NCBI GenBank assembly: GCA_945860265.1
Contig: CAMAQF010000010.1
Coordinates: forward strand, 1-64,000
DNA length: 64,000 nucleotides
Reading direction: 5' to 3'
Source: Emticicia agri
GTDB taxonomy: Bacteria > Bacteroidota > Bacteroidia > Cytophagales > Spirosomataceae
The stretch's first letter is position 1, and the number at the start of each line of letters is the position of its first letter. The notes beneath the pieces were generated by a model. It was given only the letters and a program-made list of their open reading frames with translations, was not told where the DNA came from and ran no database searches. Made by a program: the position numbers and the translations under genes. Of the stretch, positions 1 through 64,000 are shown one piece after another.

Positions 1-82
1 GTGTTTGTTTCTCCTTGATAGCTTCGATGGCTACCTTTGCTTTGAACTCCGAACTAAAATTCCTGCGTTTGTTTTTACCCAT
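1..82 (-). CDS. IS3-family transposase OrfA, N-terminal fragment cut by window edge
   Basis: An ATG at 82 opens a frame whose first 27 residues begin MGKNKRRNFSSEFKAKVAIE, the N-terminal helix-turn-helix start of IS3-family OrfA proteins (basic run, then S-EFKAKVA-EA). OrfA binds the terminal repeats and, by programmed frameshifting with OrfB, makes the full transposase. Only the first 27 codons are in the window, so whether the copy is intact cannot be judged. Confidence 0.75.
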   Translation of the reverse strand, partial: MGKNKRRNFSSEFKAKVAIEAIKEKQT

Positions 83-143
83 TGTTTTGTTTGTTTAGAC
101 AGTGATTATTCAATTATCTTGCCTGTCTAAATTTTGGGGTACA
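1..143 (-). mobile_element. End of an IS3-family insertion sequence (partial)
   Basis: The block reads, on the minus strand, from a terminal inverted repeat into the start of a transposase OrfA. The outer tip at 143-124 reads TGTACCCCAAAATTTAGACA, which has the TG start and AGACA inner end usual for IS3-family ends. The element continues beyond base 1, so the other end, OrfB and the target duplication are not visible. It stops only a few bases from the hairpin after the response regulator gene. Confidence 0.75.
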
Positions 144-144
144 T

Positions 145-168
145 TATACCCTGTCTCTAAAGGGTATA
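145..168 (-). terminator. Hairpin after response regulator gene
   Basis: TATACCC (145-151) and GGGTATA (162-168) form a 7-bp stem with a 10-nt loop, starting five bases after the regulator stop codon. It is a plausible weak terminator. The insertion sequence ends at 143, immediately next to it. Confidence 0.4.
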
Positions 169-172
169 TTAA

Positions 173-856
173 TCAACATGCAAATCTAAATCCAATTCCG
201 TGTACATTTTCAATTTTGATAGCAGCATCTTCGGAGAGCATTTTTCTTAGTCGAGTTACAAAAACATCTAGACTACGGCCTAAAAAATAATCATCACGCC
301 CCCAAATTGCAGTCAAGATTTCATCACGCTTGATAACTTGATTTTTTCTTTCGCAAAAAAACTTCAATACTTCGGCTTCACGATGCGTAAGTTGCTCAGT
401 TTTTGTATTTGATTTCAAACTAAGTTGCTGATAATCAAACTCATAAATACCTATTTTCCAATTAAAAGAGCCTTGTATTTGTTCTTTTGAAACTTCTTTA
501 CGTTTCAGGAAAATCTTTATCCTAAGACACAATTCTTCAATGCTGAAAGGTTTTGTTACATAATCGTCACCGCCAATTTTCAAGCCAGTAATTCGGTCTT
601 CTTGCATTGTTTTGGCAGTAAGAAATATAATTGGTATTTGTAGATTTTGTTTTCTGATTTTCTCGGCCAACGAAAAGCCATCTAAATCAGGAAGCATCAC
701 ATCAAGCAAACATAAGTCGTATTTATCTTTGCTGAAACTCTTCCAAGCTTCTTTTCCATCTTGAAAATGTACAATTTCATAACCTTCGAGTTCGAGATTA
801 TCTTTTGTCACAAACCCGAGGTTTGGATCGTCTTCAACATATAATATTTTGGGCAT
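173..856 (-). CDS. OmpR/PhoB-family response regulator (RprY-like)
   Basis: A 227-residue two-domain regulator. The receiver domain spans about residues 1-120, with the acidic pair D9/D10, phospho-acceptor D52 in LCLLDVMLP, T80 and K102. A winged-helix DNA-binding domain covers about 130-227 (LTHREAEVL; DVFVTRLRKML; GIGFRF). It should be phosphorylated by the histidine kinase encoded upstream on the same strand and bind promoter DNA. The sequence resembles the RprY group described in Bacteroides, including the DDYF-RS-DVFVTRLR stretch; that assignment is from memory of the family. The gap to the kinase gene is 336 bp, unusually long for a two-component pair. Confidence 0.9.
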   Translation of the reverse strand: MPKILYVEDDPNLGFVTKDNLELEGYEIVHFQDGKEAWKSFSKDKYDLCLLDVMLPDLDGFSLAEKIRKQNLQIPIIFLTAKTMQEDRITGLKIGGDDYVTKPFSIEELCLRIKIFLKRKEVSKEQIQGSFNWKIGIYEFDYQQLSLKSNTKTEQLTHREAEVLKFFCERKNQVIKRDEILTAIWGRDDYFLGRSLDVFVTRLRKMLSEDAAIKIENVHGIGFRFAC

Positions 857-1192
857 TTACTTAAAGTTATTAGGAAACTGTTTAATTGGTTACTGGGAAA
901 CGCGATAACGAAACTATGAAGAAACCTTTTATATATAAGTTAAGTAAAAGGACAATATTAAACGAAAAATTCAAATTCGATAAATGTTAATAGCGAGTAT
1001 TTTATCGCTCCTGCGAACGGTCTTTTGTCTTGCATCGCTGCGGCGATACATCAAATGTCTTTTATCTAAGTACTTAATTTGCAATACAAAAGATCAAATG
1101 AGATAGACCTGCAATTTCCGAGTAATCCGTTTAACAATAACCATAACAAATTTATGAATAACCAATTTTCCAGTTACCAAATTAACCTTTAG
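857..1192. other. 336-bp spacer between kinase and regulator genes, bounded by an imperfect inverted repeat
   Basis: No credible reading frame is seen. Near its ends lie TTAATTGGTTACTGGGAAA (882-900) and TTTTCCAGTTACCAAATTAA (1166-1185), which are imperfect reverse complements of each other. In the middle, GATCGC-like and ATCGC-TGCG-GCGAT (about 1034-1047) can form a small hairpin. This looks like a small non-autonomous element or decayed repeat that has separated the two genes. No transposase remnant was recognised. Confidence 0.35.
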
Positions 1193-2449
1193 CTAAGCCT
1201 CTTGCTTCATTAAAACCCTAAAGGTCGTTCCTTCCCCTACTTCGCTCTCCACATTTATTTGCCATTTGTGTGCTTTTATGATTTGATTAACATAACTCAA
1301 ACCCAAGCCAAAACCCTTCACATTGTGCAAATTACCCGTTGGAACTCTATAAAATTTATTAAATATTTTGGCTATATTTTCTCTAGGAATACCAATACCT
1401 TTATCAGCTATCGAAAACACCAACGTATCATCTATATTTTCAGTACGAATCGTTATACTTGGTGGTTTAGGCGAGTATTTTATAGCATTTTCTAGCAAGT
1501 TTCTTATCAAACTTACCAATTGCGTGCGGTCAGCAAAAATACTCGATTTTGTGGCATTTAACTCAATTATCAAGCAATCTTCCAATTCAACTTGCACGCC
1601 CTCGGTTACTTCAATTATCAAACTGTGAAGCTCTTGCAGTTGAATTTCCAATTCCATTTTCCCTCTTTCCAAACGAGCTGTGTTCAAGATAGTTTCAACT
1701 TGCGTCTTTAAGCGATTATTTTCTTGGCGAATAATCTGAACATATTTTTTAAAACGCTCGGGCTGATCAATTATTTTTGGTTGACTCAAAACATCAGTTG
1801 CTATACGTATTGTTGAAATAGGTGTTTGAAACTCGTGCGTCATATTATTCATGAAATCTCGTTGTACCTCGCTAAGACGTTTTTGACGTAAAATCACAAA
1901 CATTGCATAGCCAAAAAATACAGTTACAACCAATGTAATGAGCGAAGAAATCAACCAGATATCGAGCCTACTGGCCAAATAACTAGTCTTACTCGGAAAC
2001 CTCACCCCAAAATAATTGATATATTTATCGGTTTTAGGTAAAGGCTTTGAAGAAATACTGCCTGTTTCGAAATCGGCATCAATATAAGCACCATACACAA
2101 TATTTTCACTTTCACAGTCATAAATACCAAACTCAAAGGGAGTGTTTAGATTTTGTTTCTTGAATTCTTCCTTCAAGTAATGCTCCAATATATCGGCATT
2201 GAGCGGAACTCTAAGATTTGAAACATAATAATCTGATGAAAGCTGTGTAACAGGATTATCGAATTTAGAGAGTTTATATATCGTAGAAATTCTGTTCGCT
2301 ACATTTCGCAGCGAAATCATAACGGTTTGCCTAAACTGTTGTTCTTTTAAGTCGAAAGCACGTTTTACCCAGTAGGCTTGTACAGCAATAATTCCCGAAA
2401 TCGAAAGCGTACCGAGTAAAACCAGGAGTCTGATTGTATTTCTATTCAA
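1193..2449 (-). CDS. Sensor histidine kinase (RprX-like), partner of the 173-856 regulator
   Basis: A 418-residue membrane sensor kinase. There is a transmembrane segment at about 8-27, an extracytoplasmic sensor region to about 165, and a second membrane helix at about 167-187. The H-box holds H205 in NNMTHEFQTPIS, followed by N-box NLLENAIKYS, G1 DKGIGIP and G2 GFGLGLSY. It autophosphorylates on H205 and passes phosphate to the regulator downstream. The start at 2449 is a TTG; no in-frame ATG lies close upstream, and the frame opens directly with the membrane helix, so the TTG start is likely. The stimulus cannot be read from the sequence. Confidence 0.9.
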   Translation of the reverse strand: MNRNTIRLLVLLGTLSISGIIAVQAYWVKRAFDLKEQQFRQTVMISLRNVANRISTIYKLSKFDNPVTQLSSDYYVSNLRVPLNADILEHYLKEEFKKQNLNTPFEFGIYDCESENIVYGAYIDADFETGSISSKPLPKTDKYINYFGVRFPSKTSYLASRLDIWLISSLITLVVTVFFGYAMFVILRQKRLSEVQRDFMNNMTHEFQTPISTIRIATDVLSQPKIIDQPERFKKYVQIIRQENNRLKTQVETILNTARLERGKMELEIQLQELHSLIIEVTEGVQVELEDCLIIELNATKSSIFADRTQLVSLIRNLLENAIKYSPKPPSITIRTENIDDTLVFSIADKGIGIPRENIAKIFNKFYRVPTGNLHNVKGFGLGLSYVNQIIKAHKWQINVESEVGEGTTFRVLMKQEA

Positions 2450-2607
2450 AACGGGACAGTTTTTTGTGTAAAAATAGGAAAATCTTACTTCATAACAAAA
2501 AATAAGTATTGTTTGTAAAATTATTATTGAATGAAGATATTGTTTTCGGCATTAATTTCCTCTAAAAACCATGATTTTTCTTTGAAAAAGCAAATTTTAT
2601 CCCTTAT

Positions 2608-2640
2608 TTTGTTTAAACATTATTTAAAAATGTACTTTTG
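2608..2640 (+). promoter_or_regulatory. Bacteroidota-type promoter of the sugar symporter gene
   Basis: TTTG (2608-2611) and TACTTTTG (2633-2640) match the -33 and -7 elements of the primary sigma factor of Bacteroidota (TTTG and TAnnTTTG), spaced by 21 nt. Transcription would begin about 2647, twenty bases before the start codon at 2667. Confidence 0.5.
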
Positions 2641-2666
2641 ACACTTATTAATTAACTCTAAACAAT

Positions 2667-4325
2667 ATGCAAAAACTACAAACACTCGACTATTTAGTTT
2701 TTCTATTTTATTTTGTCATCGTGGCAGGCTACGGCTTCTGGATCTACAACAAGAAAAGATCTACAGAAACCTCTACCAAAGACTTTTTCTTGGCAGAAGG
2801 CTCGCTTACATGGTGGGCAATTGGAGCCTCGTTGATTGCCTCAAATATCTCGGCCGAGCAGATGATTGGTATGTCGGGAAATGGTTTTTCGATGGGTTTG
2901 GGTATTTCGACTTATGAGTGGATGGCTGCTGCTACCTTAATTATAGTAGCAGTTTTCTTCATGCCAATTTATTTAAAAAATAATATTTCTACCATGCCGC
3001 AGTTTTTGAGCCAACGCTACAATAAAACTGTGAGTTTGATTATGGCAATCTTTTGGTTATTGCTCTATATCATGGTAAACCTTACTTCTATTTTGTATTT
3101 AGGAGCTTTAGCGGTATCGGGTATATCGGGCTTAGATTTCTATACTTGCATGATTTTCTTGGCAATTTTTGCCATTATTATTACTATCGGTGGTATGAAA
3201 GTAATTGGTTTTACCGATGTAATTCAGGTATTTTTCTTAGTAATCGGTGGTTTAGCTGCTACATATTTAGCCGTAACATTGGTTTCTGACAAATACGGAC
3301 TGGAAGGTTTGGCAAATGGTTTTAAATTAATGACTCAAAACCACGACGATCACTTCCACATGATTTATCCAAAAGGAAACCCTCATTATATGTCGCTTCC
3401 AGGTTTGACGGTTCTTTTTGGTGGAATGTGGATTGTAAATCTTAACTATTGGGGTTGTAATCAATACATAACGCAACGTGCTTTAGGTGCAGACCTCAAT
3501 ACAGCTCGCAATGGTTTGTTGTTTGCAGCATTCTTAAAATTATTAATGCCTGTAATCGTGACTTTACCCGGTATTGCGGCTTATGCTTTATATCAAAAAG
3601 GTATGTTTCAACAAGAAATGTTGGGTGTAGATGGCACTTTTAATCAAGATAGAGCTTATCCTGTTTTATTAAATCTTTTGCCAATGGGCTTGAAAGGACT
3701 TTCGTTTGCAGCACTAACGGCGGCGGTTGTGGCATCATTGGCGGGTAAAGCCAATAGTATTTCTACGATTTTTACGCTGGATGTTTTCCGCCCATATTTT
3801 GCAAAAGAAATGAGCGAAAAACAATTGGTTGTGGTTGGTAGAATCGTAATCGTAGTTGCTATGATTTTGGCTATTTTGATTTCTCCATTTATGGGAATTG
3901 AGAAAAAAGGTGGTTTCCAATTTATTCAAGAAATGACGGGTTTGCTTTCACCAGGTATTTTTGCCGCCTTTATAATGGGCTTTTTCTGGAAAAAAACAAA
4001 CTCAGCAGGTGCATTCTTTGCGATAGTGGGTGGATTAATAATTGCAGTTTTGATGAATTTCGATGGTGATGCAAAAACTTTAGAGGTTCTAGGATTCAAT
4101 AATTTATTCCCATTTGATGATTGGAGTGCAATACCTTTCCTTGACCGTATGGGCTGGGTATTTGTGATTTGCGTAGTAGTTATGTTTATTTTAAGTTTGG
4201 TTTTACCTAACGAGAAAAAAGGATTCGAAATTGATGCTTCTATGTTTAAAACTACAACTGGATTTGCCATTGGAGCAACCATTGTAATCATTACAATTAT
4301 TTCACTCTACACTTATTTCTGGTAA
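2667..4325 (+). CDS. Sodium/solute symporter of the SSS family, vSGLT-like
   Basis: A 552-residue polytopic inner-membrane protein with about 14 predicted helices. Residues about 60-95 (NISAEQMIGMSGNGFSMGLG then STYEWMAA) and about 255-275 (GGMWIVNLNYWGCNQYITQR) closely match the Vibrio vSGLT sodium/galactose symporter, including the helix-1 break and the NYWGCNQY sugar-site region. It should couple inward sodium flow to uptake of a hexose such as glucose or galactose. The gene stands alone with its own promoter and a terminator hairpin 37 bp downstream. The exact sugar is not determined. Confidence 0.92.
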   Translation: MQKLQTLDYLVFLFYFVIVAGYGFWIYNKKRSTETSTKDFFLAEGSLTWWAIGASLIASNISAEQMIGMSGNGFSMGLGISTYEWMAAATLIIVAVFFMPIYLKNNISTMPQFLSQRYNKTVSLIMAIFWLLLYIMVNLTSILYLGALAVSGISGLDFYTCMIFLAIFAIIITIGGMKVIGFTDVIQVFFLVIGGLAATYLAVTLVSDKYGLEGLANGFKLMTQNHDDHFHMIYPKGNPHYMSLPGLTVLFGGMWIVNLNYWGCNQYITQRALGADLNTARNGLLFAAFLKLLMPVIVTLPGIAAYALYQKGMFQQEMLGVDGTFNQDRAYPVLLNLLPMGLKGLSFAALTAAVVASLAGKANSISTIFTLDVFRPYFAKEMSEKQLVVVGRIVIVVAMILAILISPFMGIEKKGGFQFIQEMTGLLSPGIFAAFIMGFFWKKTNSAGAFFAIVGGLIIAVLMNFDGDAKTLEVLGFNNLFPFDDWSAIPFLDRMGWVFVICVVVMFILSLVLPNEKKGFEIDASMFKTTTGFAIGATIVIITIISLYTYFW

Positions 4326-4361
4326 AATTTCAAGCTAAAATAATATTTATAAAATATTTTG

Positions 4362-4393
4362 AAAAGGTACTGCTAGAAATTGCGGTACCTTTT
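4362..4393 (+). terminator. Rho-independent terminator of the symporter gene
   Basis: AAAAGGTAC (4362-4370) pairs with GTACCTTTT (4385-4393) over a 14-nt loop, with T-rich sequence following. It lies 37 bp after the symporter stop. Confidence 0.6.
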
Positions 4394-4498
4394 ATATTTA
4401 TCAGCTTATTTTGAAGCGAATTGCTTACTTTTGCTAACTTTAAAAACATTAACAATAATTCGCCTTTGTAGGCGGTATGGGTAATCAAAGGGTGTTTA

Positions 4499-5380
4499 AT
4501 GAAAATTGCCGCAATAGATATTGGCTCAAATGCTGCACGAATGCAAATTTCGTCGGTTTTGACCAACAAAGATAAAATTAGCTTCAAAAAGGTAGAATAT
4601 GTGCGTTTTGCTCTTCGTTTGGGCATGGATGTATTTAATGGTGGAAGTATTTCGCTTGCAAGCGAAGTTCGTATCAAAAAACTATTGCAGGCTTATCAAC
4701 TATTGATGGAACTCCACGAAGTTGATGCTTACATGATTTGTGCCACAAGTGCCATGCGTGAAGCAGTAAATGGTGCAAGCATAGTAGAACGAATCCATAA
4801 AGAACTCGGTATGGAAATCCATTTGATTGAGGGCGAACAAGAGGCAGAACTAATCAATAATGTAATTATAACTCTGATTGACGGGGAACACACTTATTTA
4901 CATATTGATGTAGGTGGCGGTAGTACAGAACTAAATATTTATAAAGGTCAGCAAAAAATTGCAGCCAAATCGTTTAAAATAGGTTCGGTTCGCCTCCTCG
5001 AACATCAAGAAGCACCCGATGTTTGGAAAAAAATGCAAACTTGGGTCAATACTAATATTCCGAGTAATGAAAGTGTAATCGCAGTAGGAACAGGTGGAAA
5101 TATCTCGAAACTTTTTAATATGATTGAAGGGAAAAAAGAGAATAAAGCCAAATTAAAAGACCTCGAAAAGATGCGTAATTACATTGAAAAATTTAGTCTA
5201 GAGGAACGCATGAATAAACTCCAACTTAATGCAGACCGTGCTGATGTGATTGTTCCAGCCTCAGATATTTATATTTCTGTTATGAAATGGGCTAATGCTA
5301 CCGAAATCATTGTACCAGATTTGGGCTTGAAAGATGGCATTTTGATGCTGGTTTACGAGACTTTGATGAGTGAGGAATAA
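4499..5380 (+). CDS. Ppx/GppA-family phosphatase (short form)
   Basis: A 293-residue protein of the exopolyphosphatase/guanosine pentaphosphatase family, with the ASKHA fold. The phosphate-1 loop DIGSNAARM is at residues 7-15 and the phosphate-2 loop HIDVGGGSTEL at about 137-147. An adenosine-type motif VGTGGNISKL sits near 198. It would hydrolyse polyphosphate or pppGpp in the cytoplasm. It corresponds to the short two-domain form and lacks the C-terminal HD-like half of the long E. coli Ppx. A TACTTTTG -7-like element at 4426-4433 precedes it. Substrate choice between polyphosphate and pppGpp is not decidable here. Confidence 0.88.
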   Translation: MKIAAIDIGSNAARMQISSVLTNKDKISFKKVEYVRFALRLGMDVFNGGSISLASEVRIKKLLQAYQLLMELHEVDAYMICATSAMREAVNGASIVERIHKELGMEIHLIEGEQEAELINNVIITLIDGEHTYLHIDVGGGSTELNIYKGQQKIAAKSFKIGSVRLLEHQEAPDVWKKMQTWVNTNIPSNESVIAVGTGGNISKLFNMIEGKKENKAKLKDLEKMRNYIEKFSLEERMNKLQLNADRADVIVPASDIYISVMKWANATEIIVPDLGLKDGILMLVYETLMSEE

Positions 5381-5428
5381 TGAAATTTATAAAATTGTTA
5401 GAATTTTTGCTTGCACTCTAAGTATTGC

Positions 5429-5869
5429 TTAAAAATCTTCAACTTTTGCAATCAATTTAATACCCTCCTTAAGGCAGGCTTTCGTAAAATCAGAGTCATA
5501 CGAATCTAAAACAGATATGTTCTCAATTTTGCAAGTAGCTAGGATGAGAGCATCATTGGGCAAAAGATTATAGTTTTTCATAAAGTCAATACTCTGAAGC
5601 ATTGCCAATTTAGGAATATTTATATACTCGAACCGCGAAAGTAGCAATTTGGTTTCATGTTTATTTAGAGTTTCACCAATTTTACCACTTTCAGCTACTG
5701 ACATTGGAGATTTTTCAGCCAAAATCACTAAAAGTCGATAAATATACTCGCTTAAAACAATAGAATTTATGTATAAATCATTATTGGAAGTGCTGAGTAA
5801 CTCTAAAAGTTCTTGTCTCCTGCCGCTTTCAAACACTATCAAGACACTGCTATCAATAAAAATTTTCAT
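5429..5869 (-). CDS. PIN-domain ribonuclease toxin (VapC-like)
   Basis: A 146-residue PIN-domain protein. Acidic residues expected for metal binding are visible: D6 in KIFIDSSVL, E in LSEYIYR (about 41), D in LPNDALILATC (about 105) and D residues in DSYDSDF (about 125). Such proteins act as RNases and are usually toxins of type II systems. Its ATG overlaps the stop codon of the upstream small gene by four bases (ATGA), the usual arrangement of an antitoxin-toxin pair. RNA target unknown. Confidence 0.82.
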   Translation of the reverse strand: MKIFIDSSVLIVFESGRRQELLELLSTSNNDLYINSIVLSEYIYRLLVILAEKSPMSVAESGKIGETLNKHETKLLLSRFEYINIPKLAMLQSIDFMKNYNLLPNDALILATCKIENISVLDSYDSDFTKACLKEGIKLIAKVEDF

Positions 5870-6078
5870 TGCTCGTAAAACTCAGATTTCGAGGGTTCAT
5901 AAGCCTTATATTCTTTGAGTTTGCCTTTAAACTGTCCAAGTATTCTCATTTTTTCTTGGCGTTGATTTTCGTCAATGGCATTATCATCAAATATAAACCT
6001 CATATTAAGTCTTTCCGCCAAATCCAAAAATAGACGAGTATCCTTTTCGTTGTCGATTTCCAAAACAATATGTGTCAT
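5866..6078 (-). CDS. Probable antitoxin of the PIN-domain toxin
   Basis: A 70-residue acidic-then-basic small protein beginning MTHIVLEIDNEKD, with a helical middle and a C-terminal tail KLKEYKAYEPSKSEFYEQ of the kind that wraps a PIN toxin. The ATG at 6078 is preferred over an upstream in-frame start at 6147, which would add a hydrophobic stretch unlike antitoxins. The four-base overlap with the toxin gene supports co-translation. I do not recognise a named DNA-binding fold, so the antitoxin role rests on context. Confidence 0.7.
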   Translation of the reverse strand: MTHIVLEIDNEKDTRLFLDLAERLNMRFIFDDNAIDENQRQEKMRILGQFKGKLKEYKAYEPSKSEFYEQ

Positions 6079-6147
6079 GTTATTTGAACTTTGTATGTAA
6101 AAATAGGAGAAAAGCATATAAAAAACAAAAAAACAATTATGTATCAA

Positions 6148-6354
6148 TCAAGGTGGTTTCAGTTTCTCGCTCTTCTCTTTTCAATATTTTGCTAAGATTT
6201 CGTGTTTCTATATATATTTCTTCTCAAAAGCTTGCTTTTGTGCGGTCACTTTTTGCACAATCTACTGATTGACAGCTATTTATAATTCTATTTCAGCTAT
6301 GAGTTTTTGTTGCTCAGCGAGTTGCTGAACAGTAATAGTAAGATTTTTTATCAT
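6148..6354 (-). pseudogene. Decayed C-terminal fragment resembling type I restriction HsdS/HsdM
   Basis: On the minus strand one frame reads from an ATG at 6354 as ITVQQLAEQQKLIAEIE, then on through several in-frame stops as IAVNQ, IVQKVTAQKQAFEKKYI and further K/E-rich helix. The LAEQQKLIAEIE stretch and later TAQKQAFEKKY follow the coiled-coil ends of type I specificity or methylase subunits (LxEQQxIVAEIE then QKQA-LEKYL). At least four stops interrupt it. Identification is tentative because only about 65 codons remain. Confidence 0.35.
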
Positions 6355-6372
6355 AGTCAAAATGGCTCAAAA

Positions 6373-6637
6373 ATGGCAATAGTTATATAGTAGTTCGCTA
6401 GCATTGAAGATTTAGAAGAAATAGGCTATTGATTTAACAAGAACAATTAGTAGTCGTAAAAAAAACTTATAAAACTTCCCGAAAATGGGAAGGATTATAC
6501 CCGAAATAAAAAACGGAAAAATAGGAGAATTAATCGAAAGTAAATATACGATTATCTATGAAATGATTGATGATGATGTAGTTTTCATTGCTAAAATCTA
6601 TCACAGTTCGAGAAACCTTAAAGAAGACTCCATATGA
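6373..6637 (+). pseudogene. ParE/RelE-family toxin pseudogene
   Basis: From an ATG at 6373 one frame gives MAIVI, two stops, then FASIEDLEEIGY and another stop, matching the N-terminal half of ParE toxins. The reading then moves to another frame, passes a stop at 6470-6472, and continues as NFPKMGRIIPEIKNGKIGEL and on through YTIIYEMIDDDVVFIAKIYH and SSRNLKE to a stop at 6635-6637, the typical ParE C-terminal half. So the full length is present but killed by stops plus a frameshift. No matching antitoxin frame was found next to it. Confidence 0.7.
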
Positions 6638-6656
6638 TATATCAAATAACCGCACA

Positions 6657-6692
6657 AAAAAAGCTCAGCGATTTGCATCATTGAGCTTTTTT
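6657..6692. terminator. Bidirectional terminator downstream of the MoxR gene
   Basis: AAAAAAGCTCA (6657-6667) pairs perfectly with TGAGCTTTTTT (6682-6692). The A-run and T-run on either side let it work on both strands. It sits 21 bp after the stop of the minus-strand MoxR gene. Confidence 0.65.
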
Positions 6693-6712
6693 ACGTCAAA
6701 ACTTAAATAAAC

Positions 6713-7684
6713 TTATAACATGTTCTTGATAATTTCTTCTACTGAAACGTTTTCGGCCTCAGCTTTGAAGTTTCTTACTAAACGGTGGCGAAGAACTGAT
6801 ACCGCTACGGCCTTCACATCTTCAATATCAGGCGAGTATTTACCATTTATTAGAGCATTACACTTTGCACCCAAAATCAAATTTTGTGATGCTCTTGGAC
6901 CTGCACCCCACTCTAAATATTTATTTGTTTCGACCGAAGACATTTCAGAATTTGGACGAGTCTTGTGTACCAAACTTACTGCGTATTCTATAACATTATC
7001 TGGCACTGGCACACGGCGTACTAAATGCTGAAAATATAAAATTTCTTCGCCCGTAAGTACTTTATTGACAGTAGTTTTGCGGTCAGAAGTTGTATTTTTT
7101 ACAATATCAAGTTCTTGTATATATGAAGGATAGTCGAGCGTAACCATAAACATAAATCGGTCGAGTTGTGCTTCGGGCAATGGGTATGTACCTTCTTGTT
7201 CGATTGGGTTTTGAGTGGCCAATACAAAGAACGGGCGACCAATGCTATGCTTTGTTCCACCTACTGTTACTGCAAACTCTTGCATGGCTTCTAGCAAAGC
7301 TGACTGAGTTTTAGGTGGCGTACGGTTAATTTCATCTGCCAAAACAATGTTAGCGAATACAGGACCTTTGATAAAGCGGAAATTACGCTCATTATCAAGT
7401 GTTTCTGAACCCAAAATATCAGAAGGCATTAAATCGGGCGTAAATTGAATACGATTGAAATCCAAATCAAGTGCAGAAGCAATTGTCTGAATCAACAAGG
7501 TTTTTGCCAAACCTGGTACACCAACCAATAAGCAGTGGCCTTGACAGAAAATAGCTGTTAGGAGCAAACGAACAGTTTCGTCTTGACCGACAATCACCTG
7601 TCCGATTTCTTTTTGTAATTGATGAAACGCCACTTTTAGAGCATCTGCTGCTTCTACGTCCGAAGTAAATGTAACTTTGCTCAT
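6713..7684 (-). CDS. MoxR-family AAA+ ATPase
   Basis: A 323-residue cytoplasmic AAA+ ATPase. Walker A GVPGLAKTLLIQ is at about 58-69, Walker B ADEINRTPPKTQSALLEAMQE at about 115-135, sensor 1 FVLATQNPIEQEGTYPLPEA and arginine finger region LDRFMF follow. MoxR ATPases act as chaperones for maturation of metal or envelope proteins, often with von Willebrand A-domain partners. Here no such partner adjoins it; the gene follows two periplasmic foldases on the same strand (73 bp from the nearer one), which suggests envelope maturation. Confidence 0.92.
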   Translation of the reverse strand: MSKVTFTSDVEAADALKVAFHQLQKEIGQVIVGQDETVRLLLTAIFCQGHCLLVGVPGLAKTLLIQTIASALDLDFNRIQFTPDLMPSDILGSETLDNERNFRFIKGPVFANIVLADEINRTPPKTQSALLEAMQEFAVTVGGTKHSIGRPFFVLATQNPIEQEGTYPLPEAQLDRFMFMVTLDYPSYIQELDIVKNTTSDRKTTVNKVLTGEEILYFQHLVRRVPVPDNVIEYAVSLVHKTRPNSEMSSVETNKYLEWGAGPRASQNLILGAKCNALINGKYSPDIEDVKAVAVSVLRHRLVRNFKAEAENVSVEEIIKNML

Positions 7685-7757
7685 CTATTTTAGATATGAG
7701 TTATGGTTTATAAGATATGGGATTTATTGATTTAATGATCTTCCTCCCAATTCGTAA

Positions 7758-9104
7758 TTAATATTCAACTCCTCCACTTATACGATCCTTGCCAAAAATA
7801 TTACATGATTCAAACTCAGGATCAATCTTGATATAAACATCTGCGGTTGCCTTTTTGAACCATTTTTCTATCTCAACATTTCGTTTTTCCATCATGGCAA
7901 AGTCTTTAAGTTTCTCAAAATCATCATTCAAACTTGCCTTATGAGGAGCATATTTTCCTTTGAAATAAATGATTCTAACGCCCGTTTTTCCGTCTTCGCT
8001 TCTGTAGAGCATGGGTGCAGTTATCGTGCCAACTTTCATACTATCTATCATAAAATAGAGGGTTGGTTCCATCGATTCATCCAATGGCATTCTGTTAGAA
8101 CCAGACTGTGGGTCTATCAAAATCCCACCTCCATCTTGCGTTTGCTTATCATCAGAAAACTCTTTTGCAGCCTTCTCAAATTTGATACTATCTTTCACAA
8201 TTTCCGTACGAATACTATCCAAGAAATGTGTAGCATCGGTTACATCCAAGCGATTATAGTCAGGACGCAACAAAATATGGCGTGCGTGAAACTCTTGACC
8301 ACGAAGCTCAAGGGTTTGAATTAAGTGTAAACCAAAATCAGATTCTACTACATCAGAAATTTCGTTTGGCTTTAGCTTCATTGCCGATGCTTCAAATTGG
8401 GGAACCATTGCTCCACGCTTCGACCAACCCAAATCGCCACCAAACTGACGTGAACCCGGGTCTTCAGAATATTCTTTGGCTAAATCTTCAAATTTTTCAC
8501 CGGTCAAAACTCTACGTTTATAATCAAGTAGTCTTTCTGATAACTCTTCTTTTTGTGCTTTTGTTACTTTAGCCAAGCGAACAATATGAGCCAACTGAAC
8601 TTCAGTAGGAATTTGTGGAAGGCTATCTTTCGGAATTCTATTGAAGAATTTCTTTACCTCGTTAGGCGTTATTTTTAGATTTTCGGTAATTTTCCCTTGC
8701 ATTTTCTGAGCAACTAGTTGCTCTTTTACTTGCGAACGCACTTCACTTTTAAGAGTTTCGAGAGATTTACCGAATTGTTCAATGATATTTATCTCATTGC
8801 CATATATTTGAATCATTTGTTGCATACGAGCAGTAAGTTGGTCGTCAACTTGCTGGTCTTCTACATAAACTGAGTCTATTTCTGCTTTGGCCACCAATAG
8901 TTTGTTAACAACCATACTTTCTAAGGCTTGACATTTAGTCACGGGCTGTTGTTGCTGCACGCCTTTGAGGTATAGCTGCTCTACTTCGGAGCGAAGAATG
9001 ATGTAGTTATCAACTTTTGCCACAATGCGGTCAATGTTGATGGGGGCTTCTTGTGCCAATGCCAACATCGGAAGGCAAATCAAAAGGAGTAATTTCTTTA
9101 ACAT
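7758..9104 (-). CDS. SurA-like periplasmic peptidyl-prolyl isomerase
   Basis: A 448-residue exported chaperone with signal peptide MLKKLLLLICLPMLALAQ. A SurA-type N-terminal helical region covers about 20-165. Two parvulin (rotamase) domains follow, the first with LAHIVRLAK and DPGSRQFGGDLGW, the second with FHARHILLRPD and a divergent end QTQDGGGILIDPQSG. It should assist folding of outer-membrane barrels in the periplasm. It lies 70 bp downstream of a second parvulin gene and upstream of moxR, all on the minus strand, a likely foldase operon. Confidence 0.9.
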   Translation of the reverse strand: MLKKLLLLICLPMLALAQEAPINIDRIVAKVDNYIILRSEVEQLYLKGVQQQQPVTKCQALESMVVNKLLVAKAEIDSVYVEDQQVDDQLTARMQQMIQIYGNEINIIEQFGKSLETLKSEVRSQVKEQLVAQKMQGKITENLKITPNEVKKFFNRIPKDSLPQIPTEVQLAHIVRLAKVTKAQKEELSERLLDYKRRVLTGEKFEDLAKEYSEDPGSRQFGGDLGWSKRGAMVPQFEASAMKLKPNEISDVVESDFGLHLIQTLELRGQEFHARHILLRPDYNRLDVTDATHFLDSIRTEIVKDSIKFEKAAKEFSDDKQTQDGGGILIDPQSGSNRMPLDESMEPTLYFMIDSMKVGTITAPMLYRSEDGKTGVRIIYFKGKYAPHKASLNDDFEKLKDFAMMEKRNVEIEKWFKKATADVYIKIDPEFESCNIFGKDRISGGVEY

Positions 9105-9174
9105 TTTATTTATTTAATAGTCAAAATTTAAACCCAACGAAGACGTATTTTCATAAGTCTCTACGAGTGCATTA

Positions 9175-11571
9175 TTATTTCTTAATACCAATTACCTTCT
9201 GAATTTCTTCGGTATTTAATTTGACAGGATATTTATTTTTTAAATCTGCTTTAAACTGAGTTTCAAGGTATTTTTGATATTCGACAAGCACTTGTCCCCT
9301 ACATTCTCGAAGAGTTTTATACCTTGCTGGCTCTAATTGTTCGATTGTTACATCAGCAAATTGGCCTTCCTTCACCACTGATTGTTTACCAACTTCCCAT
9401 TTCACAATATCGACAAACTTATTTTCACCTTTTTTGAAATAGCCATCTTCAATAATAACGTTATTTAGGTCTTTTGAATTGAAAACTTTCTCGACATCTT
9501 TTTGACTATTACTATAAAACGCAAACGAAACTCGTTGGTTTTTTGCCCAATCAAACTTATCGGCTTGTTTAGTTTTGGAATAATCGTTTTCGATGATTCG
9601 CTCAATCGAAAGGCCATTGGCCACTAAAAAAGTTTTCGATTTCTCTAAACGTTCGGCTGAAATATTGTCTTCTTCGTGCTGGTCGGCATATCCGCCTATT
9701 TCTACAACATAGCCTTTATTTTTACGCATAATATCAAGAATACTAACCAAGATTCTTTTATGTTCAGGAGTCAGCTCGTTTAAGTTTTTCAAATAATATA
9801 AAGGTGTGCGATATAAACGCTTTAAATTATAAGGTTTGCCTTTCTGCAAAACCTCTTTTACTTGAAAAACTGTCTTTGCATCTTTTGAGGCCACAACCGT
9901 TGCCAAGACCCTTTCAGGCATTTGGTATCTTTCTATGTTTTTTTCGTAGAAAAGACGTTGCCCTATCGTATCCATTGTTGATTTTTCATAGACCAAATCA
10001 TTTAGCAATTCCATTTTCAACAAACTTCTACTGTACTCCTTTATCAAAGCCTTAAACTCTGGATTTAGTTCTTCGAGATTGGCTTCGGCATAAGATTTTA
10101 CAGCATTATCTACAAATTTCTTGAAAAAACTACGCATTATCATCGTTGGCGTATAGCCAGCGGGAATTCGCTCGAAAGTTTGGCGGTCAACGGCAAAGTC
10201 AAAAAAGGATTTTGTTGAGTAATTTTTTGAACCAATGCTGAAAATCGTTTTACCAACTAACTCATCATTGATGGCGTAATTCCATTTTTTTGTAAGAATA
10301 TTTGTATCGGCAGCAGCAATTGCTTTTTTCGTTATTTCGTCATCTACCACATACTTCATTTGTTTTTTAAGTTTGTTTATTGTGTTTTCTCTTATAACAT
10401 CTCCTCTTGAATCTGTACCAATTTTATCTTTAAGTTTTGTAGATGCTTCCTCAAATGATTCTAATGGAATTTTCTTTACAAGTTTTATCAAATGCCAACC
10501 CGATGTCGTACGAACTGGTTTTGAAACTTCACCTTCTTTCAAGGCAAATGCGACTTGCTCGAAAGCCACTTCTTCTCGACTGCCAATAGTAAATGCTGGC
10601 AAAAACCCTCCTAAGTTTTTGTATTTTGTGTCATCAGAATATCTACGACATACATCTTCGAACGCAGCTCCTTTGGAAATTAAAATATAGAGGGAATCAA
10701 GCGTTGCTTTTGCTTTTAGGCTTTCAGATTCAGGAGCATTTGGAAGAACTGATTTTAGAATATGCTGCACCAAAACGCTACCACTATACGGGCGGCGGTC
10801 AATCACTTTTACAAGGTGAAAGCCTCCTTTTGTACGAACTGGCATTGAAATCTGTCCAACTGGAGTAGTATAAGCGGCTTTTTCAAGTGGATAAAGAAAA
10901 CGCATTGTTCTAAACCATCCTAAATCACCGCCACTGCTATTCGATTTTTTATCTTGTGAATACTGTTGTGCCAAAACGGCAAAATCTTCACCTACTAACG
11001 CTTTATTACGAATTTCAAGAAGTTTATTAAATATAGCCAATGTGTCAGTAGGCTCTGCAAACTCTGGCAATTGGTACATAATATGAGCAGCATGAACTTC
11101 CTCTTTCAACCACGAATAGGTTTCTTTCAATATTTGCTTGATTGTTATACTATCGGTAAAATATGATTCGGCCAAAATACTTCGATAACCCTCTATTTCT
11201 TCTTTGAAAGCCTCTGTTTTGTCATAACCTCTTATTTGAGCATCGGCAATGATTAGTTGGTCGCTGATTACTTGCTCCAAAAAAGTTTCAGTATATACTG
11301 TGTCTTCTGTAATTTGGTTTTCAAAAGCGATTTTCAATTCGGAGGTTTTTAATTCACTAGTTCCTACCGTGATGGCTACTGGTTCGGGTTTCGTTTCTAA
11401 AACTGATTGGCTACTGACTGCCGGATTGGACGTTGTTGGCAACGAAAAAACATCTTCAGTAGGTTTAGAACCTGTTTGCTGATTAGTTTTTGGTTGAGGC
11501 TTTTTTGCTACTTGACAAGCTAATTGGGTAAAAACTACTAGTATATGTATATATTTATTGTATCTCTTCAT
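9175..11571 (-). CDS. Lipoprotein with two parvulin domains fused to an OmpA-like segment
   Basis: A 798-residue protein with a lipoprotein signal ending QLAC (C19). Two rotamase domains are visible: HAAHIMYQLPEF with SNSSGGDLGWF (about 160-255) and VQHILKSVLP with YKNLGGFLPAF (about 268-365). The middle part, about 365-560, is a helical SurA-like region. At about 560-670 lies an OmpA-like segment (ILDIMRKNKGYVVEIGGYAD then NISAERLEKSKTFLVANGLS), the peptidoglycan-binding pattern with NxSxxRAxxVxxxLxxxG. So a foldase appears combined with a cell-wall anchor. The OmpA motif is degenerate, with Q-H-E-E-D replacing the usual T-D-xxG, so binding is uncertain. It is the first gene of the putative foldase operon. 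Confidence 0.75.
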   Translation of the reverse strand: MKRYNKYIHILVVFTQLACQVAKKPQPKTNQQTGSKPTEDVFSLPTTSNPAVSSQSVLETKPEPVAITVGTSELKTSELKIAFENQITEDTVYTETFLEQVISDQLIIADAQIRGYDKTEAFKEEIEGYRSILAESYFTDSITIKQILKETYSWLKEEVHAAHIMYQLPEFAEPTDTLAIFNKLLEIRNKALVGEDFAVLAQQYSQDKKSNSSGGDLGWFRTMRFLYPLEKAAYTTPVGQISMPVRTKGGFHLVKVIDRRPYSGSVLVQHILKSVLPNAPESESLKAKATLDSLYILISKGAAFEDVCRRYSDDTKYKNLGGFLPAFTIGSREEVAFEQVAFALKEGEVSKPVRTTSGWHLIKLVKKIPLESFEEASTKLKDKIGTDSRGDVIRENTINKLKKQMKYVVDDEITKKAIAAADTNILTKKWNYAINDELVGKTIFSIGSKNYSTKSFFDFAVDRQTFERIPAGYTPTMIMRSFFKKFVDNAVKSYAEANLEELNPEFKALIKEYSRSLLKMELLNDLVYEKSTMDTIGQRLFYEKNIERYQMPERVLATVVASKDAKTVFQVKEVLQKGKPYNLKRLYRTPLYYLKNLNELTPEHKRILVSILDIMRKNKGYVVEIGGYADQHEEDNISAERLEKSKTFLVANGLSIERIIENDYSKTKQADKFDWAKNQRVSFAFYSNSQKDVEKVFNSKDLNNVIIEDGYFKKGENKFVDIVKWEVGKQSVVKEGQFADVTIEQLEPARYKTLRECRGQVLVEYQKYLETQFKADLKNKYPVKLNTEEIQKVIGIKK

Positions 11572-11706
11572 AAAAGCATAAAAGAATCATCCTCAATAAA
11601 CAACTGTAAACGTTAAAATTTATTGTGATGAATATTGTTTTTGTGAGTATGGAAAACCTCAGCAAAATGATGTTGGTACATCGAGAGGTTTGATAAAAAA
11701 TCAAAA

Positions 11707-12084
11707 TTAAGCGAAATTTCCGCTTTTAACGAAATTTTCTTGAATAATTTCTTCAATTATTGATTCACCCGATGATAAATCTCCACTTGTCCACTGCCAT
11801 TTTTCGTATAATCGGATTCGTCCATCGAGTAATGTTTCGGGTCTTGAAAGGCATAAGCCTGTCATGATTTCGCCTGTTGTATTGATGTGTTCGTAACGCA
11901 TATCTAAGGTATCATTTTCGATGACCTTTGCCACCAAAAATCCTTTCACAATTGCTCCTCCGCTATATTCTGCCCACACGAAGTTGCCTTGCTGTTGGTA
12001 ATGAAAGATTGTTTGTTCGCCTACCTCTCCGTTGTCGGAATTGGCGATTGATTTAAAGGTTTTCATGTGGTAATTTATGCTCAT
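11707..12084 (-). CDS. Conserved small cytoplasmic protein, function unknown
   Basis: A 125-residue protein without signal peptide or membrane helix, rich in beta-strand patterns (FHYQQQGNFVWAEYSGGAIV; GFLVAKV; LDMRYEHINTTGEIMTG). Similar small bacteroidete proteins are sometimes labelled N-acetylglutamate synthase, but nothing resembling an acetyltransferase fold is visible, so I do not adopt that name. A second ATG at 12066 (MKTFKSIANSDNGEVG) fits the conserved start equally well. It is followed by a spacer of 135 bp before the foldase operon. Confidence 0.6.
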   Translation of the reverse strand: MSINYHMKTFKSIANSDNGEVGEQTIFHYQQQGNFVWAEYSGGAIVKGFLVAKVIENDTLDMRYEHINTTGEIMTGLCLSRPETLLDGRIRLYEKWQWTSGDLSSGESIIEEIIQENFVKSGNFA

Positions 12085-12101
12085 TTCTAGTTGTTTTTAC
12101 C

Positions 12102-12132
12102 CGTAAGAACGTCCAAATTGGACGTTCCTACG
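12102..12132. repeat. Near-perfect 15-bp hairpin between agmatine deiminase and the small protein gene
   Basis: CGTAAGAACGTCCAA (12102-12116) is matched by TTGGACGTTCCTACG (12118-12132) with one mismatch and a single-base centre. It lies about 55 bp after the deiminase stop. No T-run follows on the minus strand, so a repetitive palindrome or transcript-end structure is likelier than a classic terminator. Confidence 0.5.
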
Positions 12133-12186
12133 AACTTGCGTGCCAAACTGCTACCTGGAGGCGGTTGCCACTCGATTCGTTCCACA

Positions 12187-13227
12187 TTAGACAACTGGTT
12201 CTTGTTGCGAAAGGCAGTGAAAACTTCCCAATCCCCATATAATTTCAGTGGCATCTATACCCACAATTTTATGATTCGGGAAGCATTTTTGAATGATTTC
12301 TAAAGCAACTGAATCCTTATCACAACGATAGATTGGAATGATGATTGAGCCATTGGTTATTAAGAAATTAGCATACGATGCGGGCAGTCTTACGCCGCTA
12401 TCATAAACGGCATCTGGCATTGGTAACTCAATGATATTTAATGGTTTACCGTTTAGCAAACGCATGGCTTTAAGGTCTTCGAGGTTTTGTTTGAGTGGAT
12501 GATAATTATCATCGTTTTCGTTAGGTTCAACGACAGTCAGTACAGTATCTTCATTCACGAAACGAGTGGTATCGTCAATATGTCCATCTGTATCATCGCC
12601 AACTATTCCTTCTGTTACCCACAAAACTTGTTCTACGCCATAATAATTACTGAGATAATCTTCGATTTCGGCTTTCGAAAGATGCGGGTTTCGGTTCGGG
12701 TTCAGTAAACAAGATTTACTCGTAAGAACCGTACCTTTTCCATTAAATTCTACCGAACCGCCTTCCATGATTATTCCTGGCACTACGTAAGGAAGGTTTA
12801 AATAATTTGCGATTCGCACGGGAATTTGGTCGTCATCATCATAAGGTGGATATTTTCCTCCCCAAGCATTGTAACCCCATTCAACAATCATTCGTTCTTT
12901 TGTTTCAGGGTTTATCAAAAACGCAGGGCCATAGTCACGACACCAAGAATCATTGTTTGGATGAATCGGAACTTCGATTTGATTTTTGTCAATCTCATAT
13001 TTTTCAATCAAACCCCAAATAAGTGCTTGATGAGCATCATCTTTGGCATTAATACATACTTTTTCACTTTTAGAAATAGCTTTCACAAAATCCATATATG
13101 CCGGATAAATTCGCTCTAAACGATCGCCGTAGTCCCAAGAATCGGAACTTTGCGGAAAACTTAACCATGTTGCTCGGTGCGTATGCCATTCGGCAGGAAA
13201 GAAAAAACCTAGTTGTTTCGGAGTCAT
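12187..13227 (-). CDS. aguA: Agmatine deiminase (peptidyl-arginine deiminase family)
   Basis: A 346-residue cytoplasmic enzyme that converts agmatine to N-carbamoylputrescine and ammonia, a step of putrescine synthesis. Family motifs are clear: FFPAEWHTHRATWLSFPQ near the start, WCRDYGPAFL, GGSVEFNGKGTVLT, DDTDGHIDDTTRFV with the catalytic His, and GLGSFHCLSQQEP at the C-terminus with the catalytic Cys. The ATG at 13227 (MTPKQLGFFFP) is preferred; an in-frame ATG at 13257 would add ten residues not seen in the family. No other polyamine gene adjoins it. Confidence 0.92.
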   Translation of the reverse strand: MTPKQLGFFFPAEWHTHRATWLSFPQSSDSWDYGDRLERIYPAYMDFVKAISKSEKVCINAKDDAHQALIWGLIEKYEIDKNQIEVPIHPNNDSWCRDYGPAFLINPETKERMIVEWGYNAWGGKYPPYDDDDQIPVRIANYLNLPYVVPGIIMEGGSVEFNGKGTVLTSKSCLLNPNRNPHLSKAEIEDYLSNYYGVEQVLWVTEGIVGDDTDGHIDDTTRFVNEDTVLTVVEPNENDDNYHPLKQNLEDLKAMRLLNGKPLNIIELPMPDAVYDSGVRLPASYANFLITNGSIIIPIYRCDKDSVALEIIQKCFPNHKIVGIDATEIIWGLGSFHCLSQQEPVV

Positions 13228-13509
13228 TTTTTCAATTATCAATGTTAAAGTCTTCATTAGCCAGTCTTCAATTAGCGATTCTCAGTTTGCAGTCTTTTAC
13301 TCACAACTTTCAGTTTTAAATTCTCAGTTTATGGTTCTCGGTTGCAGTCTTCACTGATTAACTTTATCAATTTTAAATATGGCACTCTAAAAACTAATGA
13401 TGGTTTAAAAACTTCATCTCTCTTTTTATTTACTCTCCTCCTATCAGAAATTTGCAGATAATGCTCTAGTATCCATTAACTAATATCCTAGTATCAGTTT
13501 AACAATCCA

Positions 13510-14391
13510 CTAAACCGTCACACGCTCAAAAGCGTCGATGTAGGTTTTGTTGCTGGCATTTAAGACATTAATTTTTCGGAATTTGGCAAATGCTCCTAAG
13601 ATTTCGTAAGAATAAAAAACTTTGTGTAATGATAAAAACTGAGCCTGAAGCCTAGGACGAGAATTATTTCGTACATCAATTACTTTTTCGTGTTTCACAT
13701 GATTGGCATTATCATAAAAATGTACCTGACGCATCTCAAATTCATTCTGGTCCGTAATTCTGATTTCTTCGTGCCACGAGTGGTCGGCACCAAAAAGATA
13801 GACATTTTTATAATCTTGCAGTAAAGCCACATAAATTGATGCCGCCAAGATATTTTGGCATTGAGGCATCCCTAAATTATGCTCAAAAAACCAATTTCTA
13901 AAAGCAGGGAAACCTCTGACTATTGTATAATTGAAAAAGCAAATTTGAATATTTGAGCGTTCTTGTTTAAGTTTTTTTACTATATACGAATTTCGGCTGC
14001 GAGCAGGAACAAACAGCCTCATTGACCAATCAGTTTGCTGAATTATGGCATCAAATGTCTTTTTAATGTCATTACGGTCATCGTTTTGTTCGCTAAATAT
14101 AAAAAAAGCGGGGTCGAGAAAAATATAATTTTGCGGCTTCAATGAAGCATAAACCATTGAAAGAGCAAAAAGATTGACACAATAAATATCGGTTTCTTTC
14201 AGAAAACTAAGATTATCGGCCAAGGCTTGGTTGAGCGATGGACCATTACCTAAAATCGAAGCGTTAGTTTTTTGATTAGAAAACTTCGGGATTCCGAGTT
14301 TAGATAATAATATTACTTTCACCACCGAAACCAACGACTGAAGCGAATTCTCGAAAAAAGCACCAATTTTTATATAATAGTCAAATAACAT
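13510..14391 (-). CDS. MptE-like/DUF115-type Rossmann protein, possibly surface-polysaccharide related
   Basis: A 293-residue protein. After an N-terminal amphipathic stretch, ILGNGPSLNQAL (about 46-57) is the glycine-rich loop of the MptE-like/DUF115 group, followed by CVNLFALS and FLDPAFF. A second conserved block is VYLFGADHSWHEE (about 196-208). Relatives occur in bacterial surface-glycan loci and in archaeal pterin synthesis; here the neighbour is a YfhO-type glycosylation-related membrane protein, which favours the former. No catalytic reaction can be assigned from sequence alone. Confidence 0.55.
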   Translation of the reverse strand: MLFDYYIKIGAFFENSLQSLVSVVKVILLSKLGIPKFSNQKTNASILGNGPSLNQALADNLSFLKETDIYCVNLFALSMVYASLKPQNYIFLDPAFFIFSEQNDDRNDIKKTFDAIIQQTDWSMRLFVPARSRNSYIVKKLKQERSNIQICFFNYTIVRGFPAFRNWFFEHNLGMPQCQNILAASIYVALLQDYKNVYLFGADHSWHEEIRITDQNEFEMRQVHFYDNANHVKHEKVIDVRNNSRPRLQAQFLSLHKVFYSYEILGAFAKFRKINVLNASNKTYIDAFERVTV

Positions 14392-14509
14392 TTTTCTGTC
14401 TATTTACCGATTTTATACAATCCATTTTACCAAAATAGACCTTTGAAACACAATAGACTCGAGGTCTGTGTTGCCTAAAATTTATGTATATCGTGGTAAA
14501 ACTTAGCTT

Positions 14510-16972
14510 TTAGCTTTGTTTAATATCGCTATTTTTTTTGTTTCTAAACTCAATTACCAAAGCACCAAAAATTATCAACACCATCAGTATCGATGCTACT
14601 AAGTCAATTTTTGCACCTACAACCACCGATTTTGGCTGAAACTTGAATTCGATTTTGTGTTTTCCTGATGGAACATTCATCGCACGAAGGACGTAGTTCG
14701 CACGGAAATGCGGTGTTTCTTGACCATCAACATAAGATTTCCAATCTTCATTCCCACGATAATATATTTCTGAGAAAATAGCCACTTGACCTGTCGGTGA
14801 ATTAGACTCGTAGGTCAGATGATTAGGCTTATATTGAGTCAGTTTGATACTTCCAGTTGAATCTTGTTTAGTATTACTGAAATATTGTTTAAAACGCTCA
14901 TCAACGAAAGCTGTAGCTCGTGGATTAAAGTTTCCTATAGCCTTAATTTCTTCGTCAGCATTTTTTACGGTTATTACTTCGCCCACAAACCACGCATTGC
15001 CCAAAGCATCGGGATTTTGTTGAGCTACAGGATTACCATCTTGACCAGATGTGATATAATATTTGGTATTCAACATATTGAAAATCGACAAATTATACTT
15101 GCCATCTTTGGTCATGGCATTATCATATAATTCTTGAATTCGTTTCAATTTCGCACCGTGATAACCACCCACAGATTTATGAAAATATGAAGCCTTTGCA
15201 TCAGCAAAAAAACCTTGATTAGTAGCCATATCTACCACTCTAAAATCAAGATCTTTGTCTTGCATGATTTGCTCATCGGCAGCTGAAGGATTGAAGCTCT
15301 CGGCAACTCGTGTTTTGGTTTGGAAATCATCATTATTGAAATAACGTTTATCAACCAAAGCAAGGTCAAGAACTGCCAAAACGCCCAAAATTGCTATAAA
15401 AACTGTAGATTTGATTTTCTGAGTTGTAAAAGCCCAAATCAAACCCGCCGAAACGATTAATAAGAATATTGAACGTAATAAGTCGCCTGTGACGATTGAT
15501 TGGCGGTCTGCAATTATTGAAGAAGAGAAAGCATTTGCAAACTCCTGTCCGTTTGATTCAGCCATACTTTTGAGCATATCCACATCACGAACAGATCGGA
15601 AATCAAGCGTGAAATAACCTATTAAAATCACTAACAATAAACTTCCCAAGCTATATATCAATGGCTTTTTAAGATTTTTGAAAGTCAAATTATCCGTAAT
15701 GATTTTATTCACGCCCAACATCGCACCTAAGACAAAACACAAGTGCATGAGCGTTACAATCATTTTACTATCTCGAAATTTATTATAGTATGGAAAATAA
15801 TCAAACATAAAGAAATTGAAACCACTAAAACTACTGCCCCACGAGATAAATAAATATAAAATTGAGGTCAAAATCAGTACATAACGAAGTCCATCTTTGA
15901 TAAGTATCAGACCCAAAATAAACAAAAACAAAATGATGATTCCCGAATAATTTGGTCCAGAAACATAAGATTGTGGCCCAAAATAAAGCGGCAAATTTGA
16001 ACTAAATTGAGCAGCCGTAGAAGCATCAACACCCTTATTAATCAACATTTTGTATGTTTCTGAACTCTCTCCTAAATTTCCCGACGAATAGCCGCCAACA
16101 AAATTTGGAGCGAGCAAAGTCAAGGTTTCTATTTGTCCTGGGCTGTATGAAAAAGCATAATCACGACCCAAACCATCAGCCGATTGATTGAGATTTCCGA
16201 GCGTAAGTTCCGATTTTCCACGAGTAGATTCTTTCGAATAAACAAAGTTATTCCAAAGGTGCATACTGTGCGTACCAAGACCAATTACCGAGCCAATTAA
16301 TACTACGGCGTAGGCTTTGAGAAGCCCCGAAAAATTACCTTTTTTTACGTGCAAATAGCTTTCAAAAAGCACGTAGATTCCGAGCAAAAAGAATAAATAA
16401 TAAGTAATTTGTGGGTGATTGGCGTAGATTTCCATGGCCATAAAGAAAGTTGTCATGGCAAGTCCAATCACATATCTTCCTCTAAAAACAGCTATAAACG
16501 AAGCCAAAACTGCTGGTGCCAAAGCAATAGCAATGATTTTGGAAACGTGTCCTGCTTCAAGAAAAAGTAAATTGTAGGTATTGAGAGCATAGGCAACCGA
16601 GCCAAAAAAGCCAAGCCAATTATTGACTTTCAGCACTCGCATCAGCACAAAAAAGCCTAACATCAACAATATCAGCACATTGGCCGGTGATGGAATAAGG
16701 TTAATATAAAATGAACCTATTTTGGTTGAAAGACTATTTTCATAGTCGCCTGCAACCATATAACCCGGCATCCCACCAAACATTGAGTTTGTCCACCAAG
16801 CCCATTCGCCGGTTTGTTTGTGAAAATCATTTATTTCTTTTGCCGATGAGGCTGCCATTTGAGTATCGTGCATGGCCAATCTTTTACCCTGCAAAAGTGG
16901 TGAAGCATACATAAAGCTTACAACCACAAAACCAACAACCGCTATGAGATGAGGAATGTATTTTTTAAACAT
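14510..16972 (-). CDS. YfhO-family polytopic membrane protein
   Basis: An 820-residue protein with about 12-13 membrane helices in the first 540 residues and one more at the C-terminus (about 780-800). The start YIPHLIAVVGFVVVSFMYAS and the early DTQMAAS (acidic loop after helix 1) match the GT-C-like layout of YfhO proteins, which are linked to glycosylation of lipoteichoic acid or other envelope polymers in Firmicutes. A soluble beta-rich region (about 560-770) precedes the last helix. The lipid-linked sugar donor and acceptor in Bacteroidota are unknown. Confidence 0.82.
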   Translation of the reverse strand: MFKKYIPHLIAVVGFVVVSFMYASPLLQGKRLAMHDTQMAASSAKEINDFHKQTGEWAWWTNSMFGGMPGYMVAGDYENSLSTKIGSFYINLIPSPANVLILLMLGFFVLMRVLKVNNWLGFFGSVAYALNTYNLLFLEAGHVSKIIAIALAPAVLASFIAVFRGRYVIGLAMTTFFMAMEIYANHPQITYYLFFLLGIYVLFESYLHVKKGNFSGLLKAYAVVLIGSVIGLGTHSMHLWNNFVYSKESTRGKSELTLGNLNQSADGLGRDYAFSYSPGQIETLTLLAPNFVGGYSSGNLGESSETYKMLINKGVDASTAAQFSSNLPLYFGPQSYVSGPNYSGIIILFLFILGLILIKDGLRYVLILTSILYLFISWGSSFSGFNFFMFDYFPYYNKFRDSKMIVTLMHLCFVLGAMLGVNKIITDNLTFKNLKKPLIYSLGSLLLVILIGYFTLDFRSVRDVDMLKSMAESNGQEFANAFSSSIIADRQSIVTGDLLRSIFLLIVSAGLIWAFTTQKIKSTVFIAILGVLAVLDLALVDKRYFNNDDFQTKTRVAESFNPSAADEQIMQDKDLDFRVVDMATNQGFFADAKASYFHKSVGGYHGAKLKRIQELYDNAMTKDGKYNLSIFNMLNTKYYITSGQDGNPVAQQNPDALGNAWFVGEVITVKNADEEIKAIGNFNPRATAFVDERFKQYFSNTKQDSTGSIKLTQYKPNHLTYESNSPTGQVAIFSEIYYRGNEDWKSYVDGQETPHFRANYVLRAMNVPSGKHKIEFKFQPKSVVVGAKIDLVASILMVLIIFGALVIEFRNKKNSDIKQS

Positions 16973-17009
16973 TGAATTTATAGTTTTATCTTTTTGAAAA
17001 TTTTAAAAG

Positions 17010-17981
17010 CTATCCAACAAAAAGTTGATTTGTGAAAAGCGAATGCGGTGCAGATACCAAGTTAATGTCGAATTTTAAAGATGGTTCTATTCTTGAACTT
17101 GCATTATGAATACGAAATGATATTTGCCAACCTTCATTTAAAGTTACAAGTAAAGTTGTTTGTGAATTCTCTTGATAAACAACTTCAATTAATCTATTTG
17201 GTAGTTTTAATTTTTGAATTTTATACTTGGGTTTAATACTTAAAAAAAGCAAATTTAATGTACCATGCAAGTTATATGCTTGAATTTCAACTTTATTATT
17301 TCCTTTAATTACTTTGTAAAAGTCCTGATTTCCAATTAGATACTGTATTAATTTTTCTGCAACATCACCAGGATTTTCTTTATCTAATCTTAATAATTCA
17401 TTTCTAAAAGCATCTAAAATTGGCACATATATAGAAGTATGATAGTCGCCTAATGTATCCCATTTTTGTGTTGCTTTACTTGCAGTTCTCAATTGTGCTA
17501 AGTTATCAAAAATTGGTTTTACTTCCTCAAAATAGCCATCAGAACATGAAAAACCAAGCCATTTTTGACCAAAATCTATATCATTAGATAATCGAGAATG
17601 TTTTACAGCCCTATGATTGTTCTTTGCAGAAACACCAATTTCCCACTTTTGAAGTGCCCTAATTGCTAAAACATCACGTACATCACCCGTTTGACCTGCT
17701 TTATCTGCAACAATTTCAAGTTGAAGTAAATCATTATCATTTATGCCATTTGATAAACGAGGTTCAATATCTATTAAAAAATTGACCGCAAAACTCGCAA
17801 CCAACCTAAAAGTTCCTTGTTCCTTTTCGCTAAAACTAAGAAAATGCTTTCGAGCGGTTTTCAAAGGGTCACTTTCAACTACTGGGACATTGGTTTTTTC
17901 TTTTAGTCGCTCTAAAAACTCATAAAGTAAAGCAAATTCAAATGCTTTACCATTGATTGTTTGGGTTGAAACTTTTGCCAT
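17010..17981 (-). CDS. HaeIII-family type II restriction endonuclease (predicted GGCC)
   Basis: A 323-residue protein. The stretches GKAFEFALLYEFLERL (N-terminus), GDVRDVLAIRA, WEIGVSAKNNHRAVKHSRLS and DIDFGQKWLG are the conserved core of HaeIII-type endonucleases; the D/E-K residues of the catalytic site lie in the DVRDV...WEIGVSAK block (about 118-140). It would cut unmethylated GGCC. Its ATG shares one base with the stop codon of the methylase gene (TAATG), so the two are co-translated, with protection made first. Recognition is inferred from the strong resemblance of the partner to M.HaeIII. Confidence 0.85.
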   Translation of the reverse strand: MAKVSTQTINGKAFEFALLYEFLERLKEKTNVPVVESDPLKTARKHFLSFSEKEQGTFRLVASFAVNFLIDIEPRLSNGINDNDLLQLEIVADKAGQTGDVRDVLAIRALQKWEIGVSAKNNHRAVKHSRLSNDIDFGQKWLGFSCSDGYFEEVKPIFDNLAQLRTASKATQKWDTLGDYHTSIYVPILDAFRNELLRLDKENPGDVAEKLIQYLIGNQDFYKVIKGNNKVEIQAYNLHGTLNLLFLSIKPKYKIQKLKLPNRLIEVVYQENSQTTLLVTLNEGWQISFRIHNASSRIEPSLKFDINLVSAPHSLFTNQLFVG

Positions 17982-19072
17982 TATTCAGATAAACTATTAA
18001 TTAATTCGTTCATTTTTTCTTTTACAACCAATCCATTGTACTTAATTTCTGAACTTTTGAACAAACTTACCTTCACTTTCTTTATATTTTGCAAATCGAA
18101 AAATATTTTTTGCCCTAAAACTTGTGCCATCTTCACAGGCACAGCGTTTCCAATCATTTTGTAACCTGCAACTACACTATTGTAATGAAATACGAAGTCA
18201 TCAGGAAATGTCTGTATTCTTGCACATTCACGGACACTCAATCTTCTATATAGATGCTCTTTTCCTCTTACAAATTCCCTAATATTTTGCTCAATAAAAT
18301 TCATTTTGGGTGCTTGGGGATGAATTGGTGCATGCCGACCACCAGCTTGAATTGTGAATGAAACTTCATCCCATGAGCGTACTCGGTTTCTAGACATAAA
18401 AATTGAAGAGAAACCACCAGTCATGTACTCATGATTTTGAATCAAACAATCTTTACCATTAGTGTAATTACCAGTTTTTGCAGGTAAAACATTCTCTCTT
18501 AAATCCCCAATTGCCTCTTCAAGAATAACTTTATTTTTTACAGTAATAGGTTCTGGAAATTGAAATTTTAATCCTAAATCATTTCTATAACCAATAAAAA
18601 ACACTCTTTTTCTATCTTGTGGTACACCAAAATCTGAAACATTTAATAATTGAAAAGATAAATCATAACCAATGTCTGTAAACATCTGCTTTATATTAGC
18701 AAGTGCTTCTTTATGTATAGGCAATAGCATTCCCGATACATTTTCAGCCAAAAAAAACTTAGGTCTCTTATCTGCTAAAATTCGCATAAATTCATAAAAA
18801 AGCTGTCCCCTCTTATCAGTAATACCTCTTTTTGAGCCTGCTTCGGACCAACTTTGGCATGGTGGACCACCAATAATACCGTCACAATCTGGTACTTCAT
18901 CAGAAGGAATATCAACAATACTTCTTCTATCTAAATGTGTATTATCATGGTTTTTCTCATATGTTTCCCAAATTTCTCTATCATATTCATTTGCCCAAAT
19001 TACATCAAAGCCAGCTTTTTCAAAGCCTAAATCAAGACCACCCGCACCTGCAAAAAAAGACACTATTTTCAT
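17981..19072 (-). CDS. DNA (cytosine-5-)-methyltransferase, M.HaeIII-like
   Basis: A 363-residue C5 methylase with motif I FFAGAGGLDLGFEKAG (6-21), motif IV GGPPCQSWSEAG with catalytic C72, motif VI ENV (110-112), motif VIII QDRKRVFFIG (152-161), and motifs IX-X RRLSVRECARIQTFPDDF and YKMIGNAVPV. The variable target-recognition region (HEYMTGGFSSIFMSRNRVRSW then IQAGGRHAPIHPQAP) parallels M.HaeIII residue for residue in large part, which predicts methylation of the internal C of GGCC. The C-terminus is about 25 residues longer than M.HaeIII. It lies first in a two-gene operon with the endonuclease. Confidence 0.93.
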   Translation of the reverse strand: MKIVSFFAGAGGLDLGFEKAGFDVIWANEYDREIWETYEKNHDNTHLDRRSIVDIPSDEVPDCDGIIGGPPCQSWSEAGSKRGITDKRGQLFYEFMRILADKRPKFFLAENVSGMLLPIHKEALANIKQMFTDIGYDLSFQLLNVSDFGVPQDRKRVFFIGYRNDLGLKFQFPEPITVKNKVILEEAIGDLRENVLPAKTGNYTNGKDCLIQNHEYMTGGFSSIFMSRNRVRSWDEVSFTIQAGGRHAPIHPQAPKMNFIEQNIREFVRGKEHLYRRLSVRECARIQTFPDDFVFHYNSVVAGYKMIGNAVPVKMAQVLGQKIFFDLQNIKKVKVSLFKSSEIKYNGLVVKEKMNELINSLSE

Positions 19073-19279
19073 ATATACTTCAATAATTAATTGCGAGAGT
19101 AAACTTACCGTTTTATTAGAATGTGGATAAATATAAGTTAAGTTTTCAAACTACGAATCACAAATCATAGAATTGTGCTACTAAACTACAAAGAACGTAA
19201 AGAAAATTAATTTAAGAAGACACAAGACCAAAAATCTTTGCGAACTTTGCCTTGTAAAGTCCGCAGTTGGTAGTCAACG

Positions 19280-19310
19280 TTTAACAGAAAATTTAATTTA
19301 TTTAAATTTG
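19280..19310 (+). promoter_or_regulatory. Candidate promoter of the DUF4286 gene
   Basis: TAAATTTG at 19303-19310 fits the TAnnTTTG -7 element; TTTA at 19280-19283 is a one-base variant of the -33 TTTG at the usual 19-nt spacing. The start codon follows 29 bp later. Confidence 0.35.
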
Positions 19311-19338
19311 GAAGACAAATTCCACAAAAAAACGAATC

Positions 19339-19641
19339 ATGTTTATATTTAATATCACCTTTAATGTCGAAAGTAGAATTTCTGAACAATGGGTAAAATG
19401 GATGAAAACAAATTTTATACCACTTGCATTAGAAACCAAACTTCTGAAAGAAATTAAGGTAATGAGGCTTTTGAACGAAAAAGAAAACGAAGACCGAACG
19501 TACGCATTTCAACTTCATTTCAAAAACATGGAAGATTTTATACAATTTGAAATGCAGCATCGTGAACGAATTTCGGACAGATACCAAATGCTTTTCAGAG
19601 GAAAACTCGTTGAGTTTACTACTTTGCTTCAAGAAGTTTAA
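19339..19641 (+). CDS. DUF4286 family protein
   Basis: A 100-residue cytoplasmic protein with the ferredoxin-like DUF4286 pattern: MFIFNITFNVESRISEQWVK at the start, a short helix W-KWMKTNFIP, and HFKNMEDFIQFEMQHRERIS followed by MLFRGKLVEFTTLLQ. Function is not known for this family; the fold resembles small antibiotic-monooxygenase-like dimers. It runs opposite to both neighbours and has its own candidate promoter. Confidence 0.8.
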   Translation: MFIFNITFNVESRISEQWVKWMKTNFIPLALETKLLKEIKVMRLLNEKENEDRTYAFQLHFKNMEDFIQFEMQHRERISDRYQMLFRGKLVEFTTLLQEV

Positions 19642-19645
19642 AAAT

Positions 19646-22453
19646 TTAATTTTTCTTCCCTCCTTGATTTTTAAGGCTGTAAGTAAACGTCAGCAAAAAA
19701 TATCTACTTATAGCATTTGAACGGTCGATTTCAAAGAAATTTTCATCCGAACGTTGTGAAAGATATATATTCCGTTTGAACACATCTTGTACAGAAAGCA
19801 TCAATTCTCCACGATTGTTTTTCAAGAAAAGATGTTTGACTGCCACTTTGAGAATCGGAATTGGCTTTAGATTGCTTGATAATCTTGAACTTTGATAATA
19901 TGTATAATCAAAATCAGTAGCGAAAGTAAATTCTTTGGTGATTTTCCAACGGAAATCGGTCGTATTTTTAAATACTGAAAAAGTCTGATTAAATTCTTTA
20001 TTTACCGAATATTCGACGAAAGATTTTTGGTAATTGGTATTGAAAACAAAATTAATTTTATCGGTCAAATAAGTAATCTTAAAATCGCCACGATATTGAT
20101 TTTGAGTATTAAGATTATTCACACCATTGACCATATTATTGCTCTGAGAAACTAAGTATCTTGGGTTAAGCGAAAATCGTATTTTATTTTTTTGTTTACC
20201 CACCGAAAAATTATAATAAAACCCTAAACTGGCATTCCAACGATACGGCAAATTTACGGGCTGAGTAGTCCTGACAAGGGTTTCGCTGATAGTTTGGGCA
20301 TAGCCAATGGCATTTTGAGTATAATTCATGTTACCATATAAGCCAATATTAGTAAAGGTTTTCGAGTTAAAAATGTTTTGATTGATATTTAGTCGATGAA
20401 TATATTCGGGTTTAAGTTCAGGGTTTCCGAGTACAATATTTTGTGGGTTATTATTGACCGTAATTGGCTGTAAATCTCGCACCGATGGCTCATTAATGGC
20501 TGTGTTGTATTCGAGCGTAATGCCATTATTTTTGTTATTTTTTTTACTATTTTTATCAGTATTTTTCGTTGCATTTTTTCGGAATGAATATCTCAGTGAA
20601 GGTAAAACATTTTGAAATGAACGCTCTAAAATATTATCGCTCGTACGCTTCACGATACTTTGCAAAACCGATTTTTGGTAAAAAACACCCACCATAAAAG
20701 TTTTTTCTTTTGTTTCGCTATTAACCTTAAAACCAGCCTGTTGAAAATTAAAATTGCTGCTATACGCATTACTCGACGTAAGATTTTGCACCAATTTATT
20801 ATTCACAATATCCCAAACATCAAAATTTGAGCGATTTACATTTTGTTGGTAAGCATAATTTCCTTCGAACGTCATGTTTTTGACCAAAGGCTCAGTAAAT
20901 GCCACCTGAATCCTCTGATTTTGTTGCGTCGTTCGGCGGTCATTTTCTTGCTTAATAATTCGCTCAACGATTGCTCCGTTTACTTGATTTCTGTTCAAAG
21001 TATTTGTCGAATCATCATTTTTATCATTATTCAAATTAAAAACAGTATTCAAACTGATGGTTCTACGGGGTAAAGTAAAGCGATGACGAAGCAAAAGATT
21101 ATTATTGAAACTAACTCCCTGCGAATGATTCCGAACATTTCGATTAGAATTATTTTCGACGGTATCGCCCGCTGTAAATGTGCTGATTTTTGAGATGCTA
21201 TTCGTAAAAGCATCGCCTGAGACAGTGTTTAGGGAAGTAGTAAATTTCAAAAGATTACGTTCATCGAAATGATGAGTAAGTGTTGCATTGAGTCGATGGT
21301 TGAAATTATCCCGATTTTGATTAGTATTTTGGTCGGTATTAATTGTTTTTGCGGGTAAAAAACTTTGTCTGAATAAGTTTCTAACTAAATCAGTATGGCT
21401 GGCATTGAAAAAATAGCTACTCTGCAAGGAAGATTTTTTGGCATATTGATTATTGTAATTAAAACCAGCTCCTTCGGTAGCAGTTATTCCGGGGCGTTTA
21501 CCTACCACTATTGGCAAATTGACATTAGCCGAGCCGTTACCTCCCCCACCGCCACGATTCGACTGTGAATTTAAACTCGAAAAGTTGGCGGCATCTTGTG
21601 GTGTAAAACCTTGTTGATTAAGGTTATTGAACAAACCGATGACCGAAAACTGCTGACTCGGACTAAAGCGATTGATTGATGTTTTAGCATTATAATAACC
21701 ATGATTGTTCTCAATTTGCGGAACTCCTGCTACCGATGCAAAGCCCATAGTACCTTTTTTGTGGGTATTTTTAAGCGTTACATTTATCACCATCTCTCGC
21801 TCGCCATCGTCAACACCCGAAAACTCAGCTTGTTCGGTCTTTTTTTCTACTACTTGAATCTTTTCTATCGATTCAGCAGGTAAATTTTTCAGTGCCAGTT
21901 GTGGGTCGTTTCCAAAAAACTCCTTGCCGTCTATATATATTTTCTTAATTACCTTATTTTGAGTTTTAATACCCCCATTTTCGTCGATTTCAAGAGCCGG
22001 CACTTTTCTCAATAGATCTTCGAGGTTATCGTTTTGCTGGGGTTTCAGCACGCCCGCATCGAACTCGAGAGTATCTTTCTTTACGGCAACTGGTTCTTTA
22101 TTTCCTTTCACAACCACCTCATTCAGGATATTGTTGGCACTATTCACCTGTAATTTTCCTAAATCTGTTATATTTTCAATAACAGAAATTGCGTGAAAAG
22201 TCCTAGAATAACCAACAACCGATATTTTGAAAAGATACTTAGTTATCAAAAGCCCCGAAAACTCAAAAGTTCCGTCTTCTTTTGTCAGTTGATTGGCTAT
22301 ATTGGAAGAATCCTTAGATGATAACAGGCTGATAGTAGCAAACGGTATAGGCTGATTGTTCTCATCAACAATAAGCCCTTTTACAGTAGATTTTTGTTGG
22401 GCAAATACCAAAGACGAGAGCAACATAAATATAAGTATTAATGCTTGTTTCAT
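19646..22453 (-). CDS. Outer-membrane beta-barrel protein with carboxypeptidase-like N-domain (TonB-receptor related)
   Basis: A 935-residue exported protein: signal peptide MKQALILIFMLLSSLVFAQQ, a CarboxypepD_reg-like domain (KGLIVDENNQPIPFATISLL, about 24-105), a plug-like segment (LEDLLRKVPALEIDENGGIK then KKIYIDGKEFFGNDPQLALK, about 142-195), and a long asparagine-rich barrel with an aromatic C-terminal strand YFLLTFTYSLKNQ. This is the outer membrane beta-barrel type of bacteroidete TonB-dependent transporter relatives, which usually stand without a SusD partner, as here. The substrate is unknown. It lies opposite to and 4 bp from the DUF4286 stop codon. Confidence 0.85.
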   Translation of the reverse strand: MKQALILIFMLLSSLVFAQQKSTVKGLIVDENNQPIPFATISLLSSKDSSNIANQLTKEDGTFEFSGLLITKYLFKISVVGYSRTFHAISVIENITDLGKLQVNSANNILNEVVVKGNKEPVAVKKDTLEFDAGVLKPQQNDNLEDLLRKVPALEIDENGGIKTQNKVIKKIYIDGKEFFGNDPQLALKNLPAESIEKIQVVEKKTEQAEFSGVDDGEREMVINVTLKNTHKKGTMGFASVAGVPQIENNHGYYNAKTSINRFSPSQQFSVIGLFNNLNQQGFTPQDAANFSSLNSQSNRGGGGGNGSANVNLPIVVGKRPGITATEGAGFNYNNQYAKKSSLQSSYFFNASHTDLVRNLFRQSFLPAKTINTDQNTNQNRDNFNHRLNATLTHHFDERNLLKFTTSLNTVSGDAFTNSISKISTFTAGDTVENNSNRNVRNHSQGVSFNNNLLLRHRFTLPRRTISLNTVFNLNNDKNDDSTNTLNRNQVNGAIVERIIKQENDRRTTQQNQRIQVAFTEPLVKNMTFEGNYAYQQNVNRSNFDVWDIVNNKLVQNLTSSNAYSSNFNFQQAGFKVNSETKEKTFMVGVFYQKSVLQSIVKRTSDNILERSFQNVLPSLRYSFRKNATKNTDKNSKKNNKNNGITLEYNTAINEPSVRDLQPITVNNNPQNIVLGNPELKPEYIHRLNINQNIFNSKTFTNIGLYGNMNYTQNAIGYAQTISETLVRTTQPVNLPYRWNASLGFYYNFSVGKQKNKIRFSLNPRYLVSQSNNMVNGVNNLNTQNQYRGDFKITYLTDKINFVFNTNYQKSFVEYSVNKEFNQTFSVFKNTTDFRWKITKEFTFATDFDYTYYQSSRLSSNLKPIPILKVAVKHLFLKNNRGELMLSVQDVFKRNIYLSQRSDENFFEIDRSNAISRYFLLTFTYSLKNQGGKKN

Positions 22454-22616
22454 CTATTTTTTGCCTAAAAAGGAGTTTCTTAGATTTTTTTTCCTTAATA
22501 ATGTACTTTACAAATATAATCACTGAATTAATAGTTGCTACATTAATATGTAAAGAAAACGTCAAGCGTGTACTTTTAGCAGACCAAAAATGCAAAAAAT
22601 TCGTCTAAAGATAACA

Positions 22617-23537
22617 TTAATTAAATAAAATTGTAAATTTTGAAGGCATTTCAGATTCAAAACGCAGGTCTTTTTTCGTAATTGGGTGCTTAAACGCCAA
22701 TACCCAAGCATGCAATCCGAGACGTTTAATGGGGTCGGTTTTTGCACCATATTTTTCGTCACCCACTACCGAATGACCAATGTCTTTGGCATGAACCCTA
22801 ATCTGGTTTTTGCGTCCAGTTTCGAGGTTTACTTTCAATAACGAAAAGTTTTTATTGCTTCTCAAAACCTCATAATGCGTAATTGCTTGCTGACCAACTT
22901 CTGGATTTTTACTTGAATATACAACCAAAGCCTTACTTTCGACCAAATATGAGGTAATTGTATCTTGTTTTTTCTCAACATATCCTTCAACAACTGCCAA
23001 GTAAGTACGTTCTTCGATTGTGGCATTCCATGATTCTTGTAGGAGTTTTTGGATTTTTTCGCTCTTGGCAAACATCATCAAACCTGAAGTCTCTCTGTCA
23101 AGGCGATGTACTACAAAAATCCTATTTCGTGGATCTTGTTTTTTTACATGACTACTCAAAGTGCTGTATGCTGTATTATCTTTTTGTTTTTCAGTTGCAA
23201 TAGAAAGTACACCAGCTTGTTTTTCGATAACGATAAGATATTGGTCTTCAAAAATAATGTTTAGTCCACGGTATTTTTGTTCTTCGGGGGCTTTTTTCCA
23301 TTTTACCTCAACAACCTGTTCGGGTTTGAGTGTATGATTGAACTGAGTAATTGGCTGATTATCAACGTAAATCTGCTTGTCTCGCAACAAAGTCTTTATA
23401 TCATTTCGGCTTCGTTTTTTAATATTTGTCAGTAAAAAGACTAAAAGTTCGGTATCTTCGATAACTTTGAACTGAGTTGAGACCGACCTTGTAGGTTTGT
23501 CTGTTTTCGGCTTAAATTTCCTATCTTGCTGTCTCAT
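22617..23537 (-). CDS. RluA-family 23S rRNA/tRNA pseudouridine synthase
   Basis: A 306-residue RNA-modifying enzyme. An S4-like RNA-binding domain covers about 30-80 (FLLTNIKKRSRNDIKTLLRD). The catalytic domain follows, with HRLDRETSGLMMFAKS (144-159) holding catalytic D147, and KNQIRVHAKDIGHSVVGDEKYG as motif III. It converts specific uridines of RNA to pseudouridine. Which of the RluA, RluC or RluD sites is used cannot be told. Divergently arranged with the thioredoxin gene across 152 bp. Confidence 0.9.
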   Translation of the reverse strand: MRQQDRKFKPKTDKPTRSVSTQFKVIEDTELLVFLLTNIKKRSRNDIKTLLRDKQIYVDNQPITQFNHTLKPEQVVEVKWKKAPEEQKYRGLNIIFEDQYLIVIEKQAGVLSIATEKQKDNTAYSTLSSHVKKQDPRNRIFVVHRLDRETSGLMMFAKSEKIQKLLQESWNATIEERTYLAVVEGYVEKKQDTITSYLVESKALVVYSSKNPEVGQQAITHYEVLRSNKNFSLLKVNLETGRKNQIRVHAKDIGHSVVGDEKYGAKTDPIKRLGLHAWVLAFKHPITKKDLRFESEMPSKFTILFN

Positions 23538-23689
23538 TTTTACTATTTTTCTCTAAATTTTTGTTCAAAGGTAGGTAGAAATTCGTTTAAAATTTGAGTA
23601 AAATGGCTTAATCAATCATATATGATGCAGGCAAAGAACCAAAACCTAAGAAAAAACGTAGTGTAAATTCAGTAAAACAATTTAATGCA

Positions 23690-23989
23690 ATGATTGGTAC
23701 TTTTGAAGAATTAGTAGGTTCGGAAGAGCCTGTTTTGATAGATTTTACAGCCGAATGGTGCAAACCTTGCCGAAAAATAGATGCCATGCTAAATCAGTTG
23801 GTTGAGGAGCTCGATGAAAACATTACAATTATGAAAATCGACGTTGATAAAAACCCAGCCCTTCGTAAAAAATATGCTATTGACGCTGTACCTACCTTAA
23901 TTTTGTTTCAAAAAAGTAAACAATTATGGCGTCATACAGGACTAATTTCGGTTCCTGAAGTAGTGAGAGCAGTAAATAGAGCTTTGTAA
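23690..23989 (+). CDS. Thioredoxin-like protein with CKPC active site
   Basis: A 99-residue cytoplasmic thioredoxin fold. The active site is AEWCKPCRKI (C24, C27), with K where classic thioredoxins have G (WCGPC); the cis-proline is in AVPTLILF (about 75). It should reduce disulphides in the cytoplasm. The replacement of Gly by Lys may shift the redox potential. No signal peptide. It is monocistronic. Confidence 0.9.
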   Translation: MIGTFEELVGSEEPVLIDFTAEWCKPCRKIDAMLNQLVEELDENITIMKIDVDKNPALRKKYAIDAVPTLILFQKSKQLWRHTGLISVPEVVRAVNRAL

Positions 23990-24095
23990 ATAGCAAAGAT
24001 AAAATGTGGTACACTGCTATCCGCGATAAAAGAGGTGTGCTTCATTTTGTTTGAAAGCGTTTTTTCTCGATAACAAAAGGTTAAAAACCTGTTCT

Positions 24096-27000
24096 TTACT
24101 GAATAACAATTCGACTAAAACCTCGATTATTACGTTCGAGGCGAATCTGGGTAGTGATTCGCTCTTTTATTGACTCTACATGCGAGATAATTCCGATATT
24201 CTTTTGAGCTTCTTGCTGCAATTTTTCTAGCGTATTCAATGCTAAATCAAGAGTTTCTGGGTCGAGCGTGCCAAAGCCTTCATCAATAAATAGACTTTCT
24301 AGTTTGATATTTTTTGATGCCAAATCCGATAAAGCCAGTGCCAGCGACAAGCTTATCATAAAGGTTTCTCCACCCGAAAGGGTTTTTACGGAGCGGCGTT
24401 CGTTGCCCATATACAAATCTACAATCATCAATTCATCTTCTTCCTGTTCACCAGGTTTATCGAGCAAATATCTATCTGATAAATCGGTAAGACGGCGATT
24501 TGTCAAAGCCATTAATCTTGAAAGTGTCAATCCTTGGGCGAAAGTGGCAAACTTTTTACCATCGGCATTACCGATATATTTACCCAAAAGTTCCCATTTT
24601 AAATTGTCTTTTTCTAAGATTTGCAATTGAGTCTGTAATTGTTTAATCGCTGCTTTGGTTTGAGTTTGAGTTACCAAATTTACTGCTATTTCTACTTGCT
24701 CTTTTCTAATCTCTTCTTGCTTGGCTTTGGTATCATGTTCTTGCGTAATTAAAGTATTTAACTCTACGCTACCATCATCTTTTAGTTTGACTTCATCCAA
24801 ATCTTTTTGATGGTCTTTTATCTGCTCAACCAAAGTCTGAATTACCAAAAGTAGGGCTTGCTTTTTCTCTCTTAATGCCTTTGCATTTTCACTATTCAAA
24901 ATCGCCAGTTGACAAGTTTTTAGATCTTCAAAACCGACTAATTTTACTTGATTTTCAAGATTTACTTGTTCAGTATCAAACGTTTTTTGTTTAGGTGAAA
25001 TTTCTTCCTTAATGTCTTTGATAATTTTGGTAGAAAATTGAATATTGGCTTGTGTTTTCACAAACCCAGTCTGAATATCATTGTATTCTTTTTCAAAACT
25101 CGTACCACTATAAAGTTCTTTTAGTTGGGTAATTAGTAAAAAATACTCACCTTGCAAAACCTTCGTGGAAGAACATAGGCGATACAGATTTTGTAAATCC
25201 TTAAGTTTTGCAGCTTTATTTTCGATTCCATTCAAAGCATTTTGTTGGGTTTCGATTATTTTTATTTGATCATCAATGATGTCGGTATTCCCTCCTACTT
25301 TTTCAAGTTTCAGTGCTTGTTTTTTCTCTTCAATTTTTTCTTTTATTGCCAAAATTTGCTCATTGAAAGTGGCAATTTTAGCAATCGCATTTGCTAATAA
25401 AACATTAGCTGAAGCGAGTTTTGTATTGAGGTCTTGAAAGCTTTCATGTAGGGCCTTTTCTTCATTTTTAGCTTCACTGAGTTTTAAATCAATCTCAACA
25501 TAATTATTGGCATAATGACTCAAAAATGGGTGCTCGAGCGAGCCGCAAAGCGGGCATGGCTCGTCTTTTTTGAGTAAAGTCTGGCGGTCTTTTTCAAAGT
25601 TATATGATTTACCGAGTGTTTCTTTTTCAGTTTCTAGTTGCTTGATTTTTTGACTAATTTCTACAAGCAACTTATGTATTTTTTCAAGTTTTGGCTTTTG
25701 TGTAGTTATAAAGGTATTTTGTAGTTTTTCTTGCTCTTGTTCTTTTTTTGCATCATCATTTATCTTCACATACTCCCAAACGAATTGTTTCAAAACACTA
25801 TAATTTCGGTGTTCTTCGGTCAAATTTTCTCTTTTCGTCGCAACTTCTTCTAAAGCCGTAATTTGTGCAATTTTAAAAGTTTCATCAAGCGTATTTTTGT
25901 GGGTAAGACCTACATTTTTTATGCTTTCAATTATCTCATCGGTAATTTGTCGAAAGTCAAAACGCAGCGATTTTTCAGAAATTTTATTGATTAATTCTTC
26001 AATCTGAGTTTCATTATTTTTTTTAGCTACTTCTTGTAAACTTCTTTTGTTTTCGAGTTGGGTTAATTTTTCTCGAAAATTTTGCAGCATTTTGAGGGCA
26101 TTTTCCAGATTGACCGTATTTTGTTCTTTGGTTAACTCACCAATTTTATTCAAAATTTTATTGAGTAAACCTATGTTTTTTTCCAAACTTTCCTCTTCAC
26201 TCCTCAAACGTTCTTGCAAGACTTGAAGTGCTTTTTGCTGACTTTCAAGTTGCAAAATAAGCGACTGAAAAGGTTCAGCTTTTTCGTGATTTTGTAGTTT
26301 TTTTGCTTCATAACTCTCAAAATCGTTTAAACTTTGTTGTTCTTTGGCTTGTTTTTCACTTTTTTCAACAATGCTTTTCTGAAAATTTAATAATTGATTT
26401 TTGAGTTCGACTTTGGTTTTAAAAATCTGTATTTGAGCTTCTAATTCACTTGAAATTTTTTCAATCTCGATTTTACGATTCAACCAACTTTGTTCTTGTT
26501 CGGGTGAGCTAAGTTTGCGGTTTTCGGTATCGATATTAGTACTTAAATCTTTAAGGACTTGCTCTTTTTCTTTGGCAATTTCAAAGGCTTTTTTGCCGAG
26601 TTTTCGGTAGATTTGAGTGCCTGTTATGTCTTCGAGAAGTTTCCCTCGTTCATCTTTCCCTGACTTTAAAAACTTAGCAAATTCACCCTGAGAAAGTAAA
26701 ATTGATTTGATAAATTGGTCGTATGAAAGTCCAATTAGCTCTTCGTTTCGCTTTGGGATTTCACTTTTTTTGAGAGGTAATAATTGGCCAGTTTGTAAAT
26801 CGGTTATTTCCATGCCGTAATCATTGAGATTTTGATTACGGTTCATTTCAATCCACCATTTCGACACAAAACTGCCCGATTTGCACGAATACTCGACTTC
26901 AACGAAACATTCTCGCTCTCCTTTGGTCAGAATTGAGCCTGCCGAAGCCACAAAATCTTTCGATATTTTTTTATCAAATCTCGGAATTTGGTTGAAAAGT

Positions 27001-27158
27001 GCGAGCGTAATGGCATCTAAAAGCGTAGATTTTCCTGCACCAGTTGGCCCAACGATGGCAAAAAGCCCCGCTGATGCTAAAGGATTAATCGTAAAATCAA
27101 TTTCATGTTTATCCTTGAACGAATTGATATTTTTGAGGTATATTTTATTAATTTTCAT
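24096..27158 (-). CDS. sbcC: Exonuclease SbcC (Rad50-like ATPase subunit)
   Basis: A protein of about 1020 residues forming the SMC-like subunit of the SbcCD nuclease, which opens hairpins and trims protein-blocked DNA ends. Walker A GPTGAGKSTLLDAI lies near residue 40, followed by a Q-loop FIKSILLSQGEFAKFLK. Long coiled coils flank the zinc hook CPLCGSLEHP at about 535-540. The signature LSGGETFMISLSLALALSD and Walker B LESLFIDEGFGTLDPETLD are at the C-terminus. The ATG at 27158 (MKINKIYLKNINSF) is preferred over the one at 27170; it overlaps the end of sbcD by 11 bp, indicating translational coupling. Confidence 0.95.
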   Translation of the reverse strand: MKINKIYLKNINSFKDKHEIDFTINPLASAGLFAIVGPTGAGKSTLLDAITLALFNQIPRFDKKISKDFVASAGSILTKGERECFVEVEYSCKSGSFVSKWWIEMNRNQNLNDYGMEITDLQTGQLLPLKKSEIPKRNEELIGLSYDQFIKSILLSQGEFAKFLKSGKDERGKLLEDITGTQIYRKLGKKAFEIAKEKEQVLKDLSTNIDTENRKLSSPEQEQSWLNRKIEIEKISSELEAQIQIFKTKVELKNQLLNFQKSIVEKSEKQAKEQQSLNDFESYEAKKLQNHEKAEPFQSLILQLESQQKALQVLQERLRSEEESLEKNIGLLNKILNKIGELTKEQNTVNLENALKMLQNFREKLTQLENKRSLQEVAKKNNETQIEELINKISEKSLRFDFRQITDEIIESIKNVGLTHKNTLDETFKIAQITALEEVATKRENLTEEHRNYSVLKQFVWEYVKINDDAKKEQEQEKLQNTFITTQKPKLEKIHKLLVEISQKIKQLETEKETLGKSYNFEKDRQTLLKKDEPCPLCGSLEHPFLSHYANNYVEIDLKLSEAKNEEKALHESFQDLNTKLASANVLLANAIAKIATFNEQILAIKEKIEEKKQALKLEKVGGNTDIIDDQIKIIETQQNALNGIENKAAKLKDLQNLYRLCSSTKVLQGEYFLLITQLKELYSGTSFEKEYNDIQTGFVKTQANIQFSTKIIKDIKEEISPKQKTFDTEQVNLENQVKLVGFEDLKTCQLAILNSENAKALREKKQALLLVIQTLVEQIKDHQKDLDEVKLKDDGSVELNTLITQEHDTKAKQEEIRKEQVEIAVNLVTQTQTKAAIKQLQTQLQILEKDNLKWELLGKYIGNADGKKFATFAQGLTLSRLMALTNRRLTDLSDRYLLDKPGEQEEDELMIVDLYMGNERRSVKTLSGGETFMISLSLALALSDLASKNIKLESLFIDEGFGTLDPETLDLALNTLEKLQQEAQKNIGIISHVESIKERITTQIRLERNNRGFSRIVIQ

Positions 27159-28356
27159 CGTCTTGCTCAACCATTAGTAATAATTTGGTGAAGGCTTCCA
27201 TCATCAAAGCTCGGTGTTCGTCAGAAAGCGTATTTTCTTTTTCAAGGCGTTTTTGTAGCATTGATTTCTCCGAAATATCTTCTAAATTCTGTCCTTCAAC
27301 GAAAAGTTCTTCGCTACTTGTTACTTCGTTTTTAAAACTTATCTTATGTTTCAACACGATAGCATTTTCATCATCAAATTCGCCAATCAAATCATTTAAA
27401 TACTTAATAATTAATGGATTAAAGCTTTCTTCGATAACTTCTACTTCCAAAAAAGATTTTAATGGAGCATCATTCTGAAAGGCATTAAGCGTAGTTTTCA
27501 CGGCTTCGAATGTTCCAGAAATGCGTTTTAGTTCTCTAAATTTTGGCACTTCGATTGTTTTTATTTCTTGAAATTTATTTTGAGTAATTTCAAGAATTAG
27601 CACTATTTTTTGGTCGTTTTTCTCACTAAAACTCAAAGGAATCGGTGAGCCTGAATAACGAATTCGCTCATTTCCGCCAATGATTTGCGGGCGATGAATA
27701 TGGCCCAAAGCCACATAATCAAACGTTTGTGAGAAATCGTTGCCATCAACTGAAGCCAAATTTCCAATTTGAATTTCTCTCTCCGACTCCGAACTTATTG
27801 AGCCATTGGCGTATAAATGCCCCATCGCAATGGTAGGCAAATTTGGATATTTTTGTTGGCAAATTTCGGCCAATTCATCATAATGTTTTTTGATACCTAA
27901 ACGTACATTTTCGATTCTTGAAGTACCAGTTTCACCTTCAATTGCTTGGCGTAAATCGGCATCACGCAGATACGGAACTGCACAAACTACGAGATTTTCA
28001 AGCACCACAATTTCATTTTCAATCGGGCTTGTAGATCCACCAACTACTTTAATATCAAGCAATTGAAGAATCTCTTTAGGGGCATCGAGCATCATGGCCG
28101 AGTCGTGGTTTCCGCCAGTGATAATGATTTTGCATTTGAGTTGAATCATTTGGCGTAAAAACCAATAATACATCGTGCGGGCTTCAATAGGTGGATTTGC
28201 CAGATCAAAAATGTCGCCCGAAATGAGCAGTAATTCAATGCTTTGCTCGTGAATGAAGTTTATCAACCAATCCAAAAATAGTTGGTGGTCTTTCGTTAGG
28301 TCGTGTTTATGCAGCTTTTTGCCCAAATGCCAATCGGCAGTATGTAGTATTTTCAT
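27148..28356 (-). CDS. sbcD: Exonuclease SbcD (Mre11-like nuclease subunit)
   Basis: A 402-residue metallophosphoesterase nuclease. Motifs in order: ILHTADWHLGKKL (start), LISGDIFDLANPP, ITGGNHDSA, MGHLYANG and ALGHIHRPQ, giving the two-metal site. The C-terminal part is the capping domain. It works with SbcC. The ATG at 28356 (MKILHTADWH) is chosen because the family begins exactly here; the frame extends seven codons upstream. The last part is rich in K/E and overlaps the sbcC start. Confidence 0.95.
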   Translation of the reverse strand: MKILHTADWHLGKKLHKHDLTKDHQLFLDWLINFIHEQSIELLLISGDIFDLANPPIEARTMYYWFLRQMIQLKCKIIITGGNHDSAMMLDAPKEILQLLDIKVVGGSTSPIENEIVVLENLVVCAVPYLRDADLRQAIEGETGTSRIENVRLGIKKHYDELAEICQQKYPNLPTIAMGHLYANGSISSESEREIQIGNLASVDGNDFSQTFDYVALGHIHRPQIIGGNERIRYSGSPIPLSFSEKNDQKIVLILEITQNKFQEIKTIEVPKFRELKRISGTFEAVKTTLNAFQNDAPLKSFLEVEVIEESFNPLIIKYLNDLIGEFDDENAIVLKHKISFKNEVTSSEELFVEGQNLEDISEKSMLQKRLEKENTLSDEHRALMMEAFTKLLLMVEQDDEN

Positions 28357-28459
28357 GTGTTTTTTTCTGAACAACAAAAATGGTATTTCCTTTTGGTATT
28401 TACCATTTATTTGTAAGAAATATGCTTTATGTTAAATTTTTCGTTTGGTAAACCTCCAC

Positions 28460-28920
28460 TTACTTCAGAGAAATATCAGTCAATACATAAATTGGCTGAT
28501 TAGTTATTTTCATTTCGTCCAAAACATCTACCGCGTTTCTGTAATTCAATTCATCCTTTGGGTGAATAATTGTCGTAAAATTACCTTTTTCCATAGCACT
28601 ATTTCGTTATTAAGGAATTAATTTACTTCATGTCGTACTGCAAATAGTTTCTGTTAAAAGACTGATATTAAAATCTTTAGCCCTTTTTTGTGATAAAATA
28701 TTCGGTTGTCTTTTCCCAAAATATGCATCAATTTATTTTTGAATTTAGTAGGCTTACGTGGGTCATTTCTGTTTTCGGGCATATAAAAGACCATCATTCG
28801 GTTTGATATAAATGTTGTGGTAAAGACCAAAAACGTGATGAGCATAAAACCCAAATCTACCTTTGGAGTAATATCTACTCGTGATTGGCGAGTGTTTGTG
28901 GTGATTTCGGCCTTTGTTAT
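28460..28920 (-). pseudogene. exbD-like biopolymer transport protein, broken
   Basis: Minus-strand reading gives an ExbD protein in two pieces. The first, from about 28920, reads TKAEITTNTRQSRVDITPKV, DLGFMLITFLVFTTTFISNR and MMVFYMPENRN, which is the ExbD N-tail, periplasm-crossing helix with the essential aspartate (VDLGFML) and start of the periplasmic domain. Its first codon is ATA (28918-28920) instead of ATG and a stop lies two codons before it, so the start appears lost by mutation. It stops at 28654. A second piece (28591-28460) resumes as FTTIIHPKDELNYRNAVDVL DEMKITN-type ExbD C-terminus. No exbB or tonB adjoins. Confidence 0.75.
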
Positions 28921-29005
28921 GAAAGTTTATTTGAATATCGATTAATTATATAGGTATGTAGCTAAATATATTTTTAAATTTCAAAATAAAACTTTAAAAA
29001 CAAAA

Positions 29006-29038
29006 AAGGAAGGCTTCGCTCAAAGCGAAGGCTTCCTT
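29006..29038 (-). terminator. 15-bp hairpin after the OmpA-family gene, copy 1 of a repeated hairpin
   Basis: AAGGAAGGCTTCGCT (29006-29020), loop CAA, AGCGAAGGCTTCCTT (29024-29038) pair with one mismatch and are flanked by A/T runs. It lies 20 bp after the stop at 29059. Almost the same sequence occurs at 33690-33722. Confidence 0.65.
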
Positions 29039-29058
29039 AATTAATATCCTAATATTCT

Positions 29059-31620
29059 TCATTTCCGTTCAATCGAAAGAATCTTGAATTCGGTTCGGCG
29101 GTTTCGTTGATGCTCCGTTTCGGTACACTGAACTCCGTCACCGCAACTATTTACTGGTTCGTATTCTCCTTTTCCTACGCCACGCATTCTAGCACTGGCT
29201 ACTTTTTTTTCAAATAAGAAATCAACCACTTCATTGGCTCTTCGCTGTGATAAACTTAGGTTATCAAGGGCATTGCCACGGGTATCGGTATGCGAACGAA
29301 TCTCAATAATAATATTGGGGTTTTTCTGCATGGTTCGCACGAGCTTTTCAAGTTCTCGAGCGGCATCTTTCCGTATTTTATAACTTTCTGAATCGTAATA
29401 GATATTGGCGAGTTTCACTACATCGCCCACTTTATAGAGCTTTGTATCGAATAATGAGCCACTATTTGGTGCCGAAGTTTTCTTGCGAAAAATATTGACA
29501 ATATTGCGTTTTTCTCCAATTCTTGCTACTAATTCTAAGGATTTACCGAAATTTTCTTTGAAAGATTCTAAGGTATAATCGCAGCTGAGTTCACGTGTGA
29601 ATGCATACGAACCGTCAGAACCAGTAATCATTTCTTGGGCGATGCCTGTGCATTGATTGATAAACTTAATTTTTACGCCCACAATTGGTGTGCTGTCTTT
29701 TCCAGACGTTACGATTCCTCTGAAGATTGTCGAAACTGGATTTCCGTTTCGAAGTGCTACTAAAATATCGATTTCTGCTTGTTTTCTTATTTCGACAGGT
29801 TTATTTTTCTTATTTTTATCGACAACAACGAATTCTTTTTTCAGATAAATATCTAATTTTGAAGATTCGTAATCAGATGCATCTTTGTTTGATAAACTAA
29901 TGGTTTCGGCTTGGAAACCTTTTTGTTTGACGATGAAACTAAAGTCATTATCGGCTTCGAGGCATAGTTTAATTGCTCCCAAACTACTCGTAATGGCACT
30001 TTCACGACTAAGCTTATTTCCCTTGATTTCGTATTCAAATCTGATACGGTCAAAAGGCTTTTTGGTTTCGTGGTCATAGATATTTACAATCAATTCTCGA
30101 CAACCATAGAGGGAACCGAGGCGAGTAAATTTATAAATATCATCATCTATTCCACCACGTTTGCGGTTGCTACTGAGAAAACCAGTTTGACGTTCGCTGT
30201 CAGTTATTATGCCAAAATCATCTTTGTTTGAATTAATCGGAGCTCCCAAATTACGAGTTTTTCCACTTGGTAGACCAGTTTTATTATTCATCGGAATAAA
30301 GAAAATATCTAAATCGCCCAATCCCGGGTGAAAATCAGATGAAAAATAAAGATTTCCTCGTCCGTCAATAAACGGAAACATTTCGTTACCTAGCGTATTT
30401 ACAGTTCCACCCAAATTCTGTGGTTTTGTCCATTCTCCCTTGTTATAGCGACTCATCCAAATATCAGTTCCGCCATAACCGCCAGGCATATCCGACACAA
30501 AATACATGATTTTATCGTCAATAGTTAGGGTCGGGTGTCCACACGAATAATCATTACTATTGAAAGGTATTTCCTTTATTTTACGCCAAACGTTGTCTTC
30601 AAATTCAGCTGAATAAAGTTTTAGGCGATTGATTGCAGCATTTTTTTTCTGTCCAAAAATCCCTCCCCCACCGATTTGGCTATTTCGAGTAAAAATAATT
30701 TTCGAGACATCCTGAAAAAATGCACATGGGCCTTCGTGGTATTTAGAATTGAGGTTTCTACTAAATTTTTCTATCTGAATGGTTGGATTCTCTTCATAAT
30801 CTAAATCTTTACTTCCAGTAATATATTCACTACCTTTTCGTCCAATGGTTTTTGCATCATTAGCAGTTGTAGGTGTATAATAATCTGTACCAAGTTTTTT
30901 GGAAGGTGGTGCGGTCTTTTGAATGGGGGTTTGCGAACTCGAACCAATGGCCGATGCTCCACTGTTTTCGTTTCCGATGGCATTTATGTCTTCAAGATAA
31001 AATAAGTCGAGAAAAGAAGAAGCATCCCAATTAAACACTCGTCGAATACCTGAATTGGCACTTCTTCCAGAAACAAAAACTAAGCCTTTTTTGTAGTAAA
31101 CTGGACTAAAATCGGCACTGCTCGAATTGATACCTACATATTCTATTCTATAACTTCCTGCGTTGCGTTCTAATGCTTCTCTATTTGTATTAAGTTTGAT
31201 AAACTCTACACCTCGCTTGTCTTGCTCTTGTAACTCATTGAATTTTTGCCAGTATTTACTGGCTTCTGGAAATTTCCGATTGCTTGTAAGAACCTGGGCA
31301 AAATGTTGCAAGGCTTTAATATCTTCACCTTTTAAGATTGGATTGGCACTCAAAAGCTCACGATACATCCTTTCAGCATTGATATAATCCTTAACTAATT
31401 TATAGCAGAGTGCTAAATTGAGCTTGGCCTTTACGATTTCTTTCTCTGTAGCTCCTTTCGGTTTCTTCAGGGCAGTCTCATACAACTCTATGGCTTTTGC
31501 ATAACTCAAGTTCTCGAATTGTGAATTGGCTTTCTGAAAAGCCTTCGAGGTATTTTGGGCAAACAAAGCAAAAGTCGCAGTAAAGAGATAAATAAATAAT
31601 ATTAGACTTTTTAATGGCAT
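29059..31620 (-). CDS. OmpA-family envelope protein with TPR, PD40 propeller and CRD domains (PorE-like)
   Basis: An 853-residue exported protein with signal peptide ending ALFAQ. Order: TPR repeats (about 25-130; YAKAIELYETALKKP, INAERMYRELLSANP), a PD40/WD-like beta-propeller (about 155-500; GTDIWMSRYNKGEWTKPQNL and LYFSSDFHPGLGDLDIFF), carboxypeptidase-regulatory-like domains (about 500-720), and a C-terminal OmpA domain (IIIEIRSHTDTRGNALDNLS then LSQRRANEVVDFLF). The same order is known for PorE of the type IX secretion system and for gliding-related paralogs, which attach to peptidoglycan. Whether this copy is PorE or a paralog cannot be decided; no other type IX gene is adjacent. Confidence 0.82.
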   Translation of the reverse strand: MPLKSLILFIYLFTATFALFAQNTSKAFQKANSQFENLSYAKAIELYETALKKPKGATEKEIVKAKLNLALCYKLVKDYINAERMYRELLSANPILKGEDIKALQHFAQVLTSNRKFPEASKYWQKFNELQEQDKRGVEFIKLNTNREALERNAGSYRIEYVGINSSSADFSPVYYKKGLVFVSGRSANSGIRRVFNWDASSFLDLFYLEDINAIGNENSGASAIGSSSQTPIQKTAPPSKKLGTDYYTPTTANDAKTIGRKGSEYITGSKDLDYEENPTIQIEKFSRNLNSKYHEGPCAFFQDVSKIIFTRNSQIGGGGIFGQKKNAAINRLKLYSAEFEDNVWRKIKEIPFNSNDYSCGHPTLTIDDKIMYFVSDMPGGYGGTDIWMSRYNKGEWTKPQNLGGTVNTLGNEMFPFIDGRGNLYFSSDFHPGLGDLDIFFIPMNNKTGLPSGKTRNLGAPINSNKDDFGIITDSERQTGFLSSNRKRGGIDDDIYKFTRLGSLYGCRELIVNIYDHETKKPFDRIRFEYEIKGNKLSRESAITSSLGAIKLCLEADNDFSFIVKQKGFQAETISLSNKDASDYESSKLDIYLKKEFVVVDKNKKNKPVEIRKQAEIDILVALRNGNPVSTIFRGIVTSGKDSTPIVGVKIKFINQCTGIAQEMITGSDGSYAFTRELSCDYTLESFKENFGKSLELVARIGEKRNIVNIFRKKTSAPNSGSLFDTKLYKVGDVVKLANIYYDSESYKIRKDAARELEKLVRTMQKNPNIIIEIRSHTDTRGNALDNLSLSQRRANEVVDFLFEKKVASARMRGVGKGEYEPVNSCGDGVQCTETEHQRNRRTEFKILSIERK

Positions 31621-32295
31621 CTCGAAAAATAGTGCTAAATTATACTAAGAATATATAAGCAAAAATCATGCCTTTAGGTAATTCTTTAAATTTTAATATA
31701 CCATTTTACCCACCAAAAATATGAGATTGTCTAATTTTTCCGCACACAAAACTCTCTTAATTTTGTATTCAAATTGAAAAGAAAAGTATTATAAAAAACA
31801 ACACAAGTAATGATAAAGATTCAAGGAGGATCTTTTAAAAATGACTAAATCTAGGCGAAGTATTGACGAAGTTTCACGTACAATTGGTACAGAGGTAAAC
31901 CTAATTTACAAATGAAAATCTGAAGAAAAATCTAAAGAATCGCTAGCAGAAACTCTTAATAACGCCGAAATAGAACAACTTTGTAGATAATTTTAATGAG
32001 TTCGTTGTTTTTTAGGCTAATATTTACGCTCTTTAAAAAGTTCTTGTCAAAATCTACGCCAAACCATGAAAGATGGTTTAAAATTTACATTTTGCAACAA
32101 ATCAACAAAAAGCATTAAATCATCAAAAAATGTACACTTTATTTACTCTGCGTGTACTCTACTTTTACTGCTAAAAATGCAATAATCATGTAAAAAAATG
32201 AGTAATAGGATATATATTTCCAAAAACCAAAAAATCCCTTCATTCACAACAAAAAACACCGTTAATTTGTGATGCAATAAAACCCCTCAATTCTA
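31621..32295. other. 675-bp intergenic region with an IS remnant and a small hairpin
   Basis: Besides the orfA remnant at 31841-31990 no coding capacity is visible. AAACCAT/ATGGTTT (32061-32079, 5-nt loop) is a small hairpin. The remaining DNA is very AT-rich and includes the upstream region of argH, where no clean TAnnTTTG element was found. Confidence 0.5.
31841..31990 (+). pseudogene. IS3-family OrfA helix-turn-helix remnant
   Basis: A frame from an ATG at 31841 reads TKSRRSIDEVSRTIGTEVNL then IYK, a TGA, and KSEEKSKESLAETLNNAEIE QLCR. This fits OrfA proteins (SIEEVARELGV-NLIYKWKSE) with the conserved W of YKWK changed to a stop. Only 48 codons remain, and no OrfB part or terminal repeats could be recognised near it. 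Confidence 0.55.
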
Positions 32296-33669
32296 GTGAA
32301 ACTTTGGCAAAAAGAAAGTATTAAAAACTTAGAAAATCATGGTGCGAATCCTAAGGAGGCAACGCTCAGAATTGAAAAATTTACGGTTGGTCAAGACCGT
32401 GAAATGGACATGTATTTAGCAGAGTTTGATGTAATCGGCTCAATGGCACACGCCATCATGCTAGAAAGTATTGGTTTATTAGAAACCAACGAATTGGCAG
32501 GTATTCTTAAAGAATGTCGAAAAATATATATAGATATTCTAGATGGTAAATTTTTAATTGAAAAAAATATCGAAGATGTACATTCGCAAGTCGAATGGTT
32601 ACTTACTCAAGCACTCGGCGACGCTGGAAAAAAAATCCATAGTGGCCGCTCTCGCAACGACCAAGTACTGGTTGACCTCAAACTTTTTATGCGTCAACAA
32701 TTACGTCAAATTGTAAACCTCACAGAAGCACTTTTCTATAAATTAGTCGAACTAAGTAATAAACATAAAAATGATTTATTGCCAGGTTATACGCACCTCC
32801 AAATTGCGATGCCATCATCATTTGGGCTTTGGTTTGGTGCTTATGCCGAAAGTTTGGTTGATGATGCAGTAGTACTTCAGGCGGCATACAAAGTAGTCAA
32901 TAAAAATCCATTGGGTTCGGGAGCTGGTTATGGAAGTTCGTTTCCATTAAACCGAACGCTTACAACTAAGCTCTTAGGCTTCGATGACCTTAATTATAAT
33001 GTAGTATATGCCCAAATGACTCGTGGCAAAAGTGAATACGTTGTACTTTCGGGAATGACTTCTTTGGCTACAACGCTCTCACGTATGGCAATGGATATTT
33101 GTTTATATAACTCACAAAACTTTGGATTTGTAACGCTACCTGACGATTTCACAACGGGTAGCAGTATTATGCCGCACAAGAAAAACCCTGATGTGGCTGA
33201 ATTGCTCAGAGCAAAAACCAACAGACTGAAAGGACTTCCGACCGAATTGGCTTTCGTGACAAGTAATCTACCAAGCGGCTATCACCGTGATATGCAGATT
33301 TTGAAAGAAATCTTGATGCCTGCTTTCGACCAAATGATTGAATGTTTGGATATTGCCCACTTTATGATGTCGAATCTCAAAATTAAGCCTAATCTTTTGG
33401 AAGACAAAAAATATGACCCGATTTTCTCGGTCGAACGTGTGAATGAATTAGTAATGCATGGCTTAACTTTCAGAGATGCGTATTTACAAGTGAAAGAGGA
33501 AATTTTTGGTGGTGGCTACGAAGCTCAAAGAGAGTTGAACCATACACTCGAAGGAAGTATTGGAAATCTTTGTAACGACGAAATCACGAAAATGATGGAA
33601 GACGTAATCAGAGGCTTTGACTTCGTAAAAGTAGATACTGCTCTGGAAGAATTGTTGAATTGGAAGTAA
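32296..33669 (+). CDS. argH: Argininosuccinate lyase
   Basis: A 457-residue cytoplasmic enzyme splitting argininosuccinate into arginine and fumarate, the last step of arginine synthesis. Family marks: EDVHSQVEWLLTQ, GKKIHSGRSRNDQVLVDLKL, LPGYTHLQIAMPSS with the catalytic-region His, and the signature loop TTGSSIMPHKKNPDVAELLR (about 288-307). The start is a GTG at 32296 (MKLWQK), matching the usual family start. No other arg genes adjoin. It converges with the GH130 gene across a hairpin terminator. Confidence 0.95.
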   Translation: MKLWQKESIKNLENHGANPKEATLRIEKFTVGQDREMDMYLAEFDVIGSMAHAIMLESIGLLETNELAGILKECRKIYIDILDGKFLIEKNIEDVHSQVEWLLTQALGDAGKKIHSGRSRNDQVLVDLKLFMRQQLRQIVNLTEALFYKLVELSNKHKNDLLPGYTHLQIAMPSSFGLWFGAYAESLVDDAVVLQAAYKVVNKNPLGSGAGYGSSFPLNRTLTTKLLGFDDLNYNVVYAQMTRGKSEYVVLSGMTSLATTLSRMAMDICLYNSQNFGFVTLPDDFTTGSSIMPHKKNPDVAELLRAKTNRLKGLPTELAFVTSNLPSGYHRDMQILKEILMPAFDQMIECLDIAHFMMSNLKIKPNLLEDKKYDPIFSVERVNELVMHGLTFRDAYLQVKEEIFGGGYEAQRELNHTLEGSIGNLCNDEITKMMEDVIRGFDFVKVDTALEELLNWK

Positions 33670-33689
33670 ATAAAAGGAAGTATTTGCTT

Positions 33690-33722
33690 AAGGAAGGCTT
33701 CGCTCAAAGCGAAGACTTCCTT
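33690..33722. terminator. Hairpin between convergent argH and GH130 genes, copy 2 of a repeated hairpin
   Basis: AAGGAAGGCTTCGCT (33690-33704), loop CAA, AGCGAAGACTTCCTT (33708-33722). The left arm and loop are identical to the hairpin at 29006-29038. Position between two stops fits a bidirectional terminator. Confidence 0.65.
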
Positions 33723-33735
33723 AAAATCTGTAACC

Positions 33736-34812
33736 TTATTTCTCACACACCGCCACTGCAATTTTAGAATCGGCCGTTCCGTAATACAAATACAATTTCT
33801 TCTTGAAATTTACGAGTCCTTCCACAAATACTACATTATTTACTTGCCCTGTTAGCTCATAAGGTTTATCTGGTTCAAAGAAAAAAGTTTTTGAGCGGTC
33901 AATGACCTTAGTTGGGTCGTTTTTATCAAATATTACTTGTCCTGCACGGTAAGCATTTTTGGTATCTTTGCTTTTATTTTGAAAACCTTTATTGGCACTA
34001 TTATAAATAAGTAATATGCCATCTTCTTTAATAAAAGCCGCTGGACCAGATTCTACCAACCAACTATCAAAATTATCGTCACGAGGTTTCACGATTGGCT
34101 TGGGTTTTCCTAATTCATTTTCCAAAATAGTCCAATCTTTTAGATTATCAGAATTGGCCAAAAACAGATTAGTATCGCCCCAATACAACCAATATTTTCC
34201 CTTTATTTTCGTGGCCACAAATCGCTCGCCAACTTGCTTAGTTATTATCGCCCCTGACTTCGACCATAACATTTCGTTTTTCGGATCTTTAAAAGCTAAA
34301 CCTTCTTTTTTCCAAGTCTGCAAATCAGCCGAAGAAGCCACACAAAGACGAGCGGTTTTTCCATCATAAGCAGTGTAGGTCAAAATATACTTTCCGTCTT
34401 CGGTTTCAACCAAACGAGGGTCTTCACAGCCGCCTGGATATTCGTATTTTTTCATAAAATCATTGTCAGGATAAAACACAGGTTTGGTCTGACGCTTGAA
34501 ATGAATACCATCTTCACTAACGGCTAGCCCCAAACGTGAAGTACCATCGACAACCTTCAAAGTATCTTCTGCCCTGTATAACAAATAAACTTTTCCATCT
34601 CTCACCACCGCCGAAGGATTATAAACATCTTTGGCTTCCCAATTTATTGATTTTTTCATAATTGGGTCGTCGAAAGTGGTGGTATCATTGGGTAATAATA
34701 TTGGATTCTCGGCATCGGCTTTTACAAACGGTATCAGTTGCCAACTTTGTTCAATTTTATTTCGGCACGAAGAAAATGCAAAAAGAGAAATAATTAAAAA
34801 GTATTTTTTCAT
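33736..34812 (-). CDS. Exported lipoprotein, glycoside hydrolase family 130-like
   Basis: A 358-residue lipoprotein with signal ending FSSC (C16). The rest is a five-bladed propeller of the GH130/GH43-like kind: VYNPSAVVRDGKVYLLYRAE, SRLGLAVSEDGIHFKR, EYPGGCEDPRLVETEDGKYI, LTYTAYDGKTARLCVASSAD. GH130 enzymes are mannoside phosphorylases or hydrolases; the ED-PR motif is the common active-site region. Surface or periplasmic location suggests action on mannan-like oligosaccharides. No SusC/SusD pair adjoins it, so substrate remains open. Confidence 0.8.
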   Translation of the reverse strand: MKKYFLIISLFAFSSCRNKIEQSWQLIPFVKADAENPILLPNDTTTFDDPIMKKSINWEAKDVYNPSAVVRDGKVYLLYRAEDTLKVVDGTSRLGLAVSEDGIHFKRQTKPVFYPDNDFMKKYEYPGGCEDPRLVETEDGKYILTYTAYDGKTARLCVASSADLQTWKKEGLAFKDPKNEMLWSKSGAIITKQVGERFVATKIKGKYWLYWGDTNLFLANSDNLKDWTILENELGKPKPIVKPRDDNFDSWLVESGPAAFIKEDGILLIYNSANKGFQNKSKDTKNAYRAGQVIFDKNDPTKVIDRSKTFFFEPDKPYELTGQVNNVVFVEGLVNFKKKLYLYYGTADSKIAVAVCEK

Positions 34813-34889
34813 AGGTTTGTAAAAAATTATCTGAAATGATATATGATGCCAAATATATGGGTAATTTATTACAAACTAAATATCAAAAA

Positions 34890-35678
34890 ATGATCCGTAA
34901 AATTTTCATCCTTCTGTTTTTAATCTCAGAAATTGCTACTGCACAACAACAATTAATCATGGTTGGCGGTGGCGAACGCACACCCGATATGCTAACTAAA
35001 TTTATAGAGTTAAGCGGTAATGAAAACGGTAAAATATTGGTCATTCCGTGGGCAAGTGGCGAGCAAGAAATAGCCGCTTCAAACATTAAAAATGAGGTGG
35101 CCGCTCTTTCAAAAATTTCGGTCAACAATGCTCCTTTCGCACCACTTACAGCCGAAACCAAAGCCTCACTTTTGATTCAGCTCAAAACAGCAAAAGGTAT
35201 TTTCTTTTGCGGTGGCGACCAAAACCTAATCATGGATGTACTGAAGGATGAAGAACTGTTCAAGGCCATGCACGAGCTTTATAAAAACAAAGTAGTGTTT
35301 GCGGGAACGAGTGCAGGCACGGCCATTATGTCGGAAATTATGATTTCGGGCGAAGGAGATTTCAAGGTAATTGATGGCTCAAAAGTTGAAACTAAGAAAG
35401 GACTTGGACTGATGAACGAAATCATTGTTGACCAACATTTTATTAAGCGTCAACGTCAGAATCGTTTGATTGGATTGATTTTCAAAAACCCTACTTTACT
35501 TGGTATTGGTATTGACGAAAATACAGCATTGTATGTAGAGCAAAATCGTTATGCTGAAGTCTTGGGCGAAAGCCAAGTGATGATTTTTGAAATCACCAAG
35601 CAAGCCAAAGAAATGAAATTTATCATGCTCGAAAAGGGTGAAAAATATGATTTGAAGAAACGCAAGAAAATAAAATAA
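34890..35678 (+). CDS. Exported cyanophycinase-like peptidase (S51 family)
   Basis: A 262-residue protein with signal peptide MIRKIFILLFLISEIATAQQ; this ATG at 34890 is preferred over 34836 because it places the signal peptide at the N-terminus. The S51 motifs are IMVGGGERTPDM, IFFCGGDQNLIM and FAGTSAGTAIMSE, the latter holding the nucleophile serine in GTSAG. Family members hydrolyse cyanophycin or beta-aspartyl peptides; export suggests use of extracellular or periplasmic peptide. It runs opposite to the GH130 gene. Confidence 0.85.
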   Translation: MIRKIFILLFLISEIATAQQQLIMVGGGERTPDMLTKFIELSGNENGKILVIPWASGEQEIAASNIKNEVAALSKISVNNAPFAPLTAETKASLLIQLKTAKGIFFCGGDQNLIMDVLKDEELFKAMHELYKNKVVFAGTSAGTAIMSEIMISGEGDFKVIDGSKVETKKGLGLMNEIIVDQHFIKRQRQNRLIGLIFKNPTLLGIGIDENTALYVEQNRYAEVLGESQVMIFEITKQAKEMKFIMLEKGEKYDLKKRKKIK

Positions 35679-35685
35679 AAACTAC

Positions 35686-35743
35686 CACTAAGGCACTAAG
35701 AAACACTAAGTTTCATAAAGAAAATTCTTAGTGCCTTAATGGT
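35686..35743. terminator. Long bidirectional hairpin between convergent genes
   Basis: CCACTAAGGCACTAAGAA (35686-35703) pairs with TTCTTAGTGCCTTAATGG (35726-35743) with one mismatch over a 22-nt loop. It separates the S51 peptidase gene (plus) and the XRE gene (minus). Confidence 0.6.
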
Positions 35744-35757
35744 AAAAATCAGAATAT

Positions 35758-35961
35758 TCACTTTACATACGCTAAAATATCAGCGGGCTGACAATCAAGT
35801 ACTTCACAAATTGATGCCAATGTGTCAAATCTAACACCTTTAGCTTTGCCAGTTTTAAGGATTGACAAATTAACTGTCGTCAGTCCAACTTTTTGCGAAA
35901 GTTCATTTAATGACATCTTTCGCTTTGCCATCATTACATCTAAATTTACAATTATTGGCAT
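35758..35961 (-). CDS. Small XRE/Cro-type transcriptional regulator
   Basis: A 67-residue protein that is essentially one helix-turn-helix: MAKRKMSLNELSQKVGLTTV NLSILKTGKAKGVRFDTL-type Cro/CI pattern, ending CEVLDCQPADILAYVK. This short form is usually paired with a DUF2975 membrane protein, which here lies 2 bp upstream on the same strand. The pair probably forms a small membrane-linked regulatory unit; the signal is unknown. Confidence 0.85.
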   Translation of the reverse strand: MPIIVNLDVMMAKRKMSLNELSQKVGLTTVNLSILKTGKAKGVRFDTLASICEVLDCQPADILAYVK

Positions 35962-35963
35962 GG

Positions 35964-36437
35964 CTATATAAATGATTCGTTTTCTTGTTTTACGATACTT
36001 GCTTTTTCCACAAAAGATGAAAATAAAAATAGAAATAGTGAGAAAAGAGTTTGAATTGGAGTTCGGACAAGGAAATGAGCTAAAAAAGCTCTTGTAAAAA
36101 TAAAGAGTTGATTTTCTACAATTTCATTGCTCAAAAGGATATTCGTAGCATTTTGTAAAGATGATATAATAGCTAAGAATAGACATAGAAACCCTAATAT
36201 TTTCAACCAAAAAGCACTTTTTATAGCAACATAACCTATTTTAGAAAATTGCTTTTGAAGTTGATAAAAAACAAGCCCCATTCCAAACATTGCTACCATA
36301 ACTAACATTTTGCAAATCCAGTTGATAGCATCGTTTCCTCCATTTGTTAAATGCTTAATAGAAGCTGGCAAATAAGAAATAAAGTCGATAAAAATAAAAA
36401 TCATGATAAGTGAAAAAATAACCTTCGTAGTTTTCAT
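35964..36437 (-). CDS. DUF2975 family membrane protein
   Basis: A 157-residue protein with four predicted membrane helices (about 5-25, 42-62, 75-98, 120-145). Family DUF2975 proteins are of unknown function and nearly always sit beside a small XRE regulator, as here (2-bp gap). It may modulate that regulator in response to membrane state; this is inference from the pairing. Confidence 0.75.
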   Translation of the reverse strand: MKTTKVIFSLIMIFIFIDFISYLPASIKHLTNGGNDAINWICKMLVMVAMFGMGLVFYQLQKQFSKIGYVAIKSAFWLKILGFLCLFLAIISSLQNATNILLSNEIVENQLFIFTRAFLAHFLVRTPIQTLFSLFLFLFSSFVEKASIVKQENESFI

Positions 36438-36593
36438 ATTGTATTATATTTAGTTTCGTTACAACTGTAGAAACAAATAGAAATAAAACAATTATTATTT
36501 AATGTTTTATTTTATATATTTAAAACATAACATATTTATCAAGTTTTCTTGTAAAACTGTAATAAACATAAATCATAAGCGTATTTCGAGAAA

Positions 36594-36621
36594 ATTCTTA
36601 ATTCTTAATTCTTAATTCTTA
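36594..36621. repeat. Four tandem copies of a 7-bp unit upstream of purM
   Basis: ATTCTTA is repeated four times without change (36594-36621), ending 40 bp before the purM ATG. Such short tandem repeats can vary in copy number by slippage and alter promoter spacing. Confidence 0.8.
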
Positions 36622-36661
36622 ATTAAGCCTTACCTTTATAGCTAAATTAAGGATACAAAAA

Positions 36662-37834
36662 ATGACTGACCGCTATATGCAGCGTGGCGTTTCGGCCGCC
36701 AAAGAAGATGTTCACAAGGCAATCGAAAAACTTGATAAAGGACTTTTCCCGAAAGCATTCTGCAAGATTTCGCCCGATACACTCGGCGGAGATGCCGAAT
36801 ATTGCAATATCATGCACGCCGATGGTGCTGGTACAAAAACATCTTTAGCGTATTTATATTGGAAAGAAACAGGCGATATTTCAGTCTGGCGTGGCATTGC
36901 ACAAGACTCAATCGTGATGAATACCGACGATTTGATTTGTGTGGGTGCTGTCGGACCGATGCTAATTTCGTCGAGTATTGATAGAAATAAAAACAAAATT
37001 CCAGGCGAAGTAATTGGCGAAATCATCAACGGAACAGAGGAATGTCTAGAAATGCTTCGCAGCCATGGTGTAGAGATTTATAGTACAGGTGGCGAAACTG
37101 CCGATGTTGGCGATTTAGTACGTACGATTGCCGTAAATAGCACAATCATTGCTCGTATGAAACGCTCTGATGTTATCTCAAATGACAATATCAAGGCAGG
37201 CGATGTAATTGTGGGCTTGGCTTCGTATGGTCAGTCAAACTACGAAACAACTTATAATGGCGGTATGGGAAGCAATGGCCTGACTTCTGCCCGACACGAT
37301 GTTTTGGCAAAAACTTATGCTGAAAAATACCCAGAAAGTTATGATGGTGAAATAAATAAAGATTTAGTTTATAGCGGAGCAAAATTATTGACCGAAGAAA
37401 TTGCGGGTGTAAATGTCGGCAAACTTATCCTCTCTCCTACTCGTACTTTTGCTCCTGTAGCAAAGGCTTTTTTATCGGAACTTCGTCCACAGATTCACGG
37501 ACTGGTGCATTGCAGCGGTGGAGCTCAAACGAAGGTTTTACATTTTATTGACGGTGCGGCGAACCGCAATCTGCATGTAATCAAAGATAATCTTTTCTCA
37601 ATTCCGCCATTGTTTAAATTGATTCAAGAACAAAGTGGAACATCATGGCAAGAAATGTATAAAGTTTTCAATATGGGACATCGTTTGGAGGTTTATCTAG
37701 ACGAACAATACGCTCAACGCATTATCGAAATCTCGCAATCGTTTGGTATTGATGCCCAAATTATTGGTAGAGTTGAAGCTGCCGAAAGCAAGAAAGTTAC
37801 CATCAAAAGCGAATTTGGTGAGTTTGTATATTAG
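36662..37834 (+). CDS. purM: Phosphoribosylformylglycinamidine cyclo-ligase (AIR synthetase)
   Basis: A 390-residue cytoplasmic ATP-dependent enzyme that closes FGAM to AIR in purine synthesis. Visible family parts: DRYMQRGVSAAKEDVHKAI (start), MHADGAGTKTSLAYLYWKET, SIVMNTDDLICVGAVGPMLI, IYSTGGETADVGDLVRT and GLVHCSGGAQTKVLHFI. The length and the QRGVSAAKEDVH start match the bacteroidete form rather than the shorter E. coli one. It stands alone; a tandem ATTCTTA repeat lies upstream and a terminator hairpin downstream. Confidence 0.92.
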   Translation: MTDRYMQRGVSAAKEDVHKAIEKLDKGLFPKAFCKISPDTLGGDAEYCNIMHADGAGTKTSLAYLYWKETGDISVWRGIAQDSIVMNTDDLICVGAVGPMLISSSIDRNKNKIPGEVIGEIINGTEECLEMLRSHGVEIYSTGGETADVGDLVRTIAVNSTIIARMKRSDVISNDNIKAGDVIVGLASYGQSNYETTYNGGMGSNGLTSARHDVLAKTYAEKYPESYDGEINKDLVYSGAKLLTEEIAGVNVGKLILSPTRTFAPVAKAFLSELRPQIHGLVHCSGGAQTKVLHFIDGAANRNLHVIKDNLFSIPPLFKLIQEQSGTSWQEMYKVFNMGHRLEVYLDEQYAQRIIEISQSFGIDAQIIGRVEAAESKKVTIKSEFGEFVY

Positions 37835-37891
37835 TTCATGGACGATGGTCAACGGACAATAGTTTTTTCTTACAATTCGCAAAACAACAGA

Positions 37892-37924
37892 GTCATGCTG
37901 AGAATCTCAACATGACGCTTTTTT
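37892..37924 (+). terminator. Rho-independent terminator of purM
   Basis: GTCATGCTGAG (37892-37902) pairs with CTCAACATGAC (37906-37916) with one mismatch, followed by GC and six T residues (37919-37924). Confidence 0.6.
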
Positions 37925-37958
37925 AACTATCGTTTATAGACCGTCTTCCATGGACTAA

Positions 37959-39122
37959 TTAAAAACCAATTCCTGCATAAAGTTTCACATCATCGAGCGT
38001 AATTTTTGTACCACACATAATCACGAGGCGTTCTACCACGTTGCGAAGCTCACGCACGTTACCTGTCCAAGGTAAAGTTTTCATATATTCCATTGCGTCA
38101 GGATCAAATTCTTTGCTTGCATCGCCGTATTCTTCGGCTACGTCATTCAAAAATTTATCTGTCAATAATGGAATATCGTTTTTACGGTCGGCCAGAGATG
38201 GTACGTGAATCGGAATTACGTTCAGACGGTGAAATAAGTCTTCACGGAAATTACCTTCAGCAATTTCCTTACGTAAATCTTTATTCGTAGCCGCAATCAC
38301 ACGTACGTTTACTTTTATTTCTTTATCGCCACCTACACGTGTAATTTTGCTTTCTTGCAATGCACGAAGAACTTTCGCTTGTGCCGAAAGGCTCATGTCG
38401 CCAATCTCATCTAAGAAAAGCGTGCCACCATCAGCTTGTTCAAATTTACCGATACGTTGCTTAATAGCCGAAGTAAATGCACCTTTTTCGTGACCGAAAA
38501 GTTCACTTTCAATCAATTCAGAAGGAATAGCGGCACAGTTTACCTCAACCGAAGATTGATTACAACGATTACTCTTTTCGTGAATTTGTTTCGCCACCAT
38601 TTCTTTACCCGAACCATTTGGTCCCGTGATAAGCACTCGAGCTTCAGTTGGAGCAACACGGTCTATGGTTTCTTTAACCTTTTGTATGAGTGGTGATTCT
38701 CCAACTATTTCGTTGATTTTGTAGACTCTGCGTTTTAGAACCTTTATTACTTCTGCGTCTTTGCTTTTTGCAATCGCATTACGTACAGTTACGAGCAAAC
38801 GATTCAAATCAGGTGGCTTTGTAATAAAATCATAAGCACCTCTTTTTGTAGCTTCAACAGCATTTTCTACATTTCCAAAAGCCGAAATCATAATAAACTG
38901 AGTCATTACTCCTTCTTCTTTGACTTTTAACAGCATTTCGAGTCCATCTAATTTAGGCATTTTTATGTCACAAAGTGCTACATCATACTGAGTTTTCAGT
39001 AACATTTCCAGTCCTTCTTCACCATCTTTTGCTTCATCAACTTCGTACTCTTCATATTCCAAAATGTCACGGAGGGCATCTCGGATACTTTTTTCGTCAT
39101 CAACAATCAATAATTTTGCCAT
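37959..39122 (-). CDS. NtrC-like response regulator: receiver plus sigma-54-type AAA+ domain, no DNA-binding tail
   Basis: A 387-residue protein. The receiver domain has D52 in LCDIKMPKLDG-type context and K at about 103 (FITKPPD). The AAA+ domain spans about 140-375, with Walker A GPNGSGKEMVAKQI, Walker B GGTLFLDEIGDMS, and R-finger region FREDLFHRLNVIPIHVPSL. The sigma-54 contact loop reads GAFTSA rather than GAFTGA. The protein ends at KLYAGIGF, just after the AAA+ lid, without the Fis-type helix-turn-helix. This short form appears to be a conserved bacteroidete group. It may act without binding enhancers or through a partner. Its kinase is not in the window. Confidence 0.88.
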   Translation of the reverse strand: MAKLLIVDDEKSIRDALRDILEYEEYEVDEAKDGEEGLEMLLKTQYDVALCDIKMPKLDGLEMLLKVKEEGVMTQFIMISAFGNVENAVEATKRGAYDFITKPPDLNRLLVTVRNAIAKSKDAEVIKVLKRRVYKINEIVGESPLIQKVKETIDRVAPTEARVLITGPNGSGKEMVAKQIHEKSNRCNQSSVEVNCAAIPSELIESELFGHEKGAFTSAIKQRIGKFEQADGGTLFLDEIGDMSLSAQAKVLRALQESKITRVGGDKEIKVNVRVIAATNKDLRKEIAEGNFREDLFHRLNVIPIHVPSLADRKNDIPLLTDKFLNDVAEEYGDASKEFDPDAMEYMKTLPWTGNVRELRNVVERLVIMCGTKITLDDVKLYAGIGF

Positions 39123-39348
39123 TTTTGGGTTATCCTCTTATTAGAGTTTAATTGATTTTATGATTTAAATATATAATTCTAATTACAACGCAAAATAGCG
39201 AAAAAAAATAACAAATTTGTTGATAAATTTTATATTTGAACAGATGTAAGGCAAAAGTGATGAGAAAAGTAAGCTTTTTTATGAAATTTTTAACAGAAAT
39301 AACGAAATAAGTGTTATATTGTATAAATAAAAATGGATTTCAAACCGA

Positions 39349-40857
39349 ATGAAAATAGCAATAATTGGAGCAGGTATTGGGGGAATTGCAACGGCCATTC
39401 GTTTGGCAAACAAAGGCCATGAAGTAGAAGTTTTTGAAGCAAATAACTACCCTGGTGGAAAACTAAGTGAATTTCAACAAGGTGAATATCGCTTCGACGC
39501 TGGACCTTCACTTTTTACGATGCCACAATTCGTGACTGAGTTATTTGAACTTTCTTGTCGAAATCCTGACGAATATTTTCAGTACATTAAACTGCCCGAA
39601 GTTTGCCGATATTTTTGGGATGATGGCACAAGCCTAAATGTTTCGGCTGATATCAATGAGTTTGCCCAAGCTGCTGAAAAAAATCTTGGTGAACCTGCCA
39701 TAAATATAATTCAGTTTTTGAAAGAATCAGCTTTTAAATACGAAATTTTGAGTGGCTTATTTCTTGAAGATTCTCTACATAAAATCTCAACTTGGACTTC
39801 AAAAAAAGCATTTAAAGGTTATCTAAATTTACACAAATTAGGTATTTTTGGCACGATGAATAAAGCAAACGAGAGTTTTTTCAAACAGCCAAAAACCGTT
39901 CAATTATTCAATCGTTATGCTACTTATAATGGTTCTGACCCTTATCAAACACCCGCTACACTCAATATTATTCCTCATTTAGAATATAATGTTGGAGCGT
40001 TTTTCCCGAAAGGTGGCATGTTTGGTATCACCCAAAGTTTAGTAAATTTAGCAAAAGATTTAGGTGTGAAATTTCATTTTGGGGCGAAAGTTGTGGAAAT
40101 AGTTACAGCCCCTTTACCCTTAGAGGGGGAAAATAATAAAAAGTTTTCAAACAGTAGGAAACTTAAAGTAGAAGGAATTATAGCTCCCCCTCTGGGGACC
40201 AAAGGGCTTGATATTGTCATTTCTAACATGGACGTAACTCCAACCTACCGAAAATTACTACCAAAAGCCAAACATCCTGATAAAGTTTTGAACCAAGCAA
40301 AAAGCGGTTCGGGGTTGATTTTTTATTGGGGAATCAAGAAAGAATTTCAAGAATTGGGCTTGCATAATATCTTTTTCTCGAATGATTATAAGACTGAATT
40401 TGAGTATCAGTTTCAGAAAAAAACTATTTATCACGACCCAACTATTTATCTGAATATTACATCAAAATATAAAAAAGATGATGCTCCCGAAGGCTGTGAA
40501 AACTGGTTTATTTTGCTCAATGCTCCTGCTAACGAAGGTCAAGATTGGGATAAAATAATAGCCGAAGCTCGCCAAAATGTGATTGATAAATTAAGCAGAA
40601 ATTTAGGTGTAAATGTGGCAGATTTGATAGAAAACGAGTCAATACTTGACCCTCGAAGTATAGAAATGCGTACATCATCAGCACAAGGAGCTTTGTATGG
40701 CAATAGCTCCAACAATAAATTTGCGGCTTTTTTACGGCACGCCAATTTTTCTTCTGACATTAAAAACCTATATTTTGTAGGCGGAAGCGTTCACCCTGGT
40801 GGAGGAATTCCTTTGGCACTTTCATCGGCCAAAATTGTGGCTGACATGATAAAATAG
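39349..40857 (+). CDS. crtI: CrtI-type carotenoid (phytoene) desaturase carrying an in-frame insert
   Basis: A 502-residue FAD-dependent desaturase. The dinucleotide fold is at the start (KIAIIGAGIGGIATAIRLAN), then PGGKLSEFQQGEYRFDAGPS, and the C-terminal FAD site VGGSVHPGGGIPLALSSAKI. It introduces double bases of conjugation into carotenoid precursors at the membrane; it could equally be a CrtD-like enzyme. At about residues 253-288 the expected short beta hairpin is enlarged by APLPLEGENNKK and APPLGTKG, encoded by the two arms of a palindromic element (see 40106-40209). The frame is kept, so the protein may still fold. No other crt gene adjoins. Confidence 0.88.
   Translation: MKIAIIGAGIGGIATAIRLANKGHEVEVFEANNYPGGKLSEFQQGEYRFDAGPSLFTMPQFVTELFELSCRNPDEYFQYIKLPEVCRYFWDDGTSLNVSADINEFAQAAEKNLGEPAINIIQFLKESAFKYEILSGLFLEDSLHKISTWTSKKAFKGYLNLHKLGIFGTMNKANESFFKQPKTVQLFNRYATYNGSDPYQTPATLNIIPHLEYNVGAFFPKGGMFGITQSLVNLAKDLGVKFHFGAKVVEIVTAPLPLEGENNKKFSNSRKLKVEGIIAPPLGTKGLDIVISNMDVTPTYRKLLPKAKHPDKVLNQAKSGSGLIFYWGIKKEFQELGLHNIFFSNDYKTEFEYQFQKKTIYHDPTIYLNITSKYKKDDAPEGCENWFILLNAPANEGQDWDKIIAEARQNVIDKLSRNLGVNVADLIENESILDPRSIEMRTSSAQGALYGNSSNNKFAAFLRHANFSSDIKNLYFVGGSVHPGGGIPLALSSAKIVADMIK
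40106..40209. repeat. Palindromic element inserted in frame within crtI
   Basis: Left arm about 40107-40130 (AGCCCCTTTACCCTTAGAGG then GGGA) and right arm about 40184-40208 (TCCCCCTCTGGGGACCAAAG then GGCT) are imperfect inverted repeats, matching at 17 of 24 positions. They are far more GC-rich than the surrounding gene. They encode the extra residues APLPLEGE and APPLGTKGL. Confidence 0.65.
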
Positions 40858-40892
40858 TCCACAGTTTTTAGTCTTCTGACCACAGTAAAAAA

Positions 40893-40929
40893 GCAATTAT
40901 AAATTTTATTTTATAAAATCTATAATTGC
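40893..40929. terminator. Candidate terminator between crtI and the esterase gene
   Basis: GCAATTATA (40893-40901) pairs with TATAATTGC (40921-40929), with a further ATTTTA/TAAAAT pairing inside. It overlaps the last codons of the minus-strand esterase gene and lies 35 bp after the crtI stop. Confidence 0.4.
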
Positions 40930-41670
40930 TTCAACAAATTCGGCTGGTTTTTCGGCTTGCACCCAATGCCCTGCACCTTCGATGGTTTGGACGATGGCAT
41001 TCGGAAAAATATCTCTAATTGCGGGAATATCTTCATCGTAAATATAACCCGATTCGCTTCCACGCAAGAATAACGTTGTTGAAGTTACTTCTTTAGCATC
41101 CGTAAAATCGCCACCGATTTGATAAATTTCTCTGCTTAAAACTGGTAGATTTATTCGCCAATTGAATTTTCCGTCTTCGTTGCGGTAAAGATTTTTGAGC
41201 AAAAATTGTTTTTCGCCTACATTATCCACAAATTTTGATAATTGCTCATCAGCCTCATTGCGATTGGTGAGCGATGATAAATCAATCGAATTTAAGCCTT
41301 GTATGATATGTCCGTGGTGTGATGGGTAAAATTTTGGTGCGATATCAACAATAATCAATTTTGAGTATTTATCAGGATATTTCATAGCAAAGTGCATGAC
41401 AGTTTTTCCGCCCATCGAATGACCTATAATTATTGGCTTTTCGAGTTGATTATCTTCGATAAATTCATTTAAATCATCGGCCATAAGTTGATAGCTAAAC
41501 TCTTCACTACGAGGCGATTGACCATGATTACGAGCGTCAAGGGCATAAACGGCATTACCTTTTTCGGCTAACATTTTACTAATCGAAAACCAATTGTCTG
41601 ATGACCCAAAAACACCATGTAAAATTAGTATCGGCTGGCCTTCGCCAATTTTTCTAAAAAAAAGCTTCAT
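40906..41670 (-). CDS. Alpha/beta-hydrolase, YbfF-like esterase
   Basis: A 254-residue cytoplasmic hydrolase. HGVFGSSDNW holds the oxyanion region, IIGHSMGGKTVM the nucleophile serine (about 93), and GAGHWVQAEKP the catalytic His near the C-terminus. DARNHGQSPRS is typical of YbfF-type esterases acting on acyl-CoA or short esters. The ATG at 41670 (MKLFFRKIGEG) is preferred over a frame extension to 41697. Substrate unknown. Confidence 0.87.
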   Translation of the reverse strand: MKLFFRKIGEGQPILILHGVFGSSDNWFSISKMLAEKGNAVYALDARNHGQSPRSEEFSYQLMADDLNEFIEDNQLEKPIIIGHSMGGKTVMHFAMKYPDKYSKLIIVDIAPKFYPSHHGHIIQGLNSIDLSSLTNRNEADEQLSKFVDNVGEKQFLLKNLYRNEDGKFNWRINLPVLSREIYQIGGDFTDAKEVTSTTLFLRGSESGYIYDEDIPAIRDIFPNAIVQTIEGAGHWVQAEKPAEFVEAIIDFIK

Positions 41671-41749
41671 GCTTTCAATGAATGATTTGAAGCACAAAGG
41701 TAAGACTTTTTAAAGAAATTGACGATTTACGAGTAAAAGGAATTCAGTT

Positions 41750-43099
41750 TTAAGCCCCTTTAGGAGTTTGTTGTCTCTTAAACTTCAACTCACAAACATT
41801 CTTACCAATACGTTTACCATTTTTTAAACCTTGTTCGTTGGAATTTCTATAGTGTATACCACCATAAAGACGAGAATTGGCCGCTTCATCGGCAAACTCA
41901 AAAAATGAGTCGAACGTGCGAGGTTTAAAGCCTTTGGCAGCGTGAGAATTATCAGTGAAGTGATAATTAAAGCCAAACAAATCAGATAATACTTGTGCAG
42001 TTGCACCTGATACTGAAGCGTGGCCTGAAGTATATTCAGGAAAAGGAGGTGTGTCGAGCAATGGACTCCATGCACGGTCGATAGTTGTGCGTATGTAAGA
42101 AACAGGACGTAAAATGTTGTGCATAAATTTGCATTTCCAACATGAAATAAAAGCATCAGCTGAGGCAATACCAATTTTACAGTACGCTTCAGCAGCTTTA
42201 TCCAATTTTAATTTTTCGATTGTCATTACCTGCGAGGCAATCGAAACGGCATGTCCTGGTGGGGTAAAAGTCTTTCCAGCATCATCTGACCAAAATTTAG
42301 CTATTGTAGTCTGTTCGGCTGATAAGTTTTTGCCTATGCTATAAACTTCTAAGGCTTGGGAATACAAAAGCGATGAAATACCAGCATCACAACGTGGTGG
42401 AATAGGCAACTCAAAATCAGCATCTCCTTTAACAAATGTGCGATTCTTACCCCAACTAGGCTGCAAAGGTATTTGTTGTTCGCCCGTGGGAGTCCAAACA
42501 CACGCTCCAGTTACTGGCTTATAATCTTTAGGAAAATTTTTTTCATATCCTTCGTGTCCGCCATCATTTTTTGAATAATCAAATACTGCTTTGGCAACGG
42601 CTTCACCATATTTTATTGAGCGGAAAACAGTTTCTCTATCGACCTCATTTTGATACTTTCGTTCAAAAACACCTTTTAACGAGTCAATTTTTATAAAACT
42701 GACTTTTGCTGTATTGGCATAAAGGCTCTTGATGATAGCAGCTTGGGCAGCATTGGCACTCAAAATCCAATGGTAGGCTTTTCCACTTTCGATTCTGGGA
42801 ACTGACTTAAATTCATTAAGAATTCCAACAAGTGATTGATACTCTGGCATTCCGTTGACCAACGATTCGTAAAGTGTAAGACCGGAATAACCCAATGCTC
42901 TTGAAACTACCGGGGGCGAAAAACCAGGGGTTTTCGGAATCAATCCTAATTGTAGATTAAACCATGCCACCGCCATTTCATTTGAGTACTCTTTGACAAG
43001 TTTTTGTGAGAAGGATGCTTCAATCATAAACATAACAAAACTAAAAACCAATATGGCTTTTTTTCTTTGTATGTTTGATATATTTTGTTGTATAAGCAT
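41750..43099 (-). CDS. Exported vanadium-haloperoxidase/PAP2-type protein
   Basis: A 449-residue exported protein with a signal peptide ending ASFSQ. The acid-phosphatase/haloperoxidase motifs are KFMHNILRP (K-x6-RP), EYTSGHASVSG (a TSGH version of PSGH) and SRLYGGIHYRNS (SR-x5-H). The aspartate expected four residues after that histidine is a serine. Vanadium haloperoxidases and PAP2 phosphatases share this site, so it could oxidise halides or hydrolyse phosphoesters. An ATG at 43099 is used. A decayed paralog lies directly upstream (43318-44692) and a third, more distant relative at 49773-51320. Confidence 0.82.
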   Translation of the reverse strand: MLIQQNISNIQRKKAILVFSFVMFMIEASFSQKLVKEYSNEMAVAWFNLQLGLIPKTPGFSPPVVSRALGYSGLTLYESLVNGMPEYQSLVGILNEFKSVPRIESGKAYHWILSANAAQAAIIKSLYANTAKVSFIKIDSLKGVFERKYQNEVDRETVFRSIKYGEAVAKAVFDYSKNDGGHEGYEKNFPKDYKPVTGACVWTPTGEQQIPLQPSWGKNRTFVKGDADFELPIPPRCDAGISSLLYSQALEVYSIGKNLSAEQTTIAKFWSDDAGKTFTPPGHAVSIASQVMTIEKLKLDKAAEAYCKIGIASADAFISCWKCKFMHNILRPVSYIRTTIDRAWSPLLDTPPFPEYTSGHASVSGATAQVLSDLFGFNYHFTDNSHAAKGFKPRTFDSFFEFADEAANSRLYGGIHYRNSNEQGLKNGKRIGKNVCELKFKRQQTPKGA

Positions 43100-43317
43100 A
43101 ATCAAGTTTACGAATTGATTTATAAAACATAAAATTATTGACTATTAAAGCATAATCACCGATAGTACTCATAAAAACGCTTACAAGAATATTGGCAGAG
43201 CATAAACAAAAATAAATTATTTAATCATCGTTTAAAAAATCTATATACGTCTGAAAGGCGTTGGTCTTCAGTCGAAAGATAAAGCGTTTTTTTAGACTCG
43301 AGACTATTGAAAGTGCA

Positions 43318-44692
43318 CTATTTTGTAAATTTAAGCTTCATAATATTCTTAGCAATTTCCTTGCCATTTTTAGGCCATTTTCATTTCCTTGTCGGCAATG
43401 TATTTCTTTCGTAAAGGCGAGAAATTGATGTCTCGTTGTCATTTTTATAAAACGACTTGAAAGTTCTGTCTGGAAATACACCTGTGTGCGTTTTGTCGAT
43501 AAATGCGTAATTATCGCCAAAGATTATTTTGAGTGTTGCAGAAGCCGCACCCGAACCCAATGAATGCCCAGAAGTATATTCAGAAAATGGTTGAGTTGCA
43601 ACTAACGGCAACCAAGTTGGACTATTAGATTGACGAATATAAGTAATTGGACGCATCAGATTATAAGTGTATTTACCTTTCCAACAAACCACAAATGCAT
43701 TATTTAAAGCCATTCCTACTTTTGCATAAACTTCTGCCACTCTTTCAAGTTTGACTTTCTCTTTTTTCAAAACGATATTAGCAATATTAAAATGATGCCC
43801 TGGGGCGTGTAATGGTACTTCCGCCATCAGACCAAAAGTTAACTATTGCTTTCTGTTCAGTTGTTAATGTCTTACCAATATCAAATACATCTTTAGCCAG
43901 TTTAAACATTTCAGAAGTTTCTTTGAATGAAAAAGCAGTTGGAGCAGTCGGATTAACTGTTAAATTCAATCAAGAAAAGGTGCGATTTTTACCTCAAAAT
44001 GGCAATAATGGTATCTTTTGTTTAGCACTTGTTGATTCCCAAAAACTAATACCGACTGGCACTTTAAAGTCAGTTGGGAAGTTATTAGTTCAACCTTGAT
44101 GCCCACCATCTGTTTCTGAATACTCCAAATTAGCTTTGCCAATTTCTGCCCCAAAAGTATTTTAACGGTCGGTAACTAATTGATTATCAATAGATATAAA
44201 AATTTCACTTTCAATATTACGATACGACGAATTAATGGCACGTTTATTGGCATAATTTGTGCTATTTTACATTTCGGTAATAAAAGTATTAAGAGTTTCA
44301 TTGTCAACTAAACTCCAGTTATACTATTTGGTTAGGTCAGTTTTTGGCAATGAGATTAATCCGTTTACTTGACCAACCAATGATTGATTATTAGGCATTC
44401 CATAACCCAAACTTTCATACAATGCAAGGCTTGTATAACCTAAAGTACTAGCTACAACTGGCAGTGCATAACCAGGTGTTGATTTAATTAGTTGCAGTTG
44501 CAAATCCGTCCATCGAGTAGCAAGATTGGCTTTAAATTCGCTTGTTGCTTTTGAAAGAATGATTGGAGTTGGCTCTTCGGTAGATTTGTCTTTACAGGAA
44601 GTGAACAAAACAGCAGCTAAAACTACGAAAGTCATTAATCTCAAAAATGTATAGAGTTTCTTGTAAAAGATAGATATAGAACATTCATTCAT
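43318..44692 (-). pseudogene. Haloperoxidase/PAP2-type lipoprotein gene, decayed paralog of 41750-43099
   Basis: Pieces in successive frames follow the paralog along its whole length. The N-terminus has a lipoprotein signal (AAVLFTSCKDKSTEEP) and TRWTDLQLQLIKSTPGYALP (44692-44324). The middle reads IGKANLEYSETDGGHQG, then a stop, then TNNFPTDFKVPVGISFWES. Then come KYTYNLMRPITYIRQSNSPT and FSEYTSGHSLGSGAASATLK (43827-43381). The end, after a further frame shift, is LKNGKEIAKNIMKLKFTK with a stop at 43318. Several stops and frameshifts are present, one between SRLYER and the expected histidine, so no functional enzyme is possible. Confidence 0.85.
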
Positions 44693-44895
44693 GCATAAAA
44701 ACAATTAAATTGTCAATTTCTTTAGATTTCTCAACATAAAATGTTTTAACAATTATCTTGCCAAAAATAACGTTATTCCACAAATAGAAACACCTTTTAA
44801 TAGAATAATTATAAGTCATTTAAAAAAACAGAAACTACTATAAAGTAATTTAAACAAAAAGCATGCTAAGCTAAATTAAGCTTTTTTAAGGTATT

Positions 44896-45381
44896 TTAAT
44901 TGATTTGCTTAAACTCTCCAGATTGATGTCTTTTTGCCATTTCTACGTAGTGAGCGGCACTCAATAGTAGCTTTTCGGCATAGTCAGAAGGCAATTGTTT
45001 CACAACCTTTGCTGGTACTCCCAAAACCATCGAATAGTCGGGAATCTCCATGCCTTCGGTTACTAAAGCACATGCACCAATAATACAATGTTTACCAATT
45101 TTTGCTCGATTAAGAATAGTAGAACGCATACCGATGAGCGTACCATCGCCTATGGTTGCTCCATGAACGATTGCTCCATGACCAACCGTTACATCATCAC
45201 CAATCATGGTTGGTTCACCAAAATCGGCATGAAGAATTGCTCCATCTTGGATGTTGGTGCGTTTCCCAATAATAATTTCTTCGACATCGGCACGAATAAC
45301 GGCCGAATACCAGACAGATGAGTCTTCGCCAAGCGATACTTTGCCGACTACAGTGGCATTTTGTGCAATAAAATTAGGCAT
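44896..45381 (-). CDS. Gamma-class carbonic anhydrase-like hexapeptide-repeat protein
   Basis: A 161-residue left-handed beta-helix protein of the YrdA/gamma-carbonic anhydrase group. Zinc-ligand histidines are in AILHADFGEP and VTVGHGAIVHGATIGDGT. Hexapeptide repeats (V-G-K-V-S-L, I-G-D-D-V-T, I-G-D-G-T-L) run through the middle and a C-terminal helix AEKLLLSAAHYVEMAKRH follows. The ATG at 45381 (MPNFIAQNATVVG) is used; a longer frame opens only with a TTG at 45441 and would lie inside a different coding sequence. The N-terminal 15-20 residues usual in the family are missing. Activity as a carbonic anhydrase is not certain. Confidence 0.82.
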   Translation of the reverse strand: MPNFIAQNATVVGKVSLGEDSSVWYSAVIRADVEEIIIGKRTNIQDGAILHADFGEPTMIGDDVTVGHGAIVHGATIGDGTLIGMRSTILNRAKIGKHCIIGACALVTEGMEIPDYSMVLGVPAKVVKQLPSDYAEKLLLSAAHYVEMAKRHQSGEFKQIN

Positions 45382-45502
45382 AGGCCAAAGGCATTGGTTC
45401 TTCGAGGGACTTATCTTTGCAAGAATGAACCAAAACAACAAGAAAAATTGATAAACTAAAAAGACGAAATTTCACCTTCAGATTCCTTATTAAAGATTCC
45501 AT
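45374..45502 (-). pseudogene. N-terminal remnant of a haloperoxidase-type lipoprotein fused against the carbonic anhydrase gene
   Basis: A 42-codon frame from an ATG at 45502 reads as a lipoprotein signal FRLFSLSIFLVVLVHSCKDK followed by SLEEPMPLAYA and a stop. The CKDKSLEEPMP stretch matches the CKDKSTEEPTP start of the pseudogene at 43318-44692. The rest of that protein is absent: the frame instead runs into the first codons of the carbonic anhydrase gene, overlapping it by 8 bp. It may still drive translation of that gene. Confidence 0.65.
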
Positions 45503-45523
45503 TTATATTAAAGATTCCATTTA
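45488..45523. repeat. 18-bp perfect tandem duplication at the remnant start codon
   Basis: TATTAAAGATTCCATTTA occurs at 45488-45505 and again at 45506-45523 without change. On the minus strand each copy carries an ATG; the outer copy runs into a stop after five codons, the inner one opens the 45502-45374 frame. Confidence 0.85.
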
Positions 45524-45708
45524 TTAATTGATTAATTTAAAATTTAAATATGCAACATCAATTTTCCTATTAATATGAGACATAGTCAATGATAACAAAC
45601 AAATACAATCATTTGTCAAAAAAATTCATAAATCTCCCTTTTAAGAAATCGCTTAATTAATTTAACCGATTTTTTATGTTTTTACAGCAATCTTTATGCC
45701 ACAAATAT

Positions 45709-47886
45709 TTAAAAACGAGTGGAAATTGTGAGGGTAAATCCACGGCCATCAGATGCCCAAATTCCGGGGCCAGGATAGAACTGTGGACGCTTCGTAAAGT
45801 ACTGTTTGTTAGTGGCATTATTAAGGTTGAATTTGAGTAAAATTTTGCTCGAAATTCGGTAAGTAGCATTAACATCTAAAATTCCGTAGGATGGCACAAG
45901 TCCAACACTCCCATTGATAGATGCTTGCACGGTATTGAGGGCATCGGCATAGCTTTTGGCAGTATAACTAAATAAACTCGTTACGCTTAATTTTCGATAA
46001 CGGAAAGTTAGACCATTGCGACTAATAAACTGTGGGGTGCTTTCTACAAAATTTCCTTTGATGCTGACATTTTTTTCGCCAGAAAGAATTTCAGCTTCTA
46101 AATATTTGGCCTCCATCAATGAATTTGAGGAGAAAACTGAAAAATTAGCTATATCATTGATTCTTATATAATATTCGGTAAACATTTCAAGTCCTTTTGT
46201 GAACGAATCTCCGATGTTGGTTCGAAAAATTTGAAATGCACCATTCTCGTCGGTTTGTGCCAAAGTCCCAAGGCGGTTTTTGTAAAGCAATTGAAAATAC
46301 GTCATTTCAACGCGTAAATTTTCAAAGTTTGATTTATATCCGACCTCAAAATTATAGCCATTGGCATCCTTAAGATTATCAGAAGATTTTTCGTAAATAG
46401 ACGCAGGAATAATATCTTTAAAAATCACCGGACGATATGCTTGTGAGAAGCCAGCATAAAAATTTTGCTTAAGAGTAAGCTGATAATCAGCATTTAAGCC
46501 AAACAATGGAAAACGGTGCGGGATAGCATGAGGGAATTTTGAAGCATCATAATAACTAATCATGCCCGACATAATCGACTCGCCCGATTCGATTCTAAAA
46601 CCCGGTGAAACTGCCATTTTTTGCGTGAGATAAATACGATTTTCTACAAAAATGGCAATATTCTGTGTTTTGAAATGCAAATCACGGCCCCAACTTCCTA
46701 CGATACGCATATCAAAATCGTTACCCGTTGAGCCTTTTCCTTGTTGGCGGCGGTGCATATTATTGTTCATCAGTTGCACACCTCCTACTAAAATAGAAGG
46801 CAGTTTTCCAACTCGGTATTCGTGTAAAACACGTAACTCAGAAGTATAACTGTGGTAGTTATCAATATCCACTTGGCGGTTAGTGTATTGCAGCGTAATG
46901 GGATCGATTTTATCAACAACATCTGCATTTTTGTCAAACATTACGCTGTTTCGGCTTCCCAAAATGGCCGATGTAACCCACGAAAGTTTCGTACGATTGC
47001 CCACAGACCAATTAAAAGAAACCGATGGCACATAAATATCAGGACTATAAAAATTTCTCGAACGAATTGATGCCCTCGGATTTGCAGCAAACATGGCATC
47101 GGTTTGCTGACCTGCTAACTGAAAAACGTATTTTGAGTGAGACAAATCGGCTTTTATCGAAAGATTTTGGGTAGGACGATAAGTAACTTGTGCCGAAAAA
47201 GCATCGTAATCGCTGCCGCTATTATCACGGTAGCCATCCGAAACTCGCTTGCAGTAATAAGCATAATAATTCATATTACCGACTTGTCCGCCAACAGCAT
47301 TATAGGTACTCAATAAACCAAATGAACCTATGCTATTGGTACTTTCAAAGTCAAAAACCTTGGTCGAATCACCTTGTTTTGCTACATAATTGAGCATTCC
47401 GCCAAATTGTGAGCCGTATTGTAGTGAACCAGTTCCACGCACCAATTCTATATTCTGGATGGCTTCTAATGGCATCGAATAGTGGCTGGCAGGATAGCCA
47501 TATATATCAGAATTGGTCACAACACCATCTTTACGGATATTAAATTCCCAACCACGGTGCGGGTCAAGTCCACGAGTTGAGACATTTATCTGATTGCCCG
47601 ATCCGTCCATGTCATAAACAAAAACGCCTGGTACTTTAGCAAAAATTTGTCGAGGAGTTTTCTCGGCAATATTGGCATCTAAGCCTGCTACATTTATAAG
47701 TTCAGTCTTTTTTCCAACATAAAGAAATGTTCCTTTGGTGGCAGGAAGACTTTGAATATTAAACTTAAATTGTTGTTCTTTTACTTGTACTTCTTGCAGA
47801 TTCACCACTTTCACCGAATCTGTTTTTTGTTGAGCAAATAAGCCCAAAGGCAATAAAAACCATATAATATATCTAAATTTTTGCAT
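45709..47886 (-). CDS. TonB-dependent outer-membrane receptor, FecA-like
   Basis: A 725-residue receptor with signal peptide MQKFRYIIWFLLPLGLFAQQ. The ATG at 47886 follows a GGGAG-like stretch and is preferred over a frame extension to 47946. The plug (about 60-200) shows TPRQIFAKVPGVFVYDMDGS, GLDPHRGWEFNIRKDG and IQNIELVRGTGSLQYGSQFG. The barrel follows and ends with aromatic GRGFTLTISTRF. It resembles ferric dicitrate (FecA) receptors; it would import a chelated metal or small ligand using TonB energy. No FecR/FecI regulators are next to it. It belongs to the minus-strand barrel and haloperoxidase cluster. Confidence 0.88.
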   Translation of the reverse strand: MQKFRYIIWFLLPLGLFAQQKTDSVKVVNLQEVQVKEQQFKFNIQSLPATKGTFLYVGKKTELINVAGLDANIAEKTPRQIFAKVPGVFVYDMDGSGNQINVSTRGLDPHRGWEFNIRKDGVVTNSDIYGYPASHYSMPLEAIQNIELVRGTGSLQYGSQFGGMLNYVAKQGDSTKVFDFESTNSIGSFGLLSTYNAVGGQVGNMNYYAYYCKRVSDGYRDNSGSDYDAFSAQVTYRPTQNLSIKADLSHSKYVFQLAGQQTDAMFAANPRASIRSRNFYSPDIYVPSVSFNWSVGNRTKLSWVTSAILGSRNSVMFDKNADVVDKIDPITLQYTNRQVDIDNYHSYTSELRVLHEYRVGKLPSILVGGVQLMNNNMHRRQQGKGSTGNDFDMRIVGSWGRDLHFKTQNIAIFVENRIYLTQKMAVSPGFRIESGESIMSGMISYYDASKFPHAIPHRFPLFGLNADYQLTLKQNFYAGFSQAYRPVIFKDIIPASIYEKSSDNLKDANGYNFEVGYKSNFENLRVEMTYFQLLYKNRLGTLAQTDENGAFQIFRTNIGDSFTKGLEMFTEYYIRINDIANFSVFSSNSLMEAKYLEAEILSGEKNVSIKGNFVESTPQFISRNGLTFRYRKLSVTSLFSYTAKSYADALNTVQASINGSVGLVPSYGILDVNATYRISSKILLKFNLNNATNKQYFTKRPQFYPGPGIWASDGRGFTLTISTRF

Positions 47887-47965
47887 AATTCTCTCCCTTT
47901 GAATTCCATAGTAAAAAATAGCAATTACCTTCAAAAGGCTTGCCAATTAATTTAAAAACTGTGTT

Positions 47966-48487
47966 TTAGGCTATCGAATAAATGGGCGGCGGAGCATCAA
48001 CCGTTAAAGAAAAATTATAGTAGAAAGTGTTGATGAAATAATTAAGAAAAGGCAAATCTTCAACCTTATACCAAACCAACATTCTAGAGCGGAATTCGAC
48101 ATAATCTTTGGTAAGATGCTTAGAAAACTCTAATGCTTTTTGGCTGGTCGTTTTATGTTTTTCTGAGAAAAGATTCAGATTTTCGTGAACTTCGTTCAAC
48201 AAAGACATGATGTTATCTCGGCTTATATCAAGTCTTTTGTAGTAAGTGTAGAGCGTATCACCACGATAAACTTGCTCGTAAGATTTGAAGAATTCACCTT
48301 CAAAAATCGCATTGTTGCCATCAATGAGTTCGTTTTTCCATTCTGATTGATAGGGCAACGACAATTGCATTTTAAATACCAGTTTATCGCCTTTAAGCTC
48401 TACAAAACCTGTATCTTTTACAACATTACTTTCCTGCCATTCATTTAACAAAAAAATGAATGTAAAGCTCAGTGCATTGCAAACCAA
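47966..48487 (-). CDS. Small membrane-anchored or exported protein, function unknown
   Basis: A protein of about 173 residues or slightly more, placed 79 bp before the receptor gene. The N-terminus is hydrophobic (LSFTFIFLL), and in the same frame upstream DNA encodes KFLKKLVSIVLLSLLVC, a signal-like stretch. No ATG is available there; the nearest candidates are TTG at 48487 or an ATA at 48530-48532, so the true start is uncertain. The C-terminus is VDAPPPIYSIA. Proteins of this kind often precede TonB-dependent receptors in this phylum, but I do not recognise a named family. Confidence 0.6.
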   Translation of the reverse strand: MVCNALSFTFIFLLNEWQESNVVKDTGFVELKGDKLVFKMQLSLPYQSEWKNELIDGNNAIFEGEFFKSYEQVYRGDTLYTYYKRLDISRDNIMSLLNEVHENLNLFSEKHKTTSQKALEFSKHLTKDYVEFRSRMLVWYKVEDLPFLNYFINTFYYNFSLTVDAPPPIYSIA

Positions 48488-48658
48488 CAGGCTGAGAAGT
48501 ACTATAGAGACCAGTTTTTTCAGAAATTTTATCGAAGATTACTTTACAAAACTAATATAATTATATTGGTCTTGTAGATTTATAACGAAGAATGCGATAA
48601 AAACACAGAATATTTATGATTTTTATCACATTCTTTATCAAAAACTTTTGATTATAAC

Positions 48659-49705
48659 TTAGAAACGGTAAGCATACGTTGCTGATAAAAAATAATCCGC
48701 AAAAGCAGCATCACCTTCTTTGAAACCTGTTACTGTCCAAGTTGGTATTCTATCTCTAACTAAGGCAAAAGGCATAGCCAACATAAACGAACTTTTATGA
48801 CCGCTCCAAATAATGCCTGGCTCTACCGAAAAAATGTATCCTGGACGACGACCACCCAAACTTCCACCGATGGCATCAACGGCTGGTAAACCTTCCAAAC
48901 GTCCGCCCAAACTGATAGCAATATTCTTTTTCGGAAAAATTGCATAAGTCATTCCGACTCTTGCACCAAATTGGTCAGGTACTGAAAAACCGGTCGCTTT
49001 ATTTAATTCTTTCGGGCTAAATAAATAAAATCCATTGAAGTACACAGTCGCTTTTTTAAACGCTGATAAATAGCCTTGAATTTCTATACTTTCGCCCCAA
49101 CCGCTATCGCCCAACTGAATTGATTGGTCAACGGCTTTTACCTGAATATACTCTTTCTTGTCTTTATCAATTTTATGAAATTCATCTTGCACATTAGCAT
49201 TGCCCGTTGGAGCTTTTATTCCTGCACCAATAGCAATATTTCCCTTAGGTGCTGTGTTAGGATTTATCAGCCAATAAGATGCTGATAAACGCATATCGCC
49301 CATTCCTTGCGACTGCGTATGGAAACGAGGATTTGAACCCGCTGGTGTACCATTGCCATAATGCTCATAAAGTGAAGAACGGTCATTGTAAGAAAGTGGC
49401 ACATTAAGCGTAAAACTCAAACGATTGCTAGCGGCATAAGTAAGGCCAAAATCAAAATTATAAGAATCATTGATAACTTCTGTTTTTTGCTCAACACGCT
49501 GAGGTTGTTCTACTTTTCCAACAAAATGTTTGTAAGAATGTAACTTTCTGAAATTAGTTGAAATCTGAAAATCACCAGCGTGCATAAACGCCGAACCGCT
49601 CGGGTTTCCGTTGGCGGTAGCCATTGAGCGAACCGCAATACAACCTTGAGCAAAAGCCCCTATTGAAGCTGAAACAATTGCCAGAGAAAGTAAAAGTTTT
49701 TTCAT
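48659..49705 (-). CDS. Outer-membrane beta-barrel protein (transporter/MetA-pathway phenol-degradation-like)
   Basis: A 348-residue protein with signal peptide ending SIGAFAQ. Alternating strand patterns run through the whole length (FDFGLTYAASNRLSFTLNVP, MGDMRLSASYWLINP, GNIAIGAGIKAPTGNAN) and it ends with FLSATYAYRF, an aromatic barrel end. It resembles porin-like barrels often labelled transporter. The substrate is not known. It lies 67 bp downstream of the haloperoxidase-type lipoprotein gene on the same strand, likely co-transcribed. Confidence 0.75.
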   Translation of the reverse strand: MKKLLLSLAIVSASIGAFAQGCIAVRSMATANGNPSGSAFMHAGDFQISTNFRKLHSYKHFVGKVEQPQRVEQKTEVINDSYNFDFGLTYAASNRLSFTLNVPLSYNDRSSLYEHYGNGTPAGSNPRFHTQSQGMGDMRLSASYWLINPNTAPKGNIAIGAGIKAPTGNANVQDEFHKIDKDKKEYIQVKAVDQSIQLGDSGWGESIEIQGYLSAFKKATVYFNGFYLFSPKELNKATGFSVPDQFGARVGMTYAIFPKKNIAISLGGRLEGLPAVDAIGGSLGGRRPGYIFSVEPGIIWSGHKSSFMLAMPFALVRDRIPTWTVTGFKEGDAAFADYFLSATYAYRF

Positions 49706-49772
49706 TTGTAAAATTGATTATTGTTTTTAATATTTGTTTTCGAATAATACTCTTAATAGTTTCCCTTTGGGT

Positions 49773-51320
49773 TTAGGGGTTTGAACCATCGGCTTTGCCC
49801 CTTGCAATTGCAAATTCGCCGATTTTTGTACCATGTACCAAGCCTAATTCGCAATCTTTTCTGAAATGAATCAAGCCATAAACCCTTGAATCAGAGGCTT
49901 CTTTGGCCTTATAATTCATTTCGGTTGCTTTTGATGGAAAAATTGAACCTAAAACTGTAGCTGCTGCTGCCGAAAACGTAGAGTGCCCAGAAGTGTAAGA
50001 AGGGAAGTTTGGCAAGCCTACCGAAGTTTTTAAACCAAACTGTTGTGGACGTGGTGTATAGTAGTAATATTTCGTATCCCAACAAGCAATACCTGCGTCC
50101 ATTAAAGCTGTACTTACCAATGCCATCGCACGGGCAGTAGCAACTTCACTAAACTTATAATCGTGGCACAGATTAGCCGCTTCTCTGCTCCAATGGCCCG
50201 GCGGAGTATAACTTCCTGCACCATCAGCCCAATAATTAGCAATACGTGCTTGCTCACGGGTTTGAGATTTATTGATTTTCTCCAGCTCTTCATACTCTTT
50301 TTGCCATTCGGCAGAACCTACCACATACGGCATTTTTGGGCGAATACTTTCAAGCATTTTTTTATCAAAATTCCATGTTGTAACTGCTCCGTAATTTGGC
50401 AAAGTTGGTGGACGTACTGGAGCTTCTTGGCTTACCCAAACATCTTTTATGCCGCGGCCTTTAGCAGCTTCAATTTGACCGTCTACGAGTGTTTGATTAT
50501 TGGCTGCACTCATACCATCTACTTTTGCCTTCGCCATTACTTTTGCACCAACGGCTTTTCCGAGTGCATCACCAGCACTAATATCGCTCGGCACATTTAT
50601 TCCTGCCCAAACTCTTGCATTTTTTGCTTCGGCCAATTTAGCATTCAAATATGGCACTTCTCCCGGAAACATTGCAACCAAAATGGTATAAGAAGCGGCG
50701 GCTACAACAGCATCCTCTGATGGATAAGATGGTAAATCAGAAACTGGCAAAAATGCTGAGATTGTAGCATCATTTTTAGATGGTGCTTTGCGATTGTACT
50801 TGAATTTGTAGTTCCAAGTACTCACAAGAGCATCGTACTGTGCAACGCTTAAATAAGCCAAAGCACGGGCAGTGTAGGGTGGATTTGCAAACGGGAACCT
50901 TGGGTCGGCTAGAGGATTAGATGCATCTGGAACTGGGTATTTACCTTCGGCGTTTGATGCTGGCGGAACATTGTAACGTGCTGCCAATTCACGGGCAATT
51001 TCGTTCCAACGATACACTGCTCCTGCTCCCCAATAGGCAATGGCATCTTTGTTTGTAGGAGTAAGCACTGGAAGGATTTTGTTTTTTAATGAATCCAACT
51101 CTTTTAAATAAGAGGCATCTGAACTAGCTTTTGGTGCTGCTACTGCTACTTCACTCGAGGAAGTCAGAATAAATGGCTTCCAATTACCAGCATTTTCGTC
51201 TAATTTAGTCGGAATATAAGCTTCTTTTATTGGCTCTGTTACGGTCTTGTCGCAAGAAAGCAAAAGCCCTCCAATTCCCAAAGTGAGGGTAATTATGAGA
51301 TATTTAAGTATATTTATCAT
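49773..51320 (-). CDS. Vanadium-haloperoxidase/PAP2-type lipoprotein
   Basis: A 515-residue lipoprotein (signal ending LLLSC, C23). All parts of the phosphatase/haloperoxidase site are present: KYYYYTPRP (K-x6-RP), SYTSGHSTFSAAA, and SRVYGLIHFRKD (SR-x5-H-x3-D), unlike the protein at 41750, which lacks the last aspartate. The long helical middle is typical for bacterial haloperoxidase-like proteins. It should be on the periplasmic side or the surface, acting on vanadate-bound peroxide and halide or on phosphoesters. It lies between two barrel genes, with gaps of 59 and 67 bp. Confidence 0.85.
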   Translation of the reverse strand: MINILKYLIITLTLGIGGLLLSCDKTVTEPIKEAYIPTKLDENAGNWKPFILTSSSEVAVAAPKASSDASYLKELDSLKNKILPVLTPTNKDAIAYWGAGAVYRWNEIARELAARYNVPPASNAEGKYPVPDASNPLADPRFPFANPPYTARALAYLSVAQYDALVSTWNYKFKYNRKAPSKNDATISAFLPVSDLPSYPSEDAVVAAASYTILVAMFPGEVPYLNAKLAEAKNARVWAGINVPSDISAGDALGKAVGAKVMAKAKVDGMSAANNQTLVDGQIEAAKGRGIKDVWVSQEAPVRPPTLPNYGAVTTWNFDKKMLESIRPKMPYVVGSAEWQKEYEELEKINKSQTREQARIANYWADGAGSYTPPGHWSREAANLCHDYKFSEVATARAMALVSTALMDAGIACWDTKYYYYTPRPQQFGLKTSVGLPNFPSYTSGHSTFSAAAATVLGSIFPSKATEMNYKAKEASDSRVYGLIHFRKDCELGLVHGTKIGEFAIARGKADGSNP

Positions 51321-51379
51321 TGTTTTTGAACCCCTACCATTAAAGAGAAATATATTTTGATTGGCGAAAGCATTTTAAA

Positions 51380-52297
51380 TTATTTCTTTTCCTCTTTCTT
51401 AAAATAATTCAACTGATACAATAAACCCACCGAAAAGCTCATTGATTGACCAACATTTAGTCCATCAACTACTTTTGCCACTCTTACATTAAAACCAATA
51501 TTTTGAGGTTGATATTTTCCGTAGAAACCTACGCTCGAAGAAGTCATGTTATTGGTCGGAAAAGGCATATCATTACGGCGGATGTTATCGCCACCGACAC
51601 AGGTAAAATGCTCGGCAAAAAATTCAGCCTGAATTCGACCACCATGTTTAATATAACCTAATCTTGCAGCAACATCGTTAGCATTTGGCACACTTACTTC
51701 GTTGGTATTATAGACTCTGCTGTCGGCTTGATAAGCGTCACGGTCAACTTTTATCTTACTTCTTAAAATATAGCTTTCATGTGCAGTAAGATAAACACCC
51801 GATTTGTGCGTGTAGTTAGCAATCAATCGGACAGTAGCAGTTTTAGTTTGTAAACCAATTGACATTGGCAAAAAATCTGGCACGTAATTGCCAACAGGAA
51901 TAGATCCGCCAATTACTCCATGCAATGAAATCCCTTTATCATTTTTGACCAACTGATACTTCAACCAGCCTGATAGGTCTTGGATACCCTTCTGCCCCAT
52001 CAGATTTCCTGCACTGGCTTTTGTGCTTACATAAGGCACACCAACAATGACATTTAACTTATCAGAAATACCGACAGCAACCATTGGCATTACACTCTGA
52101 GTTGTATGTGTACCGATATTAAGGTTTTCACGCATGAGAGAATTTTCCCAGTATTCTTTCCAGCTACTATTGATGTAAGACGCCGCTATACAAGCAGTTC
52201 TTTTAGGCATATAAATAACATCGTGCGGCATTTGAGCATAAACACTTGATGTTAAGCACGCCAAGCATATAAAAGCGTACTTAACTAATGATTTCAT
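51380..52297 (-). CDS. Exported outer-membrane beta-barrel protein, first gene of the cluster
   Basis: A 305-residue protein with signal peptide MKSLVKYAFICLACLTSSVY AQ-type; the ATG at 52297 is preferred over an upstream start at 52333. The mature part shows amphipathic strands (VMPMVAVGISDKLNVIVGVP, ISLHGVIGGSIPVGNYVPDF, TATVRLIANYTHKSGVYLT) and a C-terminal barrel end SFSVGLLYQLNYF. Its strand layout resembles the barrel at 48659. Substrate unknown. It heads the minus-strand run; a perfect dyad lies about 120 bp upstream of its start. Confidence 0.7.
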   Translation of the reverse strand: MKSLVKYAFICLACLTSSVYAQMPHDVIYMPKRTACIAASYINSSWKEYWENSLMRENLNIGTHTTQSVMPMVAVGISDKLNVIVGVPYVSTKASAGNLMGQKGIQDLSGWLKYQLVKNDKGISLHGVIGGSIPVGNYVPDFLPMSIGLQTKTATVRLIANYTHKSGVYLTAHESYILRSKIKVDRDAYQADSRVYNTNEVSVPNANDVAARLGYIKHGGRIQAEFFAEHFTCVGGDNIRRNDMPFPTNNMTSSSVGFYGKYQPQNIGFNVRVAKVVDGLNVGQSMSFSVGLLYQLNYFKKEEKK

Positions 52298-52413
52298 TTT
52301 TCTAGGGTAAAGTTTAAACATTGTGGTGAACAAATGATAATAATATAATTTTTATTTTTTATTGAATTTTATAAAAGATAATGCAAAGAAAATACATTTT
52401 AAATTATTTTCCA

Positions 52414-52440
52414 ATTTTATGGAATATAATTCCATAAAAT
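52414..52440. promoter_or_regulatory. Perfect 12-bp inverted repeat upstream of the barrel gene
   Basis: ATTTTATGGAAT (52414-52425), three-base spacer ATA, ATTCCATAAAAT (52429-52440). Arms match perfectly. Position about 120 bp before the start codon at 52297 is suitable for a dimeric regulator, though a hairpin is equally possible. Confidence 0.5.
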
Positions 52441-52743
52441 ATTCTATTTATTAATTTATTGATATGCTAAAAGTTAAATAAACTTCAAATTCTGACTAAT
52501 TTCTGTCTTTAAATTATCATAATGCGATATTTTCACACATTTTAAATAATTAGAAGATTTAACTCAATTATTTAAAGGGGCTATTTTTGAATACTAAATA
52601 CCATCTATATTTCCATTATATCAGAATTTAATACTTTAAAGTAAATAAATGAAAGGAAATACAGACAATAATCTCAATACATTTCTCTGAATTTCTCAAT
52701 TAAATCTAAGTATCAACTGCTAATTAAATAATATAACTGTAAT

Positions 52744-52761
52744 TTCAGTTGCAAAACTGAA
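52744..52761. promoter_or_regulatory. Candidate BlaI-family operator
   Basis: TTCAGTT (52744-52750), spacer GCAA, AACTGAA (52755-52761): perfect 7-bp dyad ending 25 bp before the regulator start codon. BlaI/MecI repressors bind dyads at this position in their own promoters; the site sequence itself differs from the Staphylococcus one. Confidence 0.45.
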
Positions 52762-52786
52762 TAATTAGTTTTTACTTTGTTTCATC

Positions 52787-53146
52787 ATGGAAGAACTAAC
52801 AAAAACCGAGGAACGCATCATGCAAATTATCTGGGATTTAGACCGATGTTTGGTGCGAGACATCATCGAAAAAATGCCCGATCACCCAAAGCCACCCTAT
52901 AATACGATTTCGTCCGTAGTGAGGCTGTTGGAAAGCAAGGGATTTCTAAGCTATAAGGCTTACGGAAAAACCTATGAGTATTTTCCTATAATATCAAAAG
53001 AAGAATATGGACAACGAAGTTTCAGAAAAGTATTTGCCAATTATTTCGATAATTCGGTAGAAAACCTGCTCTCTTTTATGGCAAAAGAAGAAAATTTGAC
53101 AGAAGAGGAGATTGAAAAACTAAAAAGTTTGATAAACAGTCGCTAA
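52787..53146 (+). CDS. BlaI/MecI/CopY-family transcriptional repressor
   Basis: A 119-residue winged-helix repressor: LTKTEERIMQIIWDLDRCLV then YNTISSVVRLLESKGFLSYK as recognition helix and wing (VRLLESKGFL then YKAYGKTYEYFPI). The C-terminal helices form the dimer region and contain the segment usually cut by the partner protease. The next gene, 12 bp downstream, encodes that M56 protease-like sensor. It probably represses the pair through the dyad at 52744-52761. Confidence 0.92.
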   Translation: MEELTKTEERIMQIIWDLDRCLVRDIIEKMPDHPKPPYNTISSVVRLLESKGFLSYKAYGKTYEYFPIISKEEYGQRSFRKVFANYFDNSVENLLSFMAKEENLTEEEIEKLKSLINSR

Positions 53147-53158
53147 ATAATTTACCAC

Positions 53159-55126
53159 ATGGAATATCTTCTCAAATCTACCATTTGCTTAACGGCTCTT
53201 TATGGACTGTACTTCTTCGGGTTTCGCCGAATGAGTTTTCATGCCCTTAATCGCTTTTATTTGCTTTTTTCGTTGGTATTGAGCCTCACAATTCCGCTCC
53301 TAAGCTATGAGCGGACAGAAGTAGTTGTGCTTGAGCCTCAAGCGATTGAGGAAGTAAACATTCCAGTTGAAGAAATACACAAAAGTGCTGTTAATCAATC
53401 AACTGAAATTCAGCCAACAAAAGGCATTGAGGGAATTACTGTTAAAACTATTGATTGGATACAGATATTAAATGCTATCTATTTACTAGGCGTTGGAGTG
53501 ATGATTTTTGTTTTTACAAAGAATCTTCTTATAATTCTTTACACAATTAAAAAAGCATGGACTTCGGTAACTTTGACATATTCTACGGAGGATGAGCGGA
53601 GCCGAAGCCACAGTAGTATTAACCGAAAATTGAAGATTTTACTTACAAAAAGTCAAAGTGATTCGTCGTTTTTTAATTATGTTTTCCTAAATCCCGACAA
53701 TCTAAATCCACACGAAGAAGCATTGATTATTGCCCACGAGGGTTTTCACGCACAACGCTTACACACGCTCGATTTGCTTATTTTAGGTGTCTTGAAAGCT
53801 GTATTTTGGTTCAATCCTATTGTTTATTTCTATCAAAAATCTCTGAAACAAATCCACGAATACGAGGTGGATGCCCTCATGTCAGCCACTTATGATGGTC
53901 GAGAATATGCATATTTATTATTGAAGCTCGGCGTTGCTCCAAATGCCATGATTATCAAACAGTTCAGTACAAAACCGCTATCAGAACGATTTCAATTTTT
54001 ATTCAAAACACCAACAAAAAACATGAAAAAGCTATTGTATTTTTTATCATTACCGATTATCGCAGTTGGAGTTATGGCATTTGCTGAGGAGAGGGTGAAG
54101 ATGGTTTATCAGGGGAAAAAATCTCCAAAGTCGATTTTGAAAAAAGAACAAAAGGCTAATTTGCAGTCAGTAATAACAGTTGATACAACTACAAAAAAGA
54201 AAATCATATCAACTGATATTTTTACTCATAAAATAGATTTTAATCTAAATTTTGGCCGAATCGATAGCGTTACTATCTATGCTAACAATAAACCATTAAT
54301 CGAAGGACAAGATTATATTATTAAAGAAAAACACGCCTATTTAGACCAAAAATACGAGAAATCGAAAGTTGGTATTAGAATAGTTGTAGCCAACATTGGT
54401 GGGCCTGGAAGCTATTACTTATACCCAAATCTTACGAAATTAGAAGAAAACACATATCCAATTTTCAATAAGATAAAAGCTATGACAATTTTTACGGCGA
54501 ATCAAAGGAATACTATTGCTCAATTTAAATCAAAACTACCAAAACTACCTACCCCATTTTCAAAAGTTGCTAAAAATCAAGACACCCTACGCACAATTTT
54601 AGAAGCCAATAAACTTGGGAAAAATCCATTAGTTTTTATTAATGGAGATGAATATCCGTCGAGTATTTTGTATCGTATAAATCCATATAGTATGAAAGGT
54701 TCCGAAATATATTCAAAGGGAAGTCAGCGTGCAATTGAGAAATACGGCTTACGTGCCGAAGATGGTGTTATTATTTTAAACACTACCAAAAACAAAGAAT
54801 TACTATTAGGGAATGAAAAACAATATAGAATAGCTGTTGATAACGTAAAAAAACAATTAGATGCACCTAAAAAACGAGTACAAAGAGTGGTTCTAAAAGA
54901 TTCCGATGGTAAAGAATACGAAAAAGTTTCGGTCATGAGGCCAGACCTCTTAACTATTCATTTTTCTGTTGATGTTCCAATAGGTGGAAAAATCATTTTC
55001 ACCGTTGATGGCAAGGCAGTTAATGAAGAAGATATTGAAAATACAAAACAAATATATATTGGTGGCGGATGTGGCCAAACACATGGCGAGAAGTATGATG
55101 CCTATATTGATTTAAACACTAAATGA
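53159..55126 (+). CDS. BlaR1-type M56 membrane metallopeptidase sensor with plug-like tail
   Basis: A 655-residue protein. Membrane helices at about 2-20, 33-48, 105-128 and near 290 flank the M56 zinc protease domain, with IAHEGFHAQRLHTLDLL (HExxH: H193-H197) and the downstream glutamate region EYEVDALMS. The large extracytoplasmic C-terminal part (about 310-655) contains LGKNPLVFINGDEYPSSILY and KYGLRAEDGVIILNTTKNKE, which resemble TonB-receptor plug segments. It should sense an envelope signal and cut the BlaI-type repressor. The ligand is unlikely to be beta-lactam by sequence alone, since no penicillin-binding motif SxxK/KTG was seen. Confidence 0.85.
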   Translation: MEYLLKSTICLTALYGLYFFGFRRMSFHALNRFYLLFSLVLSLTIPLLSYERTEVVVLEPQAIEEVNIPVEEIHKSAVNQSTEIQPTKGIEGITVKTIDWIQILNAIYLLGVGVMIFVFTKNLLIILYTIKKAWTSVTLTYSTEDERSRSHSSINRKLKILLTKSQSDSSFFNYVFLNPDNLNPHEEALIIAHEGFHAQRLHTLDLLILGVLKAVFWFNPIVYFYQKSLKQIHEYEVDALMSATYDGREYAYLLLKLGVAPNAMIIKQFSTKPLSERFQFLFKTPTKNMKKLLYFLSLPIIAVGVMAFAEERVKMVYQGKKSPKSILKKEQKANLQSVITVDTTTKKKIISTDIFTHKIDFNLNFGRIDSVTIYANNKPLIEGQDYIIKEKHAYLDQKYEKSKVGIRIVVANIGGPGSYYLYPNLTKLEENTYPIFNKIKAMTIFTANQRNTIAQFKSKLPKLPTPFSKVAKNQDTLRTILEANKLGKNPLVFINGDEYPSSILYRINPYSMKGSEIYSKGSQRAIEKYGLRAEDGVIILNTTKNKELLLGNEKQYRIAVDNVKKQLDAPKKRVQRVVLKDSDGKEYEKVSVMRPDLLTIHFSVDVPIGGKIIFTVDGKAVNEEDIENTKQIYIGGGCGQTHGEKYDAYIDLNTK

Positions 55127-55302
55127 ACATCAACCAATCGAAAAAGTCATAAAAACACAATTTAACCGGCTTTTGCTGGCCGACTCTCACAGATTTGATT
55201 TTTTAATCTCTACCAAATTTCTTAAATTGCTGTGACAAAATAATACATAACTCGAAATAATTCCATATTTACGGAAATAAATAAGAATCAATTCCTAACA
55301 GA

Positions 55303-55758
55303 ATGGAAAATAGATTTGGTAAGAATCTCAGAATTTTACGAAAGCAACAAAAGATAACTTTAGAAAAGCTCGGCGAAAGTCTAAAAATTAGTAAAAGTGC
55401 TATTTCTGATTATGAAATCGGTAAAACTTTTCCTCCTTTAGATATCTGCGATTTGATTAGCAATTATTTCGGAATTAATATTGATGACTTCCAAAATTCC
55501 GACTTTTCGGAATTTACTGAACAACAACTCAAAAACTTTCTTCATTCAAAAGATAAGCCAAAGCTTAGTAAAGAGTTGAGCGAAGATTTTGGTAATGAAA
55601 AACGACAGCTCGAATTTCATAATAAATTATTGAGCCAACAAATAGAAGGCTTACAAATTCAGCTAAAATTGGTCAAACAGATAGTAGAAAGTAAAGATTC
55701 GGAAATAAAATCTTTGCAGATTCAGGTTAGACTTTTGGAGGAGAAACTACTCGGGTAA
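55303..55758 (+). CDS. XRE-type regulator with C-terminal coiled coil
   Basis: A 151-residue DNA-binding protein. The helix-turn-helix is at about 5-60 (NLRILRKQQKITLEKLGESL, SKSAISDYEIGKTFPPLDI). The remainder is a long helix (FHNKLLSQQIEGLQIQLKLV and SKDSEIKSLQIQVRLLEEKL) suited to dimerisation. TTCC-N8-GGAA (about 55261-55276) lies upstream, possibly an autoregulatory site. A small DUF4926 gene follows 60 bp downstream. Confidence 0.85.
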   Translation: MENRFGKNLRILRKQQKITLEKLGESLKISKSAISDYEIGKTFPPLDICDLISNYFGINIDDFQNSDFSEFTEQQLKNFLHSKDKPKLSKELSEDFGNEKRQLEFHNKLLSQQIEGLQIQLKLVKQIVESKDSEIKSLQIQVRLLEEKLLG

Positions 55759-55818
55759 GATTTATTCTCCAATTTAAAATTGAAATGGAATTAATTATTA
55801 CAAAAAACAGTAAAACTC

Positions 55819-56061
55819 ATGAATTTTGTACTTTATTCAACCGTTATTCTTACCAGAAATCTACCTGAATTTGGTTTCAAAAAAGGCGATGTGGCAACAG
55901 TTGTTGAGTGCGTCGAACATGACTCTCAAAATGGTTATATCTTAGAAATTTTTGATGCCGACGGAGAAACTCTTGCAGTTTTACCCGTACTTTCATCTGA
56001 TATTGCCAAACCATATCCAAAAGCGGTTGTCAACTATCGACATTTGGCAAAAACTGCTTAA
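55819..56061 (+). CDS. DUF4926 domain-containing small protein
   Basis: An 80-residue protein with the DUF4926 pattern: STVILTRNLPEFGFKKGDVA then TVVECVEHDSQNGYILEIFD and DGETLAVLPVLSSDI. The family is uncharacterised and often occurs near toxin-antitoxin-like genes or nucleases. Here it is preceded by an XRE regulator but no toxin partner was recognised. It converges with the next gene, 12 bp apart. Confidence 0.75.
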   Translation: MNFVLYSTVILTRNLPEFGFKKGDVATVVECVEHDSQNGYILEIFDADGETLAVLPVLSSDIAKPYPKAVVNYRHLAKTA

Positions 56062-56073
56062 AAACATCACTAA

Positions 56074-56478
56074 TTATAAGGAACTTAAATCATTAAATGG
56101 CTTTGTTTTGAGATTTTCTCGTTTAACTTCAACTAAATTTTCAATAAATTGACTAGTTTCTTCCAACGTTTCATTTTCACCTGCCAATTTTCTCACCAAA
56201 TTTAATACATAGCTCTGAGTTTGTAAAATTGAATCTAGTTGTACTTGGTTTTGCACAATCTGCTTCTGATTTCTAACAATATTTATCTGATTATTGACAA
56301 TGATTTCTTGATTACGAATAATCGTTGATTGATTATGAATTACTACCTCATGGTTGTCAGCATTTTGTTGCTGATTCTGAATCATAATGTCATAATTTTC
56401 AACAATCCTCCCCTGCATTTCTTTCAAAAAATCTTGCTCGGCCAATAGCTTTTCCAAAATCTCCTCGATATTTTTCAT
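56074..56478 (-). CDS. Asparagine/glutamine-rich heptad coiled-coil protein, function unknown
   Basis: A 134-residue protein with no signal peptide; the ATG at 56478 (MKNIEEILEKLLAEQDFLKE) is used. Residues about 33-90 are a regular series of seven-residue units with N-Q at fixed positions: IQNQQQN, IHNQSTI, IRNQEII, VNNQINI, VRNQKQI, VQNQVQL. The pattern predicts a long parallel coiled coil with polar N/Q in register. The C-terminal part is another helix (YVLNLVRKLAGENETLEETS). It runs toward the DUF4926 gene and away from the TSUP gene. Not recognised as a known family. Confidence 0.7.
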   Translation of the reverse strand: MKNIEEILEKLLAEQDFLKEMQGRIVENYDIMIQNQQQNADNHEVVIHNQSTIIRNQEIIVNNQINIVRNQKQIVQNQVQLDSILQTQSYVLNLVRKLAGENETLEETSQFIENLVEVKRENLKTKPFNDLSSL

Positions 56479-56536
56479 TAGAATGTTATTATTTGCACCT
56501 AAATTTGTAAACAATACAAAAGTAATACATTTTTCT

Positions 56537-57541
56537 ATGTCAGTTGAGAAAACTAATAAAAACAAAATCCCTTATTTATATATCGGCTTCGTTACGGTTG
56601 TGCTGAGTTGTTGGGGATTTTACGTGACTTCGACAAATAGTTTTTATGTCTTTGCTAAACATTGGGCGGCAGTTCTGACAATGATTTTTGGGGCGTTCGT
56701 CGCTGGTTCAAGTCCCGAGGGAAGTGCGGCTATTGCTTACCCAGTTTTTACACTTTTACTTAAAATTGAGCCAGCAGTTGCCAGAAATTTTGCCTTCGCG
56801 ATTCAAAGTATCGGCATGACTTCAGCCTCTCTACTAATTTTAGGTCTAAAAATCAAAGTCGATTGGGATTACATCAAATACGTAACGTTCGGCGGAGCTT
56901 TTGGACTAGTTTTTGGTACATACTATATCGTTCCTCTCATTTCTCCGCCATTAGCAAAGCTGTTTTTTGTCTCACTTTGGCTGAGCTTTGGACTAATTTT
57001 ATGGTACGAAAACACGAAACCTCAACGCGAAGTTTTTGATAAAATTCAGAATTTCATGCGTTCAGATATGGTCAGACTTATATTTTTTGGACTTATCGGT
57101 GGCATGATTTCTTCAATTTTCGGTACAGGAATCAATATTTTCACTTTCTGTTTGATGACGATTTATTACCGAATCAACGAAAAAGTAGCCGTGCCATCTT
57201 CCGTAATCATTATGACGCTCGAAACCCTACTTGGTTTTTTCATTCACGGGGCAGTTATCGGCGATTTTCAGCAAGAAGCATTCGAAATGTGGTTGGCGTG
57301 TATTCCATTCGTAGCGTTTTTTGCTCCACTTGGCTCGTTTGTTATTAGTAAATTACCTCGCAAAGCCATTGCGACTTTTCTCTATATTATTCTGATTGTG
57401 CAGTTTATCGGTGCCGTATGGGTGCTAAGACCATCATTGCAGCAGATGGGTTTCTCGGTCATTACGCTTATGTCAGGGCTTGCTACATTTGCTTATTTGG
57501 CACGTATGAAGCGACCAAAAACAAAAGGTAATAAAATATAA
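56537..57541 (+). CDS. TSUP (TauE/SafE) family permease
   Basis: A 334-residue polytopic protein with about 8-9 membrane helices. GAFVAGSSPEGSAAIAYPVF (about 45-65) and GGMISSIFGTGINIFTFCLM (about 205-225) are the two repeated glycine-rich TSUP signatures. Family members export or take up sulfite, sulfoacetate or other organic anions. The ATG at 56537 (MSVEKTNKNKIPYLYIG) is chosen; the longer frame to 56483 starts in unlikely sequence. No sulfur gene is near. Confidence 0.85.
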   Translation: MSVEKTNKNKIPYLYIGFVTVVLSCWGFYVTSTNSFYVFAKHWAAVLTMIFGAFVAGSSPEGSAAIAYPVFTLLLKIEPAVARNFAFAIQSIGMTSASLLILGLKIKVDWDYIKYVTFGGAFGLVFGTYYIVPLISPPLAKLFFVSLWLSFGLILWYENTKPQREVFDKIQNFMRSDMVRLIFFGLIGGMISSIFGTGINIFTFCLMTIYYRINEKVAVPSSVIIMTLETLLGFFIHGAVIGDFQQEAFEMWLACIPFVAFFAPLGSFVISKLPRKAIATFLYIILIVQFIGAVWVLRPSLQQMGFSVITLMSGLATFAYLARMKRPKTKGNKI

Positions 57542-57659
57542 TGCAACTGCGTTGACAACGCCAGGCTTCTGATATCCGATTTCAAAATAAACAAAAAGAG
57601 AATTAGGAAGCCATTTTACTATAAGCCTTCATTTGTGTCCTCACAGACAAAACAGTATT

Positions 57660-58262
57660 TTAATCAACTTTCGGTAGTGAAATATTCATTTTTACAGAAA
57701 TAAGTCTTATCCCAAAAATACTTAAAATCGTGATAATCTCAATTATTTGGACAGATATATTCATTTTTTGTAGTAAAAAGAAGACAATTCCACCTAAAAT
57801 GCAGGCAGTAGCGTAAATTTCTTTTCGGAAAAGCGTTGGAATTTCGTTGAGTAAAATATCTCGAATCACGCCACCAAAACAAGCCGTAATCGTACCCAAA
57901 ATCAAGCACGAAGGAATATCCAAGTGAACCGCAATACCCTCTTGGATGCCTCTTAGGGTAAAAAAACCAAGTCCGAGCGAATCGAAGAAAGTAAGAGCTT
58001 TATCCAATTTCTTGATACGGTTTTTAAACAAAACAATGATAAGCGTCACAGCAGCAATGAGCAACACAATTGATGAGTCGAGAATCCATTTTACGGGCAA
58101 ATGTCCAACCAAAATATCACGGATTGTGCCGCCCCCAACCGATGTCACAAAAGCCATGACAGTTAACCCAAACACATCGAGTTTTTTTCTTATACCAGCC
58201 AAAGCACCCGATGCCGCAAAGGCAATTGTTCCGCCAATATTAATAAAAGTATAAAATTCCAC
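57660..58262 (-). CDS. TRIC/UPF0126 family membrane protein (YadS-like)
   Basis: A protein of about 200 residues with seven predicted helices. The duplicated signature GGTIAFAASGALAG with VTSVGGGTIRDILVG and TITACFGGVIRDILLNE is typical of trimeric intracellular cation (potassium) channels of bacteria. The start is placed at a GTG at 58262 giving EFYTFINIGG as first residues; the only in-frame ATG, at 58361, would overlap dnaG and add non-family sequence. Arranged divergently from dnaG. Confidence 0.85.
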   Translation of the reverse strand: MEFYTFINIGGTIAFAASGALAGIRKKLDVFGLTVMAFVTSVGGGTIRDILVGHLPVKWILDSSIVLLIAAVTLIIVLFKNRIKKLDKALTFFDSLGLGFFTLRGIQEGIAVHLDIPSCLILGTITACFGGVIRDILLNEIPTLFRKEIYATACILGGIVFFLLQKMNISVQIIEIITILSIFGIRLISVKMNISLPKVD

Positions 58263-58334
58263 CTTACCTTTGTTTTTTGGAACAAAATTAGCATAAAATG
58301 CGTCATTCTCAATAAGTACTGAGTAAATTACAAC

Positions 58335-60299
58335 ATGAGGATAAGTCAGGAAACAGTACAACAGATTTTACAAGCCGCCGACGTAACTGAAATCGTTGGC
58401 GAATACGTTTCTCTCAAAAAACGGGGAGCAAACATGATAGCCTGTTGCCCTTTTCATAACGAAAAAACTCCTTCGTTCTATGTTTCTCCAGCCAAAGGCA
58501 TTTATAAGTGTTTTGGCTGTGGCAAAGCGGGCGACTCGGTGCGTTTCGTGATGGATATTGAAGGAATCGGCTACCCCGAAGCCCTCAAACATTTGGCAAA
58601 AAAATATGGTATTGAAGTAGCAGAAAAAGAAGTAACCAACGAAGAACAACAAGCCCAAAACGAGAAAGAAAGCCTATACATTGTACTCGACTTTGCCAAT
58701 AAATATTACCAAGACCAACTTTGGAAAAGCCCCGAAGGGCAAAGTATCGGGCAGAGCTATTTCAAAGAACGTGGTTTTAATCATACCACCATTCAGCGAT
58801 TTGAGTTAGGTTATAGCCCCGATGGATGGGATGCATTCACGAAACACGCCATAAAAAACGGCTTTTCTGTCGATATTCTTGAAAAAGCAGGACTTTCGAT
58901 TGTAAAAGAAGGCAAAGACCCAATTGATAGATTTAGAGGAAGAGTAATTTTTCCGATTCATAATGTAGGCGGAAAACCAATTGCTTTTGGAGCGAGGATT
59001 CTGAAAAAAGACCCGAATGCTCCCAAATATCTAAACTCCCCCGAAACAGCCGTTTACCACAAAAGTTACATCGTTTATGGAATTTTGCAAGCCAAAAATC
59101 CGATTCGTGTTGAAGATAATTGTTATTTGGTAGAAGGCTATACCGATGTGGTTTCGTTGAGCCAATCGGGCGTCGAGAATGTGGTGGCTTCGTCGGGAAC
59201 TTCGCTTACCAAGGAACAGATTCAACTCATTAGGCGTTTTACGAATAATATTACTGTGCTGTACGATGGCGATGCCGCAGGAATAAAAGCGTCTTTGCGT
59301 GGAATTGATATAATTTTAGAAGAAGGGCTAAATGTAAAAGCTGTGGTTTTTCCCGATGGCGATGACCCCGATAGTTTTATTCAGAAAGTTGGTCGTCAAG
59401 CATTTAAGGAATACGTTCAGCAAACTCAGAAGGATTTTATTCGTTTCAAAACAGAAATTTCTCTCAAAGATGTAGGTCACGACCCTATAAAGCGGGCCGA
59501 AGTAATTAAAGAGCTGGTTGAGACAATATCTAAGATTCCTGATTCTATCAAACGCTCGGTTTTTTATCAAGAAGTTGCCAATTTGATGGGAATCGAAGAG
59601 CAGATTTTGATAACTGAAGGAAATAAAATTACGTTCAAAAAAATAAATGATACTGAAAAAGATCGTCAACGCCAAAATCGAATAAAACCTCAGCAAATTG
59701 GTGATTTAGATATTTTGGTTGAGCGTCCAGAAAATATTCCTGCTGAAAGAACTGAAGCTCAACGTTCGTCAATTTCGTATCAAGAAGAAGAATGTATTAG
59801 GCTTTTGGTTTGCTATGGCACGCATGTTTTAGACCGAAATGTGGTTGATAATATTGATTTTACACTAACTGATTATGTTTTCAACGAAATCAGAGATATG
59901 GTTTTTGAGACACCAACTTATCAAAAAATATTGATGGTTTTCAGAAATTTTTATGAAAAACATCAAGTTCCAGATACTTCACATTTTACGAGCCATCAAG
60001 ATGTTCAGATTCAGCAGCAAGTCATCAATTGGCTTTCAACACCGCACCAATTAAGTGAAAATTGGGTGAAAAAAGAGGTTTATATTCCGTTGGAAACTGA
60101 TAAATTGGCCGATTTGGTTTATACAAACGTACTAAGGCTAAAAAAGACTCGTTATGAAGCCGACATGAAAAAGCTATCGAACCAACTTATGGAAGCCCAA
60201 AACTATGAAGAACAAGACCAGATTTTGATAAAAATGATGCAATTGAAAGAGGTCATAAAAAAGATTGCGGCCTTGCTCGGAACTGTCGTGCAAGGTTGA
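58335..60299 (+). CDS. dnaG: DNA primase
   Basis: A 654-residue primase that makes RNA primers for replication. The N-terminal CHC2 zinc finger is C38-x2-H41-x17-C59-x2-C62 (CCPFHNEKTPSF...YKCFGCGKAGD). TOPRIM motifs follow: YLVEGYTDVVSLSQSG and VLYDGDAAGIKASLRG, with PDGDDPDSFI. The C-terminal region (about 440-654) corresponds to the helicase-binding part. Length is typical for the phylum. Arranged divergently from the TRIC gene. Confidence 0.96.
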   Translation: MRISQETVQQILQAADVTEIVGEYVSLKKRGANMIACCPFHNEKTPSFYVSPAKGIYKCFGCGKAGDSVRFVMDIEGIGYPEALKHLAKKYGIEVAEKEVTNEEQQAQNEKESLYIVLDFANKYYQDQLWKSPEGQSIGQSYFKERGFNHTTIQRFELGYSPDGWDAFTKHAIKNGFSVDILEKAGLSIVKEGKDPIDRFRGRVIFPIHNVGGKPIAFGARILKKDPNAPKYLNSPETAVYHKSYIVYGILQAKNPIRVEDNCYLVEGYTDVVSLSQSGVENVVASSGTSLTKEQIQLIRRFTNNITVLYDGDAAGIKASLRGIDIILEEGLNVKAVVFPDGDDPDSFIQKVGRQAFKEYVQQTQKDFIRFKTEISLKDVGHDPIKRAEVIKELVETISKIPDSIKRSVFYQEVANLMGIEEQILITEGNKITFKKINDTEKDRQRQNRIKPQQIGDLDILVERPENIPAERTEAQRSSISYQEEECIRLLVCYGTHVLDRNVVDNIDFTLTDYVFNEIRDMVFETPTYQKILMVFRNFYEKHQVPDTSHFTSHQDVQIQQQVINWLSTPHQLSENWVKKEVYIPLETDKLADLVYTNVLRLKKTRYEADMKKLSNQLMEAQNYEEQDQILIKMMQLKEVIKKIAALLGTVVQG

Positions 60300-60412
60300 A
60301 AAGTTTCTTCACCACTAAGCTCACTAAAAAATATATGGATATATTTAGATAAAAGCTATGTTCTAAGTGTCTAAGTGATGAGCGACACTCGGTAAAATAA
60401 AAAGTAAAAACA

Positions 60413-60829
60413 ATGCAAATAGACATAAAAACCATAGATTTTCTGCCAGAAATTGAATTTCAGACTTCCCGAAGTGGTGGGCCTGGTGGGCAGAATGTAA
60501 ATAAAGTAGAAACAAAAGTAGAATTGAGATTCAACATCACAACCTCTAACCTACTGACTGATGAACAAAAAACAAGGCTTCTTGAAAAACTACAAAGTCA
60601 GTTAGTACAGGATACAGTTTTAGCAATTACAGGACAAGAAAAACGAAGTCAATTACAGAATAAAGAGTTGGTTATTAAGAAGTTTTATAAGATTTTAGAA
60701 AAGGCTTTGCACGAAAAAAAGAAAAGAATTCCATCAAAAACACCAAAAGCAATTGTAGAAAAACGCTTGAAAACAAAAAAAATTGATGGTGAAAAGAAAT
60801 TATTTCGTAGCCAAAAGATTGATTTCTGA
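60413..60829 (+). CDS. arfB: Alternative ribosome-rescue factor ArfB (YaeJ-like)
   Basis: A 138-residue class-I release-factor-like protein with GGQ motif SGGPGGQNVNKVETKVELR (G25-G26-Q27) and a basic C-terminal tail (KKKRIPSKTPKAIVEKRLKT) that inserts in the mRNA channel of stalled ribosomes. It hydrolyses peptidyl-tRNA when no stop codon is present. There is no codon-recognition domain, consistent with ArfB rather than RF1/RF2. It follows dnaG by 113 bp. Confidence 0.93.
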   Translation: MQIDIKTIDFLPEIEFQTSRSGGPGGQNVNKVETKVELRFNITTSNLLTDEQKTRLLEKLQSQLVQDTVLAITGQEKRSQLQNKELVIKKFYKILEKALHEKKKRIPSKTPKAIVEKRLKTKKIDGEKKLFRSQKIDF

Positions 60830-60907
60830 TTTTGACTAAACCCTTTAAATCCCGAGAAGCATCATCTAAATATAAATCTGTAGCCGAACCCCAAATTTAA
60901 ACATATA

Positions 60908-61807
60908 ATGCGAATATTTATTCTCTGTTCAATCATCACATTTACGCTCAGTTCATGCGATTGGTTCAAAAAACCAATAACTACGCCAATACATACTGAA
61001 ACAATTCCTGATTTTGAAACAATACCCAAAAGTTCGCTATTATCAAGCAATATTGCCAACGAAGCATCGGGTGTAGCTGATAGCAGAAGTATGCCAGGCA
61101 ATCTTTGGATACACGAGGATGGCGATAACCCAAATCTTTTATACCAGTTTTCGCACTCTGCGGAGTATAAAGGTAATATTCAGATGCCTTTCCCAAACCG
61201 AGATTGGGAAGATATTAGTATCGGTATTGGCCCAGAAAGTGGCAAAAACTACATATATATTGCAGAAATTGGCGATAATAATGCTGCTTATAATAATCAA
61301 TATTACGTTTATCGTTTTTTAGAACCTCAATCACTTTCGGAAAAAGTAACAAAGTTTGATAGAATTGCTTTTCAATATCCCGATGGCAGCCGTGATGCTG
61401 AATGTATTTTGCTCGACCCAGCCACTAAAGATATTTATATTGTTACGAAGCGAGAATTTAATGTCAGAATTTATCAGTTGCCTTATCCGCAGTCAACTAC
61501 TGATATACAAATAGCGAAATTCGTACAGACGATTCCATTTTTTGCAATCACGAGCGGCGGAATTTCGAGCGATGGCAAAGAGATTGTACTAAGAAATTAC
61601 GACGCCATTTATTATTGGTACAGAAAAGGTGGTGAAAGTATAGCTACAACACTTTCACGCAATCGAGATAAATTACTTCCATTCATGAAAGAGCCACAAG
61701 GCGAGGGGTTTTGCTTTGATAAAGACAATAAAGGCTATTTTACAAAAAGTGAAAAACCTGACGGCACATCTGAGCCAACTTATTTGTATTATTTTGCCAA
61801 GAAATAA
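60908..61807 (+). CDS. Lipoprotein with propeller-like repeats, function unknown
   Basis: A 299-residue lipoprotein (signal ending LSSC, C17). Repeats of propeller type follow: ASGVADSRSMPGNLWIHEDG, NRDWEDISIGIGPESGKNYI, YIAEIGDNNAAYNNQYYVYR, DAECILLDPATKDIYIVTKR, GGISSDGKEIVLRNYDAIYY. WEDI and GDN motifs are common to SdiA-regulated/phytase-like or PE-PGRS-labelled proteins, which have no assigned role. It is probably on the cell surface or periplasmic face. It converges with ffh across a terminator. Confidence 0.7.
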   Translation: MRIFILCSIITFTLSSCDWFKKPITTPIHTETIPDFETIPKSSLLSSNIANEASGVADSRSMPGNLWIHEDGDNPNLLYQFSHSAEYKGNIQMPFPNRDWEDISIGIGPESGKNYIYIAEIGDNNAAYNNQYYVYRFLEPQSLSEKVTKFDRIAFQYPDGSRDAECILLDPATKDIYIVTKREFNVRIYQLPYPQSTTDIQIAKFVQTIPFFAITSGGISSDGKEIVLRNYDAIYYWYRKGGESIATTLSRNRDKLLPFMKEPQGEGFCFDKDNKGYFTKSEKPDGTSEPTYLYYFAKK

Positions 61808-61816
61808 AACAAAACA

Positions 61817-61856
61817 AAAAAAGGTCGATAAGCATATTCGCTCATTGACCTTTTTT
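61817..61856. terminator. Bidirectional terminator between lipoprotein gene and ffh
   Basis: AAAAAAGGTC (61817-61826) pairs with GACCTTTTTT (61847-61856), with AGC/GCT pairing inside the loop. It lies 9 bp after the lipoprotein stop and 17 bp after the ffh stop. Confidence 0.7.
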
Positions 61857-61873
61857 GTTTCTACAAGAAATTA

Positions 61874-63190
61874 TTACTTAAAAGTCTTCATTTTACCTGT
61901 TGATTGCATCTGATTTACTTTTTTCATCATGCTTCTCATTTGGTCAAATTGCTTCAAAAGATTATTTACTTGCACAATATCAGTTCCGCTACCTGTGGCA
62001 ATTCTTTTCTTACGGCTACCATCAATAATATCTGGTTTTTCACGCTCTTTCGGAGTCATTGACTTAATGATTGCTTCGATTGGCTTAAACGAATCATTGC
62101 TTATATCAATGTCTTTGATTTGCGAACTAACGCCAGGAATCATTCCCATCAAATCTTTGATATTACCCATTTTTTTGATTTGTTCTAATTGCGTCAAAAA
62201 GTCGGTTAAATCAAACTTATTTTCTCGCATTTTTTTGTTCAATCGACGAGATTCGTCTTCGTCAAAAGCAAGTTGAGCTCTTTCTACCAAGGAAATCACG
62301 TCACCCATACCCAAGATTCTACTCGCCATACGGTCAGGGTAGAAAATATCAAGGGCATCCATCTTCTCACCTGTCGAAACAAACTTGATTGGTTTATTTA
62401 CTACGGCTTTGATTGAAAGAGCCGCACCACCACGAGAATCACCGTCGAGTTTGGTCAGTACTACCCCATCAAAATCAAGTCTTTCGTTAAAGGTCTTAGC
62501 AGTATTTACGGCATCTTGACCAGTCATTGAGTCAACCACAAACAATATTTCACTCGGTGTGATGGCTTTTTTGATTTCCTCCACCTCTTTCATCATCACC
62601 TCATCGACCGCCAAACGACCAGCCGTATCGACGATTACGACGCTTTTGCCGTTTGCTTTGGCATAAGCCAAGGCATTTTTAGCAATGTCAACGGCATTTT
62701 TATTTTCTGGCTCAGCAAAAACCTCTACGCCAATTTGTTCACCTAATACTTGCAATTGCTTGATAGCCGCAGGTCGGTACACATCACAGGCAACCAATAA
62801 TACCTGGCGACCTTGTTTTTTGACGTATGAAGCAAATTTTCCAGAAAAAGTAGTTTTACCCGAACCTTGTAAACCGGCAATTAAAACTACGGCAGGTGAA
62901 CCTTTTAGATTGACACTCTGAGCTTGTCCGCCCATCAAATCCATTAACTCTTCTTGTACAATTTTTACAAACAATTGTCCAGGCTCAACGGCAATCATTA
63001 CCTTACGGTCGATTGCTTTTTCACGCACACGGTCAGTTACGTCTTTGGCAACTTTATAGTTTACGTCAGCATCCATCAAAGCACGTCTTACTTCTTTGAC
63101 GGTGGCTGCCACGTTAATATCAGAAATTCTGCCTTGCCCTTTAAGGGTTTTGATGGCTTTATTTAGCTTATCACTTAAATTTTCAAACAT
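61874..63190 (-). CDS. ffh: Signal recognition particle GTPase Ffh
   Basis: A 438-residue SRP54 protein that delivers membrane and exported proteins to SecYEG with FtsY. N domain helix bundle (about 1-85), G domain with P-loop GLQGSGKTTFSGKFA, DTAGRL, TKLDGDSRGG, and the methionine-rich M domain at the C-terminus (MRSMMKKVNQMQSTGKMKTF). The ATG at 63190 (MFENLSDKLNKA) matches the usual start; a frame extension to 63205 is less likely. No 4.5S RNA gene was recognised in the window. Two identical dyads lie 106-157 bp upstream. Confidence 0.95.
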   Translation of the reverse strand: MFENLSDKLNKAIKTLKGQGRISDINVAATVKEVRRALMDADVNYKVAKDVTDRVREKAIDRKVMIAVEPGQLFVKIVQEELMDLMGGQAQSVNLKGSPAVVLIAGLQGSGKTTFSGKFASYVKKQGRQVLLVACDVYRPAAIKQLQVLGEQIGVEVFAEPENKNAVDIAKNALAYAKANGKSVVIVDTAGRLAVDEVMMKEVEEIKKAITPSEILFVVDSMTGQDAVNTAKTFNERLDFDGVVLTKLDGDSRGGAALSIKAVVNKPIKFVSTGEKMDALDIFYPDRMASRILGMGDVISLVERAQLAFDEDESRRLNKKMRENKFDLTDFLTQLEQIKKMGNIKDLMGMIPGVSSQIKDIDISNDSFKPIEAIIKSMTPKEREKPDIIDGSRKKRIATGSGTDIVQVNNLLKQFDQMRSMMKKVNQMQSTGKMKTFK

Positions 63191-63295
63191 TTTTTCAATT
63201 AACAATTATCAATCAGCAATTATCACAAACAACAATTGCTACATCGGTGAGTTAAAACAAGTTGCAAAGATAGTTTTTTTAGTGCCAAAAATGCA

Positions 63296-63347
63296 GAACA
63301 ATTTCCTAAATTGTTCTGTGTGAAGTGAACAATTTGAAAAATTGTTC
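63296..63347. repeat. Two 21-bp dyads with identical arms upstream of ffh
   Basis: GAACAATTT-CCT-AAATTGTTC (63296-63316) and GAACAATTT-GAA-AAATTGTTC (63327-63347). Arms are identical and perfect; only the three-base centres differ. Ten bases separate them, so the centres are 31 bp apart, close to three helical turns. They lie between the DUF1697 stop and the ffh start. Confidence 0.75.
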
Positions 63348-63360
63348 TACAAAATACAGT

Positions 63361-63873
63361 TTAATCAAGCATTTTTTCGAGTGTGTTGATATTACGAACA
63401 GTGGTACTGCATTTGTATTTTGCTTTAGAAGTGATTTTAGAAAAAGGAGTAGTCAAACTTTCGCCTTTTGGAACTTTCCAATAAAGCACGGTATCGCCTT
63501 TGGCGATGTCCTCGTTTACACTTTCTGCAATAGTTGCCAGTTCTTCAAAAACAGATTCACTTTCTACAAAAATTACATAAGCATGATTACCTTCGTCCTT
63601 TTGAAACGGATATTTCGCAACGATTTCTTTCAAAATATCAAAGTCATAAAGTAGCACAAATGCCTGATAATGAAAGGTTTCTGAAAGTCTTTTTTCCAGA
63701 ATTACCTTTATCTCCGAGATATTTTTATTAGATTCAAAAACTACGTTTCCAGTTTGTAAAAAAGTTGCGACATTTTTAAAGCCCATTTCGAGAAAAGCTA
63801 TTTTCAAATCGGGCATTTTTATTTGTATGTTCCTTACGTTTATTCCTCTTAAGAAAGCAATGTATTTTTTCAT
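63361..63873 (-). CDS. DUF1697 family protein
   Basis: A 170-residue cytoplasmic protein starting KKYIAFLRGINVRNIQIKMP, then FKNVATFLQTGNVVFESNKN, which is the DUF1697 signature (LRGINVGG-NK, YIQSGNVVF). The rest contains FEELATIAESVNEDIAKGDT and ISTITSKAKYKCSTTVRNIN-like ending with TTVRNINTLEKML. The family is uncharacterised. It stands alone, upstream of ffh on the same strand, with the two dyads between. Confidence 0.85.
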   Translation of the reverse strand: MKKYIAFLRGINVRNIQIKMPDLKIAFLEMGFKNVATFLQTGNVVFESNKNISEIKVILEKRLSETFHYQAFVLLYDFDILKEIVAKYPFQKDEGNHAYVIFVESESVFEELATIAESVNEDIAKGDTVLYWKVPKGESLTTPFSKITSKAKYKCSTTVRNINTLEKMLD

Positions 63874-63896
63874 AATTTCAGTTAGCTATTGAGCAC

Positions 63897-63929
63897 AAAC
63901 GAGGCACACTTCAAAAGTGTGCCTCGTTT
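63897..63929. terminator. Perfect 15-bp hairpin near the window end
   Basis: AAACGAGGCACACTT (63897-63911), loop CAA, AAGTGTGCCTCGTTT (63915-63929). It lies 24 bp upstream of the DUF1697 start and probably ends transcription of a minus-strand gene beyond the window. Confidence 0.6.
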
Positions 63930-64000
63930 GCATATCACTATAAAATACTCTTTGGAAATATAAACTATTACATAATTTATTCACCTACTTACTGCCTCTT

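Follow-up and report, generated by a model that had tools for sequence, protein, structure and literature searches.

The minus-strand genes that lie side by side on a contig of Emticicia agri (Spirosomataceae), coding for haloperoxidase-type proteins, two outer-membrane barrels and a TonB-dependent receptor, raise the question of whether they make up one envelope system. The window, that is, the whole stretch of DNA analysed, comprises 64,000 nucleotides (assembly GCA_945860265.1, contig CAMAQF010000010.1, positions 1-64,000 of the forward strand), and the genes concerned are listed in Table 1. Open reading frames and Pfam matches bore out the six intact genes named in a sequence-only reading of this DNA, mostly with the coordinates given there, and the short gaps described for the first part of the locus were found as 59 and 67 bases between barrel1, the lipoprotein and barrel2. 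The same reading was incomplete in that it missed the carbonic-anhydrase-like gene between the TonB receptor and the decayed haloperoxidase (NF050158 159 bits versus a cut-off of 250), and it split the decayed gene in two: haloperoxidase decay was correctly recognised, but what was listed as a remnant (44324-44704) and as a pseudogene (43381-43969) belongs to a single gene: open copies in loci L036-L040 align with 44692-43321 as two stretches that follow one another, at 59-76% identity. Six in-frame stops fall in the first stretch, and the frame changes near 43800. The small exported protein exists as described, but its conserved N-terminal helix begins upstream of the listed open reading frame, and the start is probably the CTG at 48523. 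In the ORF list barrel1 starts with the ATG at 52297 and extends to 52333 if a TTG start is used. Promoter-like sites numbered 50, where shuffled sequence had a mean of 40.5 (sd 6.2), and terminator-like sites 8, where it had 10.1 (sd 3.4), counts that say little either way.

Table 1. Genes of the haloperoxidase-barrel locus, with positions in the window
Feature	Coordinates	Strand	Description
barrel1	51380..52297	-	12-stranded outer-membrane beta-barrel, fold predicted to be of COG4313/FapF type; fixed partner of PAP2lip, encoded directly upstream
PAP2lip	49773..51320	-	lipoprotein, predicted two-bundle vanadium-haloperoxidase fold, vanadate/phosphate site motifs complete
barrel2	48659..49705	-	second outer-membrane barrel, weakly Phenol_MetA_deg/FapF-like; distant relative of barrel1
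Small exported protein	47966..48523	-	N-terminal helix, C-terminal PP(P) motif; CTG start probable
TonB-dependent receptor, siderophore/FecA-like	45709..47886	-	Pfam plug and barrel, TIGR01783 (below cut-off)
Gamma-carbonic-anhydrase/PaaY-like hexapeptide protein	44896..45441	-	NF050158 (below cut-off); neighbour retained within the genus
Single decayed haloperoxidase gene	43321..44692	-	matches open copies in L036-L040
VHPO3, intact second haloperoxidase-type protein	41750..43105	-	motifs complete; tree group differs from that of PAP2lip

To see which of these genes stay together, we compared the locus with those of relatives at several depths. The lipoprotein PAP2lip was found in 18 of 198 genomes sampled across the phylum (its own genome included), and barrel1 lies directly upstream of it in all 18, which carry seven family labels; since this holds for every phylum-wide carrier, the adjacency exceeds chance. 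Within the family, 128 of 150 genomes gave a match at E 1e-20, a threshold that also admits other haloperoxidases (one of those in the own genome at 6.6e-22), although 126 of the 128 pass 1e-60, and in the 40 loci that we picked from them the pair is together in 40. Among 80 named loci the count is 78, the other two ending at contig ends, and second copies of the locus (L052, L053, L072 and L073) have retained the pair as well. The question of whether the five genes are scattered in relatives is thus answered differently for different members, barrel1 and the lipoprotein never being found apart while the wider set gives a mixed picture, and the envelope system proposed from sequence is better described as a two-gene core with a looser layer around it than as one fixed set of five. 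Two neighbouring genes kept together in many Bacteroidota hint at an undescribed envelope oxidation machine. The reading we prefer, with a probability of roughly 0.5, is that of a two-gene envelope unit composed of a lipoprotein with the vanadium-haloperoxidase fold and a barrel dedicated to it, including the oxidation chemistry, the docking and the joined uptake set. The lipoprotein would bind vanadate and, at the outer membrane, would oxidise either a halide or some small compound, perhaps a phenolic one, with hydrogen peroxide; it would dock on barrel1, which would serve as its anchor and may let small substrates or products through. On this reading, the small protein and the TonB receptor, with barrel2, are a set of their own, probably serving uptake, which has joined the core more than once, and other haloperoxidases and oxidant-type genes (AhpD-like, distantly RclC-like) collect around it in some genera.

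The structure model of barrel1 (pLDDT 87) has 12 strands in our reading of the DSSP assignment and an N-terminal segment before strand 1, which is the trait of COG4313/PF13557 channels as given in PMC4493636. The best Foldseek matches were FapF (5o67, E 7.7e-11) and a COG4313 channel (4rl8, E 1.0e-10, TM 0.71/0.80), the best rows having identities of 11-14%; among Pfam and NCBIfam models no family reached it convincingly, PF13557 and the TonB-receptor models giving no match. With regions assigned by us from the secondary structure, the mean majority frequency in barrel1 was 0.71 for predicted outer loops, 0.58 for strands and 0.51 for inner turns. These observations also bear on a different role for the barrel, namely that it mainly exports or anchors one lipoprotein and is no solute channel, with the haloperoxidase and fasciclin-domain lipoproteins as its clients. 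FapF, the structure of which is titled polypeptide transporter and amyloid secretion protein, is among its closest folds, the conserved part is the predicted outer loops, and distant relatives of barrel1 have a fasciclin-domain protein next to them in 4 of the 11 genomes examined. These four belong to two genera in two families; the fasciclin gene is co-directional with the barrel gene in L189 and L190 and divergent from it in L188 and L192. Such neighbours suggest that barrel1 may partner or anchor lipoproteins and not be the passage for a single substrate. However, no fasciclin gene is adjacent in the other seven genomes (G311, G237, G327, G169, G411, G522 and G555, the last three seen over only about 1.5 kb on each side), and COG4313 channels are linked with small hydrophobic molecules in PMC4493636. 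A dedicated exporter is also not required, since in Capnocytophaga a short signal is enough for lipoprotein export according to PMC5080379. We regard export or anchoring as the main role of barrel1 as somewhat unlikely.

It is doubtful, but conceivable, that both kinds of neighbour belong to a wider Bacteroidota envelope platform built on small 12-stranded barrels of non-TonB type, each dedicated to one lipoprotein. The client would be a haloperoxidase in one branch, while another branch would have fasciclin lipoproteins; the haloperoxidase branch would be an enzyme on a pore that makes, at the outer membrane, reactive halogen or small molecules in oxidised form. If it is true that such barrels pair with different lipoproteins, this would also bear on how Bacteroidota keep enzymes at the outer membrane. 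As to the side of the membrane, the strict surface-export signal of Capnocytophaga lipoproteins is C-X-K-(D/E)2, and those of other Bacteroidota differ from it, according to PMC5080379. PAP2lip, with CDKTVTEP, does not carry the strict signal, so that it is uncertain whether the protein sits on the outer face. Among the 94 aligned relatives with an N-terminus, Lys stands at +3 in 81, and 7 carry the strict signal, in which two of the residues from +4 to +6 are acidic; a cruder pattern, which chose the wrong cysteine in some rows, had given 6 of 76.

For the lipoprotein itself, the Pfam PAP2 match was clear (50.2 bits, E 2.8e-13), and the lipoprotein cysteine is Cys23, preceded by a hydrophobic segment. 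The predicted model (pLDDT 90.9) shows the two-helical-bundle fold that PMC4859513 gives as the criterion for vanadium haloperoxidases. Its residues 74-515 superpose on the Zobellia iodoperoxidase 4cit with Z 33.4 over 353 residues at 2.5 Å, and other bacterial and fungal haloperoxidases follow with about 350 residues aligned at Z 23.6-26.3. The closest structures include the homologue NapH3, whose reaction is a rearrangement. Acid phosphatases gave Z 16-17 with only about 190 residues aligned, and algal and cyanobacterial bromoperoxidases, at Z 14.8-17.4, were not above them. Entries missing from the Foldseek or VIA-align rows were given no evidential weight. The VCPO second-bundle model of Pfam, which models one branch and not the whole family, gave 22.9 bits, below its gathering score of 27. 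PAP2lip does not fit the class A acid phosphatases, which are a single bundle of about 230 residues: it has 515 residues, of which phosphatase chains cover about 190. The vanadate- or phosphate-binding site recognised from sequence (K-x6-RP, SGH, SR-x5-H) proved complete, with W414-x2-K417-x6-R424-P425, TSGH 443-446 and SR 478-479-x5-H485, and W-x2-K-x6-RP, SGH and SR-x5-H are all present in 95 of 95 aligned homologues, as is a Phe at H-7.

Such a site is common to acid phosphatases, and PAP2-type sites bind phosphate too, so the lipoprotein might instead be an envelope phosphatase acting on phosphate esters, with the barrels importing phosphate or the freed alcohol. A fungal vanadium chloroperoxidase is reported with phosphatase activity in PMC4859513, the undecaprenyl-diphosphatase and PhoC models of NCBIfam matched weakly (25 bits, far under the cut-offs), and rhizobial relatives carry the annotation 'phosphatase PAP2 family'. 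Against this, the fold has two bundles and haloperoxidases are its best structural matches, the motif is TSGH in 84 of the 95 homologues and PSGH in 2, and Trp stands at K-3 in 95 of 95, a position where PMC11871015 places the Trp of chlorinating fungal and Ascophyllum enzymes. No phosphate-uptake family was found among the 25 commonest of 82 families in a scan of neighbour proteins, which covered 94 of the 113 same-strand neighbours from 40 chosen loci and two DUF417-like proteins added by hand (from L040 and L181). The two bundles of the fold and the Trp at K-3 led us to rank the phosphatase function lower, and we hold it to be unlikely; fold and site, as modelled, favour oxidation over phosphatase action.

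Around the core, the oxidising unit that we prefer is accompanied by a more variable set of genes. Barrel2 was found in 29 of the 40 family genomes, inside the lipoprotein cluster in 26 of the 29; it is distantly related to barrel1 by hhalign (probability 88, E 3.4e-6, 137 columns), and against PF13557 it scored 18.8 bits, short of the gathering score of 22. The TonB receptor exceeded the Pfam cut-offs for both barrel (91.1 bits) and plug (40.2 bits), and stayed under those of TIGR01783 (118.1 bits versus 223.5) and of the NCBIfam FecA equivalog (79.9 bits versus 1100). In the 16 receptor loci (12 far from PAP2lip, 2 beside barrel2 and 2 of the 17 near ones), the small protein, for which 19 members scanned gave no convincing Pfam family, lies directly upstream of the receptor, or of barrel2 plus receptor, in 11. 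Small protein and receptor are a second recurring pair, and barrel2 and other haloperoxidases are recruited often, not always. The carbonic-anhydrase-like gene was present in 6 of the 40 family loci and in L210, and in L181, a genome from a different family, the full set of six gene types is found.

The position of the receptor could also mean that it imports chelated vanadium (or iron) with which the haloperoxidases are loaded, making the locus a metal-supply and enzyme cassette. In 17 of 31 matches, the distance between a receptor orthologue (at least 47% identity) and the lipoprotein, as read by us from the match coordinates, is within 18 kb; in 4 of the 16 receptor loci (L204, L206, L210 and L211) the receptor has a haloperoxidase gene next to it or close by, and on an Adhaeribacter plasmid the TonB receptor is two genes from the haloperoxidase. 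However, the remaining 14 of the 31 were matched elsewhere, in part on separate contigs where the genome is fragmented, and only 12 of the 40 fetched family stretches contain the receptor. A metal-supply role is very unlikely in our view. That the neighbourhood is mere inherited synteny of kindred species with no common function is disfavoured as highly improbable: the sampled carriers are all Bacteroidota and whole blocks are shared within genera, but barrel1 stays by the lipoprotein over seven family labels while other neighbours change, clusters outside the module each occur in at most 10 of the 40 family loci except DUF3179 (14), and second copies retain the pair.

Among the 96 neighbour proteins scanned, 17 were CMD/AhpD-like, one of them with 76.6 bits against 'peroxidase-related enzyme', just below the cut-off of 81.8. 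The RclC-like neighbours stood under the NCBIfam RclC equivalog cut-off (28.7 and 22 bits versus 275); DUF417 was over its cut-off in L040 (30.0 versus 27) and under it in L181 (24.7), and the two DUF417 matches of the scan, possibly just the proteins added by hand, are uninformative on frequency. CMD, MFS and DUF3179 form one adjacent block in several genera, maybe a separate operon.

In SusC/SusD systems an outer-membrane barrel is encoded with a lipoprotein alongside, and in neisserial Slam a barrel adjoins its client lipoprotein. The likeness of the present pair to the former is an idea only, barrel1 being 12-stranded and unmatched by TonB-receptor models and PAP2lip being of haloperoxidase type, not SusD; that to the latter concerns gene arrangement and serves as a lead. 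The Zobellia galactanivorans iodoperoxidase (4cit/4usz) has the same two-bundle fold as PAP2lip and agrees with it in the site motifs, W-x2-K and the Phe before TSGH among them, but identity is 23% over 353 residues, the match begins at model residue 74, and PAP2lip differs in being a lipoprotein whose barrel partner is fixed. COG4313/SphA-type channels (4rl8) and FapF (5o65, 5o67, 5o68) likewise resemble barrel1 in strand number and N-terminal segment, whereas barrel1 has no convincing family, low identity to them and a fixed pairing with a haloperoxidase-type lipoprotein. No description of such a pair was found among the matches listed from CC-licensed PMC papers on haloperoxidases and COG4313, and novelty here means no earlier description in the literature searched. 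To our knowledge, what haloperoxidase-type proteins do in bacterial physiology is largely open beyond biosynthesis and seaweed-associated bacteria, and a barrel partner fixed in all 18 phylum-wide carriers sampled offers a direct genetic handle on the role of the enzyme. Plasmid relatives amounted to 39 PLSDB records in all, and the four viewed from outside Bacteroidota (Phyllobacterium, Rhizobium, Priestia and Stanieria) showed no outer-membrane barrel adjoining the haloperoxidase-type gene in the PLSDB gene table, which is incomplete. VHPO3 has complete site motifs and scored 19.5 bits against Pfam PAP2, under the cut-off of 27.2. In the tree, the PAP2lip rows fall on one side of a branch with 92/90 support, which is below the level starred by the tool, the long Stanieria row being unsure.

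The results showed that the gene of the PAP2/vanadium-haloperoxidase-type lipoprotein (PAP2lip) and the adjacent outer-membrane barrel gene (barrel1) form a genuine envelope unit of two genes, which is conserved and falls within a known enzyme superfamily; none of the papers listed in our literature searches described it. A PAP2lip match was found in 128 of 150 family genomes at E 1e-20 (126 of these at 1e-60), and in all 40 family loci that we chose among the 128 genomes barrel1 lay directly upstream on the same strand. For the 80 named loci, barrel1 was found upstream in 77 by ORF and in L118 by tblastn, and the remaining L133 and L147 start at a contig end; the ORF-to-ORF gap had a median of 18 bases and a range of -83 to 90 (n = 77 loci). 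Of 198 genomes drawn across the phylum, among them the genome of the window itself, 18 had PAP2lip and 26 had a barrel1 match, and all 18 carriers, distributed over seven family labels (f1, f2, f4, f5, f7, f21, f23), had barrel1 directly upstream of PAP2lip. Second copies in L052, L053, L072 and L073 were paired again. Shared descent of the whole region does not account for this pairing, since the genes surrounding the pair differ in other lineages.

Genes of the minus-strand locus, with the basis of assignment or a remark
Feature	Coordinates	Strand	Basis or remark
barrel1	51380-52297	-	ORF
PAP2lip	49773-51320	-	Pfam PAP2
barrel2 (second barrel)	48659-49705	-	ORF
TonB receptor	45709-47886	-	family searches
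VHPO3, intact haloperoxidase	41750-43105	-	ORF
gamma-carbonic-anhydrase/PaaY-like gene	44896-45441	-	between receptor and decayed haloperoxidase; missed by the sequence-only reading

The window belongs to a Cytophagales genome, and by PAP2lip its closest named relatives were a Cytophagaceae MAG (91%), Emticicia aquatilis (80%) and Lacihabitans (79%). The minus-strand barrel1, PAP2lip, barrel2, small exported protein, receptor and VHPO3 proposed by the sequence-only reading were all recovered by ORF and family searches, but the haloperoxidase remnant and pseudogene that it separated are a single decayed gene (43321-44692), which aligns from 44692 to 43321 with the open copies of close relatives L036-L040 in two consecutive stretches of 59-76% identity, and is broken by 6 in-frame stops and a single change of frame. 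The conserved helix of the small protein (LKKLVSIVLL...) starts 5' of the first ATG, GTG or TTG codon, at a CTG at 48523 (minus strand). This CTG is probably the start codon, because CTG-AAA-AAA at the helix start is common to the window and L035, L036, L037 and L038, and an in-frame stop lies one codon 5' of it in L037 and L038. Upstream of barrel1, divergently oriented, lie two genes (52787-55126) judged by eye to be BlaI-type repressor-like and BlaR-type membrane protein-like, which are placed likewise in L035 and L036 and farther off in L037 and L038, with no match in the other 36 family loci.

PAP2lip scored 50.2 bits for Pfam PAP2 and 22.9 bits for the Pfam VCPO second bundle, under the cut-off of 27, and its best solved relative by sequence was the Zobellia vanadium iodoperoxidase (E 3.6e-12). 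An AlphaFold2 model built from 21 sequences (pLDDT 90.9) matched 4cit at Z 33.4 (353 residues, 2.5 A, residues 74-515), in comparison to 23.6-26.3 for other bacterial and fungal superfamily members including NapH3, 16-17 for acid phosphatases (about 190 residues aligned), and 14.8-17.4 for algal and cyanobacterial bromoperoxidases. Among 95 homologues (80 from the named loci and 15 distant), W-x2-K-x6-RP, SGH and SR-x5-H, as well as a Phe seven residues before the histidine, were found in all, and the TSGH form in 84. A Trp at this place, three positions ahead of the active lysine, also occurs in the chlorinating fungal and Ascophyllum enzymes, although halide choice is, according to the authors who describe it there, not traceable to that single position (PMC11871015). 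In the tree, a branch (92/90) separated the PAP2lip proteins, whose neighbours were two rhizobial PAP2 proteins, from the VHPO3 type. The window protein has a clear lipoprotein cysteine (LLLSC), which was also present in all 94 relatives with the N-terminus inside the locus, of which 81 have Lys at +3; the strict export signal of Capnocytophaga surface lipoproteins (PMC5080379) was found in 7 of the 94 and is absent from the window protein (CDKTVTEP).

No convincing family was found for barrel1 in Pfam or NCBIfam. Its model (24 sequences, pLDDT 87), in which we read 12 strands from the secondary structure, matched FapF (E 7.7e-11) and 4rl8 (E 1.0e-10, TM 0.71/0.80), a COG4313 channel; COG4313 channels have been linked to the uptake of hydrophobic molecules (PMC4493636). 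With both termini taken as periplasmic, the mean majority frequency was 0.71 for outer loops in comparison to 0.58 for strands and 0.51 for inner turns, which points to an unvarying partner or ligand on the outside. Barrel2 was a distant relative of barrel1 (probability 88).

The most likely reading, to which we give a probability of about 0.5, is that PAP2lip and barrel1 are a predicted envelope haloperoxidase with its dedicated barrel. Alternatively, barrel1 may have a pure anchoring or export role, as a partner of the lipoprotein instead of a substrate channel. This alternative was kept because fasciclin-domain genes adjoin distant barrel1 relatives. In eight of the 198 genomes from across the phylum, all barrel1 matches were weak (E 4e-11 to 2e-29); when one of these barrels was used to search 295 genomes of the class, 7 were found to have a match, and three of the 7 were new. 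In 4 of these 11 genomes, which represent two genera in two families, the barrel gene has a fasciclin-domain gene beside it. The two are co-directional in L189 and L190 (Pfam Fasciclin) and divergent, at about 50% identity, in L188 and L192, and the fasciclin-domain proteins of L189, L190 and L188 (the latter seen as L216) show a lipoprotein-type cysteine. The stretch seen around the barrel in the other 7 genomes held no such gene, nor did the 135 PAP2lip loci searched, some genomes being counted twice. L186 has a VHPO3-type gene on the strand opposite the barrel gene and a few genes from it. As a further alternative, PAP2lip may have phosphatase activity.

The other genes form a looser layer around the predicted haloperoxidase and its barrel. 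Clustering of the 40 family loci placed the small protein in 31, barrel2 in 25, DUF3179 in 14 and the receptor in 12. In 40 loci picked to be diverse, the same-strand run that surrounds PAP2lip without a break included barrel1 in 40, the small protein in 22, barrel2 in 16, a VHPO3-type gene in 7 and the receptor in 6. Genome-wide, barrel2 was found in 29 of the 40 genomes, inside the PAP2lip cluster in 26; of the remaining three genomes, G014 and G019 have it next to the small protein and receptor. Barrel2 is dispensable, since the closest relative (locus L035, genome G074) keeps the rest of the order and has no barrel2 match genome-wide. For the receptor, 17 of 31 matches of at least 47% identity lay within 18 kb of PAP2lip, and some of the other 14 were on other contigs of fragmented genomes. 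The small protein and receptor form a second module, since in 11 of 16 fetched receptor loci (12 far from PAP2lip, two beside barrel2, two near) the small protein immediately precedes the receptor, or barrel2 and the receptor; a haloperoxidase gene was near the receptor in 4. L181, from another family of the class, has the small protein, VHPO3-type gene, barrel2, barrel1, PAP2lip and receptor (61% identity) on one strand.

Among 96 neighbour proteins scanned, CMD was the commonest family (17), followed by MFS (7), DUF3179 (6) and TonB receptors (5). One CMD protein narrowly missed 'peroxidase-related enzyme' (76.6 bits, cut-off 81.8), and one MFS protein was nearest to aromatic-acid symporters, under cut-off. 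The receptor is flanked by DUF417/RclC-like small membrane proteins in L040 (6585-7031), L181 (13876-14355) and L209; where scanned, these fell far under the RclC cut-off, and they may be connected with reactive chlorine stress. The CMD, MFS and DUF417/RclC-like neighbours tilt the gene context towards oxidant or aromatic chemistry. A block of CMD/AhpD-like proteins with an MFS transporter recurs next to the pair in L083, L087, L092, L093, L141 and L152, with a SusC-type receptor in most of the six and DUF3179 in some; in L152 (Saprospiraceae) the order differs. On an Adhaeribacter swui plasmid (L195), a haloperoxidase, a small gene and a TonB receptor stand in a row, near PAP2 phosphatases, enolase and a fluoride exporter gene.
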